From Turneriella sp. (GTDB lineage Bacteria > Spirochaetota > Leptospiria > Turneriellales > Turneriellaceae), in contig JABARV010000002.1 in the NCBI GenBank assembly GCA_019186965.1, positions 192,737-256,736 on the forward strand: a DNA stretch of 64,000 bases. The letters run 5' to 3'. Under the pieces are notes generated by a model. The model saw only the letters and a program-made list of their open reading frames with translations. It searched no databases and was not told where the DNA came from. Both the position numbers and the translations under genes were made by a program. Shown piece by piece: positions 1-64,000 of this stretch; position 1 is the stretch's first letter; each line of letters begins with the position of its first letter.

Positions 1-412
1 GTCGTTTCCGCATTATCGTTTCGGCTGCGCTCAACGATATTGTCACACTATCGCGCGGCGACATAGTTTCAGTGTGATAAAATCGCCGAGCGCAGTCGAG
101 GCGAGCCGAAACGACATACCCCCGAGCGCCCACGAAAATAATGTCGTTTCCGCATTATCGTTTCGGCTGCGCTCAACGATATTGTCACACTATCGCGCGG
201 CGACATAGTTTCAGTGTGATAAAATCGCCGAGCGCAGTCGAGGCGAGCCGAAACGACATACCCCCGAGCACCGCACGAAAATAATGTCGTTTCCGCATTA
301 TCGTTTCGGCTGCGCTCAACGATATTGTCACACTATCGCGCGGCGAAATAGTTTCAGTGTGATAAAATCGCCGAGCGCAGTCGAGGCGATACCCCCGAGC
401 CGAAACGACATA
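1..412. repeat. Three tandem copies of a 142-143 bp palindromic REP-like element
   Basis: Units begin at 1, 143 and 286. Each has an outer arm containing CGTTTCGGCTGCGCTCAACG and, about 60-80 bp later, a roughly complementary arm containing GAGCGCAGTCGAGGCGAGCC and GAAACGACAT. An inner inverted repeat TCACACT/AGTGTGA lies between them, so a unit could fold into one long imperfect cruciform or RNA hairpin. Copies 1 and 2 are nearly identical. In copy 3 the distal arm is rearranged, with the order of GCCGAAACGACAT and ATACCCCCGAG swapped. No ORF is credible here. The array lies downstream of the barrel gene at 499. The same core recurs at 32496 and inside the gene at 44156. Confidence 0.9.
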
Positions 413-427
413 GAACAGAGCCGATAC

Positions 428-455
428 AAAAAAAAGCCCCGCAATGCGGGGCTTT
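428..455 (-). terminator. Rho-independent terminator of the outer-membrane barrel gene
   Basis: A perfect 10-bp stem AAAGCCCCGC/GCGGGGCTTT (433-442 and 446-455) with an AAT loop is followed on the minus strand by a run of eight T. It sits 44 bp beyond the stop codon of the minus-strand gene at 499-2271, in the correct orientation for that gene. Confidence 0.9.
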
Positions 456-498
456 AACCTGAATTAGCTGGTTTTAGATCCAGCTACTTGTAATCAGA

Positions 499-2271
499 TT
501 ATCTTTTTCCTGGTTTCTTCGCTGGAGCCGCTGCTGGTTTAGCAGGTGCTGCAGGGGCTGCAGGGGCTGCTGGGGCTGCTTTTACTTCTTCGCGAGAAGC
601 TGAAGCTACCTTTTCAGAGCTAACTGCGCCGAACAAATAATCTGCGCTGATCGCAACTGTAGTCAGGTTGCTTGATCCACCTGATTGTGTTGCAAACATG
701 TTGATGCGGAAATTGTCGATTGGCTTGATTTGCGCACCCACTGCGTATGCAACGCTCGTGTTGAAGCTTTGGCCTGAGTTCGTGATTGTTTCGTTAACAT
801 CACCCGTTGCATTAGCTTGTGTCTTGGTAACAGTCTTCTTTGTGTTAGAGATGTTTATAACAGGGTTTGTGCCTGCAAACATTGTAAACACAGAGTTTAC
901 CTTGTACTTGAAGAGCACTGGCATTGACAGAGCATATGACTGTAGGGTTTCAGATACCTTGAGTGACTTCAGGTCGCCACCAGTGATGTACGGAACGCCA
1001 GCTATATCACAGGCTGCCTGGCCAGTAGTTACGCCACCGTTTGTAGGAGCTGTAACCGCCGCGCCGCCGCAGGTACCAGATACGGAAGGAGTATAGGTTG
1101 TACCACCGTCATCCAGAGTGAATGTGAAAGTTGGGATCATAGTGAACGCAACATTATCAGAAGGCGTGAAGGTTGTCGCGTAGCTGACCGCTGGTACAAG
1201 TGTGCCAATCCCGTTGCTCTTATGAGCCACAGTGTAGTTAACATCTGTCACCGTAGCAGTATTCTTGAACTTTGCAGTAAAGTCTGCCTGGCTGAAAGTA
1301 GTTGCACCACTGTGGCTTAATGAAAAGCCCAAACGGTCATTGGGATTGATCGCGCTCATTGGTACGTACACGAGCAGGTTTGCTTCGTGGCCGAGTGCTT
1401 TGTTCACAGCTTTCTGGGTGTTCGCAGCTTGACCAAGTGCCATTGATGAAACGATAGGAGCGTTAAAACCGCCTACTACGCCCACCGCTGTCGCGAGGCC
1501 TGTCATACCTTGGACTGCTGGCAACGCACCTGCTGAGGCAATACCGTTCTCAATTTTCGCCGATTGGTTGCCGTCGGCGCTTGCGAGTTCGTAGGTGCTG
1601 CCACCGCGCTGGACGAGTGCAGCACCAAATTGCCAAATGAGGCCATTCATGTCACCACCCACGTTAAGACCAAAACGGTTTGGGCTTTCCTGTGTATTCG
1701 CGGTCCATGACTCTTTCTGCAGCACTGCGCCTGTAGCTGCGCCGTTATTGTACTCATAAGTTGAGTTCTTGAAGTTTGCTCCCTGGAGTGCATTGATATC
1801 AGCAAAGAGCTGAACGCCAATACTACCGAGGTCAGCACCCAAACCAACGCGATGCCGGTAATCTTGCTGGCGACCAATAGCAGTTGGAGTATCGGTTTTT
1901 ACACCGCCTGCAGTTGTATAGGTTCCAGTGTTGTCCTGCAAGAGGGTCGATGCGTTATATGTAGCGCCAATTGCATAGAGTGGCACACCGATATCGCCGC
2001 GCGCACCAAACATTACTGTATTGGCTTTTCCTGAAAGCTGGCCTTCGTTGGTAACGCCCAGTGAAAAAGCGCTATTTTTCAGTCGGCTATAGAAAGCCGG
2101 ATTAGCCAGATAGTCCCAGGTATCTAGGTAAATATCCGTTCCCATACCCGCTTGGTTAGAAAATGAATTGTTGAAAACCCGGATGTTCGCAAACAACGCG
2201 CCTGACATAAACAGGTACGTGAGAACGACAGCCGAGCCAATATTCATTACTTTTTTTATATAGTTATTCAT
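499..2271 (-). CDS. Outer-membrane beta-barrel protein, function unknown
   Basis: A 590-residue secreted protein. The start is placed at ATG 2271 because AGGAGA lies 7 nt upstream and a good signal peptide follows at once (basic NNYIKK, a hydrophobic stretch, cleavage near ALFA|NIRVF); a longer frame would put about 22 residues ahead of the signal. The mature part has many alternating polar and hydrophobic strands rich in Gly, Asn, Thr and aromatics, as in a large outer-membrane barrel. The C-terminus is an Ala/Pro/Lys-rich tail that may sit in the periplasm or bind peptidoglycan. It carries two Cys near the GTCGG and AACDI segments. It is monocistronic with its own terminator. The substrate is not recognisable; a FadL-like or porin role would be a guess. 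Confidence 0.8.
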   Translation of the reverse strand: MNNYIKKVMNIGSAVVLTYLFMSGALFANIRVFNNSFSNQAGMGTDIYLDTWDYLANPAFYSRLKNSAFSLGVTNEGQLSGKANTVMFGARGDIGVPLYAIGATYNASTLLQDNTGTYTTAGGVKTDTPTAIGRQQDYRHRVGLGADLGSIGVQLFADINALQGANFKNSTYEYNNGAATGAVLQKESWTANTQESPNRFGLNVGGDMNGLIWQFGAALVQRGGSTYELASADGNQSAKIENGIASAGALPAVQGMTGLATAVGVVGGFNAPIVSSMALGQAANTQKAVNKALGHEANLLVYVPMSAINPNDRLGFSLSHSGATTFSQADFTAKFKNTATVTDVNYTVAHKSNGIGTLVPAVSYATTFTPSDNVAFTMIPTFTFTLDDGGTTYTPSVSGTCGGAAVTAPTNGGVTTGQAACDIAGVPYITGGDLKSLKVSETLQSYALSMPVLFKYKVNSVFTMFAGTNPVINISNTKKTVTKTQANATGDVNETITNSGQSFNTSVAYAVGAQIKPIDNFRINMFATQSGGSSNLTTVAISADYLFGAVSSEKVASASREEVKAAPAAPAAPAAPAKPAAAPAKKPGKR

Positions 2272-2383
2272 ATTATCTCCTGTGAAGTTTTTTTTTGGGA
2301 GGTACCGCCAATGCGTGTGCTGTGTCGATAACTCCACGTTAACGCTACTACGTTTTTATGCCGACAAACCGGCAAGTTTTTTT

Positions 2384-2905
2384 TTATTTCGCAAAAACTT
2401 TGAGAACCGCAATAAACACGGTTAGCATGGTAAAGCCAATCCCCATCGTCCATTGCATTAAAGTAAAACGCTTATCCATATCCTCAAACCGTTTGTTTAC
2501 AGCTTCAAAGCGCTTGTCCATATAGCTTTGCATGTCTTCAAAACGTTTATCTACAGCTTCAAAGCGCCTGTCCATATAGCTTTGCATGTCTTCAAAACGT
2601 TTATCTACAGCTTCAAAGCGCTTGTCCATATAGCTTTGCATGTCTTCAAAACGCTTGTCCATAGCTTCAAAACGCTTTTCCATTAGGGCAAAGCCATTGC
2701 GCATTTCTTGGATTACTTCACGCAACTCGGAACGGTCGCTTTTGCGCCGTTCTATTTCGCGGGTTTCTTCGACGATACTGTCAATAATGTCGTAAAATAG
2801 TTGGGTAGTTTCTTCGCTACCATTGGTGGGATTTATCCTTTTAATAAATAAATCCACCTTGCGGTACAACGCCGACTGGTGCTTTTCTGAGGCATGCGCC
2901 TGCAT
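2384..2905 (-). CDS. Bdr-like repeat coiled-coil protein with C-terminal membrane anchor
   Basis: A 173-residue protein. After an acidic N-terminal region come three near-identical 18-residue repeats built on DKRFEDMQSYM-DKRFEAV, flanked by degenerate copies, giving a long charged coiled coil. The last 25 residues form one hydrophobic segment (MGIGFTMLTVFIAVLKVF), so the coil probably faces the cytoplasm from a tail anchor. This architecture (short helical repeats plus a C-terminal membrane segment) resembles Borrelia Bdr and DUF1640-like proteins; homology is inferred from the pattern only. ATG 2905 is preferred over GTG 2911 because a TTGCCA-17-TATAAG promoter places transcription start almost exactly on that ATG. 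Confidence 0.75.
   Translation of the reverse strand: MQAHASEKHQSALYRKVDLFIKRINPTNGSEETTQLFYDIIDSIVEETREIERRKSDRSELREVIQEMRNGFALMEKRFEAMDKRFEDMQSYMDKRFEAVDKRFEDMQSYMDRRFEAVDKRFEDMQSYMDKRFEAVNKRFEDMDKRFTLMQWTMGIGFTMLTVFIAVLKVFAK
2499..2660 (-). repeat. 54-bp tandem repeats inside the coiled-coil gene
   Basis: The segment beginning TCCATATAGCTTTGCATGTC occurs at 2517, 2571 and 2625, an exact 54-bp period, so each unit encodes 18 residues in frame. Near-identity at DNA level points to recent duplication or ongoing copy-number change. Confidence 0.85.
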
Positions 2906-2911
2906 AAGCAC

Positions 2912-2940
2912 CTTATACTATATGGATTAGGGGATGGCAA
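2912..2940 (-). promoter_or_regulatory. Sigma-70-like promoter, possibly giving a leaderless mRNA
   Basis: Minus strand: A-rich run, then TTGCCA (2940-2935), 17-bp spacer, TATAAG (2917-2912). The ATG at 2905 follows the -10 by 6 nt, so the predicted transcription start coincides with the start codon. Confidence 0.65.
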
Positions 2941-3013
2941 GTTTTTTTGTATTCTTTAACAATGTAAGCCATTTTTGCAATTTACGCCTTGTCCAAATGC
3001 ATAAGTTTGGTAT

Positions 3014-3274
3014 ATGGCACACAAGAAGGGCGGCGGTTCGTCTAAAAACGGGCGCGATTCAAATTCACAACGCTTAGGGATTAAAGCATACGGGGGCGAG
3101 TTTGTAAAGGCAGGTTCAATCCTCGTGCGGCAGCGCGGTACGGTGTTCCATGCAGGCCGTAACGTTCTTCGTGCAAAAGACGACTCCCTCTTTACTACAA
3201 TCCCTGGAGTTGTAAAGTTTGAGCGCATCGATAAAAATCGCCAAAAAATTTCCGTATACCCCAAAGCATCGTAA
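3014..3274 (+). CDS. rpmA: 50S ribosomal protein L27
   Basis: An 86-residue protein that starts [20 protein letters not shown] and contains the [19 protein letters not shown] and GRNV segments typical of bL27. The N-terminal tail reaches the peptidyl-transferase centre in the ribosome. The Met-Ala-His start is the unprocessed eubacterial form, without the Firmicutes N-terminal extension. Length is normal. Usually rpmA follows rplU (L21) and precedes obgE; here neither is adjacent, the upstream gene is on the other strand and the downstream gene is a TetR regulator, so rpmA stands alone. No clear Shine-Dalgarno precedes the ATG. Confidence 0.97.
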
Positions 3275-3286
3275 AAAAACCCAAAC

Positions 3287-3308
3287 AAATTAACCAAACG
3301 GTTAATTT
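3287..3308. promoter_or_regulatory. 9-bp inverted repeat next to the TetR promoter; candidate operator or rpmA terminator
   Basis: AAATTAACC (3287-3295), spacer AAAC, GGTTAATTT (3300-3308). The right arm ends one base before the -35 hexamer of the downstream promoter, a normal place for an autoregulatory TetR site. It is 13 bp past the rpmA stop, so it could also form an RNA hairpin, but no T-run follows. Confidence 0.55.
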
Positions 3309-3309
3309 A

Positions 3310-3338
3310 TTGCCAAAAAGGCGAATTTTGTGTATAAT
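3310..3338 (+). promoter_or_regulatory. Strong sigma-70-type promoter of the TetR gene
   Basis: TTGCCA (3310-3315), 17-bp spacer, TATAAT (3333-3338). Predicted transcription start is near 3345, at the foot of the hairpin that precedes the start codon. Confidence 0.75.
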
Positions 3339-3342
3339 AAAA

Positions 3343-3384
3343 GGGCAGTCTAAAAAGTCGCGAACCGCGCTTTTTAGACTGCCC
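3343..3384 (+). promoter_or_regulatory. 15-bp perfect hairpin in the TetR mRNA leader
   Basis: GGGCAGTCTAAAAAG (3343-3357) pairs with CTTTTTAGACTGCCC (3370-3384) around a 12-nt loop. It occupies nearly the whole predicted leader and ends 4 nt before the ATG. No T-run follows, so it is not a standard terminator. It leaves no room for a Shine-Dalgarno sequence and may control stability or translation, or the DNA palindrome may bind protein. Confidence 0.75.
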
Positions 3385-3388
3385 CAAT

Positions 3389-4147
3389 ATGCAAATTTGC
3401 CGCGATAAAAAAAAATCTGCGCATGAGCCCAAAACACGCGATGCAATCCTCGACGCTGCACTAAACGAATTTGCCGAATACGGATTTTCTGGCGCACGTA
3501 CAGAAAATATTGCCAAGGCAGCAAACGTCAACAAGGCGATGCTCCACTACTATTTTCACGACAAAGAAACTTTGTACGACGCTGTTTTAGATACGTTGTA
3601 CGGATGGCTTATCGAAACGGACAATTTAACAGAAGAGTTGGCGGTAACCCCGCTTAACTCCGCACAGGTTATACACCTTTTTTTAAAAGTTGTTATCGCA
3701 AAGCATTCAGATCCCCCCAACAAACCCTTCCGTAGAATTCTCGCATGGGAGCTTGCAATGGGGCAAGATAACTTTAAACGTATTGCGCAAAAGTATATTG
3801 TACCCCGCGTACTAGAGCTATCAAATGTGTTAAAACACGGTATCGAAGTTGGTGAGCTCAAATGCGAAAATCCAATCCTCGCGGTTTACAGCATGACTTC
3901 ACAGGTTGTCTTTTACTATATGCACCGTTTTACATACGAAGATTCACTCATTGGGGATGAACTTTACGGCAAAGTTTCACCCGATTCGTTCCTAAAGTTT
4001 TTGCTCGAAGGTTTTATTGCAACGTATGCTGTGGATAAAAAAATTAATACAAAACTTCCGCCCAAAATAGAAAAACTTACCAACGAGCTTATCCAAAAAA
4101 TGGCGATTTTTGGTAACGCTAACCGTTATAGCGACGGCTCAGTTTAA
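3389..4147 (+). CDS. TetR-family transcriptional regulator
   Basis: A 252-residue protein. Residues 15-62 form the TetR DNA-binding domain: TRDAILDAALNEFAEYGF, then a helix-turn-helix ending ANVNKAMLHYYFHDKETLY. The remaining ~190 residues are the helical ligand and dimer domain; the length is slightly above the usual ~200. No other start codon exists in frame back to the TAA at 3338, so ATG 3389 is forced even though it lacks a ribosome-binding site. The 3' end overlaps the convergent DUF115 gene by 29 bp. Likely autoregulated through the palindromes upstream; the ligand and regulon cannot be told from the sequence. Confidence 0.9.
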   Translation: MQICRDKKKSAHEPKTRDAILDAALNEFAEYGFSGARTENIAKAANVNKAMLHYYFHDKETLYDAVLDTLYGWLIETDNLTEELAVTPLNSAQVIHLFLKVVIAKHSDPPNKPFRRILAWELAMGQDNFKRIAQKYIVPRVLELSNVLKHGIEVGELKCENPILAVYSMTSQVVFYYMHRFTYEDSLIGDELYGKVSPDSFLKFLLEGFIATYAVDKKINTKLPPKIEKLTNELIQKMAIFGNANRYSDGSV

Positions 4148-5198
4148 ACATATACGTTTCAGCATTAAAAAGCCGATTTTGTTTTGCGTACGTGCGGGTA
4201 AAATATGCGCTCCCCCGCGCATGTGTAACGTAGCGGTGGTGCTTACCATCGTGCCCCAAAACACGAATTTTTGTATTAGGGAAAAGCGCCTTGTACGTGT
4301 TTTGTACCAACGTACCAACATCGCCGCTATGGTTTTCCATAGCTAGCCAAGTAAGTTTGTTGCTGAGTATAAACTCCACAACCAACGGGTTCGACGAAGC
4401 AAACGATAAAATCCGCGCAAAGGGAAGTCTTTGCACCGCCGGAGAGCCTGTAACATCTGCAACAAGTATCGATTTTTTTAGGTAAGAAGAAAATCCGACA
4501 AAATGTTCGTTGCTTGCAAACCCCGCATCGACAGAAAAAACCACACGGGGAAAAATGCCATGCCCAACAAGCGTTCCCAGCGCCGTGTCGGCGCACCACA
4601 CAGTATCCGTATTTTTTATTTCTCGAAAAGTAGCGTCTAACGAAGGGCCTGCCATGACAAGAAAATTTGGTTTGTCGTTTTTAAGCTCGTCGATTGAGGC
4701 ATAACAAAGCGCGGCAGATGCATTCACGCGTAAATTTATTTGCCACAAGCGTGCAAAGTATCCAATTGTTTTAAGCCGCACCGCAGAGCGCACAAGAATA
4801 TGGCGAATCTTTTCCTCGACATACCCTGTTGCATTTTTCCATTGCGGCGCAATATAGATGGAAAATTTATCGACGCTTTCTACATCCATTAAAAATTTTT
4901 GGAGGTCTATATCTGTTGCAACAAGGCGTTCCTCTGTAAATGTGGGTGCGCCAAAAGAAACAGGGCTTATCCAATAAAAACGGCGCGGAGTGGAAAAAAT
5001 TTCTTGGAGTGTAAAAGTAAAAGGCGCAACTATAATTGGAGTTTTTTCGTTAGGGGTTTGCGAAAGTACATTTAAAAAATGCGCAACATCGCGCATTTTT
5101 GATCGCGTACTATAGAAAGGGAGTACCTCGCCTTCAAAAATAACGCTTAGGCGCCCATCCTCTTCGCGTGTAGCAAGCTTTGCAAAATCGGAAAGCAT
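4119..5198 (-). CDS. DUF115 / motility-associated-factor-like glycosyltransferase
   Basis: A 359-residue protein. Residues ~175-260 carry the DUF115 signature: PNFLVMAGPSLDATFREI, then VWCADTALGTLVGHGIFP and VFSVDAGF. DUF115 covers Maf proteins, which add nonulosonic acids to flagellin in Campylobacter, Aeromonas and relatives, and MptE-like pterin kinases. In a flagellated spirochaete a flagellin or surface glycosyltransferase is the more likely role (inference). It is shorter than many Maf proteins, so the N-terminal part is reduced. It is last in a minus-strand run with the lipoprotein and membrane genes at 5200 and 5697 (1-nt gap), so probably co-transcribed with them. Confidence 0.8.
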   Translation of the reverse strand: MLSDFAKLATREEDGRLSVIFEGEVLPFYSTRSKMRDVAHFLNVLSQTPNEKTPIIVAPFTFTLQEIFSTPRRFYWISPVSFGAPTFTEERLVATDIDLQKFLMDVESVDKFSIYIAPQWKNATGYVEEKIRHILVRSAVRLKTIGYFARLWQINLRVNASAALCYASIDELKNDKPNFLVMAGPSLDATFREIKNTDTVWCADTALGTLVGHGIFPRVVFSVDAGFASNEHFVGFSSYLKKSILVADVTGSPAVQRLPFARILSFASSNPLVVEFILSNKLTWLAMENHSGDVGTLVQNTYKALFPNTKIRVLGHDGKHHRYVTHARGSAYFTRTYAKQNRLFNAETYMFKLSRRYNG

Positions 5199-5199
5199 A

Positions 5200-5700
5200 C
5201 TACTTCAATGCGACGCTAATTTTTTCTGAAACGAGTAAATCTTTGTGGCAGTAGAGCGCATAGTAAACGTCGAACGCAGGAAGCGGCTTGTACTTTTGGA
5301 ATTTTATCGCCGCAAATTTTTTTTCGAGAAGACTCCCAAGCATTACCAAACCATAAACGTGTTTATCTCGTAGTTCGATGTATTCCAAATCTTCTTTAAA
5401 TTCACTTGGGTTACCAAAATGGTAAGAGCCGTGCAAGCATTCAAATGTTACGTCGTATTTAGAACGTGCGTTTAAAAGTTGAAACGCGAGCCTATCTCCA
5501 CGAAAATAGATTGAATTTGCAAAATCGCGAATTGTTTTTGTCCGCGTTGATTTTTCGAGGGGAAAAATTGCCTTCTCTTTAAAAAGTCCCTTGCAACCAG
5601 TGGTATCAAAATCACGGCAAAAAGAAAATTGGTTTGGCTCTATGCACGAAGATAAAAATGCCAGTGCCCCAAAAAATATAACCGTGTAAATCTGCCTCAT
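5200..5700 (-). CDS. Predicted lipoprotein, function unknown
   Basis: A 166-residue protein with a lipoprotein signal: MRQIYTVIFFGALAFLSSC, lipobox LSSC with Cys19 as the lipidated residue. The rest has several further Cys (CRDF, CKGLF, ECLHG, LYCHKD) and mixed charge and matches no family I recognise. Its start ATG overlaps the stop of the upstream membrane-protein gene by 4 nt (ATGA), and its stop is 1 nt before the DUF115 start, so translational coupling in a three-gene unit is likely. Confidence 0.75.
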   Translation of the reverse strand: MRQIYTVIFFGALAFLSSCIEPNQFSFCRDFDTTGCKGLFKEKAIFPLEKSTRTKTIRDFANSIYFRGDRLAFQLLNARSKYDVTFECLHGSYHFGNPSEFKEDLEYIELRDKHVYGLVMLGSLLEKKFAAIKFQKYKPLPAFDVYYALYCHKDLLVSEKISVALK

Positions 5701-6167
5701 GTGTATTTAAGGGCAAAGCCCAAAGAAGCAATCAGCATTAAAAGTAAAAAGATAACTATGGGGGAAGTAGTCCGTGGCGCGGTACTTGTCAAAGGAATAT
5801 CGTTTGTTTCTATGTGTACGATAAACGGTTTTAATGTCTCTTGCGTGAAATAAATTTGCACGAGCCACAGTAGAAGCTTCGTTGAAAAAAATAACCCGTA
5901 CATTCCTTGCAAAATTGATTTTCCATTACTAACGGTAAGGGCTGCGCCAGAAACAACAATTACAAGAAATGCCGCGTTTAAATATTTCCAGTACAGCGTA
6001 ATAACTTCTGCGCGGAAGTTATCCACGTATTTGTATGCATTATACCTTTTGTAAACCTTTTGGAATATAAAGAAGAGAAAAAGTAGCGAACCGATATAGA
6101 CCGCAGAGCCAAGCCAATGGAGCGCCCTAAAGATGGCAGGCACCCAAGTGGATATGGGTGCATCCAT
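5697..6167 (-). CDS. Four-helix inner-membrane protein, CopD-like
   Basis: A 156-residue protein with four hydrophobic segments (about residues 10-33, 58-80, 87-108, 133-153). The early HWLGSAVYIGSLLF segment with a His in the first helix and the overall layout resemble CopD or other four-helix haem-containing membrane proteins, but the similarity is weak and no metal motif is certain. It begins 5 nt after the VOC gene upstream and overlaps the lipoprotein gene downstream by 4 nt, so it belongs to one operon of four or five genes reading from 6526 to 4119. Confidence 0.65.
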   Translation of the reverse strand: MDAPISTWVPAIFRALHWLGSAVYIGSLLFLFFIFQKVYKRYNAYKYVDNFRAEVITLYWKYLNAAFLVIVVSGAALTVSNGKSILQGMYGLFFSTKLLLWLVQIYFTQETLKPFIVHIETNDIPLTSTAPRTTSPIVIFLLLMLIASLGFALKYT

Positions 6168-6172
6168 CGTTT

Positions 6173-6526
6173 CTACTCTTCGCGGTAATAAAGCTCTATA
6201 AGGTTACCGTTGGGGTCGGCAACATAGACGCTTTCGCCGTCTTCGGTTTCAAACGGGCCTTTGGCGATGCTGATGTTTTCTTCTTCTATTTCTTGTAACG
6301 CTTCAGTAAAGTCGTCTACATCAAGGAGGAACGAAATTACCGGTACTTTTGCGTACGCCTCTAACGTGCTATCCAAACGGACTTGTAAATTGTCGAAAGC
6401 AACCATCGCAACCGTTGAGCTTTCTTCGACCACCTCGAAGTCTAAAAACTGGGTATAAAATTCAATCGCTTTTTGTAAATTTTTTGCCGGCATATTGATG
6501 TGGCTCAGAGTTTCGATGATAATCAT
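6173..6526 (-). CDS. VOC (glyoxalase/bleomycin-resistance) family protein
   Basis: A 117-residue, single-domain vicinal-oxygen-chelate protein with two beta-alpha-beta-beta-beta modules. The first strand is IETLSHINMPAKNLQKAIEFY, with a His at the usual first metal position; the last strand is VADPNGNLIELYYRE, with the usual Glu. These suggest a metal centre, but members include lyases, dioxygenases, epimerases and antibiotic-binding proteins, so the substrate is unknown. It is first in the minus-strand operon leading to DUF115. Confidence 0.88.
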   Translation of the reverse strand: MIIIETLSHINMPAKNLQKAIEFYTQFLDFEVVEESSTVAMVAFDNLQVRLDSTLEAYAKVPVISFLLDVDDFTEALQEIEEENISIAKGPFETEDGESVYVADPNGNLIELYYREE

Positions 6527-6635
6527 GCGGCCACCAGAAAGCGTGCGAAAAACAGGCGAGCAAGCACTTTTAAGTTTTTTTTAATACCCCAAACGCAATT
6601 GACAGTACGCCCCCTTATGCTAACCTACGACTTAC

Positions 6636-7559
6636 ATGAAAAAGAAAGTATTTATCGCTGTTTTAATCCTTTTTTTGGGTGGCATTGTCTCGCAAATCCG
6701 GTTCGACATCCCTGCACAGGAAGTCGAAGCTAAATACAAACTCCCTGAATCTAAATTTGTCGATGTTAAAGGCCTGCGCGTCCATTACACCGACGAAGGT
6801 ATAAAAAAAGGAATTTACGAAACGGTTGTGCTGCTCCATGGAACAGCCGCAAGTTTGCATACTTGGCAGGGGTGGATGCCCAGCTTTAAAAAATATTTTC
6901 GCGTGGTGCGCGTCGATCTTCCAGGGTTTGGCCTCACCGGTCCTTCGCCACAAAGGGATTATTCTATAAAAGCGTATGTGAAATTTCTCGAAAATTTTTT
7001 GTCTACCCTTAATATCCAAAAGATTTATCTTGTAGGAAACTCTTTAGGGGGCGAAATTGCATGGCACTACGCTGCTCTACACCCCGACGATGTATACAAA
7101 CTAGTTCTCATCGACAGCGCAGGGCTTCCACGCAAAGGCCCCATCCCCTTACCTTTCCGTTTGGCGCGGATTAACTTCCTCCAAGGTTTAGTAAAATACT
7201 TTAGCCCACGCTTTCTTGTAAAAAAAAGCCTTAAAGACGTATATTTTGACAAAACAAAAGTGTCGGATAGCCTCGTGGAACGCTATTTTACCCTAACGCT
7301 CCGCGAAGGCAATCGGCAAGCGTTCGTCGATCGTGCAAACCAAATAGAAGATGCAAAACCCGACGAATTACGCCGCGTTACAAGCCCCACCCTTATTTTG
7401 TGGGGAAAACACGACGCGTGGATTCCTGTCGAACAGGCCGAAATTTTTCGTAAAAAAATTATGATTCCACAAATAAAAATTTACGAGAACGCAGGGCATG
7501 TTCCCCAAGAAGAAATTCCCGAAGAAACTCTTGCAGATGTCCTCCACTTCTTGGAGTAA
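6636..7559 (+). CDS. Alpha/beta-hydrolase with N-terminal membrane anchor
   Basis: A 307-residue protein. Residues 1-21 are a hydrophobic signal-anchor (KKKVFIAVLILFLGGIVSQ), so the enzyme faces the periplasm. The fold is canonical: oxyanion segment LLHGTAAS (~65-72), nucleophile elbow GNSLGG with Ser (~135), acid Asp in LILWGKHDAWIP (~270) and His in ENAGHVPQEE (~294). A lid lies between residues ~155 and 235. It may be an esterase, lipase or haloalkane-dehalogenase-like hydrolase; the substrate is not visible. TTGACA at 6599 is a possible -35 box. Confidence 0.88.
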   Translation: MKKKVFIAVLILFLGGIVSQIRFDIPAQEVEAKYKLPESKFVDVKGLRVHYTDEGIKKGIYETVVLLHGTAASLHTWQGWMPSFKKYFRVVRVDLPGFGLTGPSPQRDYSIKAYVKFLENFLSTLNIQKIYLVGNSLGGEIAWHYAALHPDDVYKLVLIDSAGLPRKGPIPLPFRLARINFLQGLVKYFSPRFLVKKSLKDVYFDKTKVSDSLVERYFTLTLREGNRQAFVDRANQIEDAKPDELRRVTSPTLILWGKHDAWIPVEQAEIFRKKIMIPQIKIYENAGHVPQEEIPEETLADVLHFLE

Positions 7560-7586
7560 TTTTTTTAGATACCACCTCGGAGGCAT

Positions 7587-8756
7587 CTACAACAACGCCG
7601 CTAAAAATTTATCCGCAGGTATGACGCTCACCTTTGCGTCGCGTAAGTAAGCGTCGGTTTTTTTATCTAAAGTGACAACGAAACATTTGTCGACGCCCAA
7701 ACGATCGGCGAAGTATTTAAGCGGCACAATCGAATCGGGTCGACTGAGTTTGGCTTCGACCATGAGCCACGGTTTTTTCTCGAATACCAAAAGAAAATCC
7801 ACCTCGCGTTTTTCGCGGTCGCGTATGTAAAATAAATCGAGGTCCATGCCGGTGTAGTCGCGTATATAGTGGCAAAATTTTAACAGATGTTGTGCAATCA
7901 TATTTTCAAATCGAGCGCCTTTGTCTTCGATCACAGAGTAATCCCACAAATAAAATTTCGATTCTTTGCGCACCGTGCGCGTCAAGCGGCCGTGGTAGGG
8001 AGGCACTTCAAAGACAAAGTAATTGCGTTCGAGTACGGTAAGCCACAGTTTTATACTTTTAGGCGACACCGAAAGGTCACGGGCAACCGACGCCATGGAA
8101 AAAGGCGAACCGATGCGGTGGGGGATGAGGTCGCCCAAAAGTTCAAGATTCGCGAGGTCTTGAATGAGTTCCCACGAGCGGATGTCGTCGCGAAAAACGC
8201 GCTCGAAGCGTTCTTTTTGCCAGCGCGCGAGAAAGCGTTCGTCTTGACGCAAGAACGGTTCGGGAAAACCACCCAAGCGGAAAAAATCATCAACCGCGTT
8301 GGAGTGCTTTGAAAAATCAAGAACCGGCGGAGTTTTTGAAAATGCAAACTTATTTCTTTTGGGTAGCATTTCGGCGACGGTGAAAGGGTGCATGCGGTAG
8401 TAATGGTAGCGGCCTAAAAGCGAATCGCCTCCCCTACGGTAAATATCAAGCCGCGCACTGCCGGTAGCCAAAATTTGTAAATCGTTTTCACGGGTGTCCC
8501 AGTAGCCTTTCAAGAGAGATTTCCATGTGCGGTACTTATGGATTTCATCAAAAACAATGAAGTTGGTTGCTTGCGGCCATGTTGCGTGCAAGATACGTTG
8601 TCTATCTTTACGGTTATCCCACGTGAGATAAATGCCTGCGTTACTTTTTTCGATGAGCGATTTTGCAAAGGTGGTCTTGCCGCACTGGCGCGGCCCACCC
8701 ATAAAAATCATTTTTTCATGTAAGTCTTCGAGCACCGATTCAGTCAAATATCGCAC
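7587..8756 (-). CDS. AAA-type ATPase with DUF4143 domain
   Basis: A 389-residue protein. Walker A is GGPRQCGKTTF (~residues 19-29) and the Walker B region is FIVFDEIHKYRTW (~70-82); the middle holds the helical DUF4143-type region and the C-terminal ~130 residues have the REVDFLLVFEKKPWLMVEAK nuclease-like pattern (D, E-x-K) seen at the end of this family. These ATPases are common, often horizontally transferred, and of unknown function. It starts at GTG 8756; an overlapping ATG at 8758 is in another frame. It stands alone between an inward-reading hydrolase and the NRDE gene. Confidence 0.9.
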   Translation of the reverse strand: MRYLTESVLEDLHEKMIFMGGPRQCGKTTFAKSLIEKSNAGIYLTWDNRKDRQRILHATWPQATNFIVFDEIHKYRTWKSLLKGYWDTRENDLQILATGSARLDIYRRGGDSLLGRYHYYRMHPFTVAEMLPKRNKFAFSKTPPVLDFSKHSNAVDDFFRLGGFPEPFLRQDERFLARWQKERFERVFRDDIRSWELIQDLANLELLGDLIPHRIGSPFSMASVARDLSVSPKSIKLWLTVLERNYFVFEVPPYHGRLTRTVRKESKFYLWDYSVIEDKGARFENMIAQHLLKFCHYIRDYTGMDLDLFYIRDREKREVDFLLVFEKKPWLMVEAKLSRPDSIVPLKYFADRLGVDKCFVVTLDKKTDAYLRDAKVSVIPADKFLAALL

Positions 8757-8830
8757 ATGACAAATCAGTATAGGTGTATCAGATTGTCAATACAAATCGG
8801 GATATGTGTATTAAATAGTAGTAAGCGCTA

Positions 8831-9673
8831 TCAGGCTCCACAGTTCACGTATAAACTCCGATCGCCCGCCGCTTTACCTTCTTCAAAAGTGCGCTCGACA
8901 AAGTGTACCCCCTCTTTACTCCAAAAAAGATGGCTCGATACGCGTGTGCCGTACATGGGCGCACGGATAAAAATTGGAGAAAGCATTTTTTCCATTGCAA
9001 ACGGAAATCCCGTTTGTTGTACTTCGCTATCGGGAGCAACTGTTGTATCGTGTAACAAAGACAAAACAGCTTCGCTGTCGGATGGCTCCACGCGTTGGAA
9101 ATATTCCTTTGCTCTTTGCACTTTATACCAAGGCGTATCTAAAAAATGGTTAGAGAGGGCATAAAGCCCCGGGGAAAGCTTTCGTGTGGCGGCGCCTGTT
9201 TTGTTTTCGAAATAAAACACCTCTTTTGGGTTTCCAAAAATTAAATTAAACCCTTTATACCTGTGTGCGGTATCTTCCAAGTTTTTAATATACGCGTGTA
9301 TGTCTTTCGCAAGTAAAAAATCTCGCACCAAAATTCCACGCGAAAAAATTTTTACTTCTTCGCCATCCGTGGCCGCGGGAGCGCTCGCCCCCTCCATGGG
9401 GCTTCGCACTCCGCGAAAGACGCCATCCGTGGCCGCGGGAGCACTCGCCCCCTCCATGGGGCTTCGCACATTCGTCACTGCGGCGAAGAAACCGCTCTGG
9501 TTTACACCCAACCAAGTTCCTCCTTCCTTTAAATCACGCCCTGCTAAAAGGTGAGGTTCGTCTTTCCACCACGAAAGTGGTGCGCTTGGGCGCGAATAAA
9601 ACTCATCACGGTTCGCCGCAATAACCAGAGGGAAATCCGCATTTTGCTCGTACGATAAAACAATTAAGCACAT
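8831..9673 (-). CDS. NRDE/TANGO2-family protein with a duplicated inserted peptide
   Basis: A 280-residue protein of the NRDE family (DUF833, TANGO2-like). The N-terminus has the family motif in MCLIVLSY...VIAANRDEFYSRPS, and GRDLKEGGTWLGVNQSG follows; the catalytic-type Cys2 is present as in Ntn-hydrolase-like members. Between the NVR strand (~residue 68) and the rest of the domain there is a ~35-residue insert in which SPMEGASAPAATDG occurs twice. The insert comes from two ~49-bp repeats at 60-bp spacing and is very GC-rich compared with the host gene. The reading frame survives, so the protein may still be made. Eukaryotic members affect Golgi organisation or haem trafficking; the bacterial function is unknown. 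Confidence 0.88.
   Translation of the reverse strand: MCLIVLSYEQNADFPLVIAANRDEFYSRPSAPLSWWKDEPHLLAGRDLKEGGTWLGVNQSGFFAAVTNVRSPMEGASAPAATDGVFRGVRSPMEGASAPAATDGEEVKIFSRGILVRDFLLAKDIHAYIKNLEDTAHRYKGFNLIFGNPKEVFYFENKTGAATRKLSPGLYALSNHFLDTPWYKVQRAKEYFQRVEPSDSEAVLSLLHDTTVAPDSEVQQTGFPFAMEKMLSPIFIRAPMYGTRVSSHLFWSKEGVHFVERTFEEGKAAGDRSLYVNCGA
9361..9480. repeat. Two ~49-bp direct repeats at 60-bp spacing, in frame inside the NRDE gene
   Basis: CGCCATCCGTGGCCGCGGGA begins at 9361 and again at 9421. About 49 bp are nearly identical (one G/A difference at the GAGCRCTCG point), followed by unlike 11-bp tails. GC content is visibly higher than in the surrounding gene. This looks like a small mobile repeat that inserted in frame and duplicated. 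Confidence 0.85.
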
Positions 9674-9798
9674 ACACCGCTACACTAACAATTTTTAAAA
9701 GCCCTACCTAAAAAGCAAACTCTTTTAGGCCTTGCTAACCCAATTTATCTTCATTTTATTCTTGCACGCGTGCCCTAAGCTAACAGAATGCCAATTAG

Positions 9799-10155
9799 AT
9801 GCCAACACCTGCTGAACAACAATTTAATGTTATTGAAGAATATACCCAAAAATATACCTTTTTCAAGGCTGTAGGGGCTCTCAATTCACAAAATACACAC
9901 GAAGTCCGCCGTAAATTTCTCGACGCCGCAACAAAAAACCACGTTCTTCTCGATTTAAGCGGTGTAGAACTTATTGTATCGACAGGGATAGGCCTCCTTT
10001 TTGAAATGAGCGAGCAACTTGCGCGTAAAGGTAAAAAACTTGTCCTTATACAACCCTCCGCACGTGTACAGCAGGTAATCGGCCTAACAGGGTTTACCGA
10101 TATGTTCTCTTACGCTGAATCGCGCATCAATGCAGAAAAACTTATACAACAGTAA
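9799..10155 (+). CDS. STAS-domain anti-sigma-factor antagonist
   Basis: A 118-residue single STAS domain like SpoIIAA or RsbV. The core strand-helix is HVLLDLSGVELIVSTGIGLLFEM, where Ser/Thr in VSTGIG matches the phosphorylated Ser of DSSGLG in classic antagonists, so control by an anti-sigma serine kinase is possible. It heads the plus-strand run 9799-13534 (26 bp before the next gene). A partner phosphatase could be the SpoIIE-like protein at 57979, though that is far away and appears degenerate. Confidence 0.9.
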   Translation: MPTPAEQQFNVIEEYTQKYTFFKAVGALNSQNTHEVRRKFLDAATKNHVLLDLSGVELIVSTGIGLLFEMSEQLARKGKKLVLIQPSARVQQVIGLTGFTDMFSYAESRINAEKLIQQ

Positions 10156-10181
10156 CAAAATCTTAAAATAGCGAGTATTTT

Positions 10182-10967
10182 ATGGCAGAAACAAAAAAAT
10201 TATTTAGTGCAGAAAACAAAGCTGGCGACAAATTTAACTACGCTCGAAAGCTTTTCCATTTGGTTGGGCTAATTATCCCCTTTGGATATTTCTTTAGCAT
10301 CCTTGACCCTATAAGCCCTTGGCAGTTTAAAGAGACAACACGCTCGCTAATTTTTTTTATTACAGGTACAATTACTGTGCTTTTTTTAATCATTGAATTT
10401 TTGCGTTTCCGTTTTAAATATTGGCAAGATTTATTCCTTAAAGTTGTAGGTCCCATGCTCAAAGGCAAAGAGGCCGAAAAAATGCACGGTAGCGTTCCGT
10501 ATATGCTTGCTATCTGCCTTGTTGTTGGTTTTTTTCCACGTGAAATTGCAATCGTGTCGCTTCTTTTTCTTACATTTGGAGACCCCACCGCCGCGCTTGT
10601 CGGTGGAAAGTTTGGTACAATACGTTTTTATAACGGCAAAAGTTTACAGGGGACACTGGGCGGCATCGCAGGCGCGTTTGTCGCAGGTTTTATTTTTCTA
10701 TTGATTATTTCTCTCGCGCAAGTTTCGTCCCCATACCTTTTGTGGGATACCCACGGCATCCGCTTAGAAAATTGGATAACCCTGGCGGTTGGCTCCATTG
10801 TTGCGCTCCTTGTCGAATTTATTAGCCACGAAGGTTTTTTTGACGATAACTTAACAATCCCGCTTATCTCTTCACTTGCGATGATTGGCGTACACATGCT
10901 ACTTACCTCGACAAATATCACAGCGTATTTTTATTCTTTTAGCGATTTAGTGCGCCTCGTTTCGTAA
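10182..10967 (+). CDS. Dolichol-kinase/phosphatidate-cytidylyltransferase-like membrane enzyme
   Basis: A 261-residue multi-pass membrane protein with the SEC59/DGK1/VTE5 family pattern: KGKEAEKMHGSVPYMLAI, then LTFGDPTAALVGGKFG and FYNGKSLQGTLGG. Members use CTP to phosphorylate a membrane lipid alcohol (dolichol, diacylglycerol, phytol) or make CDP-lipids. In a bacterium a polyprenol or diacylglycerol kinase role is plausible but inferred. It has about seven hydrophobic segments. It lies between the STAS gene and a sugar-nucleotide-like beta-helix protein, with tmk and GT9 after, which hints at lipid-carrier or envelope glycan work. Confidence 0.82.
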   Translation: MAETKKLFSAENKAGDKFNYARKLFHLVGLIIPFGYFFSILDPISPWQFKETTRSLIFFITGTITVLFLIIEFLRFRFKYWQDLFLKVVGPMLKGKEAEKMHGSVPYMLAICLVVGFFPREIAIVSLLFLTFGDPTAALVGGKFGTIRFYNGKSLQGTLGGIAGAFVAGFIFLLIISLAQVSSPYLLWDTHGIRLENWITLAVGSIVALLVEFISHEGFFDDNLTIPLISSLAMIGVHMLLTSTNITAYFYSFSDLVRLVS

Positions 10968-10971
10968 ACCA

Positions 10972-11874
10972 ATGGCCGATACAAAACGGCATTTTGAAAA
11001 AACACTGACGCCACTTTTACGACTCAAGAATATTGAAAATTTGCGTGATGGAATTTTTACTCCGCTTGAGCGCGAAGAAAAAACCATACAATACAAAACG
11101 CCATTTTTGCTTTTGGAAAAATTAGGCGAAAAAATTGAGGCCGATTTACCCCGACTCCAAAACCAATACCGTGGTACGTTAATACCTCCTAAAGTTTTAA
11201 ACGAAACGCAACAAGTAGAAGGGCTAGCCGAAAAACTCTTTGTGCACACAAGCGCATCACTCTCACGTTTTGCGGTTTTTGATACAACCAAAGGAACAAT
11301 TGTTATCGATGCGAACGTGCGTATCTCCGCTTTTTCTCTTATCCAAGGGCCAGCGTATATTGGTAAGGACTCGCAATTGGATCGTTGTAACTTCTCGAAC
11401 TCCATTTGTGGAGAAAATTGCCGCTTAGGTGGGGAAATTGCAGATTCGATTATTGGAAATTTTTCTAATAAGCACCACGAAGGTTTTTTGGGACACTCGC
11501 TTGTCGGCGATTGGGTAAATTTAGGTGCGTTAACAACGACATCCGACTTAAAAAATAATTATGGGGAGGTACGCTTGCATTTTGGAAGCGAGGCTTTCAA
11601 TACAGGCACAATTAAATTTGGTTCTATTATAGGCGATTATGTAAAAACAGCAATCGGCACCATGTTGGGTACAGGTACAGTTGTCGATTTTGGAACAAAC
11701 CTTTTTGGAGCGCATTCTTTTTCTGGCTATATTCCCCCGTTCCAGTGGGGTAAAGAGCAAGTTTACGAGCGCGAAAAATTTTTAACCGACGCAGAACGGA
11801 TGATGCAGCGCCGTGGAAAATCAATCCCCGGATCCCTTGCGCATAAAATACGCGCAATTACAGGAGAACCATGA
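10972..11874 (+). CDS. GlmU-like left-handed beta-helix protein (putative sugar nucleotidyltransferase relative)
   Basis: A 300-residue protein. Residues ~95-260 are hexapeptide-type repeats, including the SNKHHEGFLGHSLVGDWVNL and GALTTTSDLKNNYG segments found in GlmU-like and sugar-1-phosphate nucleotidyltransferase-like proteins. The N-terminal ~90 residues are shorter than a full nucleotidyltransferase domain and lack a visible G-x-G-T-R motif, so only the acyltransferase-like half may be active. It starts 4 nt after the dolichol-kinase-like gene and its stop overlaps tmk by 4 nt (ATGA), so it is tightly co-translated. Confidence 0.8.
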   Translation: MADTKRHFEKTLTPLLRLKNIENLRDGIFTPLEREEKTIQYKTPFLLLEKLGEKIEADLPRLQNQYRGTLIPPKVLNETQQVEGLAEKLFVHTSASLSRFAVFDTTKGTIVIDANVRISAFSLIQGPAYIGKDSQLDRCNFSNSICGENCRLGGEIADSIIGNFSNKHHEGFLGHSLVGDWVNLGALTTTSDLKNNYGEVRLHFGSEAFNTGTIKFGSIIGDYVKTAIGTMLGTGTVVDFGTNLFGAHSFSGYIPPFQWGKEQVYEREKFLTDAERMMQRRGKSIPGSLAHKIRAITGEP

Positions 11875-12512
11875 AAGGCCTTTTTGTCGTCTTCGAGGGT
11901 ATAGACGGCAGCGGCAAAACAACGGCTATCCAAAAACTCCAAAAGTTATTAGAGGCGCAAGGGTTGCATGCCAAAGCATTACGTGAACCTACTGAAAAAA
12001 CGGATGCATCGCGTGAAATCCGCCGCATTTTACGCACAAGCCCAACAATTGATGCACACATAACGCAGGAACTTTTAGACCTTTTTCTTATCGATCGCCT
12101 TTGGGATATCGAGCACCAAATTAAACCTGCGCTTGAATTAGGAATGGTTGTTCTACTGGATCGTTACTTTTTTTCCACAGCTGCATACCAAGCGCTAAAT
12201 AACGCAGAATGTGAACACATTCTTTCAAACTATTTTGGCGATACGCGCATTCTTCTTCCCAACCTTCTTTTTTTTCTTGATATTCCCATAGAGCTTGCAC
12301 TTGAACGGTTGGCCTTGCGCGGCAACCCCGATGTATTTGAAAACGAAGCGCGTCTTAAAAAAATTATGCAGCGGTACGAAAAGGTATTCGAGTACCTCCA
12401 AAACCACAAAATCCCAATACCCGTTGAAAAAAAAAGTGGCGCCTTAAGCGACGATGATATTTATTGGATAAGTCGTTCTATTGCCGACAAATACGCTAAA
12501 ATAAATCCATGA
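11871..12512 (+). CDS. tmk: Thymidylate kinase
   Basis: A 213-residue cytosolic enzyme that phosphorylates dTMP to dTDP. It has the P-loop FEGIDGSGKTT (residues ~8-18), the DR(Y/H) motif in VVLLDRYFFSTAAYQ (~94-108) and a lid region around ERLALRGNPDVFE (~143-155). Length is typical. Both ends overlap neighbours by 4 nt (ATGA), placing it in a translationally coupled set with the beta-helix protein and the GT9 gene. Confidence 0.96.
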   Translation: MKGLFVVFEGIDGSGKTTAIQKLQKLLEAQGLHAKALREPTEKTDASREIRRILRTSPTIDAHITQELLDLFLIDRLWDIEHQIKPALELGMVVLLDRYFFSTAAYQALNNAECEHILSNYFGDTRILLPNLLFFLDIPIELALERLALRGNPDVFENEARLKKIMQRYEKVFEYLQNHKIPIPVEKKSGALSDDDIYWISRSIADKYAKINP

Positions 12513-13534
12513 AAGATATTCTTGTAATCCGTTTAAGCGCTATAGGCGATATTCTTTTAACGACACCCGTTCTTGCGCATCTTAAAAAACTCTACCCGCA
12601 AGCGAATATCCATTATCTTGTTAAAGGTGAGTACCAAAACTTTATCGCCGCTTGCCCTGACGCCGATTATTTTATTTTATGGAAAAAAGAAGAATCCCTT
12701 TTTAGCGTCGCAAAACGTATTCGTGCTTTAGAAATCCCCTTTGATTTAGTCGTCGATTTACAAAGCAATCTCAAGACGCGTATTTTGGCGCACCTTTTTA
12801 AAGCCAAGATACGCAGGCGGTATGTAAAGCCATACCTCAACCGCATTTTTCTCGTCTATTTTAAAATTAACCGTTACAAAGAAATCAAAAAAACAACCGA
12901 ACGCTATCTCGATGCATTAAAAGGTTTGGATGATACCCGTTTAACCGAAACAATCCACCTTAACCGTAAAAAACTCCCCGCACAAATTGAACGTTTTGCA
13001 AAAGAAAACACCGTCGTAATTGCACCAGGCGCAAAATGGATGACAAAGCGTTGGCCCGAAGAATACTTCGCGTCGCTTGCTTCTAAAATTTTAGAAAAAC
13101 ATCCCAAAGAAAAAATTGTATGGTTGGGAGGCCCTGACGAAATACCGCTTTTCGACTTTTTCAAAAAACATCCCTACTTGCTACGCCACCAAAAACGCAT
13201 GCTTTTTCTCTCGAATGTATTGGGGGTAGAACAAATGGCGACGCTCGCAGATAGTGCGCAGGTAATTATCTGCAACGACAGCGGACTAATGCACCTTTTA
13301 TCGACGTCGAATACACCGCTTGTGGCTCTTTTTTTAAGCACTGCCGAAGAGTTTGGTTTTTTTCCCTTAGCGAAAAATGCAGAGGTTTTAATGGCGCGTA
13401 ATATCGAATGTAGGCCGTGTAGCCACAAGGGATTACCCGCGTGTCCTAAAAAACATTTCCGCTGCGGGCGCGAGCTAACTGCGGACGAAGTTTACACTAC
13501 TGTGTCGAAGCATTTTCATCCGGCTTCTCTATAA
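12509..13534 (+). CDS. Glycosyltransferase family 9 (heptosyltransferase-like)
   Basis: A 341-residue GT-B enzyme. The N-terminus KDILVIRLSAIGDILLTTPV is the hallmark of WaaC/WaaF/RfaQ heptosyltransferases; a second domain has VVIAPGAKWMTKRWPEEYFA (~170-190) and the nucleotide-sugar region ICNDSGLMHLLSTSNTPLVA (~252-271). GT9 enzymes add ADP-heptose or a similar sugar to LPS core. C-terminal Cys (CRPCSHKGLPACPKKHFRC) match the Cys-rich tail of several members. It starts at an ATGA overlap with tmk and ends in a 38-bp convergent overlap with the histidine-kinase gene. Confidence 0.93.
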   Translation: MKDILVIRLSAIGDILLTTPVLAHLKKLYPQANIHYLVKGEYQNFIAACPDADYFILWKKEESLFSVAKRIRALEIPFDLVVDLQSNLKTRILAHLFKAKIRRRYVKPYLNRIFLVYFKINRYKEIKKTTERYLDALKGLDDTRLTETIHLNRKKLPAQIERFAKENTVVIAPGAKWMTKRWPEEYFASLASKILEKHPKEKIVWLGGPDEIPLFDFFKKHPYLLRHQKRMLFLSNVLGVEQMATLADSAQVIICNDSGLMHLLSTSNTPLVALFLSTAEEFGFFPLAKNAEVLMARNIECRPCSHKGLPACPKKHFRCGRELTADEVYTTVSKHFHPASL

Positions 13535-15284
13535 GTGCGTTCTGGATTGTTCTGTAGAGTTCTGCCTGGTTAATTGGTTTGGTGACGATATTGTTCATAC
13601 CAACTTGAAAAACTTTTTGTCGCGTTTCGCTCAGTACGTCTGCGGTTAAAGCGACGATAGGTACGGTTGATTTTTTAGGATCGTCTATCGCACGGATTTG
13701 CTCGGCAGCTTCAAAGCCATCCATGAACGGCATCTGTAAATCCATGAGTACCAAGTCATATTCTCCTTGGTTTACAGAGCCAAACGCCTTGAGGCCGTTA
13801 TCGACAATAGTAACGTGTGAATTCCATGCTTCAAGCAAAGTCTTCACTAAAAGTTGATTCACTTCATTGTCTTCGGCGACAAGAATTTTTTTTCCATTAA
13901 GATCGTATTTTGTGTGTTCAATTTCTACATATTTTTCTTTCGCTTTTTCAAAGGGCAAATCTACCAAAAATACGGTTCCGTCGCCTGGACTACTCATTAC
14001 AGAAATTTTACCACCTTGCAGCTCGACAAGTTGTTTACTTATTGCAAGTCCCAACCCTGTACCGCCATACCGCACTGCTGTTTCTCGAGAAACAGGAGAA
14101 AATCTTTCAAAAAGGTACGGCAACTTTTCTTTAGGTATTCCAATACCAGTATCTTCGACTTCAAAACAAATTCTATACCCATTCTCATCTTGTTCAGATA
14201 CCATAACATTTAAGGTAACGCCGCCACGGTGGGTAAATTTCATTGCGTTACCCAGCAGGTTAAGTAGAATTTGGCTTACCCGCGTCGAATCTCCATATAC
14301 AAAACGCGGTACATTCGACGCAAAAAAAAGCTGCGTTGTAATGCCCGTACTACGATGGCCATAAAATTGTGCGGTTTGCATCAGGTTTTCGCATGTAGCA
14401 ATTAAATCAAAATCTTGTTTATGCAAAACCAACGTACGCGCTTCGATACGGGTGTAATCGAGTAAATCGTTTATAAGCGTCGTCAAGTTTGCGGCAGAAA
14501 TTTCAATTTGCTGTAAACGCGTACGAAACTCAAAACGTTGTTTCTCGTTAGTGATAGAGTTTGTTGCATCAAGAAGAATATCCGCAAAACCTTTTATAGC
14601 ATTCATTGGCGTACGCAGCTCGTGCGATATGTTCGAGAGAAAAAAAGATTTTGCTTCTGCAGCTTCGGTCGCTTTTTTAACCGCGTAGAGCAAACGCCGT
14701 TCAGTACGGCTGCTTTCGTATACAAGATAAAGCCCAACAAGAACAAAAAGGATTGAACTACGTAGAATGTTTCCTTTAAGAAAACTCTCGCTTAGTTCAG
14801 GCGTTACTGCGCTATAAAACGGCGGCATTTCTTTCGTAAGAAGAACTAACGTAATTATTCCAGAGGAAAAAATAATAGAAATAAATAAATGCGAACGTAG
14901 GTATAGATTTGGAAAAATTATAAAAATCGCTTGCGCCAAATTAACAAGAAGAAGCCAAAATCCCGCTTGGAAGCCAAAGTAAAAATGTTGGGCGGCAATC
15001 GTAGATGCGGCGACCAAGCTAAAAAGAACAGGAGCAACGCGATACGCCCCCAATGCGTGCAGCATTAAAGACGCAAGGTATCCCACTATTGAAAAAAGTG
15101 CGACGTATATAGGGAAATAAATATTTTTATTCCAAAATACGCCTATCTGTATTGATGCAAAAAGAATAGAGAAAATAATTCCCCAATTAAGAACCCGCAC
15201 CAACTTTGCACTCTTTTCATCGGGAGCAAACCCTACCCCTATACGTAGGATGGCGGCAAAAAATTTTTTAAAACCGTCAAACAT
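13497..15284 (-). CDS. Hybrid sensor histidine kinase with receiver domain
   Basis: A 595-residue membrane protein. Residues ~30-190 hold about six membrane helices with no large periplasmic domain, so it may sense the membrane itself or a small molecule. HisKA has the phospho-acceptor His221 in FFLSNISHELRTPMNAI; the ATPase domain has Asn346 (LLNLLGNAMKF), DTGIGIP (378-384) and the GGTGLGLAI box (~407-415). The C-terminal receiver (~465-590) has the E471/D472 acid pair, phospho-acceptor Asp515 in DLVLMDLQMP and Lys near 571. No cognate regulator or Hpt gene is next to it. The stop is 1 nt before the flavoenzyme start region on the same strand, and its end overlaps GT9 by 38 bp. Confidence 0.95.
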   Translation of the reverse strand: MFDGFKKFFAAILRIGVGFAPDEKSAKLVRVLNWGIIFSILFASIQIGVFWNKNIYFPIYVALFSIVGYLASLMLHALGAYRVAPVLFSLVAASTIAAQHFYFGFQAGFWLLLVNLAQAIFIIFPNLYLRSHLFISIIFSSGIITLVLLTKEMPPFYSAVTPELSESFLKGNILRSSILFVLVGLYLVYESSRTERRLLYAVKKATEAAEAKSFFLSNISHELRTPMNAIKGFADILLDATNSITNEKQRFEFRTRLQQIEISAANLTTLINDLLDYTRIEARTLVLHKQDFDLIATCENLMQTAQFYGHRSTGITTQLFFASNVPRFVYGDSTRVSQILLNLLGNAMKFTHRGGVTLNVMVSEQDENGYRICFEVEDTGIGIPKEKLPYLFERFSPVSRETAVRYGGTGLGLAISKQLVELQGGKISVMSSPGDGTVFLVDLPFEKAKEKYVEIEHTKYDLNGKKILVAEDNEVNQLLVKTLLEAWNSHVTIVDNGLKAFGSVNQGEYDLVLMDLQMPFMDGFEAAEQIRAIDDPKKSTVPIVALTADVLSETRQKVFQVGMNNIVTKPINQAELYRTIQNALIEKPDENASTQ

Positions 15285-15285
15285 T

Positions 15286-16938
15286 TTAGAAAATTAACGC
15301 GCCAGGGTTCATAATGTTTTTTGGATCGAGGCTTTTTTTAACTGCAAGCCATGCTGCAAGAGCTGTAGGCGAATGCTGTTTAGAAAGGGCGTGTGCTCCT
15401 AAACGGCCCACGCCGTGGTGGTGCGATAAAGTGCCTCCGTGCGATAGAAAAGTGTCGATGATTCCCTTATGGAATTTTTCGAACCGGTTTAGTTCGTCTT
15501 TTTCAAGCATGGGAGAGACAAAAATAAAATACAAATTTGCTCCTGTTTCGTACGTATGCGATATATGCGTAAGGCATAATGTTTGTCCATCGGCTTTAAT
15601 GTACTCGCGTACCGCTTTCCAAAGTTCAATGAGCCGCGAATAGTGTACCGAAGTTTCTAAAGTATCGATGCGAATACCAGAATCCATCATAGGGTCACGC
15701 ATGTATGCGGATGAATACCGTTGCTCAAGCCATTTGCGTGTCGCGTAAGTTCCCAAGGACATACCGCCGTATTTTTTCGCAAGCTTTTTTAATGTTTTTG
15801 CGCCGAGCTTTGCCTGCGCTCTATCCCCCTCAAAAATTGCATACATAAGCGAGCGAGAATTTTTTTTAAAACCGAGTAAATCCAAAACCCAACCTGTGAT
15901 TCCTTTGTCTTTTCCTTTCATGCCCAGAGCGCCGTCGGTTTCTTCGGGGTCGGAGATACGAAAAAAATGGGGCGGATAAATCTCTGATTGCATCATTGTT
16001 CGCATCGCCTCTACAGCACCCTCAAACGATTTGAACATGAAAGACTGCATCACCGTATTTGCCGCATTAAACTTTCGTATGCGCAATGTTACACGCGTAA
16101 TGACTCCAAGAGTTCCCTCGCTTCCCAAAATAAAATGGCGTATATCAGGCCCTACAGACGCAGCGGGATAGTTTCCGCAGACAATTTTCCCAGCAGGCGT
16201 CACAACAGTAAAACCCACAACGATATCTTCGATGCGTCCATACCCCGTCGATGCCTGCCCTGCGCCCCGTGCGGCAATCCATCCGCCAACACTAGCAAAT
16301 TCAAACGACTGTGGAAAATGACCGCAAGTATAACCCTTCTCGTTAAGGTATTTTTCAAGGTCGGGACCTAAAATTCCCGCTTCGACGGTTACTGTAGAGT
16401 CTTGCGTATTTAACGAAAGCACGTCGTGAAAATTACGCGCCATGTTTAGCGCAATTCCGCCTTTTGTAGCTTCGAGCGCACGCGTAACCGAAGTACCTCC
16501 CCCCCAAGGAACAATTGCAATTTTTTTCGCATGGCAATACTTTACTATTTTTTCAATTTCTTGCTCTGTCCGTGGATAAACTACCGCATCGGGTGGCGCT
16601 TGCACATTACCCATACGTAAGCGCACAATGTCGCCATAGTATTTTCCAAAAGAGTGCTTCACACGGGAAAAATCGTCAATATCGACGTTTTCACTGCCAA
16701 CAATACGTATAATCTCTTTTAAGGATAGGCGAGTCAATCGGCTGCGTTTTGCAAGCTTTACATCTTGGTACGCATTTGCATTTAAAGGCAAAAGAGCCTC
16801 ATTTTTTTCTATGCCGAGCAAATGCCTAAAATGTGCAATGTGTTTCTCGATGGTTGTATCAATAGGCTTTTCTGTGTCACCCCAGCGGTAAACACTACGC
16901 CAATTTTTTTTCTGGTTTATTAAATCTTTTAGCGGCAT
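15286..16938 (-). CDS. FAD-linked oxidase, alkyldihydroxyacetonephosphate-synthase-like
   Basis: A 550-residue enzyme of the FAD_binding_4/FAD-oxidase C superfamily. The FAD domain has PWGGGTSV (~155-162) and a typical FPQSFEFASVGGWIAARGAG segment (20 residues); the C-terminal domain ends with GGTLSHHHGVGRLG, the His-rich motif of alkyl-DHAP synthases, and LDPKNIMNPGAL. AGPS swaps the acyl chain of acyl-DHAP for a fatty alcohol, the first ether-lipid step; many bacterial relatives act on other 2-hydroxy acids, so the assignment is tentative. ATG 16938 is chosen over TTG 16971 because AAAGGG precedes it closely. Confidence 0.87.
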   Translation of the reverse strand: MPLKDLINQKKNWRSVYRWGDTEKPIDTTIEKHIAHFRHLLGIEKNEALLPLNANAYQDVKLAKRSRLTRLSLKEIIRIVGSENVDIDDFSRVKHSFGKYYGDIVRLRMGNVQAPPDAVVYPRTEQEIEKIVKYCHAKKIAIVPWGGGTSVTRALEATKGGIALNMARNFHDVLSLNTQDSTVTVEAGILGPDLEKYLNEKGYTCGHFPQSFEFASVGGWIAARGAGQASTGYGRIEDIVVGFTVVTPAGKIVCGNYPAASVGPDIRHFILGSEGTLGVITRVTLRIRKFNAANTVMQSFMFKSFEGAVEAMRTMMQSEIYPPHFFRISDPEETDGALGMKGKDKGITGWVLDLLGFKKNSRSLMYAIFEGDRAQAKLGAKTLKKLAKKYGGMSLGTYATRKWLEQRYSSAYMRDPMMDSGIRIDTLETSVHYSRLIELWKAVREYIKADGQTLCLTHISHTYETGANLYFIFVSPMLEKDELNRFEKFHKGIIDTFLSHGGTLSHHHGVGRLGAHALSKQHSPTALAAWLAVKKSLDPKNIMNPGALIF

Positions 16939-17076
16939 CGCCCTTTGAAGCGTCGCTCGACAAAGGGACAAGCGAAAAGGAACTTATGGACTTAACCCCT
17001 GCTCCTACGATTATTTCTTGACGCATTAAGCTGTCTAGAATACACATTGTCCTAATTTTAAAAATGGAGGATACCT

Positions 17077-17412
17077 ATGAAAAAATGGATACTTTTAGGA
17101 GTAATCGCTCTTTTTGTACCGCTTTACGCAAATAACATTGGCGGTACATACTCCGTAGCTGGCCAAAACCCCGACGGTAGTTCTTATTATGGAACCGTTT
17201 TTATCGCAAGTGACGGCTCTTCAGGCTACACAGTAAACTGGACTATTGGTGAAAGCCAATACTCAGGCGTTGGAAAACTTAAGGGTAAAATCCTTGTCGT
17301 AGACTGGGGGCAACCTGATCCAGTGGTTTATAAAATTTTGCCAAATGGCACTTTACAAGGCAAATGGGGACCTGGTGGTAAAGGTAGCGAGACTTTAACC
17401 CCACAAATGTGA
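17077..17412 (+). CDS. Small secreted protein, beta-rich, function unknown
   Basis: A 111-residue protein with an Ala-type signal peptide (KKWILLGVIALFVPLYA|NNIGG). The mature ~90 residues are Gly/Tyr/Thr-rich short strands of the kind G-TYSVAGQNPDGSSYYGTV, SGYTVNWTIGESQYSGVGKL and LPNGTLQGKWGPGG, suggesting a small periplasmic beta-barrel or beta-sandwich. It has an excellent GGAGG Shine-Dalgarno 7 nt before the ATG. A possible promoter is TTGACG (17018) with TACACA (17041). Its stop overlaps the GTG start of the MDR gene. Leptospira genomes encode proteins of similar look, but I cannot name the family. Confidence 0.78.
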   Translation: MKKWILLGVIALFVPLYANNIGGTYSVAGQNPDGSSYYGTVFIASDGSSGYTVNWTIGESQYSGVGKLKGKILVVDWGQPDPVVYKILPNGTLQGKWGPGGKGSETLTPQM

Positions 17413-18425
17413 AAGCATACGTTCTCGAAAATTCATTCGGGATTGAAAACATCCGCCTTGCCGAACAAGAAGTTGCGGATTTATCTGCGCATGAAATCCG
17501 CGTTGCCGTAAAAGCAGTCTCGCTCAATTTTCGTGACTACCTTATGGTAACGGGAAATTACAACCCCCGCCTCAAGCTCCCCCTCATCCCCTTGTCCGAT
17601 GGTGCCGGTGAAGTCGTTGCGGTGGGCGAGCGCGTTACCCGTTTCAAAGTTGGCGACAGGGTTATGCCCTCATTCTCGCAAAACTGGATTGGCCGCCGCC
17701 CTTTAAGCGACGATATGCGCAAAAACACGCTGGGCGGCCCCCTCGACGGCACGGCGCGTGAATTGATGAATGTGCCGGAATGGGCTGCGGTGGAAATCCC
17801 ACAGCATTTAACCTACGAAGAAGCGGCGACACTGCCTTGCGCGGCGCTCACCGCATGGTCGGCTCTCGTGACCTTAAACCATGTAAGTCCTGGCGAGTAC
17901 GTCGTTGTGCTTGGCACCGGCGGTGTGTCGATGTTTGCGTTGCAGTTTGCTAAAATGATGGGGGCTAAAGTCATCGCGACATCGAGCTCAAACGAAAAAC
18001 TCAAACGCGCTGGCGACTTGGGTGCGGACTTCTTTATTAACTACAAAGAAAAACCCGATTGGGCAAAAGAAGTACGTAAAATTACTAAAATGCGCGGCGC
18101 AGACCACATCGTCGAAGTGGGTGGTGCGGGCACTTTAGAGCAGTCTATCCGTGCTGTGCGGATGGATGGCGTTATTAGCCTCATTGGTGTGCTTGCAGGG
18201 TCGTCGAAAGAGCTCAACCTGCTCCCTATCCTCATGCAAAACGTGCGGATGCAAGGCGTGCTTGTCGGTGGGCGCGAAGGCTTTGAAGCAATGTGTACAG
18301 CCGTTAGTGAAACCCAAATGAAACCGGCGGTCGATAAAATTTTTGGCTTTAGCGAGCTTCCCGATGCACTGCGCTACCTCAAAACCGGCAGCCATTTTGG
18401 TAAAGTGGTTGTGGGTCTATCTTAA
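17409..18425 (+). CDS. Zinc-independent MDR oxidoreductase (quinone-reductase-like)
   Basis: A 338-residue medium-chain dehydrogenase/reductase. The N-terminal domain has SLNFRDYLMVTGNY, where the catalytic zinc Cys is absent, as in NADPH:quinone reductases and related zinc-independent members. The Rossmann domain has VVVLGTGGVSMFALQFAKMMGA (G-T-G-G-V, ~170-174). It probably reduces an enone, quinone or enoyl-type substrate with NADPH (family-level inference). It starts at GTG 17409, overlapping the secreted-protein stop by 4 nt (GTGA), and ends just before the 49-bp hairpin array. Confidence 0.9.
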   Translation: MKAYVLENSFGIENIRLAEQEVADLSAHEIRVAVKAVSLNFRDYLMVTGNYNPRLKLPLIPLSDGAGEVVAVGERVTRFKVGDRVMPSFSQNWIGRRPLSDDMRKNTLGGPLDGTARELMNVPEWAAVEIPQHLTYEEAATLPCAALTAWSALVTLNHVSPGEYVVVLGTGGVSMFALQFAKMMGAKVIATSSSNEKLKRAGDLGADFFINYKEKPDWAKEVRKITKMRGADHIVEVGGAGTLEQSIRAVRMDGVISLIGVLAGSSKELNLLPILMQNVRMQGVLVGGREGFEAMCTAVSETQMKPAVDKIFGFSELPDALRYLKTGSHFGKVVVGLS

Positions 18426-18428
18426 AAA

Positions 18429-18658
18429 AACCTACGGTTAATCCCGTTCGAGGATTAACCTCCTATTCGCAAGGGCGAACCTACGGTTAATCCCGTTCGA
18501 GGATTAACCTCCTATTCGCAGAGGCGAACCTACGGTTAATCCCGTTCGAGGATTAACCTCCTATTCGCAAGGGCGAACCTACGGTTAATCCCGTTCGAGG
18601 ATTAACCTCCTATTCGCAAGGGCGAACCTACGGTTAATCCCGTTCGAGGATTAACCTC
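18429..18658. repeat. Array of 4.7 copies of a 49-bp double-hairpin repeat
   Basis: Units start at 18429, 18478, 18527, 18576 and 18625 (exact 49-bp steps; the last is cut to ~34 bp). Each holds GGTTAATCC-CGTTCGA-GGATTAACC, a 9-bp perfect inverted repeat, and a smaller TTCGC-AAGG-GCGAA hairpin in full units. Copies differ by only a base or two (AAGGG or GAGGC). The array fills the convergent gap between the MDR gene and fliN; the fliN stop codon (18651-18653) lies inside the last unit. It may act as a bidirectional terminator, but no long T-run is present. Confidence 0.95.
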
Positions 18659-19712
18659 CGGCCATTCGCGCCATGCGTTCGGCTGGACCAACAATATCGG
18701 TTACACGTACGCCGAAGTTTTCGTCGATAACGACAACCTCGCCGCGTGCGATAAGCTTGCCGTTGACTAATAAATCCACAGGTTCACCCGCAAGTTTATC
18801 AAGCTCGATAATAGAGCCTTCACCCAAAGATAAAATTTCTTTAACGTATTTTTTGGTGCGCCCCAGTTCCACAGTGAGCGCCATTTGCACATCAAGGAGT
18901 AGCTCCAAATTGGGAGGTAGTCCCGTTGTACTACTCGACTGCGAAAGGCTTGGAAAATTAACGGGGTTAACTGGAACTCCACCTGCTCCCATACCTGCGC
19001 CGGTGGGTGCGCCAAAATCCATATCGAATGCAGCCGCCTTTGGAGAACTCGAAGGGCGTTGGCTCTTCGCCCAGCGGTTAGCAGCGCCCGCATCGATGTA
19101 ATGCGTAATCCGTGCGGGGGGTAACCCTTCGACAGCCATGTTGTACGACACTTTCACAATGCCGCCCATAAACTGTGGCGCGTCAGCGGGCGTCTTAAAT
19201 ACTTTCATGTCTGGCATTGCAGGAGAAAGCGATTCGTTAAACTTACCCCCCAAGCCGTTGGCAATAGACGAGATAATGCTCTGCGAAAGTTCGGAGAGTG
19301 TCGACAGGTGCGCATCGTTGATGTCCCCACCAGAATCGGGTGCACCCATCATGGTCTGTGCAATACCGCGTGCTAAATCTTTGGGATAGACAAGCGCTGT
19401 TTGGTTTGCGCCCATCGCAATTTCGGCAATTACCCCACCTACGGGTAATTCACGTGCGATTTGTGCGGCAGTAATTTCGCCCACCTGCGCGTTAGAGATC
19501 TGGATATTTTTACCCGCCATGACGCCGGCTTGTTGGCCAGCCACTTGCATCGCGTCGTTAAAAGCATCGGCGAGTAGCTCTTTTTCTGTGGGCGAAAGGC
19601 CACCTACATCGGCAACAGCAGGCCCTGCGCTTGCCGCGCTTGGCTGCGCACTCTCGTCTGTTCCCATTAAAAGCGCGTCTATTTCTTCTTGCGATAATGA
19701 ACCGTCACCCAT
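18651..19712 (-). CDS. fliN: Flagellar motor switch protein FliN/FliY
   Basis: A 353-residue protein at the cytoplasmic C-ring of the flagellar motor. The N-terminus GDGSLSQEEIDALLMG resembles the CheY-P binding tip of FliM/FliY. Residues ~40-225 are a CheC/FliY-like middle region. The C-terminal ~85 residues are the SpoA (FliN) domain: LLLDVQMALTVELGRTKKYV ... ILSLGEGSIIELDKLAGEPV ... GEVVVIDENFGVRVTDI. It is much longer than E. coli FliN (~137 residues), as in the FliY type of spirochaetes. It is preceded by fliL (29-bp gap) and flbD. Its stop codon lies in the last unit of the 49-bp repeat array. Confidence 0.93.
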   Translation of the reverse strand: MGDGSLSQEEIDALLMGTDESAQPSAASAGPAVADVGGLSPTEKELLADAFNDAMQVAGQQAGVMAGKNIQISNAQVGEITAAQIARELPVGGVIAEIAMGANQTALVYPKDLARGIAQTMMGAPDSGGDINDAHLSTLSELSQSIISSIANGLGGKFNESLSPAMPDMKVFKTPADAPQFMGGIVKVSYNMAVEGLPPARITHYIDAGAANRWAKSQRPSSSPKAAAFDMDFGAPTGAGMGAGGVPVNPVNFPSLSQSSSTTGLPPNLELLLDVQMALTVELGRTKKYVKEILSLGEGSIIELDKLAGEPVDLLVNGKLIARGEVVVIDENFGVRVTDIVGPAERMARMAGG

Positions 19713-19741
19713 AGTATCTCCAATTTCGGGATTTTACCCGC

Positions 19742-20275
19742 TTAACTTACCACCAATTGTTCAAACATAACTTCAGATATTTTTCCGTCGCGTAAAATCA
19801 TATTAATCTGATTTTTTATCTCTTCACCCAGGTTGAGCTTTTGCAACGGAGTGAAAAGTTCATCTCGCCTTTTGCCGCCCAAGATGATATTGATAATGTG
19901 AATAATTTGTGGATTTCTTTTTCCAAGCTCTGCATCAAGCTGCTTATTTATCTCCCCTTCGTACCCAAGGGTGATGGACGCCTGCGCGTAGTGCGCTTCG
20001 TCGGTATCTGCGGTATTTACACGAAATTCATGCTGAATTTTAAAAGTAGATAGCGGCGCCGCTGGTGGCGCGATAGTTATGCTTTCTGTTTCTTGGAAAT
20101 CCGCATTTTTATAGTATTTTGCCACCATTACAGAAATTACAAACATAAGCGCTAAAGCTATAAGCCCTGCAACAACCCAAATTAAGATTGTAACAATGCG
20201 GCTACGGCCTGTACTTACAGGGGGGGCCTCGTTTTCGGCGCCTTCTTCTTGGTCTAAATCTTCTGCGTCTGCCAT
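19742..20275 (-). CDS. fliL: Flagellar basal-body protein FliL
   Basis: A 177-residue protein: acidic cytoplasmic N-terminus (~28 residues), one membrane helix (~29-52), and a periplasmic FliL domain with the strands STFKIQHEFRVNTADT and AQASITLGYEG and the C-terminal helix EIKNQINMILRDGKISEVMF. FliL surrounds the MotAB stator and affects torque. Usually motA and motB lie just upstream in spirochaetes; here FlbD is immediately upstream (15-bp gap) and the stator genes are missing from the cluster. Confidence 0.93.
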   Translation of the reverse strand: MADAEDLDQEEGAENEAPPVSTGRSRIVTILIWVVAGLIALALMFVISVMVAKYYKNADFQETESITIAPPAAPLSTFKIQHEFRVNTADTDEAHYAQASITLGYEGEINKQLDAELGKRNPQIIHIINIILGGKRRDELFTPLQKLNLGEEIKNQINMILRDGKISEVMFEQLVVS

Positions 20276-20290
20276 ATTACTCCTTCCCCA

Positions 20291-20491
20291 TTACTCCGTG
20301 CGGGTCTTTTCGGCAAAAATTTGCCTATTAAATATAATAATTTTTTTCAAAAGTTCATCCGCTTTTTCGCGCACGACGTATTTTGTTCCATCGGTGAGCT
20401 TAATAACGGTATCGGGCGTTTCTTCAAATATCTCAATAAGGTTATGGTTGAGATAAAACACTTTTCCGTTTAAACGCGAAAGCTCAATCAT
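20291..20491 (-). CDS. flbD: FlbD-family flagellar protein
   Basis: A 66-residue FlbD protein: MIELSRLNGKVFYLNHNLIE, then ETPDTVIKLTDGTKYVVREK and a short charged tail. The short FlbD found in spirochaete and Gram-positive fla operons is a small cytosolic protein of uncertain role, distinct from the Caulobacter FlbD regulator. It heads the flbD-fliL-fliN run and is divergent from the beta-propeller lipoprotein gene, with ~95 bp between start codons. Confidence 0.92.
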   Translation of the reverse strand: MIELSRLNGKVFYLNHNLIEIFEETPDTVIKLTDGTKYVVREKADELLKKIIIFNRQIFAEKTRTE

Positions 20492-20585
20492 AGAACCGTT
20501 CCTTTATATTATGTCGGATGATTTCGTAAGCGCGTTAAGCGAATTTCTGGTTTTACGACATGCTCCGCAAACACAATTTGCCATA

Positions 20586-21986
20586 ATGATTTTTTTGTCT
20601 TTAGAGAAGGCCGTTAAAGGCGGATTTTGGATCCCTTGCGTCCTTTTTTTCTTAACTACATGCTCTCGGGCACAGGTAAGTAAAAACACTACCACCGAAC
20701 CTTATGCAATCCCCCCTATTTTTACCCATGGGTTTTGTTTAGAAGGCGGTCCGACAGAAAAAAAATGTACTTTTTCTATCTATGTGCAGCCATACAAAGG
20801 AATAGAAATCCGAAACTCTGGCGGCGTGTTAAAAGTTAAATTCTCCCAAGCCGACAAGACAATGGCCCTTGCAACCGTCGCACTCTCCCCAGTTGCTATA
20901 AACGAAAAAACGGCCACGTTTAGCGTCTCAAACTCCACTATGGGCGGGCAGCGCGGTATTTCTGTTTCGTGGAGTAACACCCCCCAAAAAAACTTTCCCC
21001 TCGTCGCGCTCGATACGCCAGAGCAGCACCACCGGTTTTTGCGCCGTATCGAAACGGGAAAGCAACCCAAAAGCGCGATGTTCATCTCGGATACTAAGGT
21101 GGTTCTTCCCTTACTTGACGATAACCATGCAGAGGTTGTAGATATCCTTACAGGAGCTATACAACGCTTGGAGTTACCACCCAAGTACGCAAAAAAAGGG
21201 GGATTTGTCGAAAGCGTTCGAGTTTACCCTCTTAACGAATTTTGGATAAGCCAAATGATGGCGTCAGCAATCCACAGGTTCGACATCCAATCTTTGGAAT
21301 ACAAAGGGTCGATAGACCTTAAAGGCAAATGGACGAAAGTTTTAGCGTACGATGAGGCACGTAAAACTGTCTACGCAAGCAACTGGAATAGCTCCGATAT
21401 TTCTGTCATCTCCATAGATGGCCTGCAAGAAGAGCGCAGGATAAAAATGAACGGCGTTCCCCGTGGGATGGCTTTTTCTAAAGAGGGAGACTTTATGGTC
21501 GCCGCCATTTTTGGTGGAAAAAACGACAGCGACAGCGCCGGCCGTGCTGTAAAAATAGATTTAAAAACAGAGAAGATCGTAAGTACAATTATTTCAGGTG
21601 GTGCACAACGCCACGTTGTCCGTTTACACGGCGATAGCGACAGGTTTGCGATGTCGGATATGTCGCACAACAAAGTATATTTTATCGATGGTTATAAAAA
21701 GGTTGGCGAAGTAAAAGTTTATAACAACCCCAATACAATTGTAGAATCCCCCGATGGGAAGTTTTTGTACGTTTCGTGCCGTGGTCGCAACAACCCAAAG
21801 TCGTATCTTCTTAAAGGGTTTGATTTCGGAAGGCTCCTTGTTATCGATATGCTAACAAACACAATTGCCGAAAACATTGAGGCGGGAAACCAGCCCACGG
21901 GGTTAGACGTTTCTCCCAACGGGCGGTACGTTGTGCTCACCGATTTTCTCGACCACGCGATGCGCGTGTACGAGAGAGTGCGGTAA
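20586..21986 (+). CDS. Beta-propeller lipoprotein (YncE/YVTN-like)
   Basis: A 466-residue secreted protein. ATG 20586 is preferred over ATG 20511 because a lipoprotein signal follows it (GGFWIPCVLFFLTTC, lipobox LTTC); neither ATG has a clear ribosome-binding site. The middle and C-terminal parts have repeated YVTN-type propeller strands such as KTVYASNWNSSDISVISI, DFMVAAIFGG, SPDGKFLYVSCRG and VSPNGRYVVLTDF. Such propellers bind protein or small-molecule partners at the surface; the ligand is unknown. It is divergent from flbD. Confidence 0.82.
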   Translation: MIFLSLEKAVKGGFWIPCVLFFLTTCSRAQVSKNTTTEPYAIPPIFTHGFCLEGGPTEKKCTFSIYVQPYKGIEIRNSGGVLKVKFSQADKTMALATVALSPVAINEKTATFSVSNSTMGGQRGISVSWSNTPQKNFPLVALDTPEQHHRFLRRIETGKQPKSAMFISDTKVVLPLLDDNHAEVVDILTGAIQRLELPPKYAKKGGFVESVRVYPLNEFWISQMMASAIHRFDIQSLEYKGSIDLKGKWTKVLAYDEARKTVYASNWNSSDISVISIDGLQEERRIKMNGVPRGMAFSKEGDFMVAAIFGGKNDSDSAGRAVKIDLKTEKIVSTIISGGAQRHVVRLHGDSDRFAMSDMSHNKVYFIDGYKKVGEVKVYNNPNTIVESPDGKFLYVSCRGRNNPKSYLLKGFDFGRLLVIDMLTNTIAENIEAGNQPTGLDVSPNGRYVVLTDFLDHAMRVYERVR

Positions 21987-22003
21987 GGTTAAGCCAAAAT
22001 TTT

Positions 22004-23158
22004 TTAGTAATTGTACCCCAGCGCCAACTCAAACCCAATACCCGACAAACCAGTGGCAACAATATTTTTGGATTTATGCATCATTAGCGTTTCTTCACCG
22101 TCTGTGATGTCGTGCGCCTGCGCCCAATAAAGTGGAACAGACGCTATAAGGCGCACCCTTCCCATTGCATAGGTAAATTCGGGTTTGAGCATAAGTAAAG
22201 GAGTAAAACTCGTGAGCGTTTGTTCGTTTGCCGACGGACCACCAACAATTTTTTCTGTAATTACGGTATACATTCCGCCAACGCCAAAACCAAAATTAAA
22301 ATCCCATGCACCCGATTGCCAAACGCGGTAGTAGTACGCTGCGTAAACAGGAAGAAAAAATCCACTCATGTTAATTGTGCTTTGTATTCCAGAAAAAGAC
22401 GAGCTGACAACGCTTGAACTCTTAGGTAAAATCGCATAGCCAACACCAAACCCTAAAAAATAATTTTCCCAATGGAAGCGGTGCTCGGCAAAAAACTGCC
22501 AGTGCACCGCTCCGCCTTCTACGCCTGGTTCTACCGGAAAGTTAGTGCTATACCTAGTTCTGTAGTAGTCGCTCAGGCTTTCTGCCTCTTCGCCTAAATA
22601 CTTGGGAACGTCGCTGTTATCTGCCAAGTGCATTCCCACGCCGAAAATAATTTCCCAAGCACCCGCATTGGAACCCCCTTGCTTTTCAGGTGCATCTTTT
22701 TTTCTCTCCGTCTTTTCACTTTCGGGGGGGAGAAAAAAATAATACTTTCCCACTGCAAGCCGAGCGAAAATTAAGTTTTTAGTCGAAAGTGTTTTTTCCT
22801 GTCCTGTCTCAGGGTCTTTAATAAGAATTTCATTTTCACCAATACCCAATACTTTGGCCTTGAAAATTTTTCCTGTATCGTCTGAAATTTCGTCGAGTTT
22901 TTCTTCTTTGGTATCTAAAGCTACAGGCGGATTGGCGGCAGTAGCAGAATCTTTTTTTGTGTTTGGAGTTTTTTCTTCCTTAGTGTTCTTGCTCTCCCCT
23001 GTTACCGCTTCGCTCTTTTTCGTGTTCGCGTTGGGAGCATCTTCTGCGTGTAATTGCGGAAATAAAATAAACGTATACCCTATTATAAAAAAAACTGTTA
23101 TACCCAATTTTTCTAACAGGTTACGGAGTTGGAAACTAATCATAAAACGTTTATACAT
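22004..23158 (-). CDS. Outer-membrane beta-barrel-like protein with Lys/Glu-rich periplasmic linker
   Basis: About 384 residues. It has a signal peptide (basic start, then KLGITVFFIIGYTFILF, cleavage near LHA|EDA), a low-complexity Lys/Glu/Ala/Thr stretch (~residues 40-90), a compact segment with ILIKDPETGQEKTLSTKNLI, and a C-terminal ~230-residue region of alternating strands (HWQFFAEHRFHWENYFLGFG, YAAYYYRVWQSGAWDFNFGF) ending in the aromatic ELALGYNY, as outer-membrane barrels do. The start is uncertain: ATG 23176 lies directly after recN; ATG 23158 has GGGGG about 12 nt upstream. Function unknown. It is immediately downstream of recN on the same strand. Confidence 0.72.
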   Translation of the reverse strand: MYKRFMISFQLRNLLEKLGITVFFIIGYTFILFPQLHAEDAPNANTKKSEAVTGESKNTKEEKTPNTKKDSATAANPPVALDTKEEKLDEISDDTGKIFKAKVLGIGENEILIKDPETGQEKTLSTKNLIFARLAVGKYYFFLPPESEKTERKKDAPEKQGGSNAGAWEIIFGVGMHLADNSDVPKYLGEEAESLSDYYRTRYSTNFPVEPGVEGGAVHWQFFAEHRFHWENYFLGFGVGYAILPKSSSVVSSSFSGIQSTINMSGFFLPVYAAYYYRVWQSGAWDFNFGFGVGGMYTVITEKIVGGPSANEQTLTSFTPLLMLKPEFTYAMGRVRLIASVPLYWAQAHDITDGEETLMMHKSKNIVATGLSGIGFELALGYNY

Positions 23159-23177
23159 TTGCAAATTTACCCCCATA

Positions 23178-24974
23178 CTATGAAATTTTTTGCGACAATA
23201 ACGTACGTGCATGCGTAAGCGCAGTTTCGTTAATATCTTCCCCAGCAATCATCCTTGCGACTTCTTGTAGGCGTTGCTCTTTAGTGAGCCGTGTAATACG
23301 TGTCCCGTCTTCTTTGTGTTTAGATACCTTAAAGTGGCGCACTTCGTTGGGGGAAAGCCCCGCAATTTGGTGTAGGTGCGTAATTACAATTACCTGCGAC
23401 GCCAAAGAAAGCGCAGCCAGTTTTTTACCCACCGCTTCGGCGATACGCCCACCCACGCCTGCATCAACCTCATCAAAAACCATCGTGTACACAGGGTCTG
23501 TTTCGATAATTACTTTTTTGAGCGCGAGCATAATGCGGCTCATTTCGCCGCCAGAAGCAATTTTGCGCAAAGGACGCAGAGTATCTCGCATGGAGGATGC
23601 CATAAGAAACTCGACAATATCAAGCCCTGCCGGTGCGATAATATATTTACGTTCAGAGGCGTCGCTTTCGGTTTTTGCGCGGGCGGTATCGGTAACAGTG
23701 CCGTCTTCGCCGTATTCCCAGCGTATTGAAATTTTAATTTGCGTCTCTTCCATGCCGAGCGCTTTCAATTCTTGTTCCACTTTTTGCTCAAGCTCTAGAG
23801 AAGCGAGTCTTCTTTTTTCGGAAAGGTACAACGCCTTGTCTTTCATTTGCGCGTTTAAAGTTTCGATTTCTTGTTTAAGCCGCGCCTCTTCTCCAGAAGA
23901 AAGCTCGATACCGGTAAGTTCGTTTTTGGCTTTTTCGAAATATGCTTTTACACGCTCTAACAGAGCGGAGTAATTGCTTTCTACAGATACATTGGGCGCT
24001 ATATTTTTACCGCCGTATTTACGCGCAAGGCTTTGCAATAAACCAATGCGTTCGCGTAGGTTTTCTAACTCTTCACCGTCAAGTGAATACGATTCTGCTT
24101 TGTTGCGCACTGCACGCGCAATTTCTTCTAACGCGTAATAACTTTCACGAAACTGGCTTAACACTTCGGCGAGAGAATTGTCGTACTGCGAATCGGTTTC
24201 TAAAAGGCGCTCGATGGTCCCTCCACGCGAGACAAAGCCGCCTTCTCCGCCTAAAATGTCGTGGATGGAGTTGAGGTCGGTCACCAAAGTTTCTGCGTTC
24301 GCTAAACTTTTTTCTCGTTGGATGAGTTCGTCAATCTCACGTACGTCGTCGATTTTCGCGCTTTCCAGTTCGTGTACTTCGTGGCGCAAAATATCTAACC
24401 TACGCGCTTTATCTTCTTCGGAAAGAGTAACGCTCGAAAGCTTTTGCCTTGCTTCTTCGCGTGCTTTGTGGAGAGTACGCATTTCGGCAACAAAATTTCC
24501 CAGGTGTGCATAGCGATCCAAAATTGCACGGTGCTGCTCAACGCTCAATATATTCTGGTGTTCGTTTTGCCCGTGGATATCGACGAGAAATTTACCAATT
24601 TCGCGCAAAATGGAAGAAGGAACTTGCCGTGCATTTACAAAACTACGCCCTTTACCTTCGGCGCTAATTTCGCGGCGGAGTAGTAGTGCGCCCTCGTCGT
24701 CTTCTAAACCCTGTTCAGATAAAAGTTGGCGCAAAGCTTTAGTACCCGCACGCGAATCGGGAGGCATTGCAAACGATGCTTCGACAATTGCGCGTTTAGC
24801 TCCCGTGCGGATCATATCTGTAGTGGCTTTATAGCCAAGCACCAACGAAAGAGCCCCCAAGATGACAGATTTACCCGCGCCTGTTTCGCCCGTAATAAGA
24901 TTTAGTCCCTGTCCAAATTGGATATTTAATTCGCGGATGAGTGCGAAATCTTTTACTGTGAGAGATTCGAGCAT
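23178..24974 (-). CDS. recN: DNA repair protein RecN
   Basis: A 598-residue SMC-like ATPase for double-strand-break repair. Walker A is ITGETGAGKSVILGALSLVLG (motif GETGAGKS, ~28-35); the two long central coiled coils run ~155-390 with a hinge-like break; the signature is RKIASGGEMSRIMLALK (~478-494) and Walker B is YTMVFDEVDAGVGGRIAEAV (~505-524). It is slightly longer than E. coli RecN (553). No LexA box was recognised upstream. It is followed directly by the barrel-like gene at 22004. Confidence 0.96.
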   Translation of the reverse strand: MLESLTVKDFALIRELNIQFGQGLNLITGETGAGKSVILGALSLVLGYKATTDMIRTGAKRAIVEASFAMPPDSRAGTKALRQLLSEQGLEDDEGALLLRREISAEGKGRSFVNARQVPSSILREIGKFLVDIHGQNEHQNILSVEQHRAILDRYAHLGNFVAEMRTLHKAREEARQKLSSVTLSEEDKARRLDILRHEVHELESAKIDDVREIDELIQREKSLANAETLVTDLNSIHDILGGEGGFVSRGGTIERLLETDSQYDNSLAEVLSQFRESYYALEEIARAVRNKAESYSLDGEELENLRERIGLLQSLARKYGGKNIAPNVSVESNYSALLERVKAYFEKAKNELTGIELSSGEEARLKQEIETLNAQMKDKALYLSEKRRLASLELEQKVEQELKALGMEETQIKISIRWEYGEDGTVTDTARAKTESDASERKYIIAPAGLDIVEFLMASSMRDTLRPLRKIASGGEMSRIMLALKKVIIETDPVYTMVFDEVDAGVGGRIAEAVGKKLAALSLASQVIVITHLHQIAGLSPNEVRHFKVSKHKEDGTRITRLTKEQRLQEVARMIAGEDINETALTHARTLLSQKIS

Positions 24975-25062
24975 GTGCTTTTACGTGTAGCATTTGTGTA
25001 GTAAGACGCCACGCAAAGAGTTTTTCCGCGTTGCACGGTGTTTCTAAGTATAAGAGCGGCGT

Positions 25063-25650
25063 GTGCAGTTTATCGATACTGACACGAAAAGACCGGAGAG
25101 CGGTTTAATCCAAAAAGCCGCTAATTTTTTACGGGATAACTACCCCATTGTTTTTCCCACCGATACCACGTGGGGAATTTTAATGCGCATGGACGCTATT
25201 AACGCAGAAAAGCTCCATAAACTACGCCGCGAGAATTTATCGAAGCCTTTCCTCGCTGTTATTCCCGAAGGTTTCGACTGGAAATCTCTTGTCGACACTA
25301 ATAAGCTACCCAAGGAAAATTTTGGGAAAGTAAACAATTTTTGGCCAGGGACAAACACCCTCCTTTTTCCCAAGGCTTTACACCTTAGGTACCCACAAGG
25401 GAGCTCCATTGCGCTTCGTATGCCTGCGTACATAGACAACCCGGCGTTTAACCTCCTCCTAAAAATGTGCAACTTTCCCCTTCTCGCGCCTTCTTTTAAT
25501 AGGCCTGGCGAAAGTGTAATTTTAACTAAAGAAGAAGCTATAGAAAAGTTTGCGGAATTGCCCTACGCCTTTTGGGACAAGGCATACCGCCCCCTGAAAC
25601 CATCCGCCTTATGGGACCTAACAGGCATACCCATAGTGCAATTGCGTTAA
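25063..25650 (+). CDS. Sua5/YciO/YrdC (TsaC-like) protein
   Basis: A 195-residue YrdC-fold protein. It has the nucleotide and threonine-binding features PIVFPTDTTWGIL (~30-42), LRRENLSKPFLAVI (KPF, ~60-70), FWPGTNTLLF (~97-106) and SSIALRMPAY. TsaC/Sua5 makes threonylcarbamoyl-AMP for tRNA t6A37; YciO relatives are less defined, so the name is kept at family level. The start is GTG 25063. It is followed by plsX after 40 bp and diverges from recN. Confidence 0.88.
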   Translation: MQFIDTDTKRPESGLIQKAANFLRDNYPIVFPTDTTWGILMRMDAINAEKLHKLRRENLSKPFLAVIPEGFDWKSLVDTNKLPKENFGKVNNFWPGTNTLLFPKALHLRYPQGSSIALRMPAYIDNPAFNLLLKMCNFPLLAPSFNRPGESVILTKEEAIEKFAELPYAFWDKAYRPLKPSALWDLTGIPIVQLR

Positions 25651-25690
25651 GAGCTTGGCAACGTGACTAACTACGTGGGTTGCGCAATGT

Positions 25691-26692
25691 ATGTGGATGG
25701 CAGTCGATGCCATGAGTGGAGACTACGGTATAGCGCCTGTTGTACAGGGCGCTGTGGCTTCTGTACGCGAATTTGCCGCACACGTAATTTTGGTGGGCGA
25801 TACAAAGGCATTGGAAAACGAACTTATAAGGCAAAACTATAAAGGTGAAAATATCCGTATAGAACACGCCACGGATGTAATCACCATGCACGAAGCTCCC
25901 GCGATGGCTGTACGGCAAAAAAAGAACTCGTCGGTGTGCGTTGCTGCAAAGCTCGTTAAAGAAGGCAAGGCGATGGGTTTTTTTTCTCCGGGAAATACAG
26001 GTGCAACGATGGCGGCAGCGCTCCAACACATTGGCCGCATCGAAGGGGTTAAACGCCCTGCAATTGCAACACCCATTCCGCGCGAAGACGGCTTGGCGAC
26101 AGTCCTTTTGGATTCGGGGGCTAACGTCGACTGCAAAAGCGAATACCTGGTCCAATTTGCAATCATGGGCGAAATTTACTCGCGTGAAATTATGGGCGTC
26201 ATCAACCCTAAAATTGGCCTTATCTCAAATGGAGAAGAAGACACCAAAGGGAACGAATTAACGCAAAGCACGATCCACAAACTGCGCAAGTTACCCTACG
26301 ATTTTGTAGGGAACGTCGAAGGGCGTGATCTTTTTGGAACAGGAAAACCCGTACACGTCGTTGTATGCGACGGCTTTATAGGAAACATTATGCTCAAAAC
26401 GATGGAAGGGCTTGTAAAAACAATTTTTTCAAGCCTTAAAAAAAGTATTAACGCTTCTGCATTTGCGCAAGGGGGAGCGATTCTTATGAAGCCTGCATTT
26501 TTGGCGGTAAAAAATCGGATGGACTATGCTACCTACGGCGGAGCGCCACTTTTGGGTATTGATGGAGTTACCATCATTGGCCATGGTTCGTCAAGTTCCA
26601 AAGCAGTACAAAACGCCATTCGTGTAGGGCTCGAGTTTGGCCAAAGAAACGTGATTAACCGTATCGCCGAAAGTATAAAGAGGTTTAGTTGA
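25691..26692 (+). CDS. plsX: Phosphate acyltransferase PlsX
   Basis: A 333-residue enzyme that converts acyl-ACP to acyl-phosphate for PlsY in phospholipid synthesis. It has [20 protein letters not shown] (family DAMGGD, here DAMSGD), the [15 protein letters not shown] segment, [33 protein letters not shown] and the C-terminal [22 protein letters not shown]. The second ATG in frame (third codon) may be the true start. It overlaps panD by one base at TGATG. Confidence 0.95.
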
Positions 26693-27057
26693 TGGATGTA
26701 ACCGTTTTAAGAGCAAAATTACACCGTGCAGAAATTACCGACGCAAATTTGCACTACGAAGGAAGCCTTACTCTTGATGAAGATTTCTTGGAAGCATCAG
26801 GAATTTTGGAGCATGAAAAAGTGCAAATAGTAAACGTCAATAACGGTGCACGCCTTGAGACATACATCATTAAAGGACGCCGAGGTTCAAAAGAGGTGTG
26901 TTTAAATGGCGCCGCTGCACGGTTGGGACACAAGGGCGACAAAATAATTGTAATTGCGTATGCGCAAATGCCGCTTGAAGAAGCAAAAACTTTTCAACCC
27001 AAAATTGTGCTTTTAGAAGACGGCAATAAAATCCGTAAAGTAATGCCTGTAACCTAA
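26692..27057 (+). CDS. panD: Aspartate 1-decarboxylase
   Basis: A 121-residue pyruvoyl enzyme that makes beta-alanine for pantothenate and CoA. The self-cleavage site is the Gly-Ser of [19 protein letters not shown], near residue 24; [17 protein letters not shown] and [19 protein letters not shown] are conserved. ATG 26692 overlaps the plsX stop (TGATG) and has GAGG about 8 nt upstream, so it is better than TTG 26689. It links CoA supply to acyl transfer by PlsX in one operon. It ends 24 bp from the convergent LTA-synthase-like gene. Confidence 0.96.
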
Positions 27058-27081
27058 AATTTATGGACTGCGTAAACGGGC

Positions 27082-29031
27082 TTATTTAAAATTTCCTATA
27101 TATAGCATCTTTGGGTTTTGGATCAAGTACTGGAATGTTTGTAAGTGCGCCTCGGCGTATGTTTTCATCGCGAGCGCCATCGCCGAATTTTTATTTAATA
27201 CATTCTGATTACCACGCTTATAGTCGTATAAATTCGCACGGCCATCTTTGTGGCCATAGTAAAGCCAGCGGGTGTTCGCAACGCCGTACTTATCGTCGCC
27301 ATTAAAGAAAATAAACTCGCGCTCTTCTTTGCGTAAGTCAATCCCCATGGTGTTGTTCGTGTAAGCGATGTTGAGAAATCCCATAATGGTGGGATAGATA
27401 TCGATTTGGCCGGCAATCTTCGTGATGGTTTGTGGCGCTATGCCTTCTTTATAAAAAATAAGCGGTGCTTGGGTATAGCCCAACGGCATATCAAACGTGT
27501 GGCCAATCGATGCGCCGTGGTCGGCGATGAAAACAAACAGCGTATTTTTATACCACGCTTCGCTTTGTGCAAGGGTGAAAAATTTTTGGAGTGACCAGTC
27601 GGAGTATTCAATCATTTGGTCGTCGATATTTTTTGCACGCGGCGTAAAATAATCGGGGAGGTAATACGGGCCGTGGTTGGAGGCAGTTAAGAACGCGGCG
27701 AAGAAAGGTTTTTTCTCGGCGGCGCGTGCGCGTAAAATCGGCATCGCAAACTCGAACATATAATCGTCGGGCACGCCAAGTGTCGTTTTAATTTTGTCGG
27801 AAGGATAGTCGGCTTTAGTGATGATGTGTTCAAAACCGTTCGCGCGCAAAAAGCCTTCGATGTTGTCGAACTGGCCGTCGTGCGTGGTGAAGTACGACGT
27901 GCTATACCCAGCCCGCTTCAACGTGTCGCCGATGCCGTTGTAACGAAAAATAGCGCTCTCTTTCATGGGGTGTTGGCGGTAAATCGCAGGGAATGAAAAG
28001 AGCGTACTAAAGACGCCGTTGAACGTGTGGATTCCCGATGTGAAAGTATTTTCAAAAAACAACCCACGTTTAGTCATGCTGTCTAAAAACGGCGTGTGGT
28101 TCTCCGTCTTGTTGTAATGCTGCAAACGGAACGCGCTCATGCCTTCCATGAGGATCACCACCACGTTCATCCGATTTTCTGCACCTATGGGTTTTACGGC
28201 TCGCGCCAGTGGGATGTCTTCACGCGGCGCATCGATGTGCAGATAGCGTTGCACGAGTCGTAGCGCTTTTTGATTATCCATCAATTGGATGGGTTTATTT
28301 TTTTCTTCGCGCGCGTCGAGTGCGCTGCGGATAAAAGTAAACGTGGGATTAAGTCCCAACTGGTTTAAGAATGCGTTGTTACTAAAATACGCCGTGCCCA
28401 CTCGAATGGGGCTTTTCTCGTCGACACGGCCTCGAATGCCGAGGAAAATAAGGCATACACAAACAATCGTGACAACTGTTTTGAGTCTATAATGTTTTTC
28501 CACTTGTGGTAACGATTGCGTACGGCGCATAATTTTTCGCAGCAGAAAAAAGTAGAACGCCATCGCTCCACAAAAAAGAATAAAGTAGATGGCATACCGC
28601 CACTCTTGGAAAATCATCGACACGACAAAAAGGGGTGTGTCCATCCATTCTAACGCGGTGGTGTTGAGGCGTGTAAAAAATTGATTAAAAAAGGGAATAT
28701 CCGCCGCGCCGCCCCACAGCGTAATAAATCCGCCGAGGAAAAGAAAAATAAACGCTACTTTCAAAAGTATGCGTTCCAACCGTGCGATAAAAATGCCGAC
28801 GCTCAAAAGTAAAAACGGCAATGCGAGCAAGTAGCCCGCGATTACCGTGTCAAAGCGCAACCCCATGAAGAACGCGTAGAGCGTATCGCCAAAAGGCAAG
28901 CCCGTAAGACGCGATGGCACGCTGAAAAATAAAAGTAAACGAAACGCGGTGAAAAAACACACAAACACCCAATACACACGGCTTACGACATACACCGAAC
29001 GGAGTTGGAAAATCGTGCGCAGCGTTTGCAT
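27082..29031 (-). CDS. LTA-synthase-like sulfatase-fold membrane enzyme
   Basis: A 649-residue protein with about five N-terminal membrane helices (~residues 10-190) and an extracytoplasmic alkaline-phosphatase/sulfatase-fold domain (~285-600). The catalytic region has NVVVILMEGMSAFRLQHY (metal Glu), the nucleophile Thr of TSGIHTFNGVFS, FTTHDGQFDNIEGF and LFVFIADHGASIG (metal Asp/His). In Gram-positives the family polymerises glycerol phosphate; in diderms it includes phosphoglycerol and phosphoethanolamine transferases such as OpgB and EptA, so here it more likely decorates lipid A, glucans or another envelope polymer (inference). It is 3 bp downstream of lysA. Confidence 0.87.
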   Translation of the reverse strand: MQTLRTIFQLRSVYVVSRVYWVFVCFFTAFRLLLFFSVPSRLTGLPFGDTLYAFFMGLRFDTVIAGYLLALPFLLLSVGIFIARLERILLKVAFIFLFLGGFITLWGGAADIPFFNQFFTRLNTTALEWMDTPLFVVSMIFQEWRYAIYFILFCGAMAFYFFLLRKIMRRTQSLPQVEKHYRLKTVVTIVCVCLIFLGIRGRVDEKSPIRVGTAYFSNNAFLNQLGLNPTFTFIRSALDAREEKNKPIQLMDNQKALRLVQRYLHIDAPREDIPLARAVKPIGAENRMNVVVILMEGMSAFRLQHYNKTENHTPFLDSMTKRGLFFENTFTSGIHTFNGVFSTLFSFPAIYRQHPMKESAIFRYNGIGDTLKRAGYSTSYFTTHDGQFDNIEGFLRANGFEHIITKADYPSDKIKTTLGVPDDYMFEFAMPILRARAAEKKPFFAAFLTASNHGPYYLPDYFTPRAKNIDDQMIEYSDWSLQKFFTLAQSEAWYKNTLFVFIADHGASIGHTFDMPLGYTQAPLIFYKEGIAPQTITKIAGQIDIYPTIMGFLNIAYTNNTMGIDLRKEEREFIFFNGDDKYGVANTRWLYYGHKDGRANLYDYKRGNQNVLNKNSAMALAMKTYAEAHLQTFQYLIQNPKMLYIGNFK

Positions 29032-29034
29032 GCG

Positions 29035-30321
29035 TTAATTTTTTGCAGCGAATTCGTTCGCCAACATTTCGTCGTACGTTTGTGGTGTGCGTAAGAATTT
29101 GAGTTCTCCGTTTGCCGCGAGTAATAGCTCGGGCAGCAAGACGCGCGAGTTAAAATTCGAACTCATCGACGCACCGTACGCGCCCGCATAACCGATGGCA
29201 AGCCAATCGTTTTCGGCGAGCGTGGCGAGCGTGCGCTTCGTTGCAAAAGTGTCGGTCGATTCGCACACCGGCCCCACAACGTCATAGACATGCTCTCCCT
29301 CACGGCGATTCACGGATAGAATAGGGTGGTACGCTTCGTAGAGCATCGGGCGGATTAAATCGTTCATCGCGGCGTCGATGATGGCAATCACTTTGCCGGT
29401 GCGCTCTTTGAGGTGGCGCACGCGCGTCATAAGAATGCCCGTCGGCGCGGCAATAAAGCGCCCCGGCTCAAAATGCACTTCGAGGTTAGCGTCTTTGAAG
29501 ATTGCACCAATCGATGCGCCTAAGTTTGAAAAATCAAAGTCGATGCCGTCGCCCTCAAGGCGTTCATACTTAACACCGAAACCACCACCGAGCGATACAT
29601 AATCGATTTTTTGAGAAAGTTCTTTTTGGATGATGGCATACTTGTCGTGCAAGTATTGCGCGGTTTTAATGTAGGGCGTCGCGTCGAAAAGCTGCGAACC
29701 GATGTGCGCTTGCAAACCCACGAGTTTTAGGTGTTTGCTTTTTTTGAGGATAGTTATCCCCATAAGAAAATCGGCTTCGCTCATGCCGAATTTATTTTCT
29801 TCTTTGCCGGTGGTGATGTGCTTGTGCGTATCGACCTCAACGTCGGGGTTTAACCGAAACGCAATGTGCGCCGTCGTCTTTTTTCCCTCTGCAATGCGCT
29901 CGATGTCTTTGAGCTCGGCGATACTTTCAACATGAAACGCACGGATTTTCTCGTTGATGCCGTACTCAATCTCCGCTTCGGTTTTACCCACACCCGCAAA
30001 AACAATCCGTTTGGGGTCAAACCCGGCTTTAAGCGCACGGTAGAGTTCGCCACCCGATACCACATCGGCGCCGAAATTCTTATTCGGTTGAATGCGCTTT
30101 AATATGCCGATGTTGGGCAGCGACTTCACCGAATAATAAAAATGAAAATGTGGCAATTCTTTTTCGAGGATTGCCAAGCGCTCGGTTAAAATTTTTTCGC
30201 TGTAAAGCCAAAAGGGGCCTGTGTAGTTAAATTGTTTTTTAAGTAAATCCTCGACTTGGGTGATAAGGGGATTTACCGGTACACCATGCCAAATGAGGCG
30301 CTCTTCTTTGTAATCAAACAT
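29035..30321 (-). CDS. lysA: Diaminopimelate decarboxylase
   Basis: A 428-residue PLP enzyme (fold type III) that converts meso-DAP to lysine. PLP Lys is in FYYSVKSLPNIGIL (~residue 65); glycine-rich VSLGGGFGVKY (~220-230) and EPGRF (~285) are phosphate and substrate elements; CESTDTFA (~365) matches the active-site Cys of the dimer partner. Length is normal. It shares the strand with the LTA-synthase-like gene downstream (3-bp gap) and is insulated from the DoxX gene upstream by a terminator at 30331. Confidence 0.95.
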   Translation of the reverse strand: MFDYKEERLIWHGVPVNPLITQVEDLLKKQFNYTGPFWLYSEKILTERLAILEKELPHFHFYYSVKSLPNIGILKRIQPNKNFGADVVSGGELYRALKAGFDPKRIVFAGVGKTEAEIEYGINEKIRAFHVESIAELKDIERIAEGKKTTAHIAFRLNPDVEVDTHKHITTGKEENKFGMSEADFLMGITILKKSKHLKLVGLQAHIGSQLFDATPYIKTAQYLHDKYAIIQKELSQKIDYVSLGGGFGVKYERLEGDGIDFDFSNLGASIGAIFKDANLEVHFEPGRFIAAPTGILMTRVRHLKERTGKVIAIIDAAMNDLIRPMLYEAYHPILSVNRREGEHVYDVVGPVCESTDTFATKRTLATLAENDWLAIGYAGAYGASMSSNFNSRVLLPELLLAANGELKFLRTPQTYDEMLANEFAAKN

Positions 30322-30330
30322 TTGTAGCCT

Positions 30331-30359
30331 AAAAAAAAAGTCGCTCCATGCGAGCGACT
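30331..30359 (-). terminator. Rho-independent terminator after the MarR-DoxX operon
   Basis: AGTCGCTC (30339-30346) and GAGCGACT (30352-30359) form an 8-bp stem around CATGC; on the minus strand the stem is followed by nine T (30339-30331). It separates the DoxX gene from lysA. Confidence 0.9.
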
Positions 30360-30408
30360 CTTATGTTTATCTTTGGGTGTGCCTTTTAGTAAAGACACAA
30401 TGGAACGG

Positions 30409-30792
30409 TTATTTTTTTAACAAAAGAGCAATCGCCCAAGCACCACCAGCTAAACCTGCGTCTTTTAACACCATCATGAGTGGTGCCATACGGCTCGCCG
30501 CGTTGGGTGCATTCACAAGAGCGGGCAAGTGGATAGTGAACACGTAGATGAGCAGCAACACACCGGTCAAGAACGCGGCGAGTGAACCCAAACCTTTGAA
30601 GTTGGTGATGATGCCAATTGCGCCCAAAAGCATCGCCACACCCGTGAAATAAACCCAAAACACACCGCCGGGTATGGGGACCATGCCAGCCATCATCGAC
30701 GCCTGTGTCAAGTGGTTCATCCCAAATGCAACCAACGGAATGCAGAAAAGGTATCTGCCGCTTTTACCGAAAGCCGAAATAATTGAATCCAT
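30409..30792 (-). CDS. DoxX-family membrane protein
   Basis: A 127-residue inner-membrane protein with four helices (~10-30, 45-66, 70-90, 108-125). The start GKSGRYLFCIPLVAFGMNHL and the GVFWVYFTGVAMLLGAIGII segment are typical of the DoxX/SURF4-like family, whose members include thiosulfate:quinone oxidoreductase subunits and redox-stress proteins. It lies 31 bp after the MarR gene with no promoter of its own visible, and the regulator has an operator in front of it, so a MarR-controlled stress operon is likely. Confidence 0.85.
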   Translation of the reverse strand: MDSIISAFGKSGRYLFCIPLVAFGMNHLTQASMMAGMVPIPGGVFWVYFTGVAMLLGAIGIITNFKGLGSLAAFLTGVLLLIYVFTIHLPALVNAPNAASRMAPLMMVLKDAGLAGGAWAIALLLKK

Positions 30793-30823
30793 TTGAATCT
30801 CCTTTAGTTTTCAATTTTTATTT

Positions 30824-31288
30824 TCATTCGTTTAATGAATGCTTAATGTGTGTACCCAGTTTACGCAACAGGTGGTTTAACTGTTCTTTTTCGTCGGTAG
30901 TCAGGCAGTTAAACGAGCCTTGTATGCTACGAAGAAATTTTGGGAAAATTTTTTCAAGCAACTTTTTGCCTCGTGCTGTGAGATGTATACGAAACGAGCG
31001 GCGATCGCCGGGTTCGGGCAAGCGCTCGATGTATTCGATTTTTTGTAGGGTGTCGAGAAGGCGGGTAATATTACCGGCCGTCGTCAAAAGCTTCGACGCC
31101 AATTCGCATTGCTTTAGCGGCCCTAAATAGTATAACGTTTCAAGGACGCCAAACTGTGCGGGGGTTAAATCAAGATTTTGGAAGTCACGCCGTATGCGGT
31201 TTTCCAGCGAATCGTGCGCACGCATGAACTTAATAAAAAGATCGAGCGTTTGCTTTTCAGCGGGAGTCCCTTTGTACTTAGTTGCCAT
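30824..31288 (-). CDS. MarR-family transcriptional regulator
   Basis: A 154-residue winged-helix repressor: dimerisation helices at both ends and the wHTH LTPAQFGVLETLYYLGPLKQ ... ELASKLLTTAGNITRLLDTL, wing PEPGDRRSFRIHLTARGKKL (D-R-R-S). ATG 31288 is chosen because a TTGCCG-17-TATATT promoter places transcription start only ~9 nt upstream; the longer frame would begin before the transcript does. It has no Cys in the early OhrR position, so a classical OhrR peroxide sensor is unlikely. It probably represses itself and DoxX through the palindrome at 31291. Confidence 0.87.
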   Translation of the reverse strand: MATKYKGTPAEKQTLDLFIKFMRAHDSLENRIRRDFQNLDLTPAQFGVLETLYYLGPLKQCELASKLLTTAGNITRLLDTLQKIEYIERLPEPGDRRSFRIHLTARGKKLLEKIFPKFLRSIQGSFNCLTTDEKEQLNHLLRKLGTHIKHSLNE

Positions 31289-31290
31289 TT

Positions 31291-31333
31291 GTTGATATAT
31301 CAACAATATATACATAAACAATATAGTCGGCAA
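31291..31333 (-). promoter_or_regulatory. MarR promoter with perfect 14-bp palindromic operator
   Basis: Minus strand: TTGCCG (31333-31328), 17-bp spacer, TATATT (31310-31305), then GTTGATATATCAAC (31304-31291), a perfect palindrome covering the predicted transcription start and ending 2 nt before the ATG at 31288. A bound dimer would block RNA polymerase, consistent with MarR autorepression. Confidence 0.8.
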
Positions 31334-31349
31334 GTATTTTTCGTGGCGT

Positions 31350-31613
31350 TTAGCCGAGAAATTTAAGAGCCTCATGCGCCAACTCGCGCAGAATAGAGGC
31401 CAAAGAGTTGGTGCGCGAAGCCGGCCGTTGGCTTGGAGGCGCGTCTCTTGGCGGCGACTGAAACCGCGCCTGGCCTGTGGGAATCATTGCGGCGATGCGT
31501 ACGCCGTCGAGGTAGATGTTGTTCACAGCGTAGGTGGTGTTGGGTACGGGGTTGTTTGTCGCCGCGTAAAACTGTTGGTAAGCAGCGAAAGCTTGGCGCT
31601 CAGTGGCAGTCAT
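31350..31613 (-). CDS. Small protein of unknown function
   Basis: An 87-residue frame: TATERQAFAAYQQFYAATNN at the start, a middle VNNIYLDGVRIAAMIP, and a Pro/Ser/Arg-rich stretch before LASILRELAHEALKF. A TTGCCA box after an A-run lies 30-35 nt upstream of the ATG (31643-31648 on the plus strand) and gives mild support for expression. Its 3' part is built from sequence also found at 32283 and 32512 (GCCGGCCGTTGGCT, CGCGCAGAATAGA), so the C-terminus may come from a repeat. It could be a degraded or spurious gene. Confidence 0.4.
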   Translation of the reverse strand: MTATERQAFAAYQQFYAATNNPVPNTTYAVNNIYLDGVRIAAMIPTGQARFQSPPRDAPPSQRPASRTNSLASILRELAHEALKFLG

Positions 31614-31655
31614 GATGCATCAGCTAAAGGAAGAAAGGCGGAGTGGCAAGTTTTT

Positions 31656-32069
31656 TCAGGACTCAAGCAGAACGCGAAACCCCTCTTGCGTGAAATGGTG
31701 ATTGGCGCTTAGAACCTCGCGAATGTTCTCTGCCTTTATGATTATCATGGAGCTGCAATCGGTCAGGCTAAAACCTTTATCCGCCCGCTTGCCATAGAGC
31801 TCTGATGCGGCTCGGAAAAGCGCTCCGGTAACCGGTAAAATTTCGGTGCGCGGATCGTTCTCCAGCGCTCGCACGGCTAAAAGCGCCATCTTGCGCCAGA
31901 ATTTTCCGCCCTCGCAGAAGTGGTTTAAAAACTCAGCTAAAACAAAATGCGTCGTAATAAAAAGACCATCGTCGAGTAGCTCTTCGATTTCTACAGCTTG
32001 ATCGTGATTCTTGTCGTTCTCGACGAGCAGTGCAATTAAAAATGATGTATCAATAAAATATTTTTTCAT
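31656..32069 (-). CDS. PIN-domain toxin (VapC-like)
   Basis: A 137-residue PIN-fold ribonuclease-type protein. Acidic active-site residues are Asp7 (KYFIDTSFL), Glu46 (VLAEFLNH) and Asp104 (FSLTDCSSM); at the fourth position the usual Asp of the T-x-D-x-x-F motif is replaced by Asn123 (LSANHHFTQEGF), which occurs in some active VapC proteins but may weaken metal binding. The start overlaps the stop of a 54-residue gene by 4 nt (ATGA), the classic toxin-antitoxin order. VapC toxins cut tRNA or rRNA to arrest growth; the target here is unknown. Confidence 0.9.
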   Translation of the reverse strand: MKKYFIDTSFLIALLVENDKNHDQAVEIEELLDDGLFITTHFVLAEFLNHFCEGGKFWRKMALLAVRALENDPRTEILPVTGALFRAASELYGKRADKGFSLTDCSSMIIIKAENIREVLSANHHFTQEGFRVLLES

Positions 32070-32230
32070 TTCTTGGGATGGCCGTAAAGATAGTGTTTGT
32101 AGTTAACGGAGCCATCCACAGGAAGTTTGGCAAGCTCTGACGCGGGCACTTTTTCAGCGAGTTTTCTCAGCTTTGTCAATACTGTGCCTTTCTTCTTCAG
32201 ATCAGTTCTGCGCGTCGAAACCTTAGCCAT
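32066..32230 (-). CDS. Small antitoxin-like protein partnered with the PIN toxin
   Basis: A 54-residue frame: MAKVSTRRTDLKKKGTVLTK, then a Leu/Lys amphipathic helix with AEKVPASELAKLP, and a C-terminal VNYKHYLYGHPKK tail. It is basic, as many antitoxins are in their DNA-binding part, but no ribbon-helix-helix or AbrB motif is obvious. Its stop overlaps the toxin start (ATGA), so translation is coupled. A second in-frame ATG lies 6 nt upstream at 32236. The call as antitoxin rests mainly on position and size. Confidence 0.7.
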   Translation of the reverse strand: MAKVSTRRTDLKKKGTVLTKLRKLAEKVPASELAKLPVDGSVNYKHYLYGHPKK

Positions 32231-32495
32231 GTTCATAACTTAATGTAACTCCATTGATCTGGCAACCATTTTTCATTTCCCGCCGGCCGTTGGCTGGGAG
32301 CCGCCCGGCAGGTGCGTCCTGGTATGCACCTCTGTTTGATCGGCTACCAAATCTGCGATCGGCGGAAAGTTTCAGAGAAATTGCGCCTAATCGAGTCCGA
32401 CAAGACAACTTTGTCGGAGCTGGGAAGAATTGACGGTTACCTTTTTCAACCATAATTTCTATTTCTAAACAAACAATAATCACAAAAAATTCAAG

Positions 32496-32515
32496 CGTTG
32501 AGCGCAGCCGAAACG
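32496..32515. repeat. Solo copy of the REP-like core
   Basis: CGTTGAGCGCAGCCGAAACG is the exact reverse complement of bases 17-36 of the array unit at the start of the window, 20 of 20 bases. Confidence 0.8.
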
Positions 32516-32586
32516 CGCAGAATAGAAGGCAACGGCAGAAAGAGCGTCCGCGACGAAGTTTGTTCCCACTCCAGCGCTCGCAGGGA

Positions 32587-32704
32587 TAGTTATCCCTTCA
32601 TGTGACATAATAAGAGGTAGTTATCTCTCCATGTGACATAATAAGAGGTAGTTATCCCCTAATGTGACATAATATGAGGTAGTTATCCCTTAATGTGACA
32701 TAAT
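32587..32704. repeat. Four 31-bp iteron-like direct repeats
   Basis: TAGTTATC starts at 32587, 32618, 32649 and 32680, an exact 31-bp period, each followed by a near-invariant ATGTGACATAAT and mostly AGAGG or TGAGG. The first copy is extended to the palindrome GGGATAGTTATCCC (32583-32596). There are no unique spacers, so this is not CRISPR. Direct repeats of this length beside a toxin-antitoxin pair resemble replication iterons or a multi-site protein binding region. Confidence 0.9.
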
Positions 32705-32785
32705 CAAAAAATATGATGGGTTAAATGTGGTCATATTGAAACGCAGATTCCTCTTCAGTCGCTCGCAGCCTGCCACTTCCCACCC

Positions 32786-33433
32786 CTACTGTTCAACACA
32801 GTAAAGGCTCGCTGCTGTCGCACAATCTTGCTGCGTATTTGAAAAAGCGACATTTGCTGTTTGATTCGCATTGCCTACTCGGCCACTAAACCCGCCCGTC
32901 CCCGTCCATTTATTGCAGGTTGCAGTATCGACGAGCCATGTACTTAAAGCAAACCCTGTCCATACAGCACTGGGGGTTTTGGTCAGCTCAATGGCGTTTA
33001 CTAACGCACTGTTGAATATCCCCGCAGCATTTGTCATGCCAATGGGAGTTATACCATCGGCGCGCATATATTGTTGATTTGGGTACAAGACCCAGTTGAT
33101 GCTTTGCTCCATGCCAGTTGCCCCCGAACAATTTGCGGTGGTGCAGACACGGCGCGCAGGGTCGTCGCTAATCAGTGCTTTATAAACACCGGGCGAAGGT
33201 TTGTCGGGGGATGCTTGGCACTTGGCGTCTGCTCCAGACACATCCGTGAAATTACCCGTGTAGCCCGCACCTAAGTTTGTTTCTAAGAAAATGCGGCACG
33301 GCCCGCCGCCGCAACGCGCCCTCGGTGTTGTTATCCCCGCAGGATCTTCGAGTTTTTCTAGAAGGCCATAGTTATTACAACCAAAAAACAAGAGCCCCAC
33401 CAAAATTGGCAATAAGACTTGGGTGATTTTCAT
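32786..33433 (-). CDS. DUF1554 lipoprotein A
   Basis: A 215-residue lipoprotein. Signal KITQVLLPILVGLLFFGC ends at a lipobox FFGC; ATG 33433 gives a compact signal. Then NNYGLLEKLEDPAG, a sequence shared with the neighbour at 33581, and the DUF1554 domain (a C-type-lectin-like fold): CRIFLETNLGAGYTGNF, SGADAKCQASPDKPSPGVYK, INWVLYPNQQY, WTGFALSTW, CNKWTGTGGFSGRVG and a final CYSTEINE-containing ASLYCVEQ. DUF1554 proteins are abundant in Leptospira and are thought to be surface-exposed and ligand-binding. Its start codon is divergent from that of the paralogue by ~147 bp. Confidence 0.9.
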   Translation of the reverse strand: MKITQVLLPILVGLLFFGCNNYGLLEKLEDPAGITTPRARCGGGPCRIFLETNLGAGYTGNFTDVSGADAKCQASPDKPSPGVYKALISDDPARRVCTTANCSGATGMEQSINWVLYPNQQYMRADGITPIGMTNAAGIFNSALVNAIELTKTPSAVWTGFALSTWLVDTATCNKWTGTGGFSGRVGNANQTANVAFSNTQQDCATAASLYCVEQ

Positions 33434-33580
33434 GCAACATAAGACGAACAAAGCTGTTAGTTTAAGACAAAATTTATTACGAAAAGTTGCTGTATCGGTG
33501 TTATTCTCAACAATTCAGACTTGAAGAATAAATACTAAAAAAAAGAGTTACACGGCATCAAAGCTACGCTACATTTGGCT

Positions 33581-34228
33581 ATGAAAGGCTATAATCACCC
33601 CCGCGTATTTGTGCATGCGTTGGCGGTATTTTCATTAACTACCTTTATTCTTGCTGGATGCAATAACTATGGCTTGGTCGACATGCTGGAAAACCCGGCG
33701 GGGTTTGTCAGTTGCAAGCGCGAAGGGCCTTGCTATATTTTCGTGGCGACAAGTGGTGGTGGCTTTAACGGCAATTTAGGCGGCATAGCAGGCGCCGACC
33801 AAATTTGCAATAGCTCGCCTCTAAAACCGAACAGCGGTAAATATAAAGCGGTGTTGGTTGGTGAGGATCCTAATTCGCGAAAGGTGTGTATGAATCCCGA
33901 TTGCACCGGTACAGATGAAGCTGTGGATTGGGTCTTTCATCCAAACACCACGTATGTAAACACTTCCGGTCAAAGCATCGGTACAACCACGGACAATGGA
34001 ATTTTTTCATCTATACTCAGTGTAGTGTCTGCATCGGCAACACCCGCTGAAGTTTGGACGGGGTTGAATGGAAGTTGGCAGCCATTCTATACGTGCAATA
34101 ACTGGACGAGTAGTGCTGGTGCAGATTATGGTGCAGGAGGGTTTGCCAATAGTACAGGTTCACTATTCAGCGGTGCGTCTGCTCAGACGTGCAATGTGCT
34201 TCGCAATCTTTACTGCGCACAGCAATAA
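33581..34228 (+). CDS. DUF1554 lipoprotein B
   Basis: A 215-residue paralogue of the lipoprotein at 32786. The signal ends at LAGC (FSLTTFILAGC), followed by NNYGLVDMLENPAG and the DUF1554 domain: CYIFVATSGGGFNGNLGGIA, GADQICNSSPLKPNSGKYKA, VDWVFHPNTTYVNTSG, WTGLNGSWQPFYTCNNW and a final LRNLYCAQQ. Six or more Cys are conserved between the pair, suggesting disulfides. ATG 33581 is preferred over TTG 33575. Divergent paralogues suggest an inverted duplication followed by divergence. A strong hairpin terminator follows. Confidence 0.9.
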   Translation: MKGYNHPRVFVHALAVFSLTTFILAGCNNYGLVDMLENPAGFVSCKREGPCYIFVATSGGGFNGNLGGIAGADQICNSSPLKPNSGKYKAVLVGEDPNSRKVCMNPDCTGTDEAVDWVFHPNTTYVNTSGQSIGTTTDNGIFSSILSVVSASATPAEVWTGLNGSWQPFYTCNNWTSSAGADYGAGGFANSTGSLFSGASAQTCNVLRNLYCAQQ

Positions 34229-34238
34229 ACGAATAAGC

Positions 34239-34278
34239 ACACTATTTTTCAGTCGCGGACGCGACTGAAAAATAGTGT
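34239..34278. terminator. Bidirectional hairpin terminator, 19-bp perfect inverted repeat
   Basis: Bases 34239-34257 and 34260-34278 are perfectly complementary (start ACACTATTTTTCAGTCGCG), separated by GA, so the real loop is CGGACG or similar. It lies between the convergent DUF1554 B and ahpC genes and can serve both strands. Confidence 0.8.
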
Positions 34279-34285
34279 AAGATTT

Positions 34286-34876
34286 TTACTTGCCGTGTTT
34301 TGCGAAATACGCCTGCGCGCCTTTCGTGTCGGCTTTCATTGAATCTTTACCAGGTGTCCAGTTTGCGGGGCAAACTTCGCCGGCGTGCGATTCTGCAAAT
34401 TGGTCGGCTTGTACGGTGCGCAACACTTCGTCGATGTTACGGCCCACGTTGTTGTTGTTAATCGTCGCCGCTTTGAGCACGCCTTTGCCGTCGATGATGA
34501 ACACACCACGCAGCGCCACACCCGCGTCTTCGATTAAAACACCGTAGTTACGTGCGATGTCTTTGGTGATGTCGGCCAACAGGGGATATTTCACCTCGCC
34601 GATGCCGCCTTTGTCACGGGGGACTTCCGACCAAGCCAAGTGGCTAAACTTGCTGTCGACAGAGCAACCGATGACCTGCGCACCGATTTTTTCAAATTCT
34701 GCCGCTTTGTCAGAGAAAGCGATAATCTCGGTGGGGCACACGAACGTGAAGTCGAGTGGATAAAAGAAAAGCACAACATACTTTCCTTTGTAATCGCTGA
34801 GCGAAACATCTTTGAAATCTTTGCCGACCAAGGCGGTTGCCTTAAAATCAGGAGCTTTTTTACCTACTGCTATCAT
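34286..34876 (-). CDS. ahpC: 2-Cys peroxiredoxin (AhpC/Prx1 type)
   Basis: A 196-residue thiol peroxidase that reduces H2O2, organic peroxides and peroxynitrite. Peroxidatic Cys47 is in [13 protein letters not shown]; resolving Cys169 is in GEVCPANW. The GGIG loop (90-93) and the C-terminal YF (AYFAKHGK) are the pair of motifs typical of hyperoxidation-sensitive Prx1-type enzymes. RBS AGAGGT lies just before the ATG. No ahpF or thioredoxin reductase is next to it. The AT-rich upstream region has TATAAT-like words but no convincing PerR or OxyR site. Confidence 0.95.
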
Positions 34877-34961
34877 ATTACCTCTTTTTATATTCAGTAT
34901 TAACTTTTACTAAGTCTAATATAACAGTATAAATACAAAACGCCTAATAAAATTATAGCAT

Positions 34962-35381
34962 TTATTTTAGTGCAGCAATGACGTCGGGTGGCGCTTGGAT
35001 AAGTTCGATAAGAACCCCTTCGCCACAAAGGGGAAACTCCGCGTTTCCTTTGGGGTGTATAAAACACACATCGTGACCCGCTGCACCTTTACGTATACCA
35101 CCAGGAGTAAACCGCATCCCTTGTTTCGTTAGCTCTTCAACGCATACGGGCAAATTATCAACCCAAAGGCCAATATGATTGAGCGGGGGTTCATCCACCC
35201 TTGGCTTTTTTGTAGCGTCGATGGGCTGCATTACGTCAACTTCAACAGCATGTACGCCACGGCCTATTTCGAGGATGTCTTCGTCGACGTTTTCGCGTTC
35301 GCTCGAAAACGTGCCTTTAGGGGTGAGCCCTAATATACCAACCCAAAGCTTACGGAGTTTTTCTTTATCTGGGCCGCCCAC
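34962..35381 (-). CDS. VOC-family protein (methylmalonyl-CoA-epimerase-like); true start probably upstream
   Basis: At least 139 residues of a glyoxalase/VOC fold: [49 protein letters not shown] (His at the second metal position), [20 protein letters not shown] and VLIELIQAP (Glu). The first conserved strand, [18 protein letters not shown], continues upstream of GTG 35381 in the same open frame, which stays open to the TAA at 35436-35438 (the stop of the preceding gene) without any ATG, GTG or TTG. CTG 35423 (AAGG ~10 nt upstream) or ATT 35405 (GGAG ~12 nt upstream) would restore the strand. The usual first metal His is Gln here. Confidence 0.75.
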
Positions 35382-35435
35382 CGCAATTTGCTGGACGCCC
35401 AGAATTTTAAAAGATTTCTCCAGGGGAAATAAACC

Positions 35436-35720
35436 TTATGCTTCGCCTTCTTTCAAAGTGTAAATTTCGTCTTTGACAGGAAGCTCGCGGCGTAAATTTT
35501 TGATAAATGGGTTTGGATCTCCCATTGGCGAGTAATCGGGACAGTCGGAGACGACGCGCCGTGCGACTGTAAAATACTTATATTGTTTTTCTTCGCCGGA
35601 GCGTTTTGCCCAGCGCTTTTTAGCGCATTTTACGCGCAGAACGTATTTGGAAGCGTCGGCTTCAAATACACGCACAACATGGCAGTGTTCACAGTTTGCA
35701 CAATAGACTTTTTCTCGCAT
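35436..35720 (-). CDS. Small Cys-rich protein, possible zinc-binding
   Basis: A 94-residue cytosolic protein. YCANCEHCHVVR near the start, VKCAKKRW in the middle and SDCPDYSPMGD later supply five Cys and one His, consistent with a zinc ribbon or a small metal-binding fold; the rest is basic (AKKRWAKRSGEEKQYKYFT). Family not recognised. ATG 35720 is preferred over a longer start at 35792 that would overlap the divergent Lrp gene region. It precedes the VOC gene in the same reading frame, separated only by its TAA stop. Confidence 0.7.
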   Translation of the reverse strand: MREKVYCANCEHCHVVRVFEADASKYVLRVKCAKKRWAKRSGEEKQYKYFTVARRVVSDCPDYSPMGDPNPFIKNLRRELPVKDEIYTLKEGEA

Positions 35721-35804
35721 TGTATGGACGATTTTCGACCATGAGACACGCGGGCAATAAAAAAGAAAGAATTGACCCGCCGTTTCGCGCATTCGTCATC
35801 ACGT

Positions 35805-36308
35805 ATGCTCAAAACGCTCACCACCGAAGAACTCAAAGTTCTCAACGCCCTTAGCGAAAACGGACTTCTTACAAATGCCGAAATTGCATCGCTTTTAAAA
35901 CTTGAAGAAGCCACCGCCGCAGAAATCCGCAGTAATTTAGAAAACTCTGGAATTGTACTCAAATACCGTGCAATCATCAATTGGGAAAAAATTGAAAGCT
36001 CGAGCGTAAACGCGCTTATCCAAGTAAAAGTTACCCCCGCGCATGGCCATGGGTACGATGAAGTGGCGCGTAAAGTAGCAAGCTTTCCCGAGGTGCGCAC
36101 ATGCCTTTTGGTTTCGGGTTCTTTTGACCTTCTCGTTGAAGTCGATGGCCCATCGTTACGCGACGTAGCGTTTTTTGTCGCCGACAAGCTTGCAACCATT
36201 GAAGGGGTAAACCACACCAGTACAAACTTTTTGCTTAAAAGGTACAAACAATCGGGCGACATGTTTTCGGCCAGCGGAAAAACCCACCGCCTTCCAATGA
36301 TGATTTAA
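35805..36308 (+). CDS. Lrp/AsnC-family transcriptional regulator
   Basis: A 167-residue protein. N-terminal helix-turn-helix: LKVLNALSENGLLTNAEIASLLKLE; then LENSGIVLKYRAIINWEKI and the C-terminal RAM domain with ALIQVKVTPAHGHGYDEVAR and VRTCLLVSGSFDLLVEVDG, GVNHTSTNFLLKRYKQ. RAM domains bind amino acids or related metabolites and form octamers. ATG 35805 is preferred over TTG 35772. It diverges from the Cys-rich gene; no aminotransferase is adjacent, which is usual for local Lrp targets. Confidence 0.92.
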   Translation: MLKTLTTEELKVLNALSENGLLTNAEIASLLKLEEATAAEIRSNLENSGIVLKYRAIINWEKIESSSVNALIQVKVTPAHGHGYDEVARKVASFPEVRTCLLVSGSFDLLVEVDGPSLRDVAFFVADKLATIEGVNHTSTNFLLKRYKQSGDMFSASGKTHRLPMMI

Positions 36309-36311
36309 AAG

Positions 36312-36971
36312 TTACGCGTTTAGCTCAACCCCGTTCATGTAAATACCAATTACCTCGTCGACTTTTTGCTCAATCGAGTCTTTATACCTACCGTACAAAA
36401 TCCATTGGCCCAACACCTCACGTAATCCACCCGAAACAAGGTAGCTCATAAGTTCACTGTCAAATTTACGTAGCCTACCCGATGCAATACCACGGTCGAA
36501 CATCACGCGGATAGAAGCCTGCAAAAACTCTTGGAACCAAATTGTTTGCATGCGTATTTTTGTGTCTGAGTTCATGGTTGTTAAAAGGATGCCCACGATT
36601 TCTTTTCGTTCTTGAAAAACGTTAAGAAGCGATTTTGCAAGCGCAGAAAGACCAATTTTAAAATGCTTTTGGTCGAGACTTTCTACTTGAAGCTCGGTAA
36701 GGTTTCTTTGGATTTCCATAAAGACCTCTTGCAAAAGCGCGTTTAAAACCTGTTCGACGCTTTGGAAATGCAGGTAAAAAGTTCCACGCGCAAGCCTACT
36801 TTTTTTCACAATGTCGGCAATTGAGGTGTTGCTAAACCCCTTTTGCGCAAATACTTTTTTGGCCGCATTTAGAATTTTAGTGCGCGTTATTTCTTTTCTT
36901 TTCTCTTGTAGCACGGTTTTGTACTCTTGTGTACGCGCTGTTTGTAAAAAGCGTTTAGGTTGTACCGTCAA
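36312..36971 (-). CDS. TetR-family transcriptional regulator
   Basis: Up to 219 residues. DNA-binding domain: ITRTKILNAAKKVFAQKGFS, then NTSIADIVKKSRLARGTFYL and HFQSVEQVLNALL. The C-terminal helical domain resembles AcrR/TetR_C types. The start is uncertain: TTG 36971 is the longest, while GTG 36914 gives a more usual N-terminus. It is convergent with Lrp (3-bp gap) and divergent from tadA, whose promoter lies in the 38-bp gap. Confidence 0.88.
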   Translation of the reverse strand: MTVQPKRFLQTARTQEYKTVLQEKRKEITRTKILNAAKKVFAQKGFSNTSIADIVKKSRLARGTFYLHFQSVEQVLNALLQEVFMEIQRNLTELQVESLDQKHFKIGLSALAKSLLNVFQERKEIVGILLTTMNSDTKIRMQTIWFQEFLQASIRVMFDRGIASGRLRKFDSELMSYLVSGGLREVLGQWILYGRYKDSIEQKVDEVIGIYMNGVELNA

Positions 36972-36997
36972 CTGGTATTACGCATACCCTACGGCGG

Positions 36998-37003
36998 TAT
37001 AAA
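36998..37003 (+). promoter_or_regulatory. Candidate -10 box of tadA
   Basis: TATAAA, 5 nt before the tadA ATG at 37009, with only a weak GTATTA at the -35 position (36975). If used, transcription would start at or beside the ATG. Confidence 0.35.
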
Positions 37004-37008
37004 AATTT

Positions 37009-37473
37009 ATGTTAGAAGAAACACTACTACGACACGCCCTTTCGATGGCGTACGCCGAAGCAGAAATTGCGTTTGCCGAAAACGAGGTTCCTGTTGGAGC
37101 TGTTATCGTATACGATAATGAAATTATTGCGCGTGACCACAACCGTATCGTTACCGAATCGAACGCGCTTCGCCATGCAGAATTATCCGTTATCGAAAAA
37201 GCGGCTCAACTCCTAAAGAACGAGCGCCTAACCGAATGCCATTTAGTCACGACATTAGAACCATGCATGATGTGTTCAGGTGCGGTTATTTGGGCGAGGA
37301 TTAAATCTGTCCATTTTTTGTCCGAAGAAACCCGCGCCCCTGGATTACGCACCCTTTTAGCGCTTCCCAACGTTAACCATACACCGCAGCTATACCGCCA
37401 CCGTAGCGAAGAATGGGATGCGCCTTCTTTAATGCGGCGTTTTTTCCAAATGCGGCGCGGCGAGGAAAAATGA
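37009..37473 (+). CDS. tadA: tRNA-specific adenosine deaminase
   Basis: A 154-residue zinc deaminase that converts A34 to inosine in tRNA-Arg(ACG). Zinc and catalytic residues are His56 and Glu58 in LRHAELSVI and Cys86/Cys89 in LEPCMMCSGAVIWARI. NHGEV-type start AENEVPVGAVIV is conserved. Length is normal. Its stop overlaps the alr start at ATGA, so the two are co-translated. Confidence 0.95.
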   Translation: MLEETLLRHALSMAYAEAEIAFAENEVPVGAVIVYDNEIIARDHNRIVTESNALRHAELSVIEKAAQLLKNERLTECHLVTTLEPCMMCSGAVIWARIKSVHFLSEETRAPGLRTLLALPNVNHTPQLYRHRSEEWDAPSLMRRFFQMRRGEEK

Positions 37474-38597
37474 AAAAAGCAGAGCAGGGTGACGAAAATG
37501 GAATAAAGCCTAAGTTTTCCCCCACGTTAAAAATACACACCGCCGCTCTTCGACACAACCTTGGAGTATTTAAAAAGTTAGCGCCTAAGAGTAAAATTCT
37601 TTTGCCGGTAAAAGCAAACGCGTACGGGTGCGGTATTGAAACGCTCTATCCTTTTTTTGAAAAAGCGCCCATAGACATGCTTGGCGTTGCGAATGTATAC
37701 GAAGGGGTTGAGTTACGCAAGCTCGGCTTTAGAAAACCTATTTTGAATCTAGGTGGTTTTTTTCCAGAAACATTGCCGCTTTTTTTGCAAAATGAAATCA
37801 TTCCTTCCATTACCGATTTGCCGCAGCTACATGCGCTTAGCCAAGTAAAGAACCAAAACTTTGGCGTACATATAAAGCTCGATTTAGGGATGGGGCGCAT
37901 AGGAATACAACGGCACGAAGTAGACGCTCTCTTAACGGCTTTAGAAAAAATACCACACGCCAAAGTTACAGGAATTTTTACGCACTTCCCGCACACAGGA
38001 AATGCCGCTAAGGAGGCAACCCCAAAGCACAATAGCGATTTCGTGGAGTACGCAAATAGAATTATAGAGCGTTTGCAGCTTTCTCGTGCAGATGTACTCC
38101 TACACGCAGCAAATTCTTACAGTACAATTTTTTTTCCAGAGACACACCACGACATGGTACGTCCCGGAATTTTATTTTACGGTTACTACCAAAGCGAAGA
38201 AGACCGTATCGAGTTTAATCCACGCTTCGGTTTTCGTCCATCGCTTGAACTTTCTGCCATACCTATTAGTATACGCCGTGTTCCGCAGGGTTTTGGAATT
38301 TCGTACTCTTCGCTTTACGTTACAAAAGATGCATGGGAAAATGTGGGCGTACTTCCTTTAGGCTATGCAGATGGAATTCCGCGTGCTCTCTCAAATAAAA
38401 TTGTATTCGGGATGCACCCGTTACTAGGCCGTGTCACTATGGACCAAATTATTGTTGGTAATGCCACAGAACCAAAAGCAATCCGCCTATTAGGTGAAGG
38501 CGTTCCCTCTCTTGAGCTATGGGGAAAAATTGCAGAAAGTTTTTCGTATGAACTTATGACACACTTTGGTGCACGGCTTAGAAGAGAGTTGCAATGA
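37470..38597 (+). CDS. alr: Alanine racemase
   Basis: A 375-residue PLP enzyme that makes D-Ala for peptidoglycan. PLP Lys48 is in ILLPVKANAYGCG; a catalytic Tyr is likely in FGISYSSLYV; LGYADGIPRAL and GRVTMDQIIVG are family segments. ATG 37470 (GAGG 5-9 nt upstream) overlaps the tadA stop by 4 nt. It is followed by an S41-type peptidase and an amidase/beta-lactamase fusion, so this operon concentrates on cell-wall metabolism. Confidence 0.95.
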   Translation: MKKAEQGDENGIKPKFSPTLKIHTAALRHNLGVFKKLAPKSKILLPVKANAYGCGIETLYPFFEKAPIDMLGVANVYEGVELRKLGFRKPILNLGGFFPETLPLFLQNEIIPSITDLPQLHALSQVKNQNFGVHIKLDLGMGRIGIQRHEVDALLTALEKIPHAKVTGIFTHFPHTGNAAKEATPKHNSDFVEYANRIIERLQLSRADVLLHAANSYSTIFFPETHHDMVRPGILFYGYYQSEEDRIEFNPRFGFRPSLELSAIPISIRRVPQGFGISYSSLYVTKDAWENVGVLPLGYADGIPRALSNKIVFGMHPLLGRVTMDQIIVGNATEPKAIRLLGEGVPSLELWGKIAESFSYELMTHFGARLRRELQ

Positions 38598-40027
38598 AAA
38601 AATTTATTGCCTATTTTTTTCTCTGCGTTTCTTTAAGCGCCCTTTCTACGCACGAGGGTATCTCAAGCGCTGCTGCCGAACGGGATTTTCGCGTTATGAA
38701 TGCAATTTTTGCGCGTTCGCATGCAACAGCGTTTCGGCAAATTCCCGCTCGCGAGGCGCCGCTACTTTTTAGCGATGTAAAAGTTGTGTCTATTCCGCTT
38801 TTCCTTTCGCGAATTTTAACGTACTATAGTTCTTTGCACGCAGACCACACAATGGTGGGCTTTCCTCCAGAACTTATCGAAAAATACAATTTAAAAGACC
38901 GCCTGTTTCCTTTGCCGTTAAAGTTTTTTGGAGAGCATGCATTTCTCGACACGCGCTTGGCAGAAATTCCCTTTGGTGCAGAGCTTACCTCGATAAATGG
39001 AAAATCCATTCCTGAGATTTTAAACTCTTTCCGTTCTTTTCCACGAGGAAAAGAATTAAATACAACTCTTGCCTCGTATTACTTAAGCGAGCAATTTTCG
39101 AGTTGGTATTTTTTATCTGGAGAAGCTGGAGCGCCATGGCATCTCCAATTTTTTGGAATCGACAAAAAAGTAAAATTTTTAACCCCACGCGGCGTGCCTG
39201 TGCGTATAAGTACAAACCGCGAATACTGGAAACCAATCCTCTATTCAATGTTTATGGATAAAAAGAAAGTAGCGTACTTTGCGATTAACTCGTTTATTCC
39301 TGCTGGAACTGCGTACAACTCTATGGAGAAATGGATGGAGTACTTTGGCGCGTTCAATACCGAATCCCGGATGCGCGGCGCAAAAATCCTTATACTCGAT
39401 TTACGTGCAAACCGTGGCGGAGTAATGCCGCTTGCCGCATCTTCGGCGTCGTGGTTTATTGAAAACAAAATTGAAGATAGAAGCACAAGCCGCGTCCATA
39501 CGCGCCTTTTACCGTACCGCGAATTTGCTGTTGCAATAAATGGGCAAAACGCAAAACAGAAAGATTTTGATAAACTGGAAGATTTTTTGGCGCGTGATTT
39601 TTCCGACACGATAAAAAATGGTTATTTTGAAACACGTAATCCCGAAGCGCGGTTTGTAAGTTTGCACCCGCTCGAAAATATATACCGTTTTGAAAAAATA
39701 TATGTCCTTATTGGGCCGCAAACATATTCGGCTGCAGTGTATTTTGCACGGCTTTTAAAACTGGCAAATAGTCACGTTACCCTTGTAGGTACCCAAACAG
39801 GTAGTCCAGGGGACGGGCATAGCGCAGAAACTCTCGTCACGTACCGTCTTCCTGAATCGGGAATTTTTTTCGATGTACCCCTCGCACGTGTCGAGTTTTC
39901 GCCTCTTGTCCCTGGCCAAGTTAAAGGACAAGGACTTATGCCCGATAAAGAAGTTAAAGAAACCCTCGACGATTTTCGCCTTGGACGCGACACCGTTCTT
40001 GAAACAGTTGTTTCGTATCCTCATTGA
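38594..40027 (+). CDS. S41-family (C-terminal-processing-like) peptidase
   Basis: A 477-residue secreted protein with a signal peptide (KKFIAYFFLCVSLSALS). Residues ~100-140 have a PDZ-like FGAELTSINGKSIPEILNS; the catalytic domain has ILDLRANRGGVMPLAAS (~275-290) and IYVLIGPQTYSAAVYFARLL (~370), where Ser of TYSAA is the likely nucleophile, then GTQTGSPGDG. These fit tail-specific proteases, though the Lys general base is not certain. It starts inside the alr stop (ATGA). Confidence 0.85.
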   Translation: MKKFIAYFFLCVSLSALSTHEGISSAAAERDFRVMNAIFARSHATAFRQIPAREAPLLFSDVKVVSIPLFLSRILTYYSSLHADHTMVGFPPELIEKYNLKDRLFPLPLKFFGEHAFLDTRLAEIPFGAELTSINGKSIPEILNSFRSFPRGKELNTTLASYYLSEQFSSWYFLSGEAGAPWHLQFFGIDKKVKFLTPRGVPVRISTNREYWKPILYSMFMDKKKVAYFAINSFIPAGTAYNSMEKWMEYFGAFNTESRMRGAKILILDLRANRGGVMPLAASSASWFIENKIEDRSTSRVHTRLLPYREFAVAINGQNAKQKDFDKLEDFLARDFSDTIKNGYFETRNPEARFVSLHPLENIYRFEKIYVLIGPQTYSAAVYFARLLKLANSHVTLVGTQTGSPGDGHSAETLVTYRLPESGIFFDVPLARVEFSPLVPGQVKGQGLMPDKEVKETLDDFRLGRDTVLETVVSYPH

Positions 40028-40041
40028 TACTGGTATAGAGA

Positions 40042-41664
40042 ATGCGCCACACTTTCGATAAATTATTTTTTCTTGTGCTTTTTTTTCTTCTCCAGTGTAA
40101 ATCCGACCCTATAAAAGATCGCCCTATTTCTTTTTCTCCTTGGCGAAAGCAGCAGACAATAAATTATATTCGAGCGCATTACGGTACGGATGCACAGGAT
40201 ATTAAAATGCTTCCTGTAATGGTCGTGTCGCATTATACAGCGATGGACTCCACCGATGTTTCCTTTGAATATATGAACAAAGAAGAAATGGAAGCTGGAC
40301 GAAAGGTATTAAAAGATGCGGGGCTTAACAATATTGCCGTGCATTTTCTTGTGGGAAAAGATGGAACAATTTACCGTCTTATGCCAGAAAACCATATTGG
40401 CCGGCATGTTATTGGACTAAACCGCCACGCAATTGGGATTGAAAATGTCGGTAAAGATGAAAGCGCACTTACGCAAGCGCAGGTTGATGCAAACGCGTAC
40501 ATTGTGCGCGAGCTTGTTAAAAAATATCCCATCCATTATCTTATTGCACACTCCGAGTACCGTAACTTTGAAAAAACGCCGTTGTGGGAAGAAAAAGACG
40601 ACGCATACCGCACGAAAAAAATTGACCCCGGAGAGTCTTTTATGCGTTCCTTGCGGGAAAAACTTAAAGATTTAAACCTTAAAAGCCAATACGACGGAAG
40701 CGAACTTTACGACCGCCTTGGCTATACACTGGATAATTATTTTCGAAAAGGAGAATTTGAAGGAAACGCATTAATCATCTTTAATGGAAAAACTATTTTG
40801 GACAAAGCGTACGGTAAACAAAAAATAACCGACGCAATTTATCTTGCTTCAGCGGCAAAGCCAATTTCCGCAGCGGCTGTTTACGCTTTAATTTCAGAAA
40901 AAAAACTTTCGCTTAAAACCCCCGTAGCTCCTTATTTCCCTAAATTAAAGAAAATTTTACCAAACGTCCAAGTGCGCCACCTCCTTAACCACACTTCGGG
41001 CATTGAAGACTATTACAAACTTACCGAAGAAAAAGGACCTTTTACAAATAGCGCGGTACTTGCTTTTTTAGAAACTATGGAAAAACCACTTTTTAAAGCA
41101 GGTAAAAAATTTTATTATGCAAATTCAAACTATATTCTACTTGCAGAACTTATCGAAAAAATTACAAACAAAAAATTTACGGAGTACGTGCGTGAAAAAA
41201 TTTTTATTCCCGCAAAAATGGAAACAAGTTTTTTTGTTACCGAAATAATTCCCGAAAAAAAAATTATTACAGCAACCACCGCGTCGGGAGATAGCTTTCT
41301 TTACCCCCACAAAACAGTTGGAGCAGGTGGCCTTTATGCGACCACGGGCGATTTGGCGCGTTTTGGTATGGCGCTTAACCAAGACGTATTTTTTAACCAC
41401 GCCCTTTTCTTAAAAATGGTTGAACCTTCAACAAGTGTCGAACAGAAAAAAACACAGTACGCATCGGGATGGTACGTGTACCCCAAGCAAGGCATTATTT
41501 ACCACGATGGAAATTTTAACGGTTACCATACCATCAATTATTTGGAGTGGAAAAAAAAGAATGCTATTATTTTGCTTGCACGCCGTTCAACAAACAAGAT
41601 TAAAGAAATTACGTACGAACTTGGTGCGGCCATTAACGGCCGCACGGCAAAAAAGTTGGAGTAA
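40042..41664 (+). CDS. Fusion lipoprotein: N-acetylmuramoyl-L-alanine amidase plus class-C-type beta-lactamase/DD-peptidase domain
   Basis: A 540-residue protein. Signal HTFDKLFFLVLFFLLQC ends at lipobox LLQC (Cys19). Residues ~50-205 are an amidase_2 (PGRP-like) domain: His64 (VVSHYTAMDS), His101 (VHFLVGKDG), His170 (IAHSEYR) and DPG at 195-197, matching the zinc ligands. Residues ~225-535 are a serine beta-lactamase-fold domain with S270-x-x-K273 (LASAAKPISAA), YAN (359-361) and HDG (488-490). The two activities would cut cross-bridges or stem peptides (DD-peptidase) and the sugar-peptide bond (amidase). It follows the S41 gene by 14 bp and alr, so a wall-recycling or remodelling role is likely. 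Fusions of these domains are uncommon. Confidence 0.9.
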   Translation: MRHTFDKLFFLVLFFLLQCKSDPIKDRPISFSPWRKQQTINYIRAHYGTDAQDIKMLPVMVVSHYTAMDSTDVSFEYMNKEEMEAGRKVLKDAGLNNIAVHFLVGKDGTIYRLMPENHIGRHVIGLNRHAIGIENVGKDESALTQAQVDANAYIVRELVKKYPIHYLIAHSEYRNFEKTPLWEEKDDAYRTKKIDPGESFMRSLREKLKDLNLKSQYDGSELYDRLGYTLDNYFRKGEFEGNALIIFNGKTILDKAYGKQKITDAIYLASAAKPISAAAVYALISEKKLSLKTPVAPYFPKLKKILPNVQVRHLLNHTSGIEDYYKLTEEKGPFTNSAVLAFLETMEKPLFKAGKKFYYANSNYILLAELIEKITNKKFTEYVREKIFIPAKMETSFFVTEIIPEKKIITATTASGDSFLYPHKTVGAGGLYATTGDLARFGMALNQDVFFNHALFLKMVEPSTSVEQKKTQYASGWYVYPKQGIIYHDGNFNGYHTINYLEWKKKNAIILLARRSTNKIKEITYELGAAINGRTAKKLE

Positions 41665-41715
41665 AGGTGGTTAAAATTATTCTTACTTCTTAAAAATAGA
41701 AACAACTGCAAATTG

Positions 41716-42120
41716 CTATTTAACTTTAATGTGTATTGTTTGTGCCCACATAGGGCCATACGAAACGTGTGCACCATCGGCGAATTGTAGCGTAATTAAG
41801 TAATCGCCTTTTTCGAGTGCGCGTGTATCTTCTGTTTGGCCTTTACCGTAGTGGATGTGGACAGGGTCGGTGACAACAACATCGCCAGCAGGTACTGCTT
41901 CTTTGTTAATGAGAATATGGAAATGTCCGGTTCCCAGTTCCATTTCTCCAGCGGGTTTTATTTTCATACCTTCGACGTGCATGGTAAATTTCACAGGAGA
42001 CGTTACCTCGGCTTTATCTAAAGGCTCACCAAACCAAACCCTTCCTTTGTAGACGCTTTGCTTATTACAGCCAAGCACCAAAAGTGCAACCATTACGGTA
42101 AAGGTAAAAATGCGTTTCAT
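41716..42120 (-). CDS. DUF4399 lipoprotein
   Basis: A 134-residue secreted protein with signal KRIFTFTVMVALLVLGC (lipobox VLGC). The domain carries VWFGEPLDKAEVTSPVKFTM, GTGHFHILINKEAVPAGDVV and GKGQTEDTRALEKGDYLITL, VSYGP...IHIKVK, the DUF4399 pattern. His residues in GHFHI and VHIHYG may bind metal. The function is unknown. It converges with the fusion gene (51-bp gap) and diverges from the gene at 42240. Confidence 0.88.
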   Translation of the reverse strand: MKRIFTFTVMVALLVLGCNKQSVYKGRVWFGEPLDKAEVTSPVKFTMHVEGMKIKPAGEMELGTGHFHILINKEAVPAGDVVVTDPVHIHYGKGQTEDTRALEKGDYLITLQFADGAHVSYGPMWAQTIHIKVK

Positions 42121-42239
42121 ACATCCGCCTTTTGTGGCCTTTTAGGATTGTAAAGTTAATTGAGGAAATCCCTTTCACTCTGGTTGACAATGTGAGGGTT
42201 TAATTGAAGTGGCACCAACAAATGCAAAGGGCAGTCTAC

Positions 42240-42644
42240 ATGCTTACAACTGCTACGAAAAAGACCGTACTGGGTTCTTTTTTAACCCTATTTATTTTCT
42301 CCAATGCGGTTATAGGCATTGATTTAACGCCCGAAATACGCCACGATGCAAAAACAGAAATCCTCGCTTCTGCCCTTGTTTCTTCAAGCCACTCGCTCCT
42401 GCCTAACGGTTTCCACGAAAGTTCTTCGTTAGAAATCCAACGTTTAGAGTACAACCTGCTACGCCATGCGTTGCCACGCTTTAGTGCGCAACGGGTTTGG
42501 TTTTGGTATGCCGATACACTTGACGGCTCCAGTGACGCCACTGTTTTACTCCGCTTTAATACTGTTTTAGTCGATGCGGCACGTTATTCGTTATCGCACG
42601 CACATCTGGACGTTCGTTATCCCATTCCACCCCCCAGTGTCTAA
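42240..42644 (+). CDS. Secreted protein of unknown function
   Basis: A 134-residue frame with a signal peptide (KKTVLGSFLTLFIFSNAVIG|IDLTP). ATG 42240 has AAAGGGC ~8 nt upstream; earlier ATG 42222 and TTG 42204 are less likely. The mature part has ALPRFSAQRVWFWYADTLDG and VLLRFNTVLVDAARYSLSHA. It precedes the heavy-metal efflux operon, with ~168 bp between, and could be functionally linked, but I recognise no family. Confidence 0.65.
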   Translation: MLTTATKKTVLGSFLTLFIFSNAVIGIDLTPEIRHDAKTEILASALVSSSHSLLPNGFHESSSLEIQRLEYNLLRHALPRFSAQRVWFWYADTLDGSSDATVLLRFNTVLVDAARYSLSHAHLDVRYPIPPPSV

Positions 42645-42812
42645 ACAAGATTGTTGGGATGCTCATGGCTGCGTCGGTAGCCAATTAACCATTCCCACAC
42701 AGTCACGCTTCAACCGCGCAAAATGTGCGGGTGTGTTCGCATACCCTCGCAAATAAAAGCCGTGTTCGGTTGGAGTCCCCCTTAAAAATTTTGAGACTAC
42801 ACTGGAGGGAAT

Positions 42813-44159
42813 ATGCCAAAGTTCTATTTCAATATCTGTGCGGCGTTACTTGTATTAACGCCGATAGCCGCGCAGCCAAAAAACAATGAGACTGCCGCTG
42901 CCGCTACAAGCGAACAGCGCCAACCATTCCGCCTCACATTGGCTGCTGCAGAAGCTTCTTTTAGAGAAAGGAACTTATTGCTTTTAGCGGCAAAATTTCA
43001 AATCGATGCGAAGAAAGCACTCGTGATGCAAGCGGGGCTTTATGCAAACCCGAGCGTCTTTTTAGAAACCAATATCTATAACCCGCGCACGACGCAATTT
43101 CTCGACCCCACCGAAAACGGTAGCCAAATTATTCAAGTACAGCAGCTCTTTTTATTAGGCGGAAAAATCGATAAACGTATTCGCGTCGCTGAAATTGATA
43201 AGGCGCTCACCGAAAATGAATTCTATAATGTGTTGCGTGCGTTAAAGACAGAGTTAAGGAATACTTTTTTCTCTCTGCATTTTATGCGCGAGAGTATCGT
43301 CTATTACGACCAAACAATCGAAGCTCTCATGAAAACCGTCAAGGGCGCGGAGGTCGCACTTTCGCGCCGTGCGATCACCAAAGCAGAATATCTGCGCCTC
43401 AAGGCATTGAGTTATTTCTTGCGCAACGAACGCGCAAATATCCTCGTCGATTTACGCTTAAAAGAAGTCAATCTGCGCGTGCTCATGAACCGTCCCGATT
43501 TGGCGGATGTAGAAATTATACCCGAGGTGAACGAAACGGCGTTAGAAGCGACCGCTATTGGTTCGCTCACGGTCGAGCGACTTCTCAAAGAAGCCGAAGA
43601 ACACCGCCCCGATATTAAAGCCGCTATGTTGCAGCTCAAATACGAAACCGCCAATTTAGATTTACAAGAAGCGAACGCAATACCCGACTTGGCTTTTGGC
43701 CCTGTATTTAATCGCGCGAATACTTATATTCCCAACTACTGGGGACTCACCGCTCAAGTTAGTGTGCCGCTTTTTGACCGCAACCAAGGCAATATCGAAG
43801 CAGCGAAAAAAGCCATCATAACGCGCAAGCAACAACTTCTGAACGAGCGCATGAAGCTTGAAGGAGAGCTGTCGGCGTCGCTCATCAAAGCAAAAGAAAA
43901 AGATAAAATTTATCAAGAATTTAAAAAGGGGCATGTGCAAGACTTTCGTGATTTGATGAACGTGATGGTCTTGAGTTACCAGAAGCGTTATATCTCGGTG
44001 ATTGAGTTTGCTGACTTTTTTGAAACCTACCGCAACAGTATCGTGCAACTCATCGACTTGAAAACACAACGCACTGCCGCGTTGGAAAACATCAACTACG
44101 CCATCGGCAAAGACATTTTGTTTTTACAAACACCGACCGCTGCAATGGAGGAAAAATGA
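42813..44159 (+). CDS. TolC-family outer-membrane efflux protein (CzcC-like)
   Basis: A 448-residue outer-membrane factor with a signal peptide (PKFYFNICAALLVLTPIAA). The two TolC repeats (~40-230 and ~250-440) contain long amphipathic helices and RPDIKAAMLQLKYETANLDL, the conserved RPD/E start of the second repeat, and SVPLFDRNQGNIEAAK. It exports substrate from the RND pump below. RBS GGAGGG lies just before the ATG. It heads a four-gene operon; its stop overlaps the next start at ATGA. A possible MerR-type 19-bp-spaced promoter (TTGGAG/GACTAC, 42769-42800 region) lies upstream. Confidence 0.93.
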   Translation: MPKFYFNICAALLVLTPIAAQPKNNETAAAATSEQRQPFRLTLAAAEASFRERNLLLLAAKFQIDAKKALVMQAGLYANPSVFLETNIYNPRTTQFLDPTENGSQIIQVQQLFLLGGKIDKRIRVAEIDKALTENEFYNVLRALKTELRNTFFSLHFMRESIVYYDQTIEALMKTVKGAEVALSRRAITKAEYLRLKALSYFLRNERANILVDLRLKEVNLRVLMNRPDLADVEIIPEVNETALEATAIGSLTVERLLKEAEEHRPDIKAAMLQLKYETANLDLQEANAIPDLAFGPVFNRANTYIPNYWGLTAQVSVPLFDRNQGNIEAAKKAIITRKQQLLNERMKLEGELSASLIKAKEKDKIYQEFKKGHVQDFRDLMNVMVLSYQKRYISVIEFADFFETYRNSIVQLIDLKTQRTAALENINYAIGKDILFLQTPTAAMEEK

Positions 44160-44755
44160 CTATACTTGTCCCATCCCGCGCAAAGCCGCTGCCCCTCCCC
44201 ACACTTCGACTGCGCTCAGTGCGAGTGTGGAGAGTGGCCAGGAGGCTGAAGCTCTTCTGCTTCTTTCTGTTATTTGGCTTGCTGAGCGCAGCCGAAGCAA
44301 GCGATAAATTTACCCAAGCTTACCAAGATGCCGATGAAGCGGTCGAGCGCAACCGTGTCACCAATTCATTCTTTGCCATTGGCCCCACAGTTGGTTTGCC
44401 CGCGGGACTAAACGCACACGCCTCGCTCTATTTGTGGCGGTTTGTCGTGCACGGCGTGGGGATGTTTTATTCCCCCGATTTCATGGGGGCGCAAGGCGGC
44501 GTCGGATTTTCATTCTTGAACGGCGCCCGTATCCGCCATAGCGTTTCGCTCGTCGGTGGTTTTATGCGCCGTAATCCCATTCTATCCACCTCTTCGATGG
44601 CGACCATCCAAGACGCAACTTATGCGGGCGTCGCGTATGAATTTTTTGCGGACGGCTTTTTTGTACAAGTGGGTCTTGCGCACGGCCTGTCGGGAAATAT
44701 GGCCAACCCGATACTCATTTTTCAAACCGGTTATCTATTTTCTTTTATGAATTAG
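44156..44755 (+). CDS. Outer-membrane-like protein in the efflux operon; signal peptide built from REP elements
   Basis: A 199-residue protein. The unusually long, basic N-terminus (LPTLRLRSVRVWRVARRLKL) and the core FCFFLLFGLLSAAEAS are encoded across two REP-like palindromes (44199-44230 and 44277-44302). After cleavage near AEA|S the mature ~145 residues have Gly-rich alternating strands (SLYLWRFVVHGVGMFYSPDF, GVGFSFLNGARIRHSVSLVG), like a small outer-membrane barrel. It sits between the TolC and adaptor genes, overlaps the TolC stop by 4 nt and is 17 bp before the adaptor. It may assist export or stabilise the complex; the role is unknown. Confidence 0.75.
   Translation: MTILVPSRAKPLPLPTLRLRSVRVWRVARRLKLFCFFLLFGLLSAAEASDKFTQAYQDADEAVERNRVTNSFFAIGPTVGLPAGLNAHASLYLWRFVVHGVGMFYSPDFMGAQGGVGFSFLNGARIRHSVSLVGGFMRRNPILSTSSMATIQDATYAGVAYEFFADGFFVQVGLAHGLSGNMANPILIFQTGYLFSFMN
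44199..44302. repeat. Two REP-like palindromes within a signal-peptide coding region
   Basis: First: CCACACT-TCGACTGCGCTCAGTG-CGAGTGTGG (44199-44230). Second: GCTTGC-TGAGCGCAGCCGAA-GCAAGC (44277-44302), a core in opposite orientation with perfect 6-bp flanking arms. Both share the T(T)CGRCTGCGCTCA core of the array at 1-412 and the solo copy at 32496. Confidence 0.8.
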
Positions 44756-44772
44756 AAAAAAAGGAGAAAACA

Positions 44773-45729
44773 ATGAAAGTAAAATTAACAATCCTCGCGA
44801 GCGTTGTTGCACTGTGGGCGTGTAGCGCAAAGGCGCAACCAGTGACGAAATACGTTGCACCTATTGTTAAAGACAACGGTGCGGTCGTCTATTTTCCACC
44901 AGGTGCGCAAGGTCGTGAGACAATCCAAACAAAGCCTTTCGGTAAAGGCAAAGAATTTATCCAAATTCAAGCACCTGCGCGCATTGTCGCCACAGTGGGT
45001 CGTTCGGTTTCGGGCGGTGGTCGTATTGTGCTTTTTGAATCCGCCGACTTAAACACCGCGTATGCGACATACCGCCAATCGCGCAACGCTTCGTCTCGGG
45101 CGCACAAAAACCTCAAACGGTTGAGAGACATGTATTCGATGCAAGTGGCTACCGAGCGCGACATTATCGAAGCGGAGACCGAGGCCGGCAATTCGAGCGC
45201 CGCCGTCGCCGAGTCGGAAGGAAAGTTGCGTGCGGCAGGGGTAAATCCTGCTGACATGAATCGGTATGGCGGCCACATTGCATGGCTTATTGCCGACATC
45301 GGTGAAAGCCGTTTTGAAACAACGAAGTCGGGTAAACCTGTGAATATTATTTTCAATTCATTCCCCGATAAAAAATTCAAGGGCAAGGTACAAGCAGTGG
45401 GCGATAACATCGATCCTCAAACACGCACGGTAAAAGTCCGCATTGTCTTAAAAAATCCCAACAACAAATTTAAACCCGGCATGTTTGCCAACGTCGAGTT
45501 TTTAGACGATGCACAGGCGCCGATGGTTTTACCGTTCACCTCTGTTTTCACCGTTGAAGGTGAAAACTTTGTCTTTGTTGAAGAAAAAAAAGATGCGTTT
45601 CGTAAAAAATTTGTCGTCTTGGGTAATTCAAATGTCAATTACGTTGAAATTTTAAGTGGGCTTTCCAAAGGCGATATGGTTGCAACCGAAGGCGTACTTT
45701 TCTTGAAAGGCCTTTCGGTCGGTTTCTAA
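44773..45729 (+). CDS. RND efflux periplasmic adaptor (CzcB-like)
   Basis: A 318-residue HlyD-type membrane-fusion protein with a lipoprotein-like signal (VVALWAC). It has a beta-barrel/lipoyl-type region (ETIQTKPFGKGKEFIQIQAP), an alpha-hairpin with ASSRAHKNLKRLRDMYSMQVAT (22 residues; key motif LKRLRDMYSMQVAT), VQAVGDNIDPQTRTVKVRIV and FKPGMFANVEF. It bridges the RND pump and TolC. It is short for the family (usually ~380-500), lacking an extra metal-binding N-terminal part. RBS AGGAG precedes the ATG; 12 bp separate it from the pump gene. Confidence 0.9.
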   Translation: MKVKLTILASVVALWACSAKAQPVTKYVAPIVKDNGAVVYFPPGAQGRETIQTKPFGKGKEFIQIQAPARIVATVGRSVSGGGRIVLFESADLNTAYATYRQSRNASSRAHKNLKRLRDMYSMQVATERDIIEAETEAGNSSAAVAESEGKLRAAGVNPADMNRYGGHIAWLIADIGESRFETTKSGKPVNIIFNSFPDKKFKGKVQAVGDNIDPQTRTVKVRIVLKNPNNKFKPGMFANVEFLDDAQAPMVLPFTSVFTVEGENFVFVEEKKDAFRKKFVVLGNSNVNYVEILSGLSKGDMVATEGVLFLKGLSVGF

Positions 45730-45741
45730 AGCGACCGCGTC

Positions 45742-48700
45742 ATGCAAAAAATTATCTTCAAAACGATTGAGTTTGCATTAAAATACAAATTGCCGACATT
45801 GGCGTTGGCGTTCGTCATTTTTGCACTCGGCGTGTGGTCATGGGTGGGCATCCAGAAAGAAGCGTACTCGGACATCGCCGACACGCAAGTGCGTCTTGTG
45901 GCCGCGTTTCCCGGGCGCGCCGCAGTCGAAGTGGAAGAGCGCGTCACATTGCCGATTGAGCGTGTTTTGAACAACACACCCAACGTTCGCGTGCGGCGTT
46001 CACGCACGATTAACGGCCTTGTGGTTTTTCAATTTGTTTTTGAAGAAGGGACAGACGACTATTTTGCGCGCATGCGCCTCATGGAAAAAGTGAAAGAGGC
46101 AGATATTCCTCCTGAGGTGGAGCCCGAACTTGCGCCGATGAGCTCACCCTCGGGGGAAATTTATCGCTATATTCTGGAAACACGCGCCAACCACACCCCA
46201 ATGGAAGTACGCACCGCGCAAGACTGGATTGTGATGCCTAAAATTTTAGGCGTGCCTTGTATCGCCGATGTTGTGACGTTTGGTGGCTTGGAAAAACAAT
46301 ACCATGTTATCACCACCCCCGAACGATTGGTGCAATATAACACCAACCTTGACGAAGTGGTCGGTGCAATTCAAAACAACAACTTAAACACGGGCGGCAA
46401 TATTTTGCGCCAAGGCGATCAAGGATTTGCTATCCGCTCCTTAGGCGCCATTCGTTCGATTCAAGATATTAAAAACGTCGTTGTAAAAGTGCAAAACGGC
46501 GTACCCGTTTTTGTCAAAGACCTTGCATCGGTTGAAGTCTCTCCGCTTATACCGCAAGGGTACATCACCTACTTTACTCAAAACGCCGAAGAAGGCGAAT
46601 TTAGATCGACCTCGGGCGTACAAGGCAACATTGCAATGCGCCGTTGGTGCGACCCCAACGTAACCGGTGAGAACATTAAAGCGAAAGTAAAAGAAATCAA
46701 CGAACAATACTTGCCCAAAGGCATGGAAATTAAACCCATGGTCGACCGCGCCAATTTAGTCGATTACACATTGCGCACCATCGGTTCAACTCTTATCGAA
46801 GGCGTGACGATTGTTACACTCATTCTTATCTTTTTCATTGGGTCTGTGCGCACCGCAATGGTGGTGGTGCTCACAATTCCGTTCTCACTTCTTTTTGCCT
46901 TTATTCTCATGCGCATGACCGGGCTTTCGGCGAATTTGTTGTCGTTGGGCGCCATCGACTTTGGGATTATCGTCGACGGCGTAGTGATTATGGCTGAAAA
47001 CATTATGCGCAGCTATCGAGAAAAGCGAGAGAACCGCCATCTGAAATTAGACAAACACACGCTCAACAGCAGTAAAGAAGTGGGTATGGAAATCTTCTTT
47101 TCAATTTTAATTATTATTCTGGCATACATCCCCATTTTCTCGTTCCAACGCATCGAAGGCCGTCTTTTCAAACCGATGGCGTTTACCATCTCGTATGCAA
47201 TTTTAGGTTCGCTTATTTTTGCGATGACGGTGATGCCGGTCATTATGTCGATTATCTACCGCAAGTATTGGGAATCCGATCGCGAAGAAAAAATCGAGTG
47301 GCACAACCCTGTTTATCATTGGCTCGAAGCGCGTTATAAAACACTCATTAAGTTTCTGATTGCACGCTACAAAAAAATAGTCTACGTTGCATTTAGTATC
47401 GTCACAGTTCTTATTATTTTTGGTGGGATTAAAATTGGTTCTGAATTTTTGCCAGAGCTCGACGAAGGAAACTTGACACTGCGCGGTTATTTTCCCGTGG
47501 GCGGCTCGCTTCAAGCGGCGAATAAATCAGTGCCTAAAATTTTAGACTTGCTCGCCAAAAACAAGATGATAGCCAATGCCGTAGCACAAATGGGGCGTAA
47601 CGATTCGGGCACCGACCCCTTGCCGCCCAACCGTCTTGAAATTACCATGGCGTTACACGACTATAAAAAATGGAATGAGAAAATTACAAAAGAAGATTTA
47701 CTCATCCGCATTATCAAAGATTTAGAACATGAGTTTCCTGCGATACGTTGGAGCTTTTCACAACCCATTATGGATAATATGTCGGAGGCAATTATGGGGA
47801 CAATTGCCGACATGGCGGTTTTTGTGTACGGCCCCGATCTAAAAATTGCAAGACAAAAGGCCACTGAAATTTTAGAGATTGTAAAAACAATCCCCGGCGC
47901 GTCGGAATATGGTTTAGAACAAGAAGCCGATGCACCGCAACTAACAATCCAAATTAAACGTGATGTTGCTGCACGGTATGGTATCAACGTGAGTACAATA
48001 CAAAGCCTGATCGAGAAGGGCATTGGTGCGCAGCGTGTTTCAACATTGTACGAAGGCGCGTGGCGGTTTGGAATCGTCGTGCGCTTTCCTTACGATTATC
48101 GCAAAAGTGTTAAAGAACTGAAAGCACTGCCAATTTTTTCACCCAAAGGAGAACGGCTTGCGTTGTCGACGTTGGCCGATATTCAAATCGTTGACGGCCC
48201 CACGATGATTTTTCGGCAAGAAGGTAAACGCGCCATCACCGTGCGCTCAAATATCCGTGGGCGCGATCAAGGTTCGTTCGTTGCAGAGCTACAAAAAAAA
48301 GTGAAGAAGCAAATCAAAATGCCTGATGGTTACACGTTGCAATACGGCGGTAACTATGAAAACTTAGCGCGTGTGGGTAAACAACTTGCAGTGGCAATTC
48401 CAGCAACGATAATAATCATCTTTGCTCTTTTATTCGCCCTTTTTAAACGGTTAAATTTTGTTTGGGTCGCCTTAGCGTGCATTCCCCTGTCGCTTGTCGG
48501 CGGTATAATGGCGCTTGTCTTGCGGCATTACTATTTTAACGTTTCGGCGGGGGTTGGATTTATTTCGCTTTTTGGTATTGCAACAATGGCAGGAGTGCTT
48601 TTTGTTTCGCGTACAAACCAAATCCTCCAAAATAACTCCACAATGGGCATGCGCGACGCTGTTGAAAAGGCTGCACAAATACAACTACGGCCAATGCTTA

Positions 48701-49023
48701 TGACAATGCTTCTTGCCCTTTTGGGGCTTATTCCCGCGACGCTTGCAACAGGCGTAGGATCGGATGTACAGCGTCCATTGGCGACTGTTATCGTGGGAGG
48801 GCTTGCCTCTGCGCTTCTTTTGGTACTAACTGTGTTACCATGCCTCTATCTTTTGGTGGTACGTGAAAAAAAATCAGCCGCTAAAGAAAGTGAATTTTTT
48901 CTTACTCAGGATGCACTACAAATAAATATGGATACCGCCAAAGAAGGAAAAACAGAGTATTCCACAAACCGTTACGTTGCGCAGCATAAAAAGAACGAAC
49001 CACGCAAAAAGCGCCGCCTGTAA
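45742..49023 (+). CDS. Heavy-metal RND efflux pump (CzcA/CusA family)
   Basis: A 1093-residue inner-membrane proton-driven pump with 12 predicted helices and two large periplasmic domains. The fourth-helix motif [15 protein letters not shown] (~residues 405-420) is the heavy-metal (HME) signature with the proton-relay Asp; this D-F-G...D-G...E-N form is closer to Co/Zn/Cd/Ni exporters than to Cu/Ag CusA, so Zn/Co/Cd efflux is suggested. It completes a C-x-B-A operon (42813-49023). The C-terminal ~60 residues form a charged extension not required by the family. Exact metal specificity cannot be read. Confidence 0.94.
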
Positions 49024-49105
49024 CATCCAACGCCGCCGCAAACTTAGTAATTGGCTTGGTAAAAGCGGCGGGTATGTTTTATTTTGCGCTGTCTATACGG
49101 AGTGG

Positions 49106-50653
49106 TTATAGCTGGCACATAAACCACTCAACAAAATTTTTCATAGCGTCCGCATCGAGTCTTCTTAAGTGTAGTGCAAAGTCGCAGATTCTTTTCTGCG
49201 CCGCACTGCCAATTCCTGTCGAAGCTAATTTAGCGAACACCATTTCCTCCATTTCAATTTCGGGCGTTCCGGCAAAACCCGGTGGACCCATACTCGACGC
49301 GCTCAACTTTTCACCGCTATGGAGTTTTACTGTTACTGTCGCAGGGTTTAAAAAATGGTAATGGCTAAAATCTTCGTCGGGGCGCACCAAATTTTCTGTC
49401 GGGTAATAATTTTTTTTAAAAAAGCTAAGTCCCCATTCAAACGGTAATGCGAATGCGTCAAAAAATCCACCCATGCGGTGCGCATAAGGGGTAAGGCGCG
49501 GCAAGTTTTTAAGCACCAAAGTAGAAGAATCCTTCAACAACGACGAGTACTGCATTGTGATACGCGTCGCTTCGATATCGTGCGAGACACGTACGCAATT
49601 GGCAAGCGCCCAAAGCTCTTTGCGTACGAGAGAATCCTCAGTGAATGTTGCAGGGACAATACCGCCATCGATGAGCATCGCCGCACAGTTTACGGGTAGA
49701 GAAAAATTAAGAGTAGTATGGGAACTTTGTGCCCCCTTGAGATAAGGTTTTGCAAGATCGTTCATTTTCTTCGAAAGCATATTGCACTCGACTTCGACAT
49801 TCTCAATACCACCCGAATGGAGACGGCGTTCTTGCATTACTCCAAAAATTTTACGGCATGCTTCAACTGGCCCCCCGATATACGCACACCCCGGATATTT
49901 TTTTATCGAAAGCGATTGGGAATACCAACGCACTCCAAGATCGTTCCAAACCTCAAAAAGTGGCGCGTACGCGAACGTGGCGTAGAAATCTGAATTCTCG
50001 CTAAGAATGTTGGGACCTGAAATTCCGTCGGCGGCGAATGCAGCGTTAAGCCCCGAGACAATCGAGGCAGATGCGGTAAAAATTTTTGCTGGCGACTCAA
50101 AAAAACTGTCGAAAAGCGCGTATACGGGATACGCAAGTGCGCGTGAAAGCGTTTCACAAATTATTTGTTTTGGTTCTGCTGTGCCACGCGCTTTAAGGCG
50201 AGCGGCAATAAGTCCAGCATTCCACTGGTGGATTGCCGACCAAAGCTGACCATTATGCGGGCCGAAAAAAAGCGAGGCGCCAAGCCGTGCACCAGTCTCG
50301 TTCGCGAGAGTCTGCATAACAATAGCCTCGCGCCCCGAAATTGGGAAATCCAGCGCCAAGGCAAGCGGCAGCACCACCGAAGAATGCCCCGTGTGGCCTG
50401 CGAACATGAAATCGTCAAAATCGTGCACCATTGAAAGCGTCGAAAAATACGCTGCACGGGAAACTGCGTCGCCCGCCGGCTTTTTTAGATTTTTATAGTA
50501 GGGACTCTTCGTGCCATGTAAAATTGCGGCAAGCATGGAGAGCATTTGGTATGCGTTGAGCTTTTGGATGGACTCGGGAATTTGCGCATCGATAAGTCCT
50601 GTATCGGGGCAGACAAAGCTTGCAACACGCTCAATTAATGACATCATCGTCAT
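49106..50653 (-). CDS. MmgE/PrpD-family protein
   Basis: A 515-residue member of the 2-methylcitrate dehydratase / immune-responsive-gene-1 superfamily. It has SMVHDFDDFMFAGHTGHSSV with the VVLPLALAL helix (~75-100) and a C-terminal second domain. PrpD removes water from 2-methylcitrate in propionate use; MmgE acts similarly; many homologues have other dehydratase or decarboxylase roles. No prpB/prpC neighbours occur here, so the reaction is unresolved. The divergent gap to 50840 holds a strong hairpin. Confidence 0.9.
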   Translation of the reverse strand: MTMMSLIERVASFVCPDTGLIDAQIPESIQKLNAYQMLSMLAAILHGTKSPYYKNLKKPAGDAVSRAAYFSTLSMVHDFDDFMFAGHTGHSSVVLPLALALDFPISGREAIVMQTLANETGARLGASLFFGPHNGQLWSAIHQWNAGLIAARLKARGTAEPKQIICETLSRALAYPVYALFDSFFESPAKIFTASASIVSGLNAAFAADGISGPNILSENSDFYATFAYAPLFEVWNDLGVRWYSQSLSIKKYPGCAYIGGPVEACRKIFGVMQERRLHSGGIENVEVECNMLSKKMNDLAKPYLKGAQSSHTTLNFSLPVNCAAMLIDGGIVPATFTEDSLVRKELWALANCVRVSHDIEATRITMQYSSLLKDSSTLVLKNLPRLTPYAHRMGGFFDAFALPFEWGLSFFKKNYYPTENLVRPDEDFSHYHFLNPATVTVKLHSGEKLSASSMGPPGFAGTPEIEMEEMVFAKLASTGIGSAAQKRICDFALHLRRLDADAMKNFVEWFMCQL

Positions 50654-50710
50654 TAGTTTAAGCCTTAAGGGTTTGTCGAGCTGATTTCTAAAAACGATCT
50701 ATACTATTTA

Positions 50711-50741
50711 GAGCCTGTGCGCCGAGTTGGCGCACAGGCTC
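50711..50741. promoter_or_regulatory. 13-bp perfect hairpin between divergent genes
   Basis: GAGCCTGTGCGCC (50711-50723) and GGCGCACAGGCTC (50729-50741) enclose GAGTT. It lies between the divergent starts at 50653 and 50840, so it is not at the end of any gene I see. It may bind a regulator, or be a remnant terminator. A TATAAT at 50783-50788 is a likely -10 for the rightward gene, without a good -35. Confidence 0.65.
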
Positions 50742-50839
50742 TTTATCTACAAAAATTGGCCTTAGTATACCGGTATCCTTGATATAATAGCAGGTGTGAA
50801 TTTCGCTTGACGATTTGTGCGCCGCATAAAAACAGCAGT

Positions 50840-51148
50840 ATGGAGCAGATTATAGAACCTTGCATCGACGATGCTTTTTTAAATATCGATCCACCAGACT
50901 ATATTTACGACTTAATCCAAATTTCACTCAACGCTGCATCGGGTGATATCAGAGCCCTCACAAAAAAAGTAGAACTTGCTAAAAGCCACGGCGCAGAAAA
51001 CCGCGAAATATTACGCGCCATGTTTCGTAACGACGAAGCGTTAAACGCAGGAGTCGACTCTCCGCATTTCCACCAAGTTGCGGCAACGCTTCAAGCGGGG
51101 CGCGCCCCACTGCCGTCGAAACAGCAAACTCCGAGCTTTCCCATTTAG
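50840..51148 (+). CDS. Small cytosolic protein, function unknown
   Basis: A 102-residue frame: MEQIIEPCIDDAFLNIDPPD, then two helices (YIYDLIQISLNAASGDIRAL, ENREILRAMFRNDEALNAG) and a Pro-rich tail. No signal or membrane segment. ATG 50840 is chosen; TTG 50807 is the longest alternative. The stop is 7 nt before the TTG start of the lipoprotein gene and a -10 TATAAT (50783) precedes it, so it probably leads this transcript. Confidence 0.6.
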   Translation: MEQIIEPCIDDAFLNIDPPDYIYDLIQISLNAASGDIRALTKKVELAKSHGAENREILRAMFRNDEALNAGVDSPHFHQVAATLQAGRAPLPSKQQTPSFPI

Positions 51149-51155
51149 GTTTGGT

Positions 51156-52670
51156 TTGCGTTCGGTTCTTGTTGTAGCGCTTATTTTTTCGTATTGCAAA
51201 GAGCCCACTCTACACCTTACAAAAAATAACACAACTGCGGCAAATGCGCTTGCCGTAAAAAACGACCAAAAAACCTACGGGACTTTTACCAGCTCGGAAA
51301 ACGAGTTTTTTGTGCGTATTCAACTATCCACGCCTGCGATGTTTCGCGCAGAGCTTTCTCCTGCAAAAGATGCCGATACGTCTCTTTCGCTGTTTTCTCC
51401 GCAAACGACGCTTCTTTTTACTGCCGATGACAAGGAGATTGGTGGCGAAGAGGCAATTGCGCCCGTTTACCTGAGCGCAGGCGAAAGCGTTGTCCGTATT
51501 ACGAATAAAAGCTCCAACAAGTCGGATTTCTCCTTTTTTTACCGCACGTTTTCCCCTCCTTCTGCCGTAGAACGCGAACCCAATAACGATTTTACAACAG
51601 CAACGCGCATGCTGGAAAACCGTGCGACTGGTTTTTATGGACCGCTTTTTTTCCAAAAAGACGGCGTTCGTGAAAAAGAGCAGGATTGCTTTCTAAAAGA
51701 ACTTACCGACGATTCGGAAAATTTAGTTTCTATACGTTTAAGCGGGGTTGTGGGGGTTTTGGGTTCACTTACGCTTTTTGGCGCGGGAAAAGAACTACTG
51801 CTTACCCAGGTGGCTTCACAAACTGGCAAAGCCATTGCGACAAGTCCACAATACATTGAAGAAAAAAAATTTTATGTATGCGTTAAAGCAGAATCAACCC
51901 AAAGCACATACAGCAAAGATTATTACGATCTTGTACTTACGACAAGCACAGCAAGTGAGAAAATAGAACGCGAACCCAACAACACCCCCGAAAACGCAAA
52001 CAATATTAGAAGCGAACGCATTGAAGGTTCTATAGGAATATACGGCGATATCGATTTTTTTTCGTACCAAAACAAATTTGAATACCCAATTTTACTTTCT
52101 ATTACACTCGAAAGTGGAATGGAAAAATCACTCAGCCTTAACCAATACTTCTCTCCAAAAAAATCTTTAGTCTTTGAAGATAGCGATACAAAAGGCGAAA
52201 TTATCGAGAACATCCATATAGATTCGGGAGAGAGCGTTAAAGTTTTTATTAAACAAAGAAAAAAAATTCAAAAGAAAAATTTTAAAGCAATAAAGTATAC
52301 TCTTGCTTTCAAGGAAACTCCCTCTACCGACGAAAACGAAGTTGAGCCCAATAGCACGCCTAAAGACGCCGACACTTGGGTAGATTTAACGCAAAAATGG
52401 GGGCTCATTAACCCATTGCGCGACATCGACTTTTATCGTATAACAATGGAAAAAAATGCCGAACGTATAATCACTTTAGAAACGCACATTGACTGTGAAA
52501 AAAAATTGGAGCTTTGGCGGACAAATAAAAAACTCCATACGGTAATTAACAGGAATAAAATCGAATTACGTACAAACCTCCAGAACGACGATATCGTTAG
52601 CGTATCTTGCATGGCACAAAAACCTAACCCAAAAGAGCGTTCGTACCGCCTTACCCTTAGCGAACCTTGA
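51156..52670 (+). CDS. PPC-domain lipoprotein
   Basis: A 504-residue surface or periplasmic lipoprotein. TTG 51156 is taken as start because AGGT precedes it by 6 nt and a lipoprotein signal follows directly (RSVLVVALIFSYC, lipobox FSYC). Three bacterial pre-peptidase C-terminal (PPC) type repeats begin at EREPNNDFTTA, EREPNNTPENA and EVEPNSTPKDA (~residues 135, 275, 420), each with a D-x-D-x-F-x-F/Y strand motif near (GDIDFFSYQ, RDIDFYRIT). PPC domains are usually C-terminal to proteases; here they stand alone, as in adhesin-like or ligand-binding lipoproteins. It is followed by an MFS gene at a TGATG overlap. Confidence 0.8.
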   Translation: MRSVLVVALIFSYCKEPTLHLTKNNTTAANALAVKNDQKTYGTFTSSENEFFVRIQLSTPAMFRAELSPAKDADTSLSLFSPQTTLLFTADDKEIGGEEAIAPVYLSAGESVVRITNKSSNKSDFSFFYRTFSPPSAVEREPNNDFTTATRMLENRATGFYGPLFFQKDGVREKEQDCFLKELTDDSENLVSIRLSGVVGVLGSLTLFGAGKELLLTQVASQTGKAIATSPQYIEEKKFYVCVKAESTQSTYSKDYYDLVLTTSTASEKIEREPNNTPENANNIRSERIEGSIGIYGDIDFFSYQNKFEYPILLSITLESGMEKSLSLNQYFSPKKSLVFEDSDTKGEIIENIHIDSGESVKVFIKQRKKIQKKNFKAIKYTLAFKETPSTDENEVEPNSTPKDADTWVDLTQKWGLINPLRDIDFYRITMEKNAERIITLETHIDCEKKLELWRTNKKLHTVINRNKIELRTNLQNDDIVSVSCMAQKPNPKERSYRLTLSEP

Positions 52671-53935
52671 TGCGTACCTATTCTACAATTCTTTTAGCGC
52701 TCCCCTTACTTTTAGGCGGGTTTGTGCAGTTTGTTATTTCACAATTTTACCAAAAATTTGCTACCGATGCGCTTCTTTTAGATAGCGCCGCCATTGGGAT
52801 TATTTTTTTTATAAGCCGCGTAACAGACGCCGTGCTTGACCCTGTTTGTGGATATTTGAGCGACAAGTGGAACGCACGCCGAAGATTTATCTTCGTGGGG
52901 CTTATAGCCCTTGCGGCAGGAATGTTTTTAGCGTTTTTGCCTTCTGCTGTGGATGCACCACAAAAAACTCTTAGTTACTCCCTTGCAGCAGGTGGGATTT
53001 TTCTCCTCTATTTTGGGGTAACCCTCGTTTATATTCCACACTACGCGTGGTTGGGTGCGCTACACCGCACGCATAAAGCCCCATTTTTCGCGTCGCGTGC
53101 AATTGTCGAAAATGTAGGCACAATTTTAGGCGGTGCCGCGCTTGTGCTTTTAAACCCGTACCAAACCCGCGTCGAAGGACAAAGCGCCTCGCTCCTTTTA
53201 ACCGTGGGATGGATGCTCGCGCTACTTTTTATGTTGGGGGTTTTTCCTCTTTTCCTTTACAAAAACACAGAAAAAAGTATAGAAAAAACTCCGTCGTTTT
53301 TTGGCGCAGTGCAAGTTCTCTTCCAAAACAAACGCTTTGCTTTCGTTTGCGCGATGAGTTTTTTTAACCAGTTTGCCGCGACGCTACTTTTGGCGCTTTC
53401 GCTTTACTATAGCGACTACGTACTCCACAACAAAGAGCTTGGGGTCGCTATGGCGATTATTTTTCTTTTAAGTGCAACTGCGTTTGTACCCTTATGGTCA
53501 CTCCTTACGCGAAAGTTTTCTAAGTACTCTTTGTGGCGCACTGCACTCATCCTTATCCTTGTTATTTTCCCTACCCTTCTTCTTGCACAAAACGGCGCTT
53601 CTCCGTACGTGCTTTTTTTCGCGGGCGTTGTTGGTGCCTCGGCCAGCGCGGTAATCTTTTTTGTTCCCCAAGAGGTTTCTGAAGTTACAGGTATAGAAGA
53701 AGGCGATGCGGGCGGAGGGCTTTACTTTGCCGCGTTTACCTTTGTAAATAAATCGGCAATGGCGTTGGCGCCCCTTGTTATTGGCGTGGCGTTAAAGGCT
53801 GTTGGGTATAACCCCACTATACGCGAAACACACGTTACGCATACAATTAGCGCACTTTTTATTGCTGCGCCGTTTTTAGCATTTTTTACTTCGGCGCTTC
53901 TTTTGCATTTTTACGTAAAACGTACGCAACAATAG
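52670..53935 (+). CDS. MFS transporter, GPH (sugar-cation symporter) family
   Basis: A 421-residue, 12-helix inner-membrane carrier. Helices 1-2 and the loop RVTDAVLDPVCGYLSDKWNA are characteristic of the glycoside-pentoside-hexuronide:cation symporters (MFS_2), as is the GDAGGGLYFAAFTFVNKSAM segment late in the protein. Substrate may be a sugar or related solute. ATG 52670 shares a base with the stop of the PPC gene (TGATG). The 3' end overlaps the convergent methyltransferase by 50 bp. Confidence 0.9.
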   Translation: MRTYSTILLALPLLLGGFVQFVISQFYQKFATDALLLDSAAIGIIFFISRVTDAVLDPVCGYLSDKWNARRRFIFVGLIALAAGMFLAFLPSAVDAPQKTLSYSLAAGGIFLLYFGVTLVYIPHYAWLGALHRTHKAPFFASRAIVENVGTILGGAALVLLNPYQTRVEGQSASLLLTVGWMLALLFMLGVFPLFLYKNTEKSIEKTPSFFGAVQVLFQNKRFAFVCAMSFFNQFAATLLLALSLYYSDYVLHNKELGVAMAIIFLLSATAFVPLWSLLTRKFSKYSLWRTALILILVIFPTLLLAQNGASPYVLFFAGVVGASASAVIFFVPQEVSEVTGIEEGDAGGGLYFAAFTFVNKSAMALAPLVIGVALKAVGYNPTIRETHVTHTISALFIAAPFLAFFTSALLLHFYVKRTQQ

Positions 53936-54524
53936 GCGTAGTATTATTTTTGTGGTAAAGCCCGTAATTTAAAAGTTCTTCTTCGATTAAAAAGTTTGCT
54001 TCTTTCGCCGCGCTTAAAATTTCGGCGGGAGTAAAAATTCGCTGTATGTGTTTTTCGGTGCGGTGTAAATTAGACTCCAAAGTAACAAGGCTATATAAAT
54101 ATGCGGATTCATACCGGTGCATAATTTTTACTTTACCTTCCAAAGCAACCTGTGTGCGTCCTGAAAGTGCATGCGCCCTTTCGAGAGGGCAAACATCGAA
54201 TATATACACTCCTTCTTTTTGGAGGCAACGTGCGCACTCCTTGAAATGGCGCGACAAAACAAAAATATCTTTGAGATAGTTTACCGATGCGTTTGTCGCA
54301 AAAAGCGCATGGAAAGATTCTTTTTCAAAAGGAAGCGCAACTGCATCCGCGCATACATCGGGACAAAACGATACTTCTTTATCGAGAGTAATTATCTTAC
54401 GGCCTGATGTACGCACATATCCAGAAAAATTTCCCGGCCCTGCGAAAAGTTCTGCGCACTTAGCTCCAGAGGGAATAAATTTTTCGATTGAAAAAAACCA
54501 ATCGCGGTAGGGAACGTTTGCCAT
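53886..54524 (-). CDS. Class I SAM-dependent methyltransferase
   Basis: A 212-residue enzyme. Motif I is KCAELFAGPGNFSGYVR (G-x-G-x-F, ~23-38), the acidic loop after strand 2 is IITLDKEVSFCPDVCADAVA, and motif IV is FHALFATNASVNYL. The substrate is unknown. ATG 54524 follows a GGAGG by only 2 nt, so spacing is unusually tight; the upstream GTG 54527 is closer still. Overlaps the convergent MFS gene by 50 bp. Confidence 0.85.
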   Translation of the reverse strand: MANVPYRDWFFSIEKFIPSGAKCAELFAGPGNFSGYVRTSGRKIITLDKEVSFCPDVCADAVALPFEKESFHALFATNASVNYLKDIFVLSRHFKECARCLQKEGVYIFDVCPLERAHALSGRTQVALEGKVKIMHRYESAYLYSLVTLESNLHRTEKHIQRIFTPAEILSAAKEANFLIEEELLNYGLYHKNNTTPIVAYVLRKNAKEAPK

Positions 54525-54571
54525 CACCTCCGCGTAGAGCGAAAAAAACGCAGAATACGCTTCCAGAGAAA

Positions 54572-55207
54572 CTACCGCATTTTAAAATCGCGGATTGACT
54601 CTTCAACGCCTTTTGCCATCTCGTTAAGTTTAATAAGCGCTTCTTTTTTTTCTACAGAGGCGTCTGCAATCATTACCACAAGGCTTTCTTGCATATAACG
54701 CGCCGTTTGGTGGATGCGCTTAACACGCGACTCTAGGCCATCGAGCATCGAGTTTAAGTGGTCTGCAGTGTCTTTGAGTTCATCGCCCTGACGTAGTACA
54801 ATGCGGTGCGTAAGATCGCCCCCTAAAACTTCTTCAAAGGTGCGTTCAATACGTAAAATAGGGCCCGCGATTTTATGCGAAAACAGGATAAAAAGAATGC
54901 TAAGTGAAAATACCATAACAAGCGCCAACACACCTAAAGTGATAAGTCCGTAGAGTTTTATTTTTTGAAAAAAAACTCCAGAAGTTGCATCTTGCCCAAG
55001 GCTCATCGAAAGTTTTTGGATTAGTTCCGCTGTATTTTCAAATTGGAATTCTTTTGCGATACTATTGACAGCAAATAAAAACCCAAATGCTAAAATTAGA
55101 ACAAAAAGTAAAAGTGGCAAAACTGCCTTAAGAATAAATTTACTTTGGAACTTAAAATCAACAACGTATTGCCGCTTGAGAGCGGAAGGGCGCTTTAATT
55201 CACTCAT
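54572..55207 (-). CDS. HAMP-domain membrane protein, truncated-receptor type
   Basis: A 211-residue protein with two membrane helices (~35-60 and ~90-115), a short periplasmic loop between them and a HAMP domain (AGPILRIERTFEEVLGGDLT, ~125-175), followed by only a coiled-coil tail (DASVEKKEALIKLNEMAKGV). There is no kinase, cyclase or methyl-accepting domain, so it may be a subunit that signals through a partner, or a remnant. ATG 55207 is preferred over 55234. It diverges from the PD40-OmpA gene by ~100 bp. Confidence 0.8.
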   Translation of the reverse strand: MSELKRPSALKRQYVVDFKFQSKFILKAVLPLLLFVLILAFGFLFAVNSIAKEFQFENTAELIQKLSMSLGQDATSGVFFQKIKLYGLITLGVLALVMVFSLSILFILFSHKIAGPILRIERTFEEVLGGDLTHRIVLRQGDELKDTADHLNSMLDGLESRVKRIHQTARYMQESLVVMIADASVEKKEALIKLNEMAKGVEESIRDFKMR

Positions 55208-55312
55208 GCTTCTTTCTCGAATGCCTTGCCGCACACGTCAAGACAGTTTTGGGTATAAAAGGGGCATGTATATTTCTACTTCACCCCGTGTGTATGCCCT
55301 CTACAATTGCCT

Positions 55313-57574
55313 ATGAAGTCTTATCTGCTCAGCTTTACGGGTCTATTTATTTTGGTAGGAGTTATTGGCTTTTCTATTAACGCCCAAACAACTCCTCAAG
55401 AAATTCCAACAACCCCCGACAACAAAGCCCAGATTATGAACATGAGTAATGTCAACTCTCCCTATAGCGAATACACGCCCTTTATTACCGCCGATGAACA
55501 CTTTCTTTATTTCCAGTCAAACCGCCCTGACGGTGTGGCAAGCGCAGGGGATTTCGATTTATGGTTTTCCGAAAATGTTGCCTCACAAGGCACTCCAGAC
55601 TTTAAGACCCCTGCGAATGTTGGGCTACCGGTAAACTCTGCGTATTTTGATGGCCATCCTTCGCTACGCCAACTTCCTTCGGGCGAATACGAAATGTATT
55701 TTTGCTCTTTTGCTTTAGACGATCGCGAAGGCCCAGAACAAACGAACATATACTATACAGTCCAAAAAGATGGGAAATGGACAACGCCCGTTCCCGTTTT
55801 AGAAATTAATACCGATTTCCACGACCGTATGCCCTCTATTTCGCAAGACGGGCATTACCTTTACTTTAGCTCCGACAGGCCAGGAGGTTTTGGTAACGAT
55901 GACATTTGGATTTCTGAATACGATTTTGCCGCAAGAAAGTGGGGAAAACCTGTAAACGCTGGCGGAACAATCAACACGCCTGCATCGGAAGTCTCTCCAG
56001 CCATCCACTCCGATAATATTACACTCTATTTTTCTTCCAACCGTGCAGGTGGCGTCGGAGGATACGACATTTATTTTACGCAAAGAATACAAAACCTTGC
56101 ACAAATTGGTTCTGGAAGCGAAAACGAGATACTTTGGCGTAAATCACAAAACTTAGGAAAACCTTTTAACTCTACGTTTGACGACGAATACCCCACGGTT
56201 ATCCGTAACGGAAACTATATGTATTTTGCTTCAAACCGCGAACATGGCAAAGGAAGCTTCGACGTCTACCGCGCTAAAGTCCCTGACTTTGCTAAACCCG
56301 AGGTCGTTATTACCCTAAAGGGGCGCGTCAAAGAAAAATTTAGCGACAAAGGTATTGAAGCCAACATCCGTATCACCGATGCTGATGGAGAGCGAAACTT
56401 CTCTACGCAACAAGCCGAGGGACTTTACAGTGCAGATTTGGTAAATAAAAAACAGTACAAATTTGTCGTATCTGCCCCCGGGTACGCTCCCATCGAATAC
56501 ATCGCAGATTTACGCGACATTAATTCACCCATTACCATCCAAAAGAATTTTGAAATGGAACGCGTAGTTACGCTTCCTAAAAATGCGACAATCTACATCA
56601 CTTTTGTAAACGAAAAAGGTGCAACCTTGAAACCACAGGTGACATTCCGCATGCCGCCAGAGGTTCAAGACGACACCATTTTACGTTTTGAGAAAAAAAG
56701 AGGCGTCGTGAACGTTCCTCTTATGGAAAAATACAAAAATGTCGATACCGCAGCGCAGGCTTTACAAAATTTAACCCTCGAAATATCTGCAGAGCTTAAA
56801 GGCTACGAAAATTTGCATGAAACACGATTAATTACAGATGTACTTCGCGGTAGTAACGGTGAAACTCTGGAAAATGCCGAAATCAAATTTGTGATGAAAA
56901 AGGGCGAAGCAACTCCAACGGTTGTTGTAACCAAATGCAAGGCAGGTAACGGTTGCGTTGCGGTCGCGTACTTTTCGACAAATATCGCAAATAAGCTCAA
57001 CAACGAAAAAGCGGCTGGCCTCAAAAATGTCGTAGCGTTGTGGAATAAAGAACCACACAAGTATGTGTACGTGTACGGCCATACAGATAGCAGGGGAGGC
57101 GCAAACTATAACCTAAAACTTTCTCGCGCACGTGCAAGCTTCATAAAAAAACGCCTTGTCGAGTATGGCATTCCCGGCGAAATGATCATCACAAAGGGAA
57201 TGGGTGAAACGCAACTGGCAAGTAAAGACGAAAAGGCAGACGCTGGCCGCCGCCTTAACCGCCGTGCAGAGATTTACTTTGATACAACAAAACGCCCTGG
57301 GGACGAGGTAATCGAAGATAAAGCAGCTCCACGCGAAGGCAAACCTATAAAGAAAAAACCGGTAAAAAAGGCACCCAAAATAAAACGAAAGCCGCTACCG
57401 CCAGAAACAGTTGAACCTTCCGCCAAAGATAATCCAACAGAAAATTCAACCAAAGAAGAAGCAAAAAAAAGTACATCCCCAGCGGAAAGCGCACCCCTTT
57501 CTACGAAACCCCAAGGTGTTGATATTCCGGAGAAAAAAGGAAAACAACCGAGCACAAAACTTAAAATCCAATGA
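55313..57574 (+). CDS. PD40 beta-propeller/OmpA-domain peptidoglycan-binding protein
   Basis: A 753-residue exported protein with signal KSYLLSFTGLFILVGVIGFS. Residues ~45-330 hold several TolB-like PD40 repeats (LYFQSNRPDGVASAGDFDLW, LYFSSDRPGGFGNDDIWISE, LYFSSNRAGGVGGYDIYFT, YFASNREHGKGSFDVYRA). A carboxypeptidase-regulatory-like beta domain follows (~335-420). The C-terminal OmpA domain (~560-665) has VYGHTDSRGGANYNLKLSRA and GRRLNRRAEIYF for binding diaminopimelate. The last ~85 residues are Lys/Pro/Glu-rich and unstructured. It likely anchors a propeller to the wall. ATG 55313 is preferred over TTG 55307. Stop overlaps the thioesterase start. Confidence 0.92.
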   Translation: MKSYLLSFTGLFILVGVIGFSINAQTTPQEIPTTPDNKAQIMNMSNVNSPYSEYTPFITADEHFLYFQSNRPDGVASAGDFDLWFSENVASQGTPDFKTPANVGLPVNSAYFDGHPSLRQLPSGEYEMYFCSFALDDREGPEQTNIYYTVQKDGKWTTPVPVLEINTDFHDRMPSISQDGHYLYFSSDRPGGFGNDDIWISEYDFAARKWGKPVNAGGTINTPASEVSPAIHSDNITLYFSSNRAGGVGGYDIYFTQRIQNLAQIGSGSENEILWRKSQNLGKPFNSTFDDEYPTVIRNGNYMYFASNREHGKGSFDVYRAKVPDFAKPEVVITLKGRVKEKFSDKGIEANIRITDADGERNFSTQQAEGLYSADLVNKKQYKFVVSAPGYAPIEYIADLRDINSPITIQKNFEMERVVTLPKNATIYITFVNEKGATLKPQVTFRMPPEVQDDTILRFEKKRGVVNVPLMEKYKNVDTAAQALQNLTLEISAELKGYENLHETRLITDVLRGSNGETLENAEIKFVMKKGEATPTVVVTKCKAGNGCVAVAYFSTNIANKLNNEKAAGLKNVVALWNKEPHKYVYVYGHTDSRGGANYNLKLSRARASFIKKRLVEYGIPGEMIITKGMGETQLASKDEKADAGRRLNRRAEIYFDTTKRPGDEVIEDKAAPREGKPIKKKPVKKAPKIKRKPLPPETVEPSAKDNPTENSTKEEAKKSTSPAESAPLSTKPQGVDIPEKKGKQPSTKLKIQ

Positions 57575-57978
57575 GGCACGAAACACAGGAAACAAGTACA
57601 GAGCCGTTTGGTCTTGTAACGCAACACATGGTAATGTCGGAACACCTAAATCCCAACCACCATATTTTTGGCGGACAACTTTTAGCGTGGCTCGATACGG
57701 ATGTATATTTATTTTGCTCGAATAAGCTGCGATACAAGTCTATGGTAACTGTAAGCATGAATAACGTTTACTTCAAAGCACCAGGATACCTTGGCGACAT
57801 TATACAAATTTTTGCGCGGCTTAAAGAGGTGCGGCGTTCAAGCGTCACCGCCGAAGGGAAAGCTGTCGCGTACGATCCCGAAAAACAAGCGTCACGCGAA
57901 ATTATCACGTGCGAAGTCACTTATGTGGCAGTGGGGCCAAACGGCCGTCCTGTACGTATATTTTCTAACGCCGATTAA
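57571..57978 (+). CDS. Acyl-CoA thioesterase, hotdog fold (YciA-like)
   Basis: A 135-residue single-hotdog enzyme. The family segment is NPNHHIFGGQLLAWLDTDVY with the active-site Asp, then VTVSMNNVYFKAPGYLGDII. YciA-type enzymes hydrolyse various acyl-CoAs. The start lies in an ATGA overlap with the OmpA-domain gene. The stop is flush (0 bp) with the convergent SpoIIE-like gene. Confidence 0.9.
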   Translation: MRHETQETSTEPFGLVTQHMVMSEHLNPNHHIFGGQLLAWLDTDVYLFCSNKLRYKSMVTVSMNNVYFKAPGYLGDIIQIFARLKEVRRSSVTAEGKAVAYDPEKQASREIITCEVTYVAVGPNGRPVRIFSNAD

Positions 57979-59472
57979 CTATTTTTCGGAAAGTACCGCT
58001 AAAAGTCCCGGTACAGTTTCGCCCGCATCGAGCTTTTGGTGTATTTTCTCAAGAATACCCGCAAGCAAATGCTTTCCCTTTTTGCCATCGCTGAGTTTTT
58101 CGAGCATTTGTGCAAAATCTACTGTCGATAGTTCCATCGCACGGAACGCATCATGAGAAACCATAACAAACTGGCTACCTTCGACTAAGCTGTGCGTTGC
58201 AATCGATGTGAAAGAACTTTCAAATTGACTACTACCTAATTCAATAGCTTTGCATTCGTTTCTAGAAATTTCAAAAAGATGGACGCCACCCGCACGGTAG
58301 ATATCCATTGTTTTATGCGTTTCATCAAGCCGTGCGAAAAAAATACCAGGGACAAACTCGCTCGCCGCAAAAAGAGCATTCCAAAGCTTTTGCGCCATAC
58401 CTTGCGAAGTCGTCTCTTGTTCTGCAAGCGCCCAAAACCTTTCTTGAATACGATTTTTTTCCACAAGCGCTCCGGCTAAATCCGAATCCGTTATTCCAAT
58501 AAAGACATCGACGCGCCCCGTGCTATAGGAACCACAAATAAATTCCTTTGTGTTCAATTTTGGGCGGCGCGGATACACTGCTAACTCGTAACGCTGCATC
58601 CGAGGAAATGGTTTTTCAAAAAGTTTGTTTTGCAATACCGCGAGTAACCCTTCAGAAGGTTCATTTGTTTTGGAATACGGTATTTCCATATTTTTTCTTG
58701 TAGAGCTACTTTGGCCGACTTTTTCTTCGACAGCTTTCAACAAATCTGCAATTTCTGCATAGGCCGGATGAAATCCTTCGGGGTGTACCGAATCGACTTC
58801 AAGCCCACGGATAATGCGTAAAAGAACCGTTGAAAGCGAATGGGAATATTGGTACACAAAAAGTGCATTGATGGCGATGGCAATTAGGCATAAAAGCAAA
58901 AACGACACACCGAGAGTTAGCATGTTAGGTAACTGGGGAGTAAAACCGACTAGGATTACGTAGTCTTTGTGCTCAAATACTGTATAGCGAACTTTTCCCG
59001 CTACATACATCCCATCTTCCAGCCGTTTTTGTGTTTTAGCACGAAGCACATTTTTTAGCATTGTTTTCTCTTCTTCTACTTCGCGTAGGCGGAGCTTGGT
59101 GTCTGTAGCGTAGCGCTCCAATGCTTTTGAAATTTTTTCTACGCTGTGGTCTATTAAGTTGTGTTTGGCGTCAAAAACAGCAATATTATCCGAGAGTTTA
59201 GCTGTTTGTATTTGGCGGATAAATGTTCTCGAATTGATGCCATTTTTTGCGTTCAAAGTCGCTTCAATAATTGTCGTGGCGCTCTTTGCACGTTGCAACA
59301 TTTGTTCGTTTGCAAGCCTTGAAAAAAACGACAACGACAAGACAAAATAGATTGCCGTAAAAATAAGCCCAACAACGAGCATAACAAGCCCTAAACGCAA
59401 AGTAAGGCGAAACGAGAGGGTGGGGTAGCCTTTTGGAGGCGTTAAAGCATGCGACATACGTATTTCTAACAT
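57979..59472 (-). CDS. Membrane protein with degenerate SpoIIE-like phosphatase domain
   Basis: About 497 residues. Two membrane helices (~25-48 and ~190-212) flank a periplasmic sensor-like region (~50-185). The C-terminal ~230 residues have the outline of a PP2C/SpoIIE domain (FICGSYSTGRVDVFIGITDS near residue 310, then long helices, TVDFAQMLEKL and TVPGLLAVLSEK at the end), but the metal Asp of G-D-x-x-D and the G-D-V-x-G motif are not conserved, so catalysis is doubtful. It could act as an inactive sensor or partner for STAS-type antagonists. ATG 59472 and ATG 59457 are both possible starts. Assigned by shape, not by a clear motif. Confidence 0.6.
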   Translation of the reverse strand: MLEIRMSHALTPPKGYPTLSFRLTLRLGLVMLVVGLIFTAIYFVLSLSFFSRLANEQMLQRAKSATTIIEATLNAKNGINSRTFIRQIQTAKLSDNIAVFDAKHNLIDHSVEKISKALERYATDTKLRLREVEEEKTMLKNVLRAKTQKRLEDGMYVAGKVRYTVFEHKDYVILVGFTPQLPNMLTLGVSFLLLCLIAIAINALFVYQYSHSLSTVLLRIIRGLEVDSVHPEGFHPAYAEIADLLKAVEEKVGQSSSTRKNMEIPYSKTNEPSEGLLAVLQNKLFEKPFPRMQRYELAVYPRRPKLNTKEFICGSYSTGRVDVFIGITDSDLAGALVEKNRIQERFWALAEQETTSQGMAQKLWNALFAASEFVPGIFFARLDETHKTMDIYRAGGVHLFEISRNECKAIELGSSQFESSFTSIATHSLVEGSQFVMVSHDAFRAMELSTVDFAQMLEKLSDGKKGKHLLAGILEKIHQKLDAGETVPGLLAVLSEK

Positions 59473-59548
59473 CGGCAAATAGCGTGTCAATTTTGAACAG
59501 ATGTTCCTGTTTATCTTTACACCGCATCAAAACCTTCGACGCTGCTTA

Positions 59549-62251
59549 ATGGCACATAAGTATGTCTATTTTTTCTCTGCCAAAAAAAGCGACGGCGGCG
59601 CAGGGGACAAAAAACTACTTGGGGGTAAAGGCGCAAACCTCGCCGAAATGTCAAGCCTCGGCATCCCTGTCCCCCCTGGTTTTACCATCTCCACTGAAGT
59701 TTGCACATACTACTACGCGCACGAACGTAAATACCCCGCTGAACTGCAAGCGCAAATAGACAAGGGTATACAAAACCTTGAAGCGACTATCGGTAAAAGA
59801 TTTGGCGATAAAAAAAATCCCCTTTTAGTCTCTGTACGTTCCGGCGCCCCCGTTTCCATGCCGGGGATGATGGACACCATCCTCAATTTGGGCTTAAACG
59901 ACGAGACTGTCTTGGGCCTCATCGAAAACACGGGAAACAAGCGCTTTAGTTACGATAGCTACCGCCGTTTTATACAAATGTACGGTAACGTCGTTATGGG
60001 GATGAAGCACCACGACTTTGAACATATTTTAGAACAAAAGAAAAAAGTAAAAGGCGTTGATAGCGATTTGGGATTAGACGCCGAAGATTTAGAAAAACTC
60101 GTGGGTGAATACAAGGCCGAAGTAAAAAAAGTAACGGGTAAAGATTTTCCACAAGCTCCAAAAGACCAACTTTCGGGAGCAGTCGACGCCGTTTTTGCTT
60201 CGTGGATGAACGACCGTGCAATTACGTACCGCAAGCTAAACAATATTTCCGAAGCATTGGGAACTGCGGTAAATATCCAATCGATGGTTTTTGGAAACAT
60301 GGGAGACGATTGCGGCACAGGAGTCGCTTTTACGCGCAACCCTGCAACTGGTGAACGTAAATTTTTTGGCGAATTTTTAATGAATGCGCAAGGGGAAGAT
60401 GTAGTCGCAGGAATTCGCACTCCGCTTTCGATTGAAAAATTGGGCGAAAAAATGCCAGAGGCTTTAAAAGAACTTTTGGCGTACGCAGATAAACTCGAGC
60501 ACCATTATAAAGACATGCAAGATATCGAATTCACTATCGAGCGCTCTAAACTCTACATGCTGCAAACCCGAACAGGAAAAAGGACTGCGTTTGCGGCAAT
60601 ACGCACTGCCGTCGAAATGGTCGACGAAAAACTTATCGATGAAAAAACAGCGCTCAAGCGTATCGACGCACACACTCTACCCTCCCTTCTTGCAAAAATT
60701 TTTGACGAAAAAGAAAAGAAAGACGCGCTTGCCAAGGGGCTTGTTGTAGCGAAGGGACTTCCCGCTGGCCCAGGGGCTGCAAGCGGCAAAATTGTTTTAA
60801 CCGCAGAAAAAGCGGTCGAATGGAAAGAAGCAAACACCAAATCTATTTTGGTACGTACAGAAACTTCACCCGAAGACATTTCGGGAATGCACAGCTCCGA
60901 AGGTATTTTAACTGCCCGCGGTGGAATGACCTCGCATGCGGCGGTTGTGGCGCGTGGAATGAACAAACCATGCATCGTCGGTTGTAACCAACTCGAAGTG
61001 GATTATGCAAAGGGTATTGTAACTTTTAATTTAGGCACTCCCGAAGAAGTCAAACTCAAAGAAGGCGATGCAATTTCTATCGACGGTTTTACTGGCCAAG
61101 TTTTAAACGCTTCGCTCAACACAATTGCCAGCGAGCTTGAGCAAGTATTTGTTTCAAAAACAATGCCCATGGAGAACTCGCTCTTGGCAAACCAGTACTC
61201 CCGTGTTATGCAATGGGCAGATAAATACGCACGGCTAAAAGTACGCACCAACGCAGACACTCCACACGACGCGCAGGTCGCACGTAGCTACGGCGCACAA
61301 GGGATTGGCCTTTGCCGCACCGAACACATGTTTTTTCACGAGGAAAGAATCGCCGCCGTACGCGAAATGATTTTATCGTCAACACGTGAAGAGCGCGAAA
61401 AAGCGCTTGCAAAACTTCTCCCTTTCCAGCGCGACGATTTCAAGGGAATTTTTGAAGAGATGCAAGGGCTTGCTGTTACTGTACGCCTTCTCGATCCACC
61501 GCTCCATGAATTTTTACCAAACGACGAAGAGCAAATTGCGGAACTTGCAAAAACATTTGGTAAAAGCGTACCGTACGTACATAAAAAAATAGAAGACCTT
61601 AAGGAATTTAACCCCATGCTTGGGCACCGTGGCTGTAGGTTAGGGATAACCTATCCCGAAATTACGGCGATGCAAACACGCGCAATTATCGAAGCGGCGG
61701 CGGAATTGGTTAAAAACGGTAAAAAGGTTTTTCCTGAAATTATGGTTCCTCTTGTAGGGCACTACAAGGAACTTGAAAATCAGGCACGCGTTATCCGCGA
61801 AACTGCCGAAGCGGTTCAAAAAGAAAAAGGAGTCAAAGTCGACTTTCTCCTTGGTACCATGATTGAGGTACCGCGTGCGGCTGTTACCGCCGACGAAATT
61901 GCACACGTTGCACAATTTTTTAGCTTTGGTACAAACGACTTAACGCAAATGACTTCAGGTTTTTCACGCGACGACTCGGAACACTTTCTCCCCTACTACA
62001 TCCAAAAAGGAATCTATCCACAAAACCCATTCCAAGTTTTGGATGCAGGAGGAGTTGGAAAGCTTATTGAAATTGCCATCGAAAAAGGCCGCTCGACAAA
62101 CCCTAAAATTAAACTAGGAGTCTGCGGCGAACACGGAGGCGATCCCGAGTCGATCCAGTTTTGCCACGCTGTTGGCTTAGACTACGTGTCGTGCTCTCCG
62201 TACCGAGTACCAATTGCGCGACTTGCGGCGGCGCAAGCGGCTATTGGTTAA
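59549..62251 (+). CDS. ppdK: Pyruvate, phosphate dikinase
   Basis: A 900-residue enzyme that interconverts pyruvate + ATP + Pi and PEP + AMP + PPi. The N-terminal ATP-grasp has GGKGANLAEMSSLGIPVPPG; the phospho-histidine domain has TARGGMTSHAAVVARGMNKP (catalytic His in TSHAA); the C-terminal PEP/pyruvate barrel has GIGLCRTEHMFF, MLGHRGCRLGI and GVCGEHGGDP (Cys near the end). Length matches the family. ATG 59549 is preferred because MAHKYVYFF matches the usual N-terminus; ATG 59501 would add 16 residues. It can run glycolytic or gluconeogenic flux with PPi. Confidence 0.96.
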   Translation: MAHKYVYFFSAKKSDGGAGDKKLLGGKGANLAEMSSLGIPVPPGFTISTEVCTYYYAHERKYPAELQAQIDKGIQNLEATIGKRFGDKKNPLLVSVRSGAPVSMPGMMDTILNLGLNDETVLGLIENTGNKRFSYDSYRRFIQMYGNVVMGMKHHDFEHILEQKKKVKGVDSDLGLDAEDLEKLVGEYKAEVKKVTGKDFPQAPKDQLSGAVDAVFASWMNDRAITYRKLNNISEALGTAVNIQSMVFGNMGDDCGTGVAFTRNPATGERKFFGEFLMNAQGEDVVAGIRTPLSIEKLGEKMPEALKELLAYADKLEHHYKDMQDIEFTIERSKLYMLQTRTGKRTAFAAIRTAVEMVDEKLIDEKTALKRIDAHTLPSLLAKIFDEKEKKDALAKGLVVAKGLPAGPGAASGKIVLTAEKAVEWKEANTKSILVRTETSPEDISGMHSSEGILTARGGMTSHAAVVARGMNKPCIVGCNQLEVDYAKGIVTFNLGTPEEVKLKEGDAISIDGFTGQVLNASLNTIASELEQVFVSKTMPMENSLLANQYSRVMQWADKYARLKVRTNADTPHDAQVARSYGAQGIGLCRTEHMFFHEERIAAVREMILSSTREEREKALAKLLPFQRDDFKGIFEEMQGLAVTVRLLDPPLHEFLPNDEEQIAELAKTFGKSVPYVHKKIEDLKEFNPMLGHRGCRLGITYPEITAMQTRAIIEAAAELVKNGKKVFPEIMVPLVGHYKELENQARVIRETAEAVQKEKGVKVDFLLGTMIEVPRAAVTADEIAHVAQFFSFGTNDLTQMTSGFSRDDSEHFLPYYIQKGIYPQNPFQVLDAGGVGKLIEIAIEKGRSTNPKIKLGVCGEHGGDPESIQFCHAVGLDYVSCSPYRVPIARLAAAQAAIG

Positions 62252-62303
62252 CCTATAACGCGGCGCTCAAAATAGCTGCGCCGCTTTCAAAAAACTATTT
62301 TAA

Positions 62304-63428
62304 TTACAAACCTAAAAGATTATTGTATGTGGAAAGAAGAGAGGCTTTGTCGCCACAAAGCGTTATGTGTCCCAATTTACGAAAAGGGCGCATATCTTTT
62401 TTTCCATACCAGTGGAGTGATGCGTGTGGAATCGCGAGGGATTTTGCAATGAGGTTTTCAAATTCTTTCTCGTGCCCAAGCTGCGGCCCCAACAAGTTTA
62501 ACATTAAAGTGGGCGTAGTTGTTGCCGCGTTTCCAAGCGGTAAATCAAGAAGAACACGGAGCAAATTTTCGTACTGGCTCGTCGCAGCACCTTCAATTGT
62601 GTGGTGTCCACTATTGTGCGGGCGCGGGGCCAATTCGTTTACCAAAAGCTCGCCATCTGTTGTAAGAAACATTTCAACAGCAAGAAGTCCCACGACACCC
62701 AACTTTTTGGCAACGTGTACCGCGAGGCGCTGAGCTTCTTTTGCAAGCTTTGCACCAATATCCGCAGGGCAAAGCTGGTAACGCAAAATATTTTTTTTAG
62801 CATCAAAAACCATTTCTACAGGATCGTAGTGCACAAAATTTCCACGCCTGTCGGTGACGACAATTACCGCTATTTCTTTCGCGATAGAAATTTTTTTCTC
62901 TACGAGAGATTCACCGTCGAAAACTTCTTTTAGATCCTCTTCGCATTGGATTAGTTGAACGCCGCTACCATCGTACCCCGCTGTGGCTTTCTTTTGGATA
63001 AAGGGTAAATCCCACAAATGCGATAATAAATCTTCTTTATTTTTGTACGTTTTGAAAGGCGCTGTAGGAATTTGTTGTTTTTCAAAAAATTCCTTTTGGC
63101 GGCACTTGTTTTGGATAATAGTGAGGATGTTTCCTTGCGGGACTGTAAAAAGTCCCTTGGCTTCTAAAGCACTCAACGCCTCGGCGCTAACGTGCTCCGA
63201 ATCGATGGTGAGCGCATCACAGCCGTTCGCAAACGTAACAACAGTTTCAAAATCGCGTGCGTCGCCTTCTTTAAAAGCACTCGTGTAGAGCGCCGCTGGA
63301 GCATTTGGGTCTTTGTCTAAAACTCGGCAGCGTACGCCAAGGCGCATTGCGGCAGCAATCGTCATTTGCGCCAACTGCCCCCCGCCTAAAATACCAATTG
63401 TCTTTGTAAATTGCAGAACGCGAACCAA
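62304..63428 (-). CDS. purK: N5-carboxyaminoimidazole ribonucleotide synthase
   Basis: A 374-residue ATP-grasp enzyme that makes N5-CAIR from AIR, bicarbonate and ATP in purine synthesis. It has KTIGILGGGQLAQMTIAAA, DALTIDSEHVSAEAL, PFIQKKATAGYDGSGVQLIQ and VNELAPRPHNSGHHTIEGAA. The partner mutase purE is not in the window. The start is TTG 63428; no ATG or GTG lies upstream in the frame. It is preceded by a structured RNA with a terminator ending ~32 nt before the start codon, suggesting that read-through past the terminator controls it. Confidence 0.94.
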   Translation of the reverse strand: MVRVLQFTKTIGILGGGQLAQMTIAAAMRLGVRCRVLDKDPNAPAALYTSAFKEGDARDFETVVTFANGCDALTIDSEHVSAEALSALEAKGLFTVPQGNILTIIQNKCRQKEFFEKQQIPTAPFKTYKNKEDLLSHLWDLPFIQKKATAGYDGSGVQLIQCEEDLKEVFDGESLVEKKISIAKEIAVIVVTDRRGNFVHYDPVEMVFDAKKNILRYQLCPADIGAKLAKEAQRLAVHVAKKLGVVGLLAVEMFLTTDGELLVNELAPRPHNSGHHTIEGAATSQYENLLRVLLDLPLGNAATTTPTLMLNLLGPQLGHEKEFENLIAKSLAIPHASLHWYGKKDMRPFRKLGHITLCGDKASLLSTYNNLLGL

Positions 63429-63459
63429 AAAAAAACAACGACACCGCGTAAACGTATAT

Positions 63460-63498
63460 AAAAAAGCGGCTACAGGGCAGGAGAGTCCCTATAGCCGC
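63460..63498 (-). terminator. Intrinsic terminator at the end of the purK leader RNA
   Basis: GCGGCTA (63466-63472) pairs with TAGCCGC (63492-63498), with inner AGGG/CCCT, and six T follow on the minus strand (63465-63460). It lies between the promoter at ~63700 and the purK start. Confidence 0.85.
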
Positions 63499-63692
63499 CA
63501 AGTTTCGGAGTTTTGCGGCATCTCTGCCGAGGGCTTTTAGGCCGCTAAACGGCCCCTACAAAATAGCCCCGCTACACACGGAGAGTAGCTTGGCGTCCGA
63601 CGGGAGGTTTGTCGTTTAACGCCCAAAACTACTCGGGAGGAGGTAACCATACCGTGCTTACTTAAATAGACCCACTAAATGGGGTTTAGTTC
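63461..63692 (-). ncRNA. Structured leader or ncRNA of ~230 nt upstream of purK
   Basis: On the minus strand a TATACT -10 (63704-63699) suggests transcription start near 63692. The RNA then holds a small ACTAAA/TTTAGT hairpin (63690-63674), a long two-level stem 63634-63583 (CTACTC/GAGTAG outer, ACGCC/GGCGT middle, CGAC/GTCG inner), a stem AGCCC/GGGCT enclosing GGCCG/CGGCC (63570-63530), a CGGCA/TGCCG hairpin with GAGA loop (63529-63516) and the terminator. CTTGGCG (63589-63595) can pair either within the long stem or with CGCCAAG (63496-63502), which overlaps the terminator foot, a switch-like arrangement. No known riboswitch signature (TPP, FMN, SAM, purine, PRPP/ppGpp, c-di-AMP) was recognised. 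6S-type RNA genes are known upstream of purK in cyanobacteria, but this fold is not 6S-like. Confidence 0.6.
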
Positions 63693-63768
63693 CAAAAAAG
63701 TATAAATATCGATAAATTTTTGGGTTGCCGCACAGACTCGATAGCACGGGCTTATAAGATAGAAAAGT

Positions 63769-64000
63769 ATGTTAATACGGCTTATTAACTTTATTCAACC
63801 CAAGTTTTCTCCATATTTAGTTGGATTACTTACGGCAAGCTCCCTATTTTCAATCCAATACCCATCGCCCCCCAAAACGCCCGACGTGAACGACCCCGCG
63901 AGTGGAGTAAACTCCGCAAAAGAAGTAAGCACGAAACGGAATACATTAAGCAAAAAAACGCCACAAACTTTGATGCGTGTGCGTATCCACTTAGGCGACA
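63769..64000 (+). CDS. Secreted protein, 5' part only (cut by window end)
   Basis: Seventy-seven codons and one base from ATG 63769 to the window end, open throughout. The N-terminus (LIRLINFIQPKFSPYLVGLL) includes a hydrophobic signal or anchor, then a Ser/Pro/Lys-rich linker and LMRVRIHLGD at the edge. The last segment resembles the start of SpoIID-type domains, but too little is visible to say. TATAAG at 63753-63758 is a plausible -10. It is divergent from the purK leader RNA. Confidence 0.6.
   Translation, partial: MLIRLINFIQPKFSPYLVGLLTASSLFSIQYPSPPKTPDVNDPASGVNSAKEVSTKRNTLSKKTPQTLMRVRIHLGD

Follow-up and report, generated by a model that had tools for sequence, protein, structure and literature searches.

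Peptidoglycan turnover has been little studied in leptospiral spirochetes. AmiD of Escherichia coli, an amidase of the Amidase_2 family, is a lipoprotein, as is the protein described below. AmiD accepts both MurNAc and anhydro-MurNAc (PMC6403190), and the Amidase_2 enzyme AmiR of Caulobacter cuts peptidoglycan fragments but not intact sacculi (PMC13046382). In DD-carboxypeptidases of the R61 type, catalytic motif 3 is (K/H)(S/T)G and an arginine serves the terminal carboxylate, whereas DltE, in which motifs 2 and 3 are altered and the arginine is absent, is a D-Ala esterase that does not bind penicillin (PMC10241514). D-Aminopeptidases, D-amino-acid esterases, and amidases also belong to the S12 fold group. 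In Bacillus subtilis, muropeptides are broken down stepwise by two exported enzymes, first NagZ and then AmiE (PMC5061867), the latter of which is a PF00144 protein (PMC10653849). Rhodothermus has a NagZ to which a beta-lactamase domain is joined; it lacks AmpG, and extracytoplasmic degradation of fragments has been proposed for it (PMC6987092).

An amidase and a beta-lactamase-fold domain in one lipoprotein

The window, which is the whole 64,000-nucleotide stretch of Turneriella sp. DNA analyzed here, contains a gene that encodes an Amidase_2 domain and a beta-lactamase/S12-fold domain in a single unbroken frame (Table 1). The encoded protein begins with MRHTFDKLFFLVLFFLLQC, which contains a lipobox (FLLQ-C19), and Cys19 is invariant in five orthologs, which by sequence reading makes the protein a bacterial lipoprotein. 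In Pfam searches, the two domains matched PF01510 with 75.4 bits (cut-off, 26; E value, 6.8e-21) and PF00144 with 145.4 bits (cut-off, 27; E value, 3.1e-42), both over the curated cut-offs, and the two families were matched by all five full-length orthologs. No peptidoglycan-binding domain was found by Pfam in any of these five. A chance or mistaken joining of two genes was ruled out by the frame, which has no internal stop, and by the five full-length orthologs and two more that are cut by contig ends. The fusion of two complete cell-wall-cutting enzyme domains is real and old.

Table 1. Features of the fusion gene and of the genes upstream of it in the window
Feature	Coordinates	Strand	Remarks
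TetR-family regulator	36312..36971	-	Divergent; also beside tadA in G006 and G005
tadA-like deaminase	37009..37473	+	First gene of the same-strand run
Alanine racemase (alr)	37413..38597	+	4-nt overlap with the S41 gene
S41 peptidase	38594..40027	+	Signal peptide; TYSAAV serine, DHT, and GSxGxGH motifs invariant; directly upstream of the fusion gene
Fusion lipoprotein gene	40042..41664	+	540 aa; signal peptide, Amidase_2, linker, beta-lactamase/S12 fold
Lipoprotein signal peptide	40042..40098	+	FFLVLFFLLQC; lipid-acceptor Cys19 codon at 40096-40098
Amidase_2 (PF01510) domain	40216..40632	+	aa 59-197; H64 (40231-40233), E134, H170, K193, D195
Conserved short linker	40633..40767	+	aa 198-242; invariant D210, L211, L213, Y217, D218, E221, R225
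Beta-lactamase/S12-fold (PF00144) domain	40768..41595	+	aa 243-518; SAAK 270-273 (40849-40860), YAN 359-361, HDG 488-490 (41503-41511)

In the amidase domain, H64, H170, and D195, which we take to be the zinc ligands from what is known of the AmpD/PGRP family, are invariant, as are the catalytic residues of the AmpD-type active site, E134, which lies within GIENVG, and K193, which stands two residues N-terminal of D195. In the S12 domain, S270-x-x-K273 (SAAK), Y359-x-N361 (YAN), and H488-x-G490 (HDG) are invariant in the five orthologs, and D489 inside the third motif is likewise invariant. All 11 of the 11 expected catalytic residues are therefore invariant across the five full-length sequences, for which the chance is about 3e-5 against a background of 213 invariant columns among the 535 ungapped columns (40%) of the alignment. 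A sequence-only reading of this DNA had described a lipoprotein in which an amidase and a beta-lactamase-fold domain are joined, with all the zinc ligands and the SxxK, YxN, and HxG motifs in one chain behind a lipobox, and the domain search that it suggested and the ortholog alignment bear this out. The amidase domain is predicted to be an intact zinc N-acetylmuramoyl-L-alanine amidase of the Amidase_2 family.

The AlphaFold model of the whole protein has a mean pLDDT of 68, with low confidence in the loop bearing YxN and in the amidase part, and in a fold search, it best matches the R61 DD-peptidase (E value, 8e-15), followed by FmtA, Pyrococcus and Bacillus PBP homologs, ClbP, D-stereospecific hydrolases, and DltE. 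The sequence matches of the S12 domain agree with these fold matches. The profile match, the SxxK and YxN motifs, and the R61 fold match together identify an S12 serine hydrolase fold. A separate model of the amidase domain is of poor quality (pLDDT, 57); the LysC amidase is its top match in the PDB, at a weak E value of 0.05.

Distribution, descent, and gene neighborhood

A search of 61 genomes identified the fusion in six other genomes of the genus, whole in four (54 to 62% identity) and split over contig ends in two. Over all 48 genomes sampled of the class, it is present in 7 of 7 from the genus and in 0 of the 41 others. None was found outside the genus among 247 Spirochaetota genomes, in which single-domain homologs (amidases of about 220 to 300 aa and S12 proteins) are common, or in 200 Pseudomonadota genomes, which have only single-domain homologs. 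Full-length matches came from the genus only in a pattern scan of 84,980 prokaryote species, a scan that reaches close relatives only. The term "genus-specific" is valid for the groups covered here, namely the sampled Spirochaetota and Pseudomonadota, plasmids, and viral contigs. Apparent fusions elsewhere were rejected because each nongenus match was confined to a single half: among Pseudomonadota, ten proteins that have a long extension at the N terminus showed no amidase on reading by eye, and a Nonomuraea match (aa 84-500) aligns with the fusion profile only beyond position 170 and not in the amidase core. In one class member, G032, the amidase and S12 halves are encoded separately, on different contigs. 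The domain combination had been called unusual, and the distribution agrees with this in the sampled groups; the fusion is neither widespread nor already described in the collections and literature searched, and no description of a PF01510-PF00144 pair was found in that literature.

In phylogenetic analyses of the separate domains, the S12 halves formed one fully supported clade on a long branch, the nearest relatives of which are not resolved by the tree. The amidase halves grouped with stand-alone amidases of the same class, two other spirochetes, and one Legionella, with support of 100/99. The fusion label needs two changes on the tree because a fragment from the genus (L044 in G002) was left unlabeled as a fusion, and the simplest reading is a single fusion event before the genus radiated. 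The distribution of the fusion is strictly vertical, with a single-copy operon gene across the genus. A horizontal or phage origin was rejected, with no relatives among the viral contigs of IMG/VR and no plasmid record covering 80% of the fusion protein.

The fusion gene stands at the end of a tadA-alr operon, and its position behind tadA, alr, and an S41 peptidase gene, as initially noted, was confirmed in the window. The tadA-alr-S41-fusion order with a divergent TetR gene is common to the window, G006 (L022), and G005 (L109), in the last of which alr and S41 are separated by an additional small gene; the order alr-S41-fusion is found in G001 (L021). In these three relatives, the S41 and fusion frames share a 4-nt overlap of stop and start codons, and in the window, 14 nt separate them. 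The S41 protein matched PF03572 (47.8 bits; cut-off, 24), its active-site serine is invariant in seven sequences, and its two histidine-containing motifs are likewise invariant; it has no viral relatives. Since the S41 gene is restricted to the same seven genomes of the class and adjoins the fusion gene in each, the two genes are inherited as a pair.

Other genes around the locus are recorded here as side observations. The extra gene in G005 (L109:3325-3861) encodes a small lipoprotein-like protein of 178 aa without a Pfam match and occurs in this relative alone among those read. A DUF4399 lipoprotein-like gene (41716-42120) converges on the fusion gene, and a close homolog lies a few kilobases from the fusion in G006 (L022:10608-11051). 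The OEP/TolC-like, HlyD-type, and RND genes at 42813-49023 probably encode a metal efflux system, and between the OEP/TolC-like and HlyD-type genes lies one for a 199-aa protein that has no Pfam match (44156-44755). Further upstream, 33575-34228 encodes a DUF1554 (PF07588) protein of 217 aa with a lipobox-like start.

Probable substrate and proposed role in peptidoglycan turnover

In each of the seven genus genomes, no Amidase_2 domain was found other than that of the fusion, but the genus is not limited to this one amidase, since it also has an Amidase_3 enzyme. Searches for AmpG and AnmK gave no match in the genus or in neighbors without the fusion, and the positive controls were matched. 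One GH3/NagZ-like protein was found in six of the seven genus genomes, the seventh genome being 84% complete, and a hydrophobic N-terminal anchor is present in the four that were read (L104, at G000:C6:47800-50200 of the window's own genome, L111, L112, and L113). As a separate observation, peptidoglycan turnover in the genus seems to be extracytoplasmic, with an anchored NagZ-like GH3 protein and with AmpG and AnmK not found. The link to muropeptide processing that the sequence-only reading had raised is strengthened by these features and by the place of the gene in the alanine racemase operon. In G006, a second, single-domain PF00144 paralog (L048, frame around 1444-2628 on the minus strand) has VAQQ for SxxK, FTN for YxN, and QEG for HxG and may be a pseudoenzyme, its catalytic motifs apparently being lost; its relative in G001 (L045) keeps the motifs.

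Which bond the S12 domain cuts is less clear from its motifs. Motif 3 is HDG in all six fusion sequences that cover it, whereas the closest single-domain S12 relatives in the class have HTG, HAG, or HSG; HDG is compatible with a loose HxG pattern and departs from the stricter (K/H)(S/T)G that characterizes DD-peptidases, including R61-type DD-carboxypeptidases. The scores against the NCBIfam equivalog models for AmpH (NF007943; 49.8 bits against a cut-off of 266) and class C beta-lactamases (NF033085; 28.3 bits against 415) are far below their cut-offs. Because HDG places an acidic residue where DD-carboxypeptidases have Ser/Thr, D-Ala-D-Ala cleavage by this domain is possible but is not its default expectation. 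The initial suggestion of one protein cutting both the sugar-peptide bond and D-Ala-D-Ala thus holds in that two hydrolase domains are intact in one chain and is weakened, by the invariant HDG, with regard to D-Ala-D-Ala.

We tentatively propose, at somewhat short of an even chance, that the fusion is a lipoprotein that faces the periplasm and there, outside the cytoplasm, processes peptidoglycan fragments of the cell itself. The lipid-anchored protein would face the periplasm, where muropeptides released by lytic enzymes could reach the amidase domain, which would free the stem peptide from the MurNAc or anhydro-MurNAc of these muropeptides. The S12 domain, kept close by the short linker, might next act on this stem peptide, cutting a D-amino-acid bond in it as a carboxy-, endo-, or aminopeptidase, and the secreted, co-encoded S41 peptidase and the membrane-anchored NagZ-like glucosaminidase may finish the breakdown in the same compartment. 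The cell's own turnover products are the likelier substrate because the comparable Amidase_2 enzyme AmiR cut fragments and not sacculi (PMC13046382). Extracytoplasmic breakdown of fragments fits the sole Amidase_2 domain, the AmpG and AnmK that were not found, and the anchored NagZ-like enzyme, and the position of the fusion gene behind alr, which supplies D-Ala, also supports processing of own fragments. Against it, motif 3 is HDG, so that the choice of peptide bond for the S12 domain is a guess. The fusion is not required for the state lacking AmpG and AnmK matches, since neighbors without the fusion share that state.

Another reading of the same domains is a remodeling hydrolase that acts on the intact sacculus, in daughter-cell separation or cross-link tailoring, with an amidase and a DD-endo- or carboxypeptidase side by side. 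The lipid anchor could put the fusion at the wall, alr shares its operon, the R61 DD-peptidase is the best model match, and amidase and DD-carboxypeptidase activities are combined in AmiA of Chlamydia (PMC9928106). However, no ortholog has a peptidoglycan-binding domain, the genus has an Amidase_3 enzyme, which is the type of amidase that usually serves in cell separation, sacculi were not cut by an Amidase_2 recycling enzyme (PMC13046382), and motif 3 is HDG, which together make sacculus remodeling unlikely. A further possibility is that the S12 domain is a D-amino-acid esterase or a D-aminopeptidase/amidase whose substrate is not the stem peptide, the two domains being joined merely for co-location. 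FmtA, Flp, ClbP, DltE, a D-aminopeptidase, and a D-amino acid amidase are among its top sequence and fold relatives, and an altered motif 3 accompanied the loss of DD-carboxypeptidase function in DltE (PMC10241514), and HDG is invariant here in place of H(S/T)G. The Asn of motif 2 and the H/K of motif 3, both lost in DltE, are nevertheless kept in the fusion. Teichoic acids, the substrate of DltE, are to our knowledge not expected in spirochetes, and we give this possibility little weight.

A beta-lactam hydrolase fused to an amidase as a resistance enzyme would fit the PF00144 fold and the weak matches to class C models, but the class C score is 28 bits against a 415-bit cut-off, the gene belongs to the core genome, is strictly vertical, and has no resistance context, and its S12 relatives are mostly peptidases and esterases; this function is very improbable. 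Action on foreign wall material, which had also been suggested from the sequence, fared no better. In favor of a weapon or a feeding enzyme directed at the walls of other cells, the protein is secreted and has two cutting domains, and in PHROGs, the two domains are matched by phage endolysins and by a "lysin" family of phage tails, yet the protein is lipid anchored with no immunity gene recognized beside it, there is no PADLOC match, no relative occurs in viral contigs, and a stable single-copy operon gene is found throughout the genus, so we regard such a role as most improbable. A defense system was likewise ruled out, there being no PADLOC match.

Returning to the processing of own fragments, a bolder form, which we consider doubtful, is that the two-headed enzyme, the genus-specific S41 peptidase, and the anchored NagZ-like protein dismantle muropeptides completely in the periplasm, as an alternative to cytoplasmic recycling that does without AmpG import and AnmK and in which one chain makes both cuts. 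The fusion and its S41 partner are a concrete, testable candidate for handling wall fragments in a genus that, like its nearest relatives, gave no match for AmpG or AnmK, and the fusion offers a natural experiment on why two wall hydrolases become covalently linked.

Comparison with known systems

The stand-alone spirochetal amidase lipoproteins (G187, G026, G208, G032, and others) share an N-terminal "RPISF..." region and the amidase domain with the fusion, to which they are 38 to 47% identical, but they are about 220 to 300 aa long and have no S12 domain and, in the class members searched, no such S41 partner gene. AmiA of Chlamydia is a cell-division amidase of the Amidase_3 type and is not a two-domain fusion. 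Amidase and DD-carboxypeptidase activities have nonetheless been reported in that one protein (PMC9928106), which is comparable to the two domains of the fusion. AmiD/AmpD-type enzymes of E. coli and AmiR belong to the same Pfam family and have the same catalytic set (His, His, and Asp zinc ligands, Glu, and Lys) as the fusion but lack an S12 domain, in place of which AmiR has a peptidoglycan-binding domain (PMC13046382). The group of the Streptomyces R61 DD-peptidase, AmpH, and FmtA-Flp (PF00144, MEROPS S12) has SxxK, YxN, HxG, and the fold in common with the fusion, which differs in being about 20% identical to them, in having HDG for H(S/T)G, and in being joined to an amidase. In NagZ and AmiE of B. 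subtilis and in the NagZ-beta-lactamase fusions (RmNag3 of Rhodothermus and relatives), a PF00144 protein is coupled physically or genetically to another extracytoplasmic muropeptide-degrading enzyme, as in the fusion; in those systems, the PF00144 protein is paired with a glucosaminidase, and AmiE is the amidase, whereas in the fusion, it is paired with a zinc amidase and NagZ is a protein of its own. Each half of the fusion belongs to a known family, the coupling of PF00144 to another muropeptide enzyme has precedents, and the pairing of an amidase with an S12 domain was not described in the literature searched.
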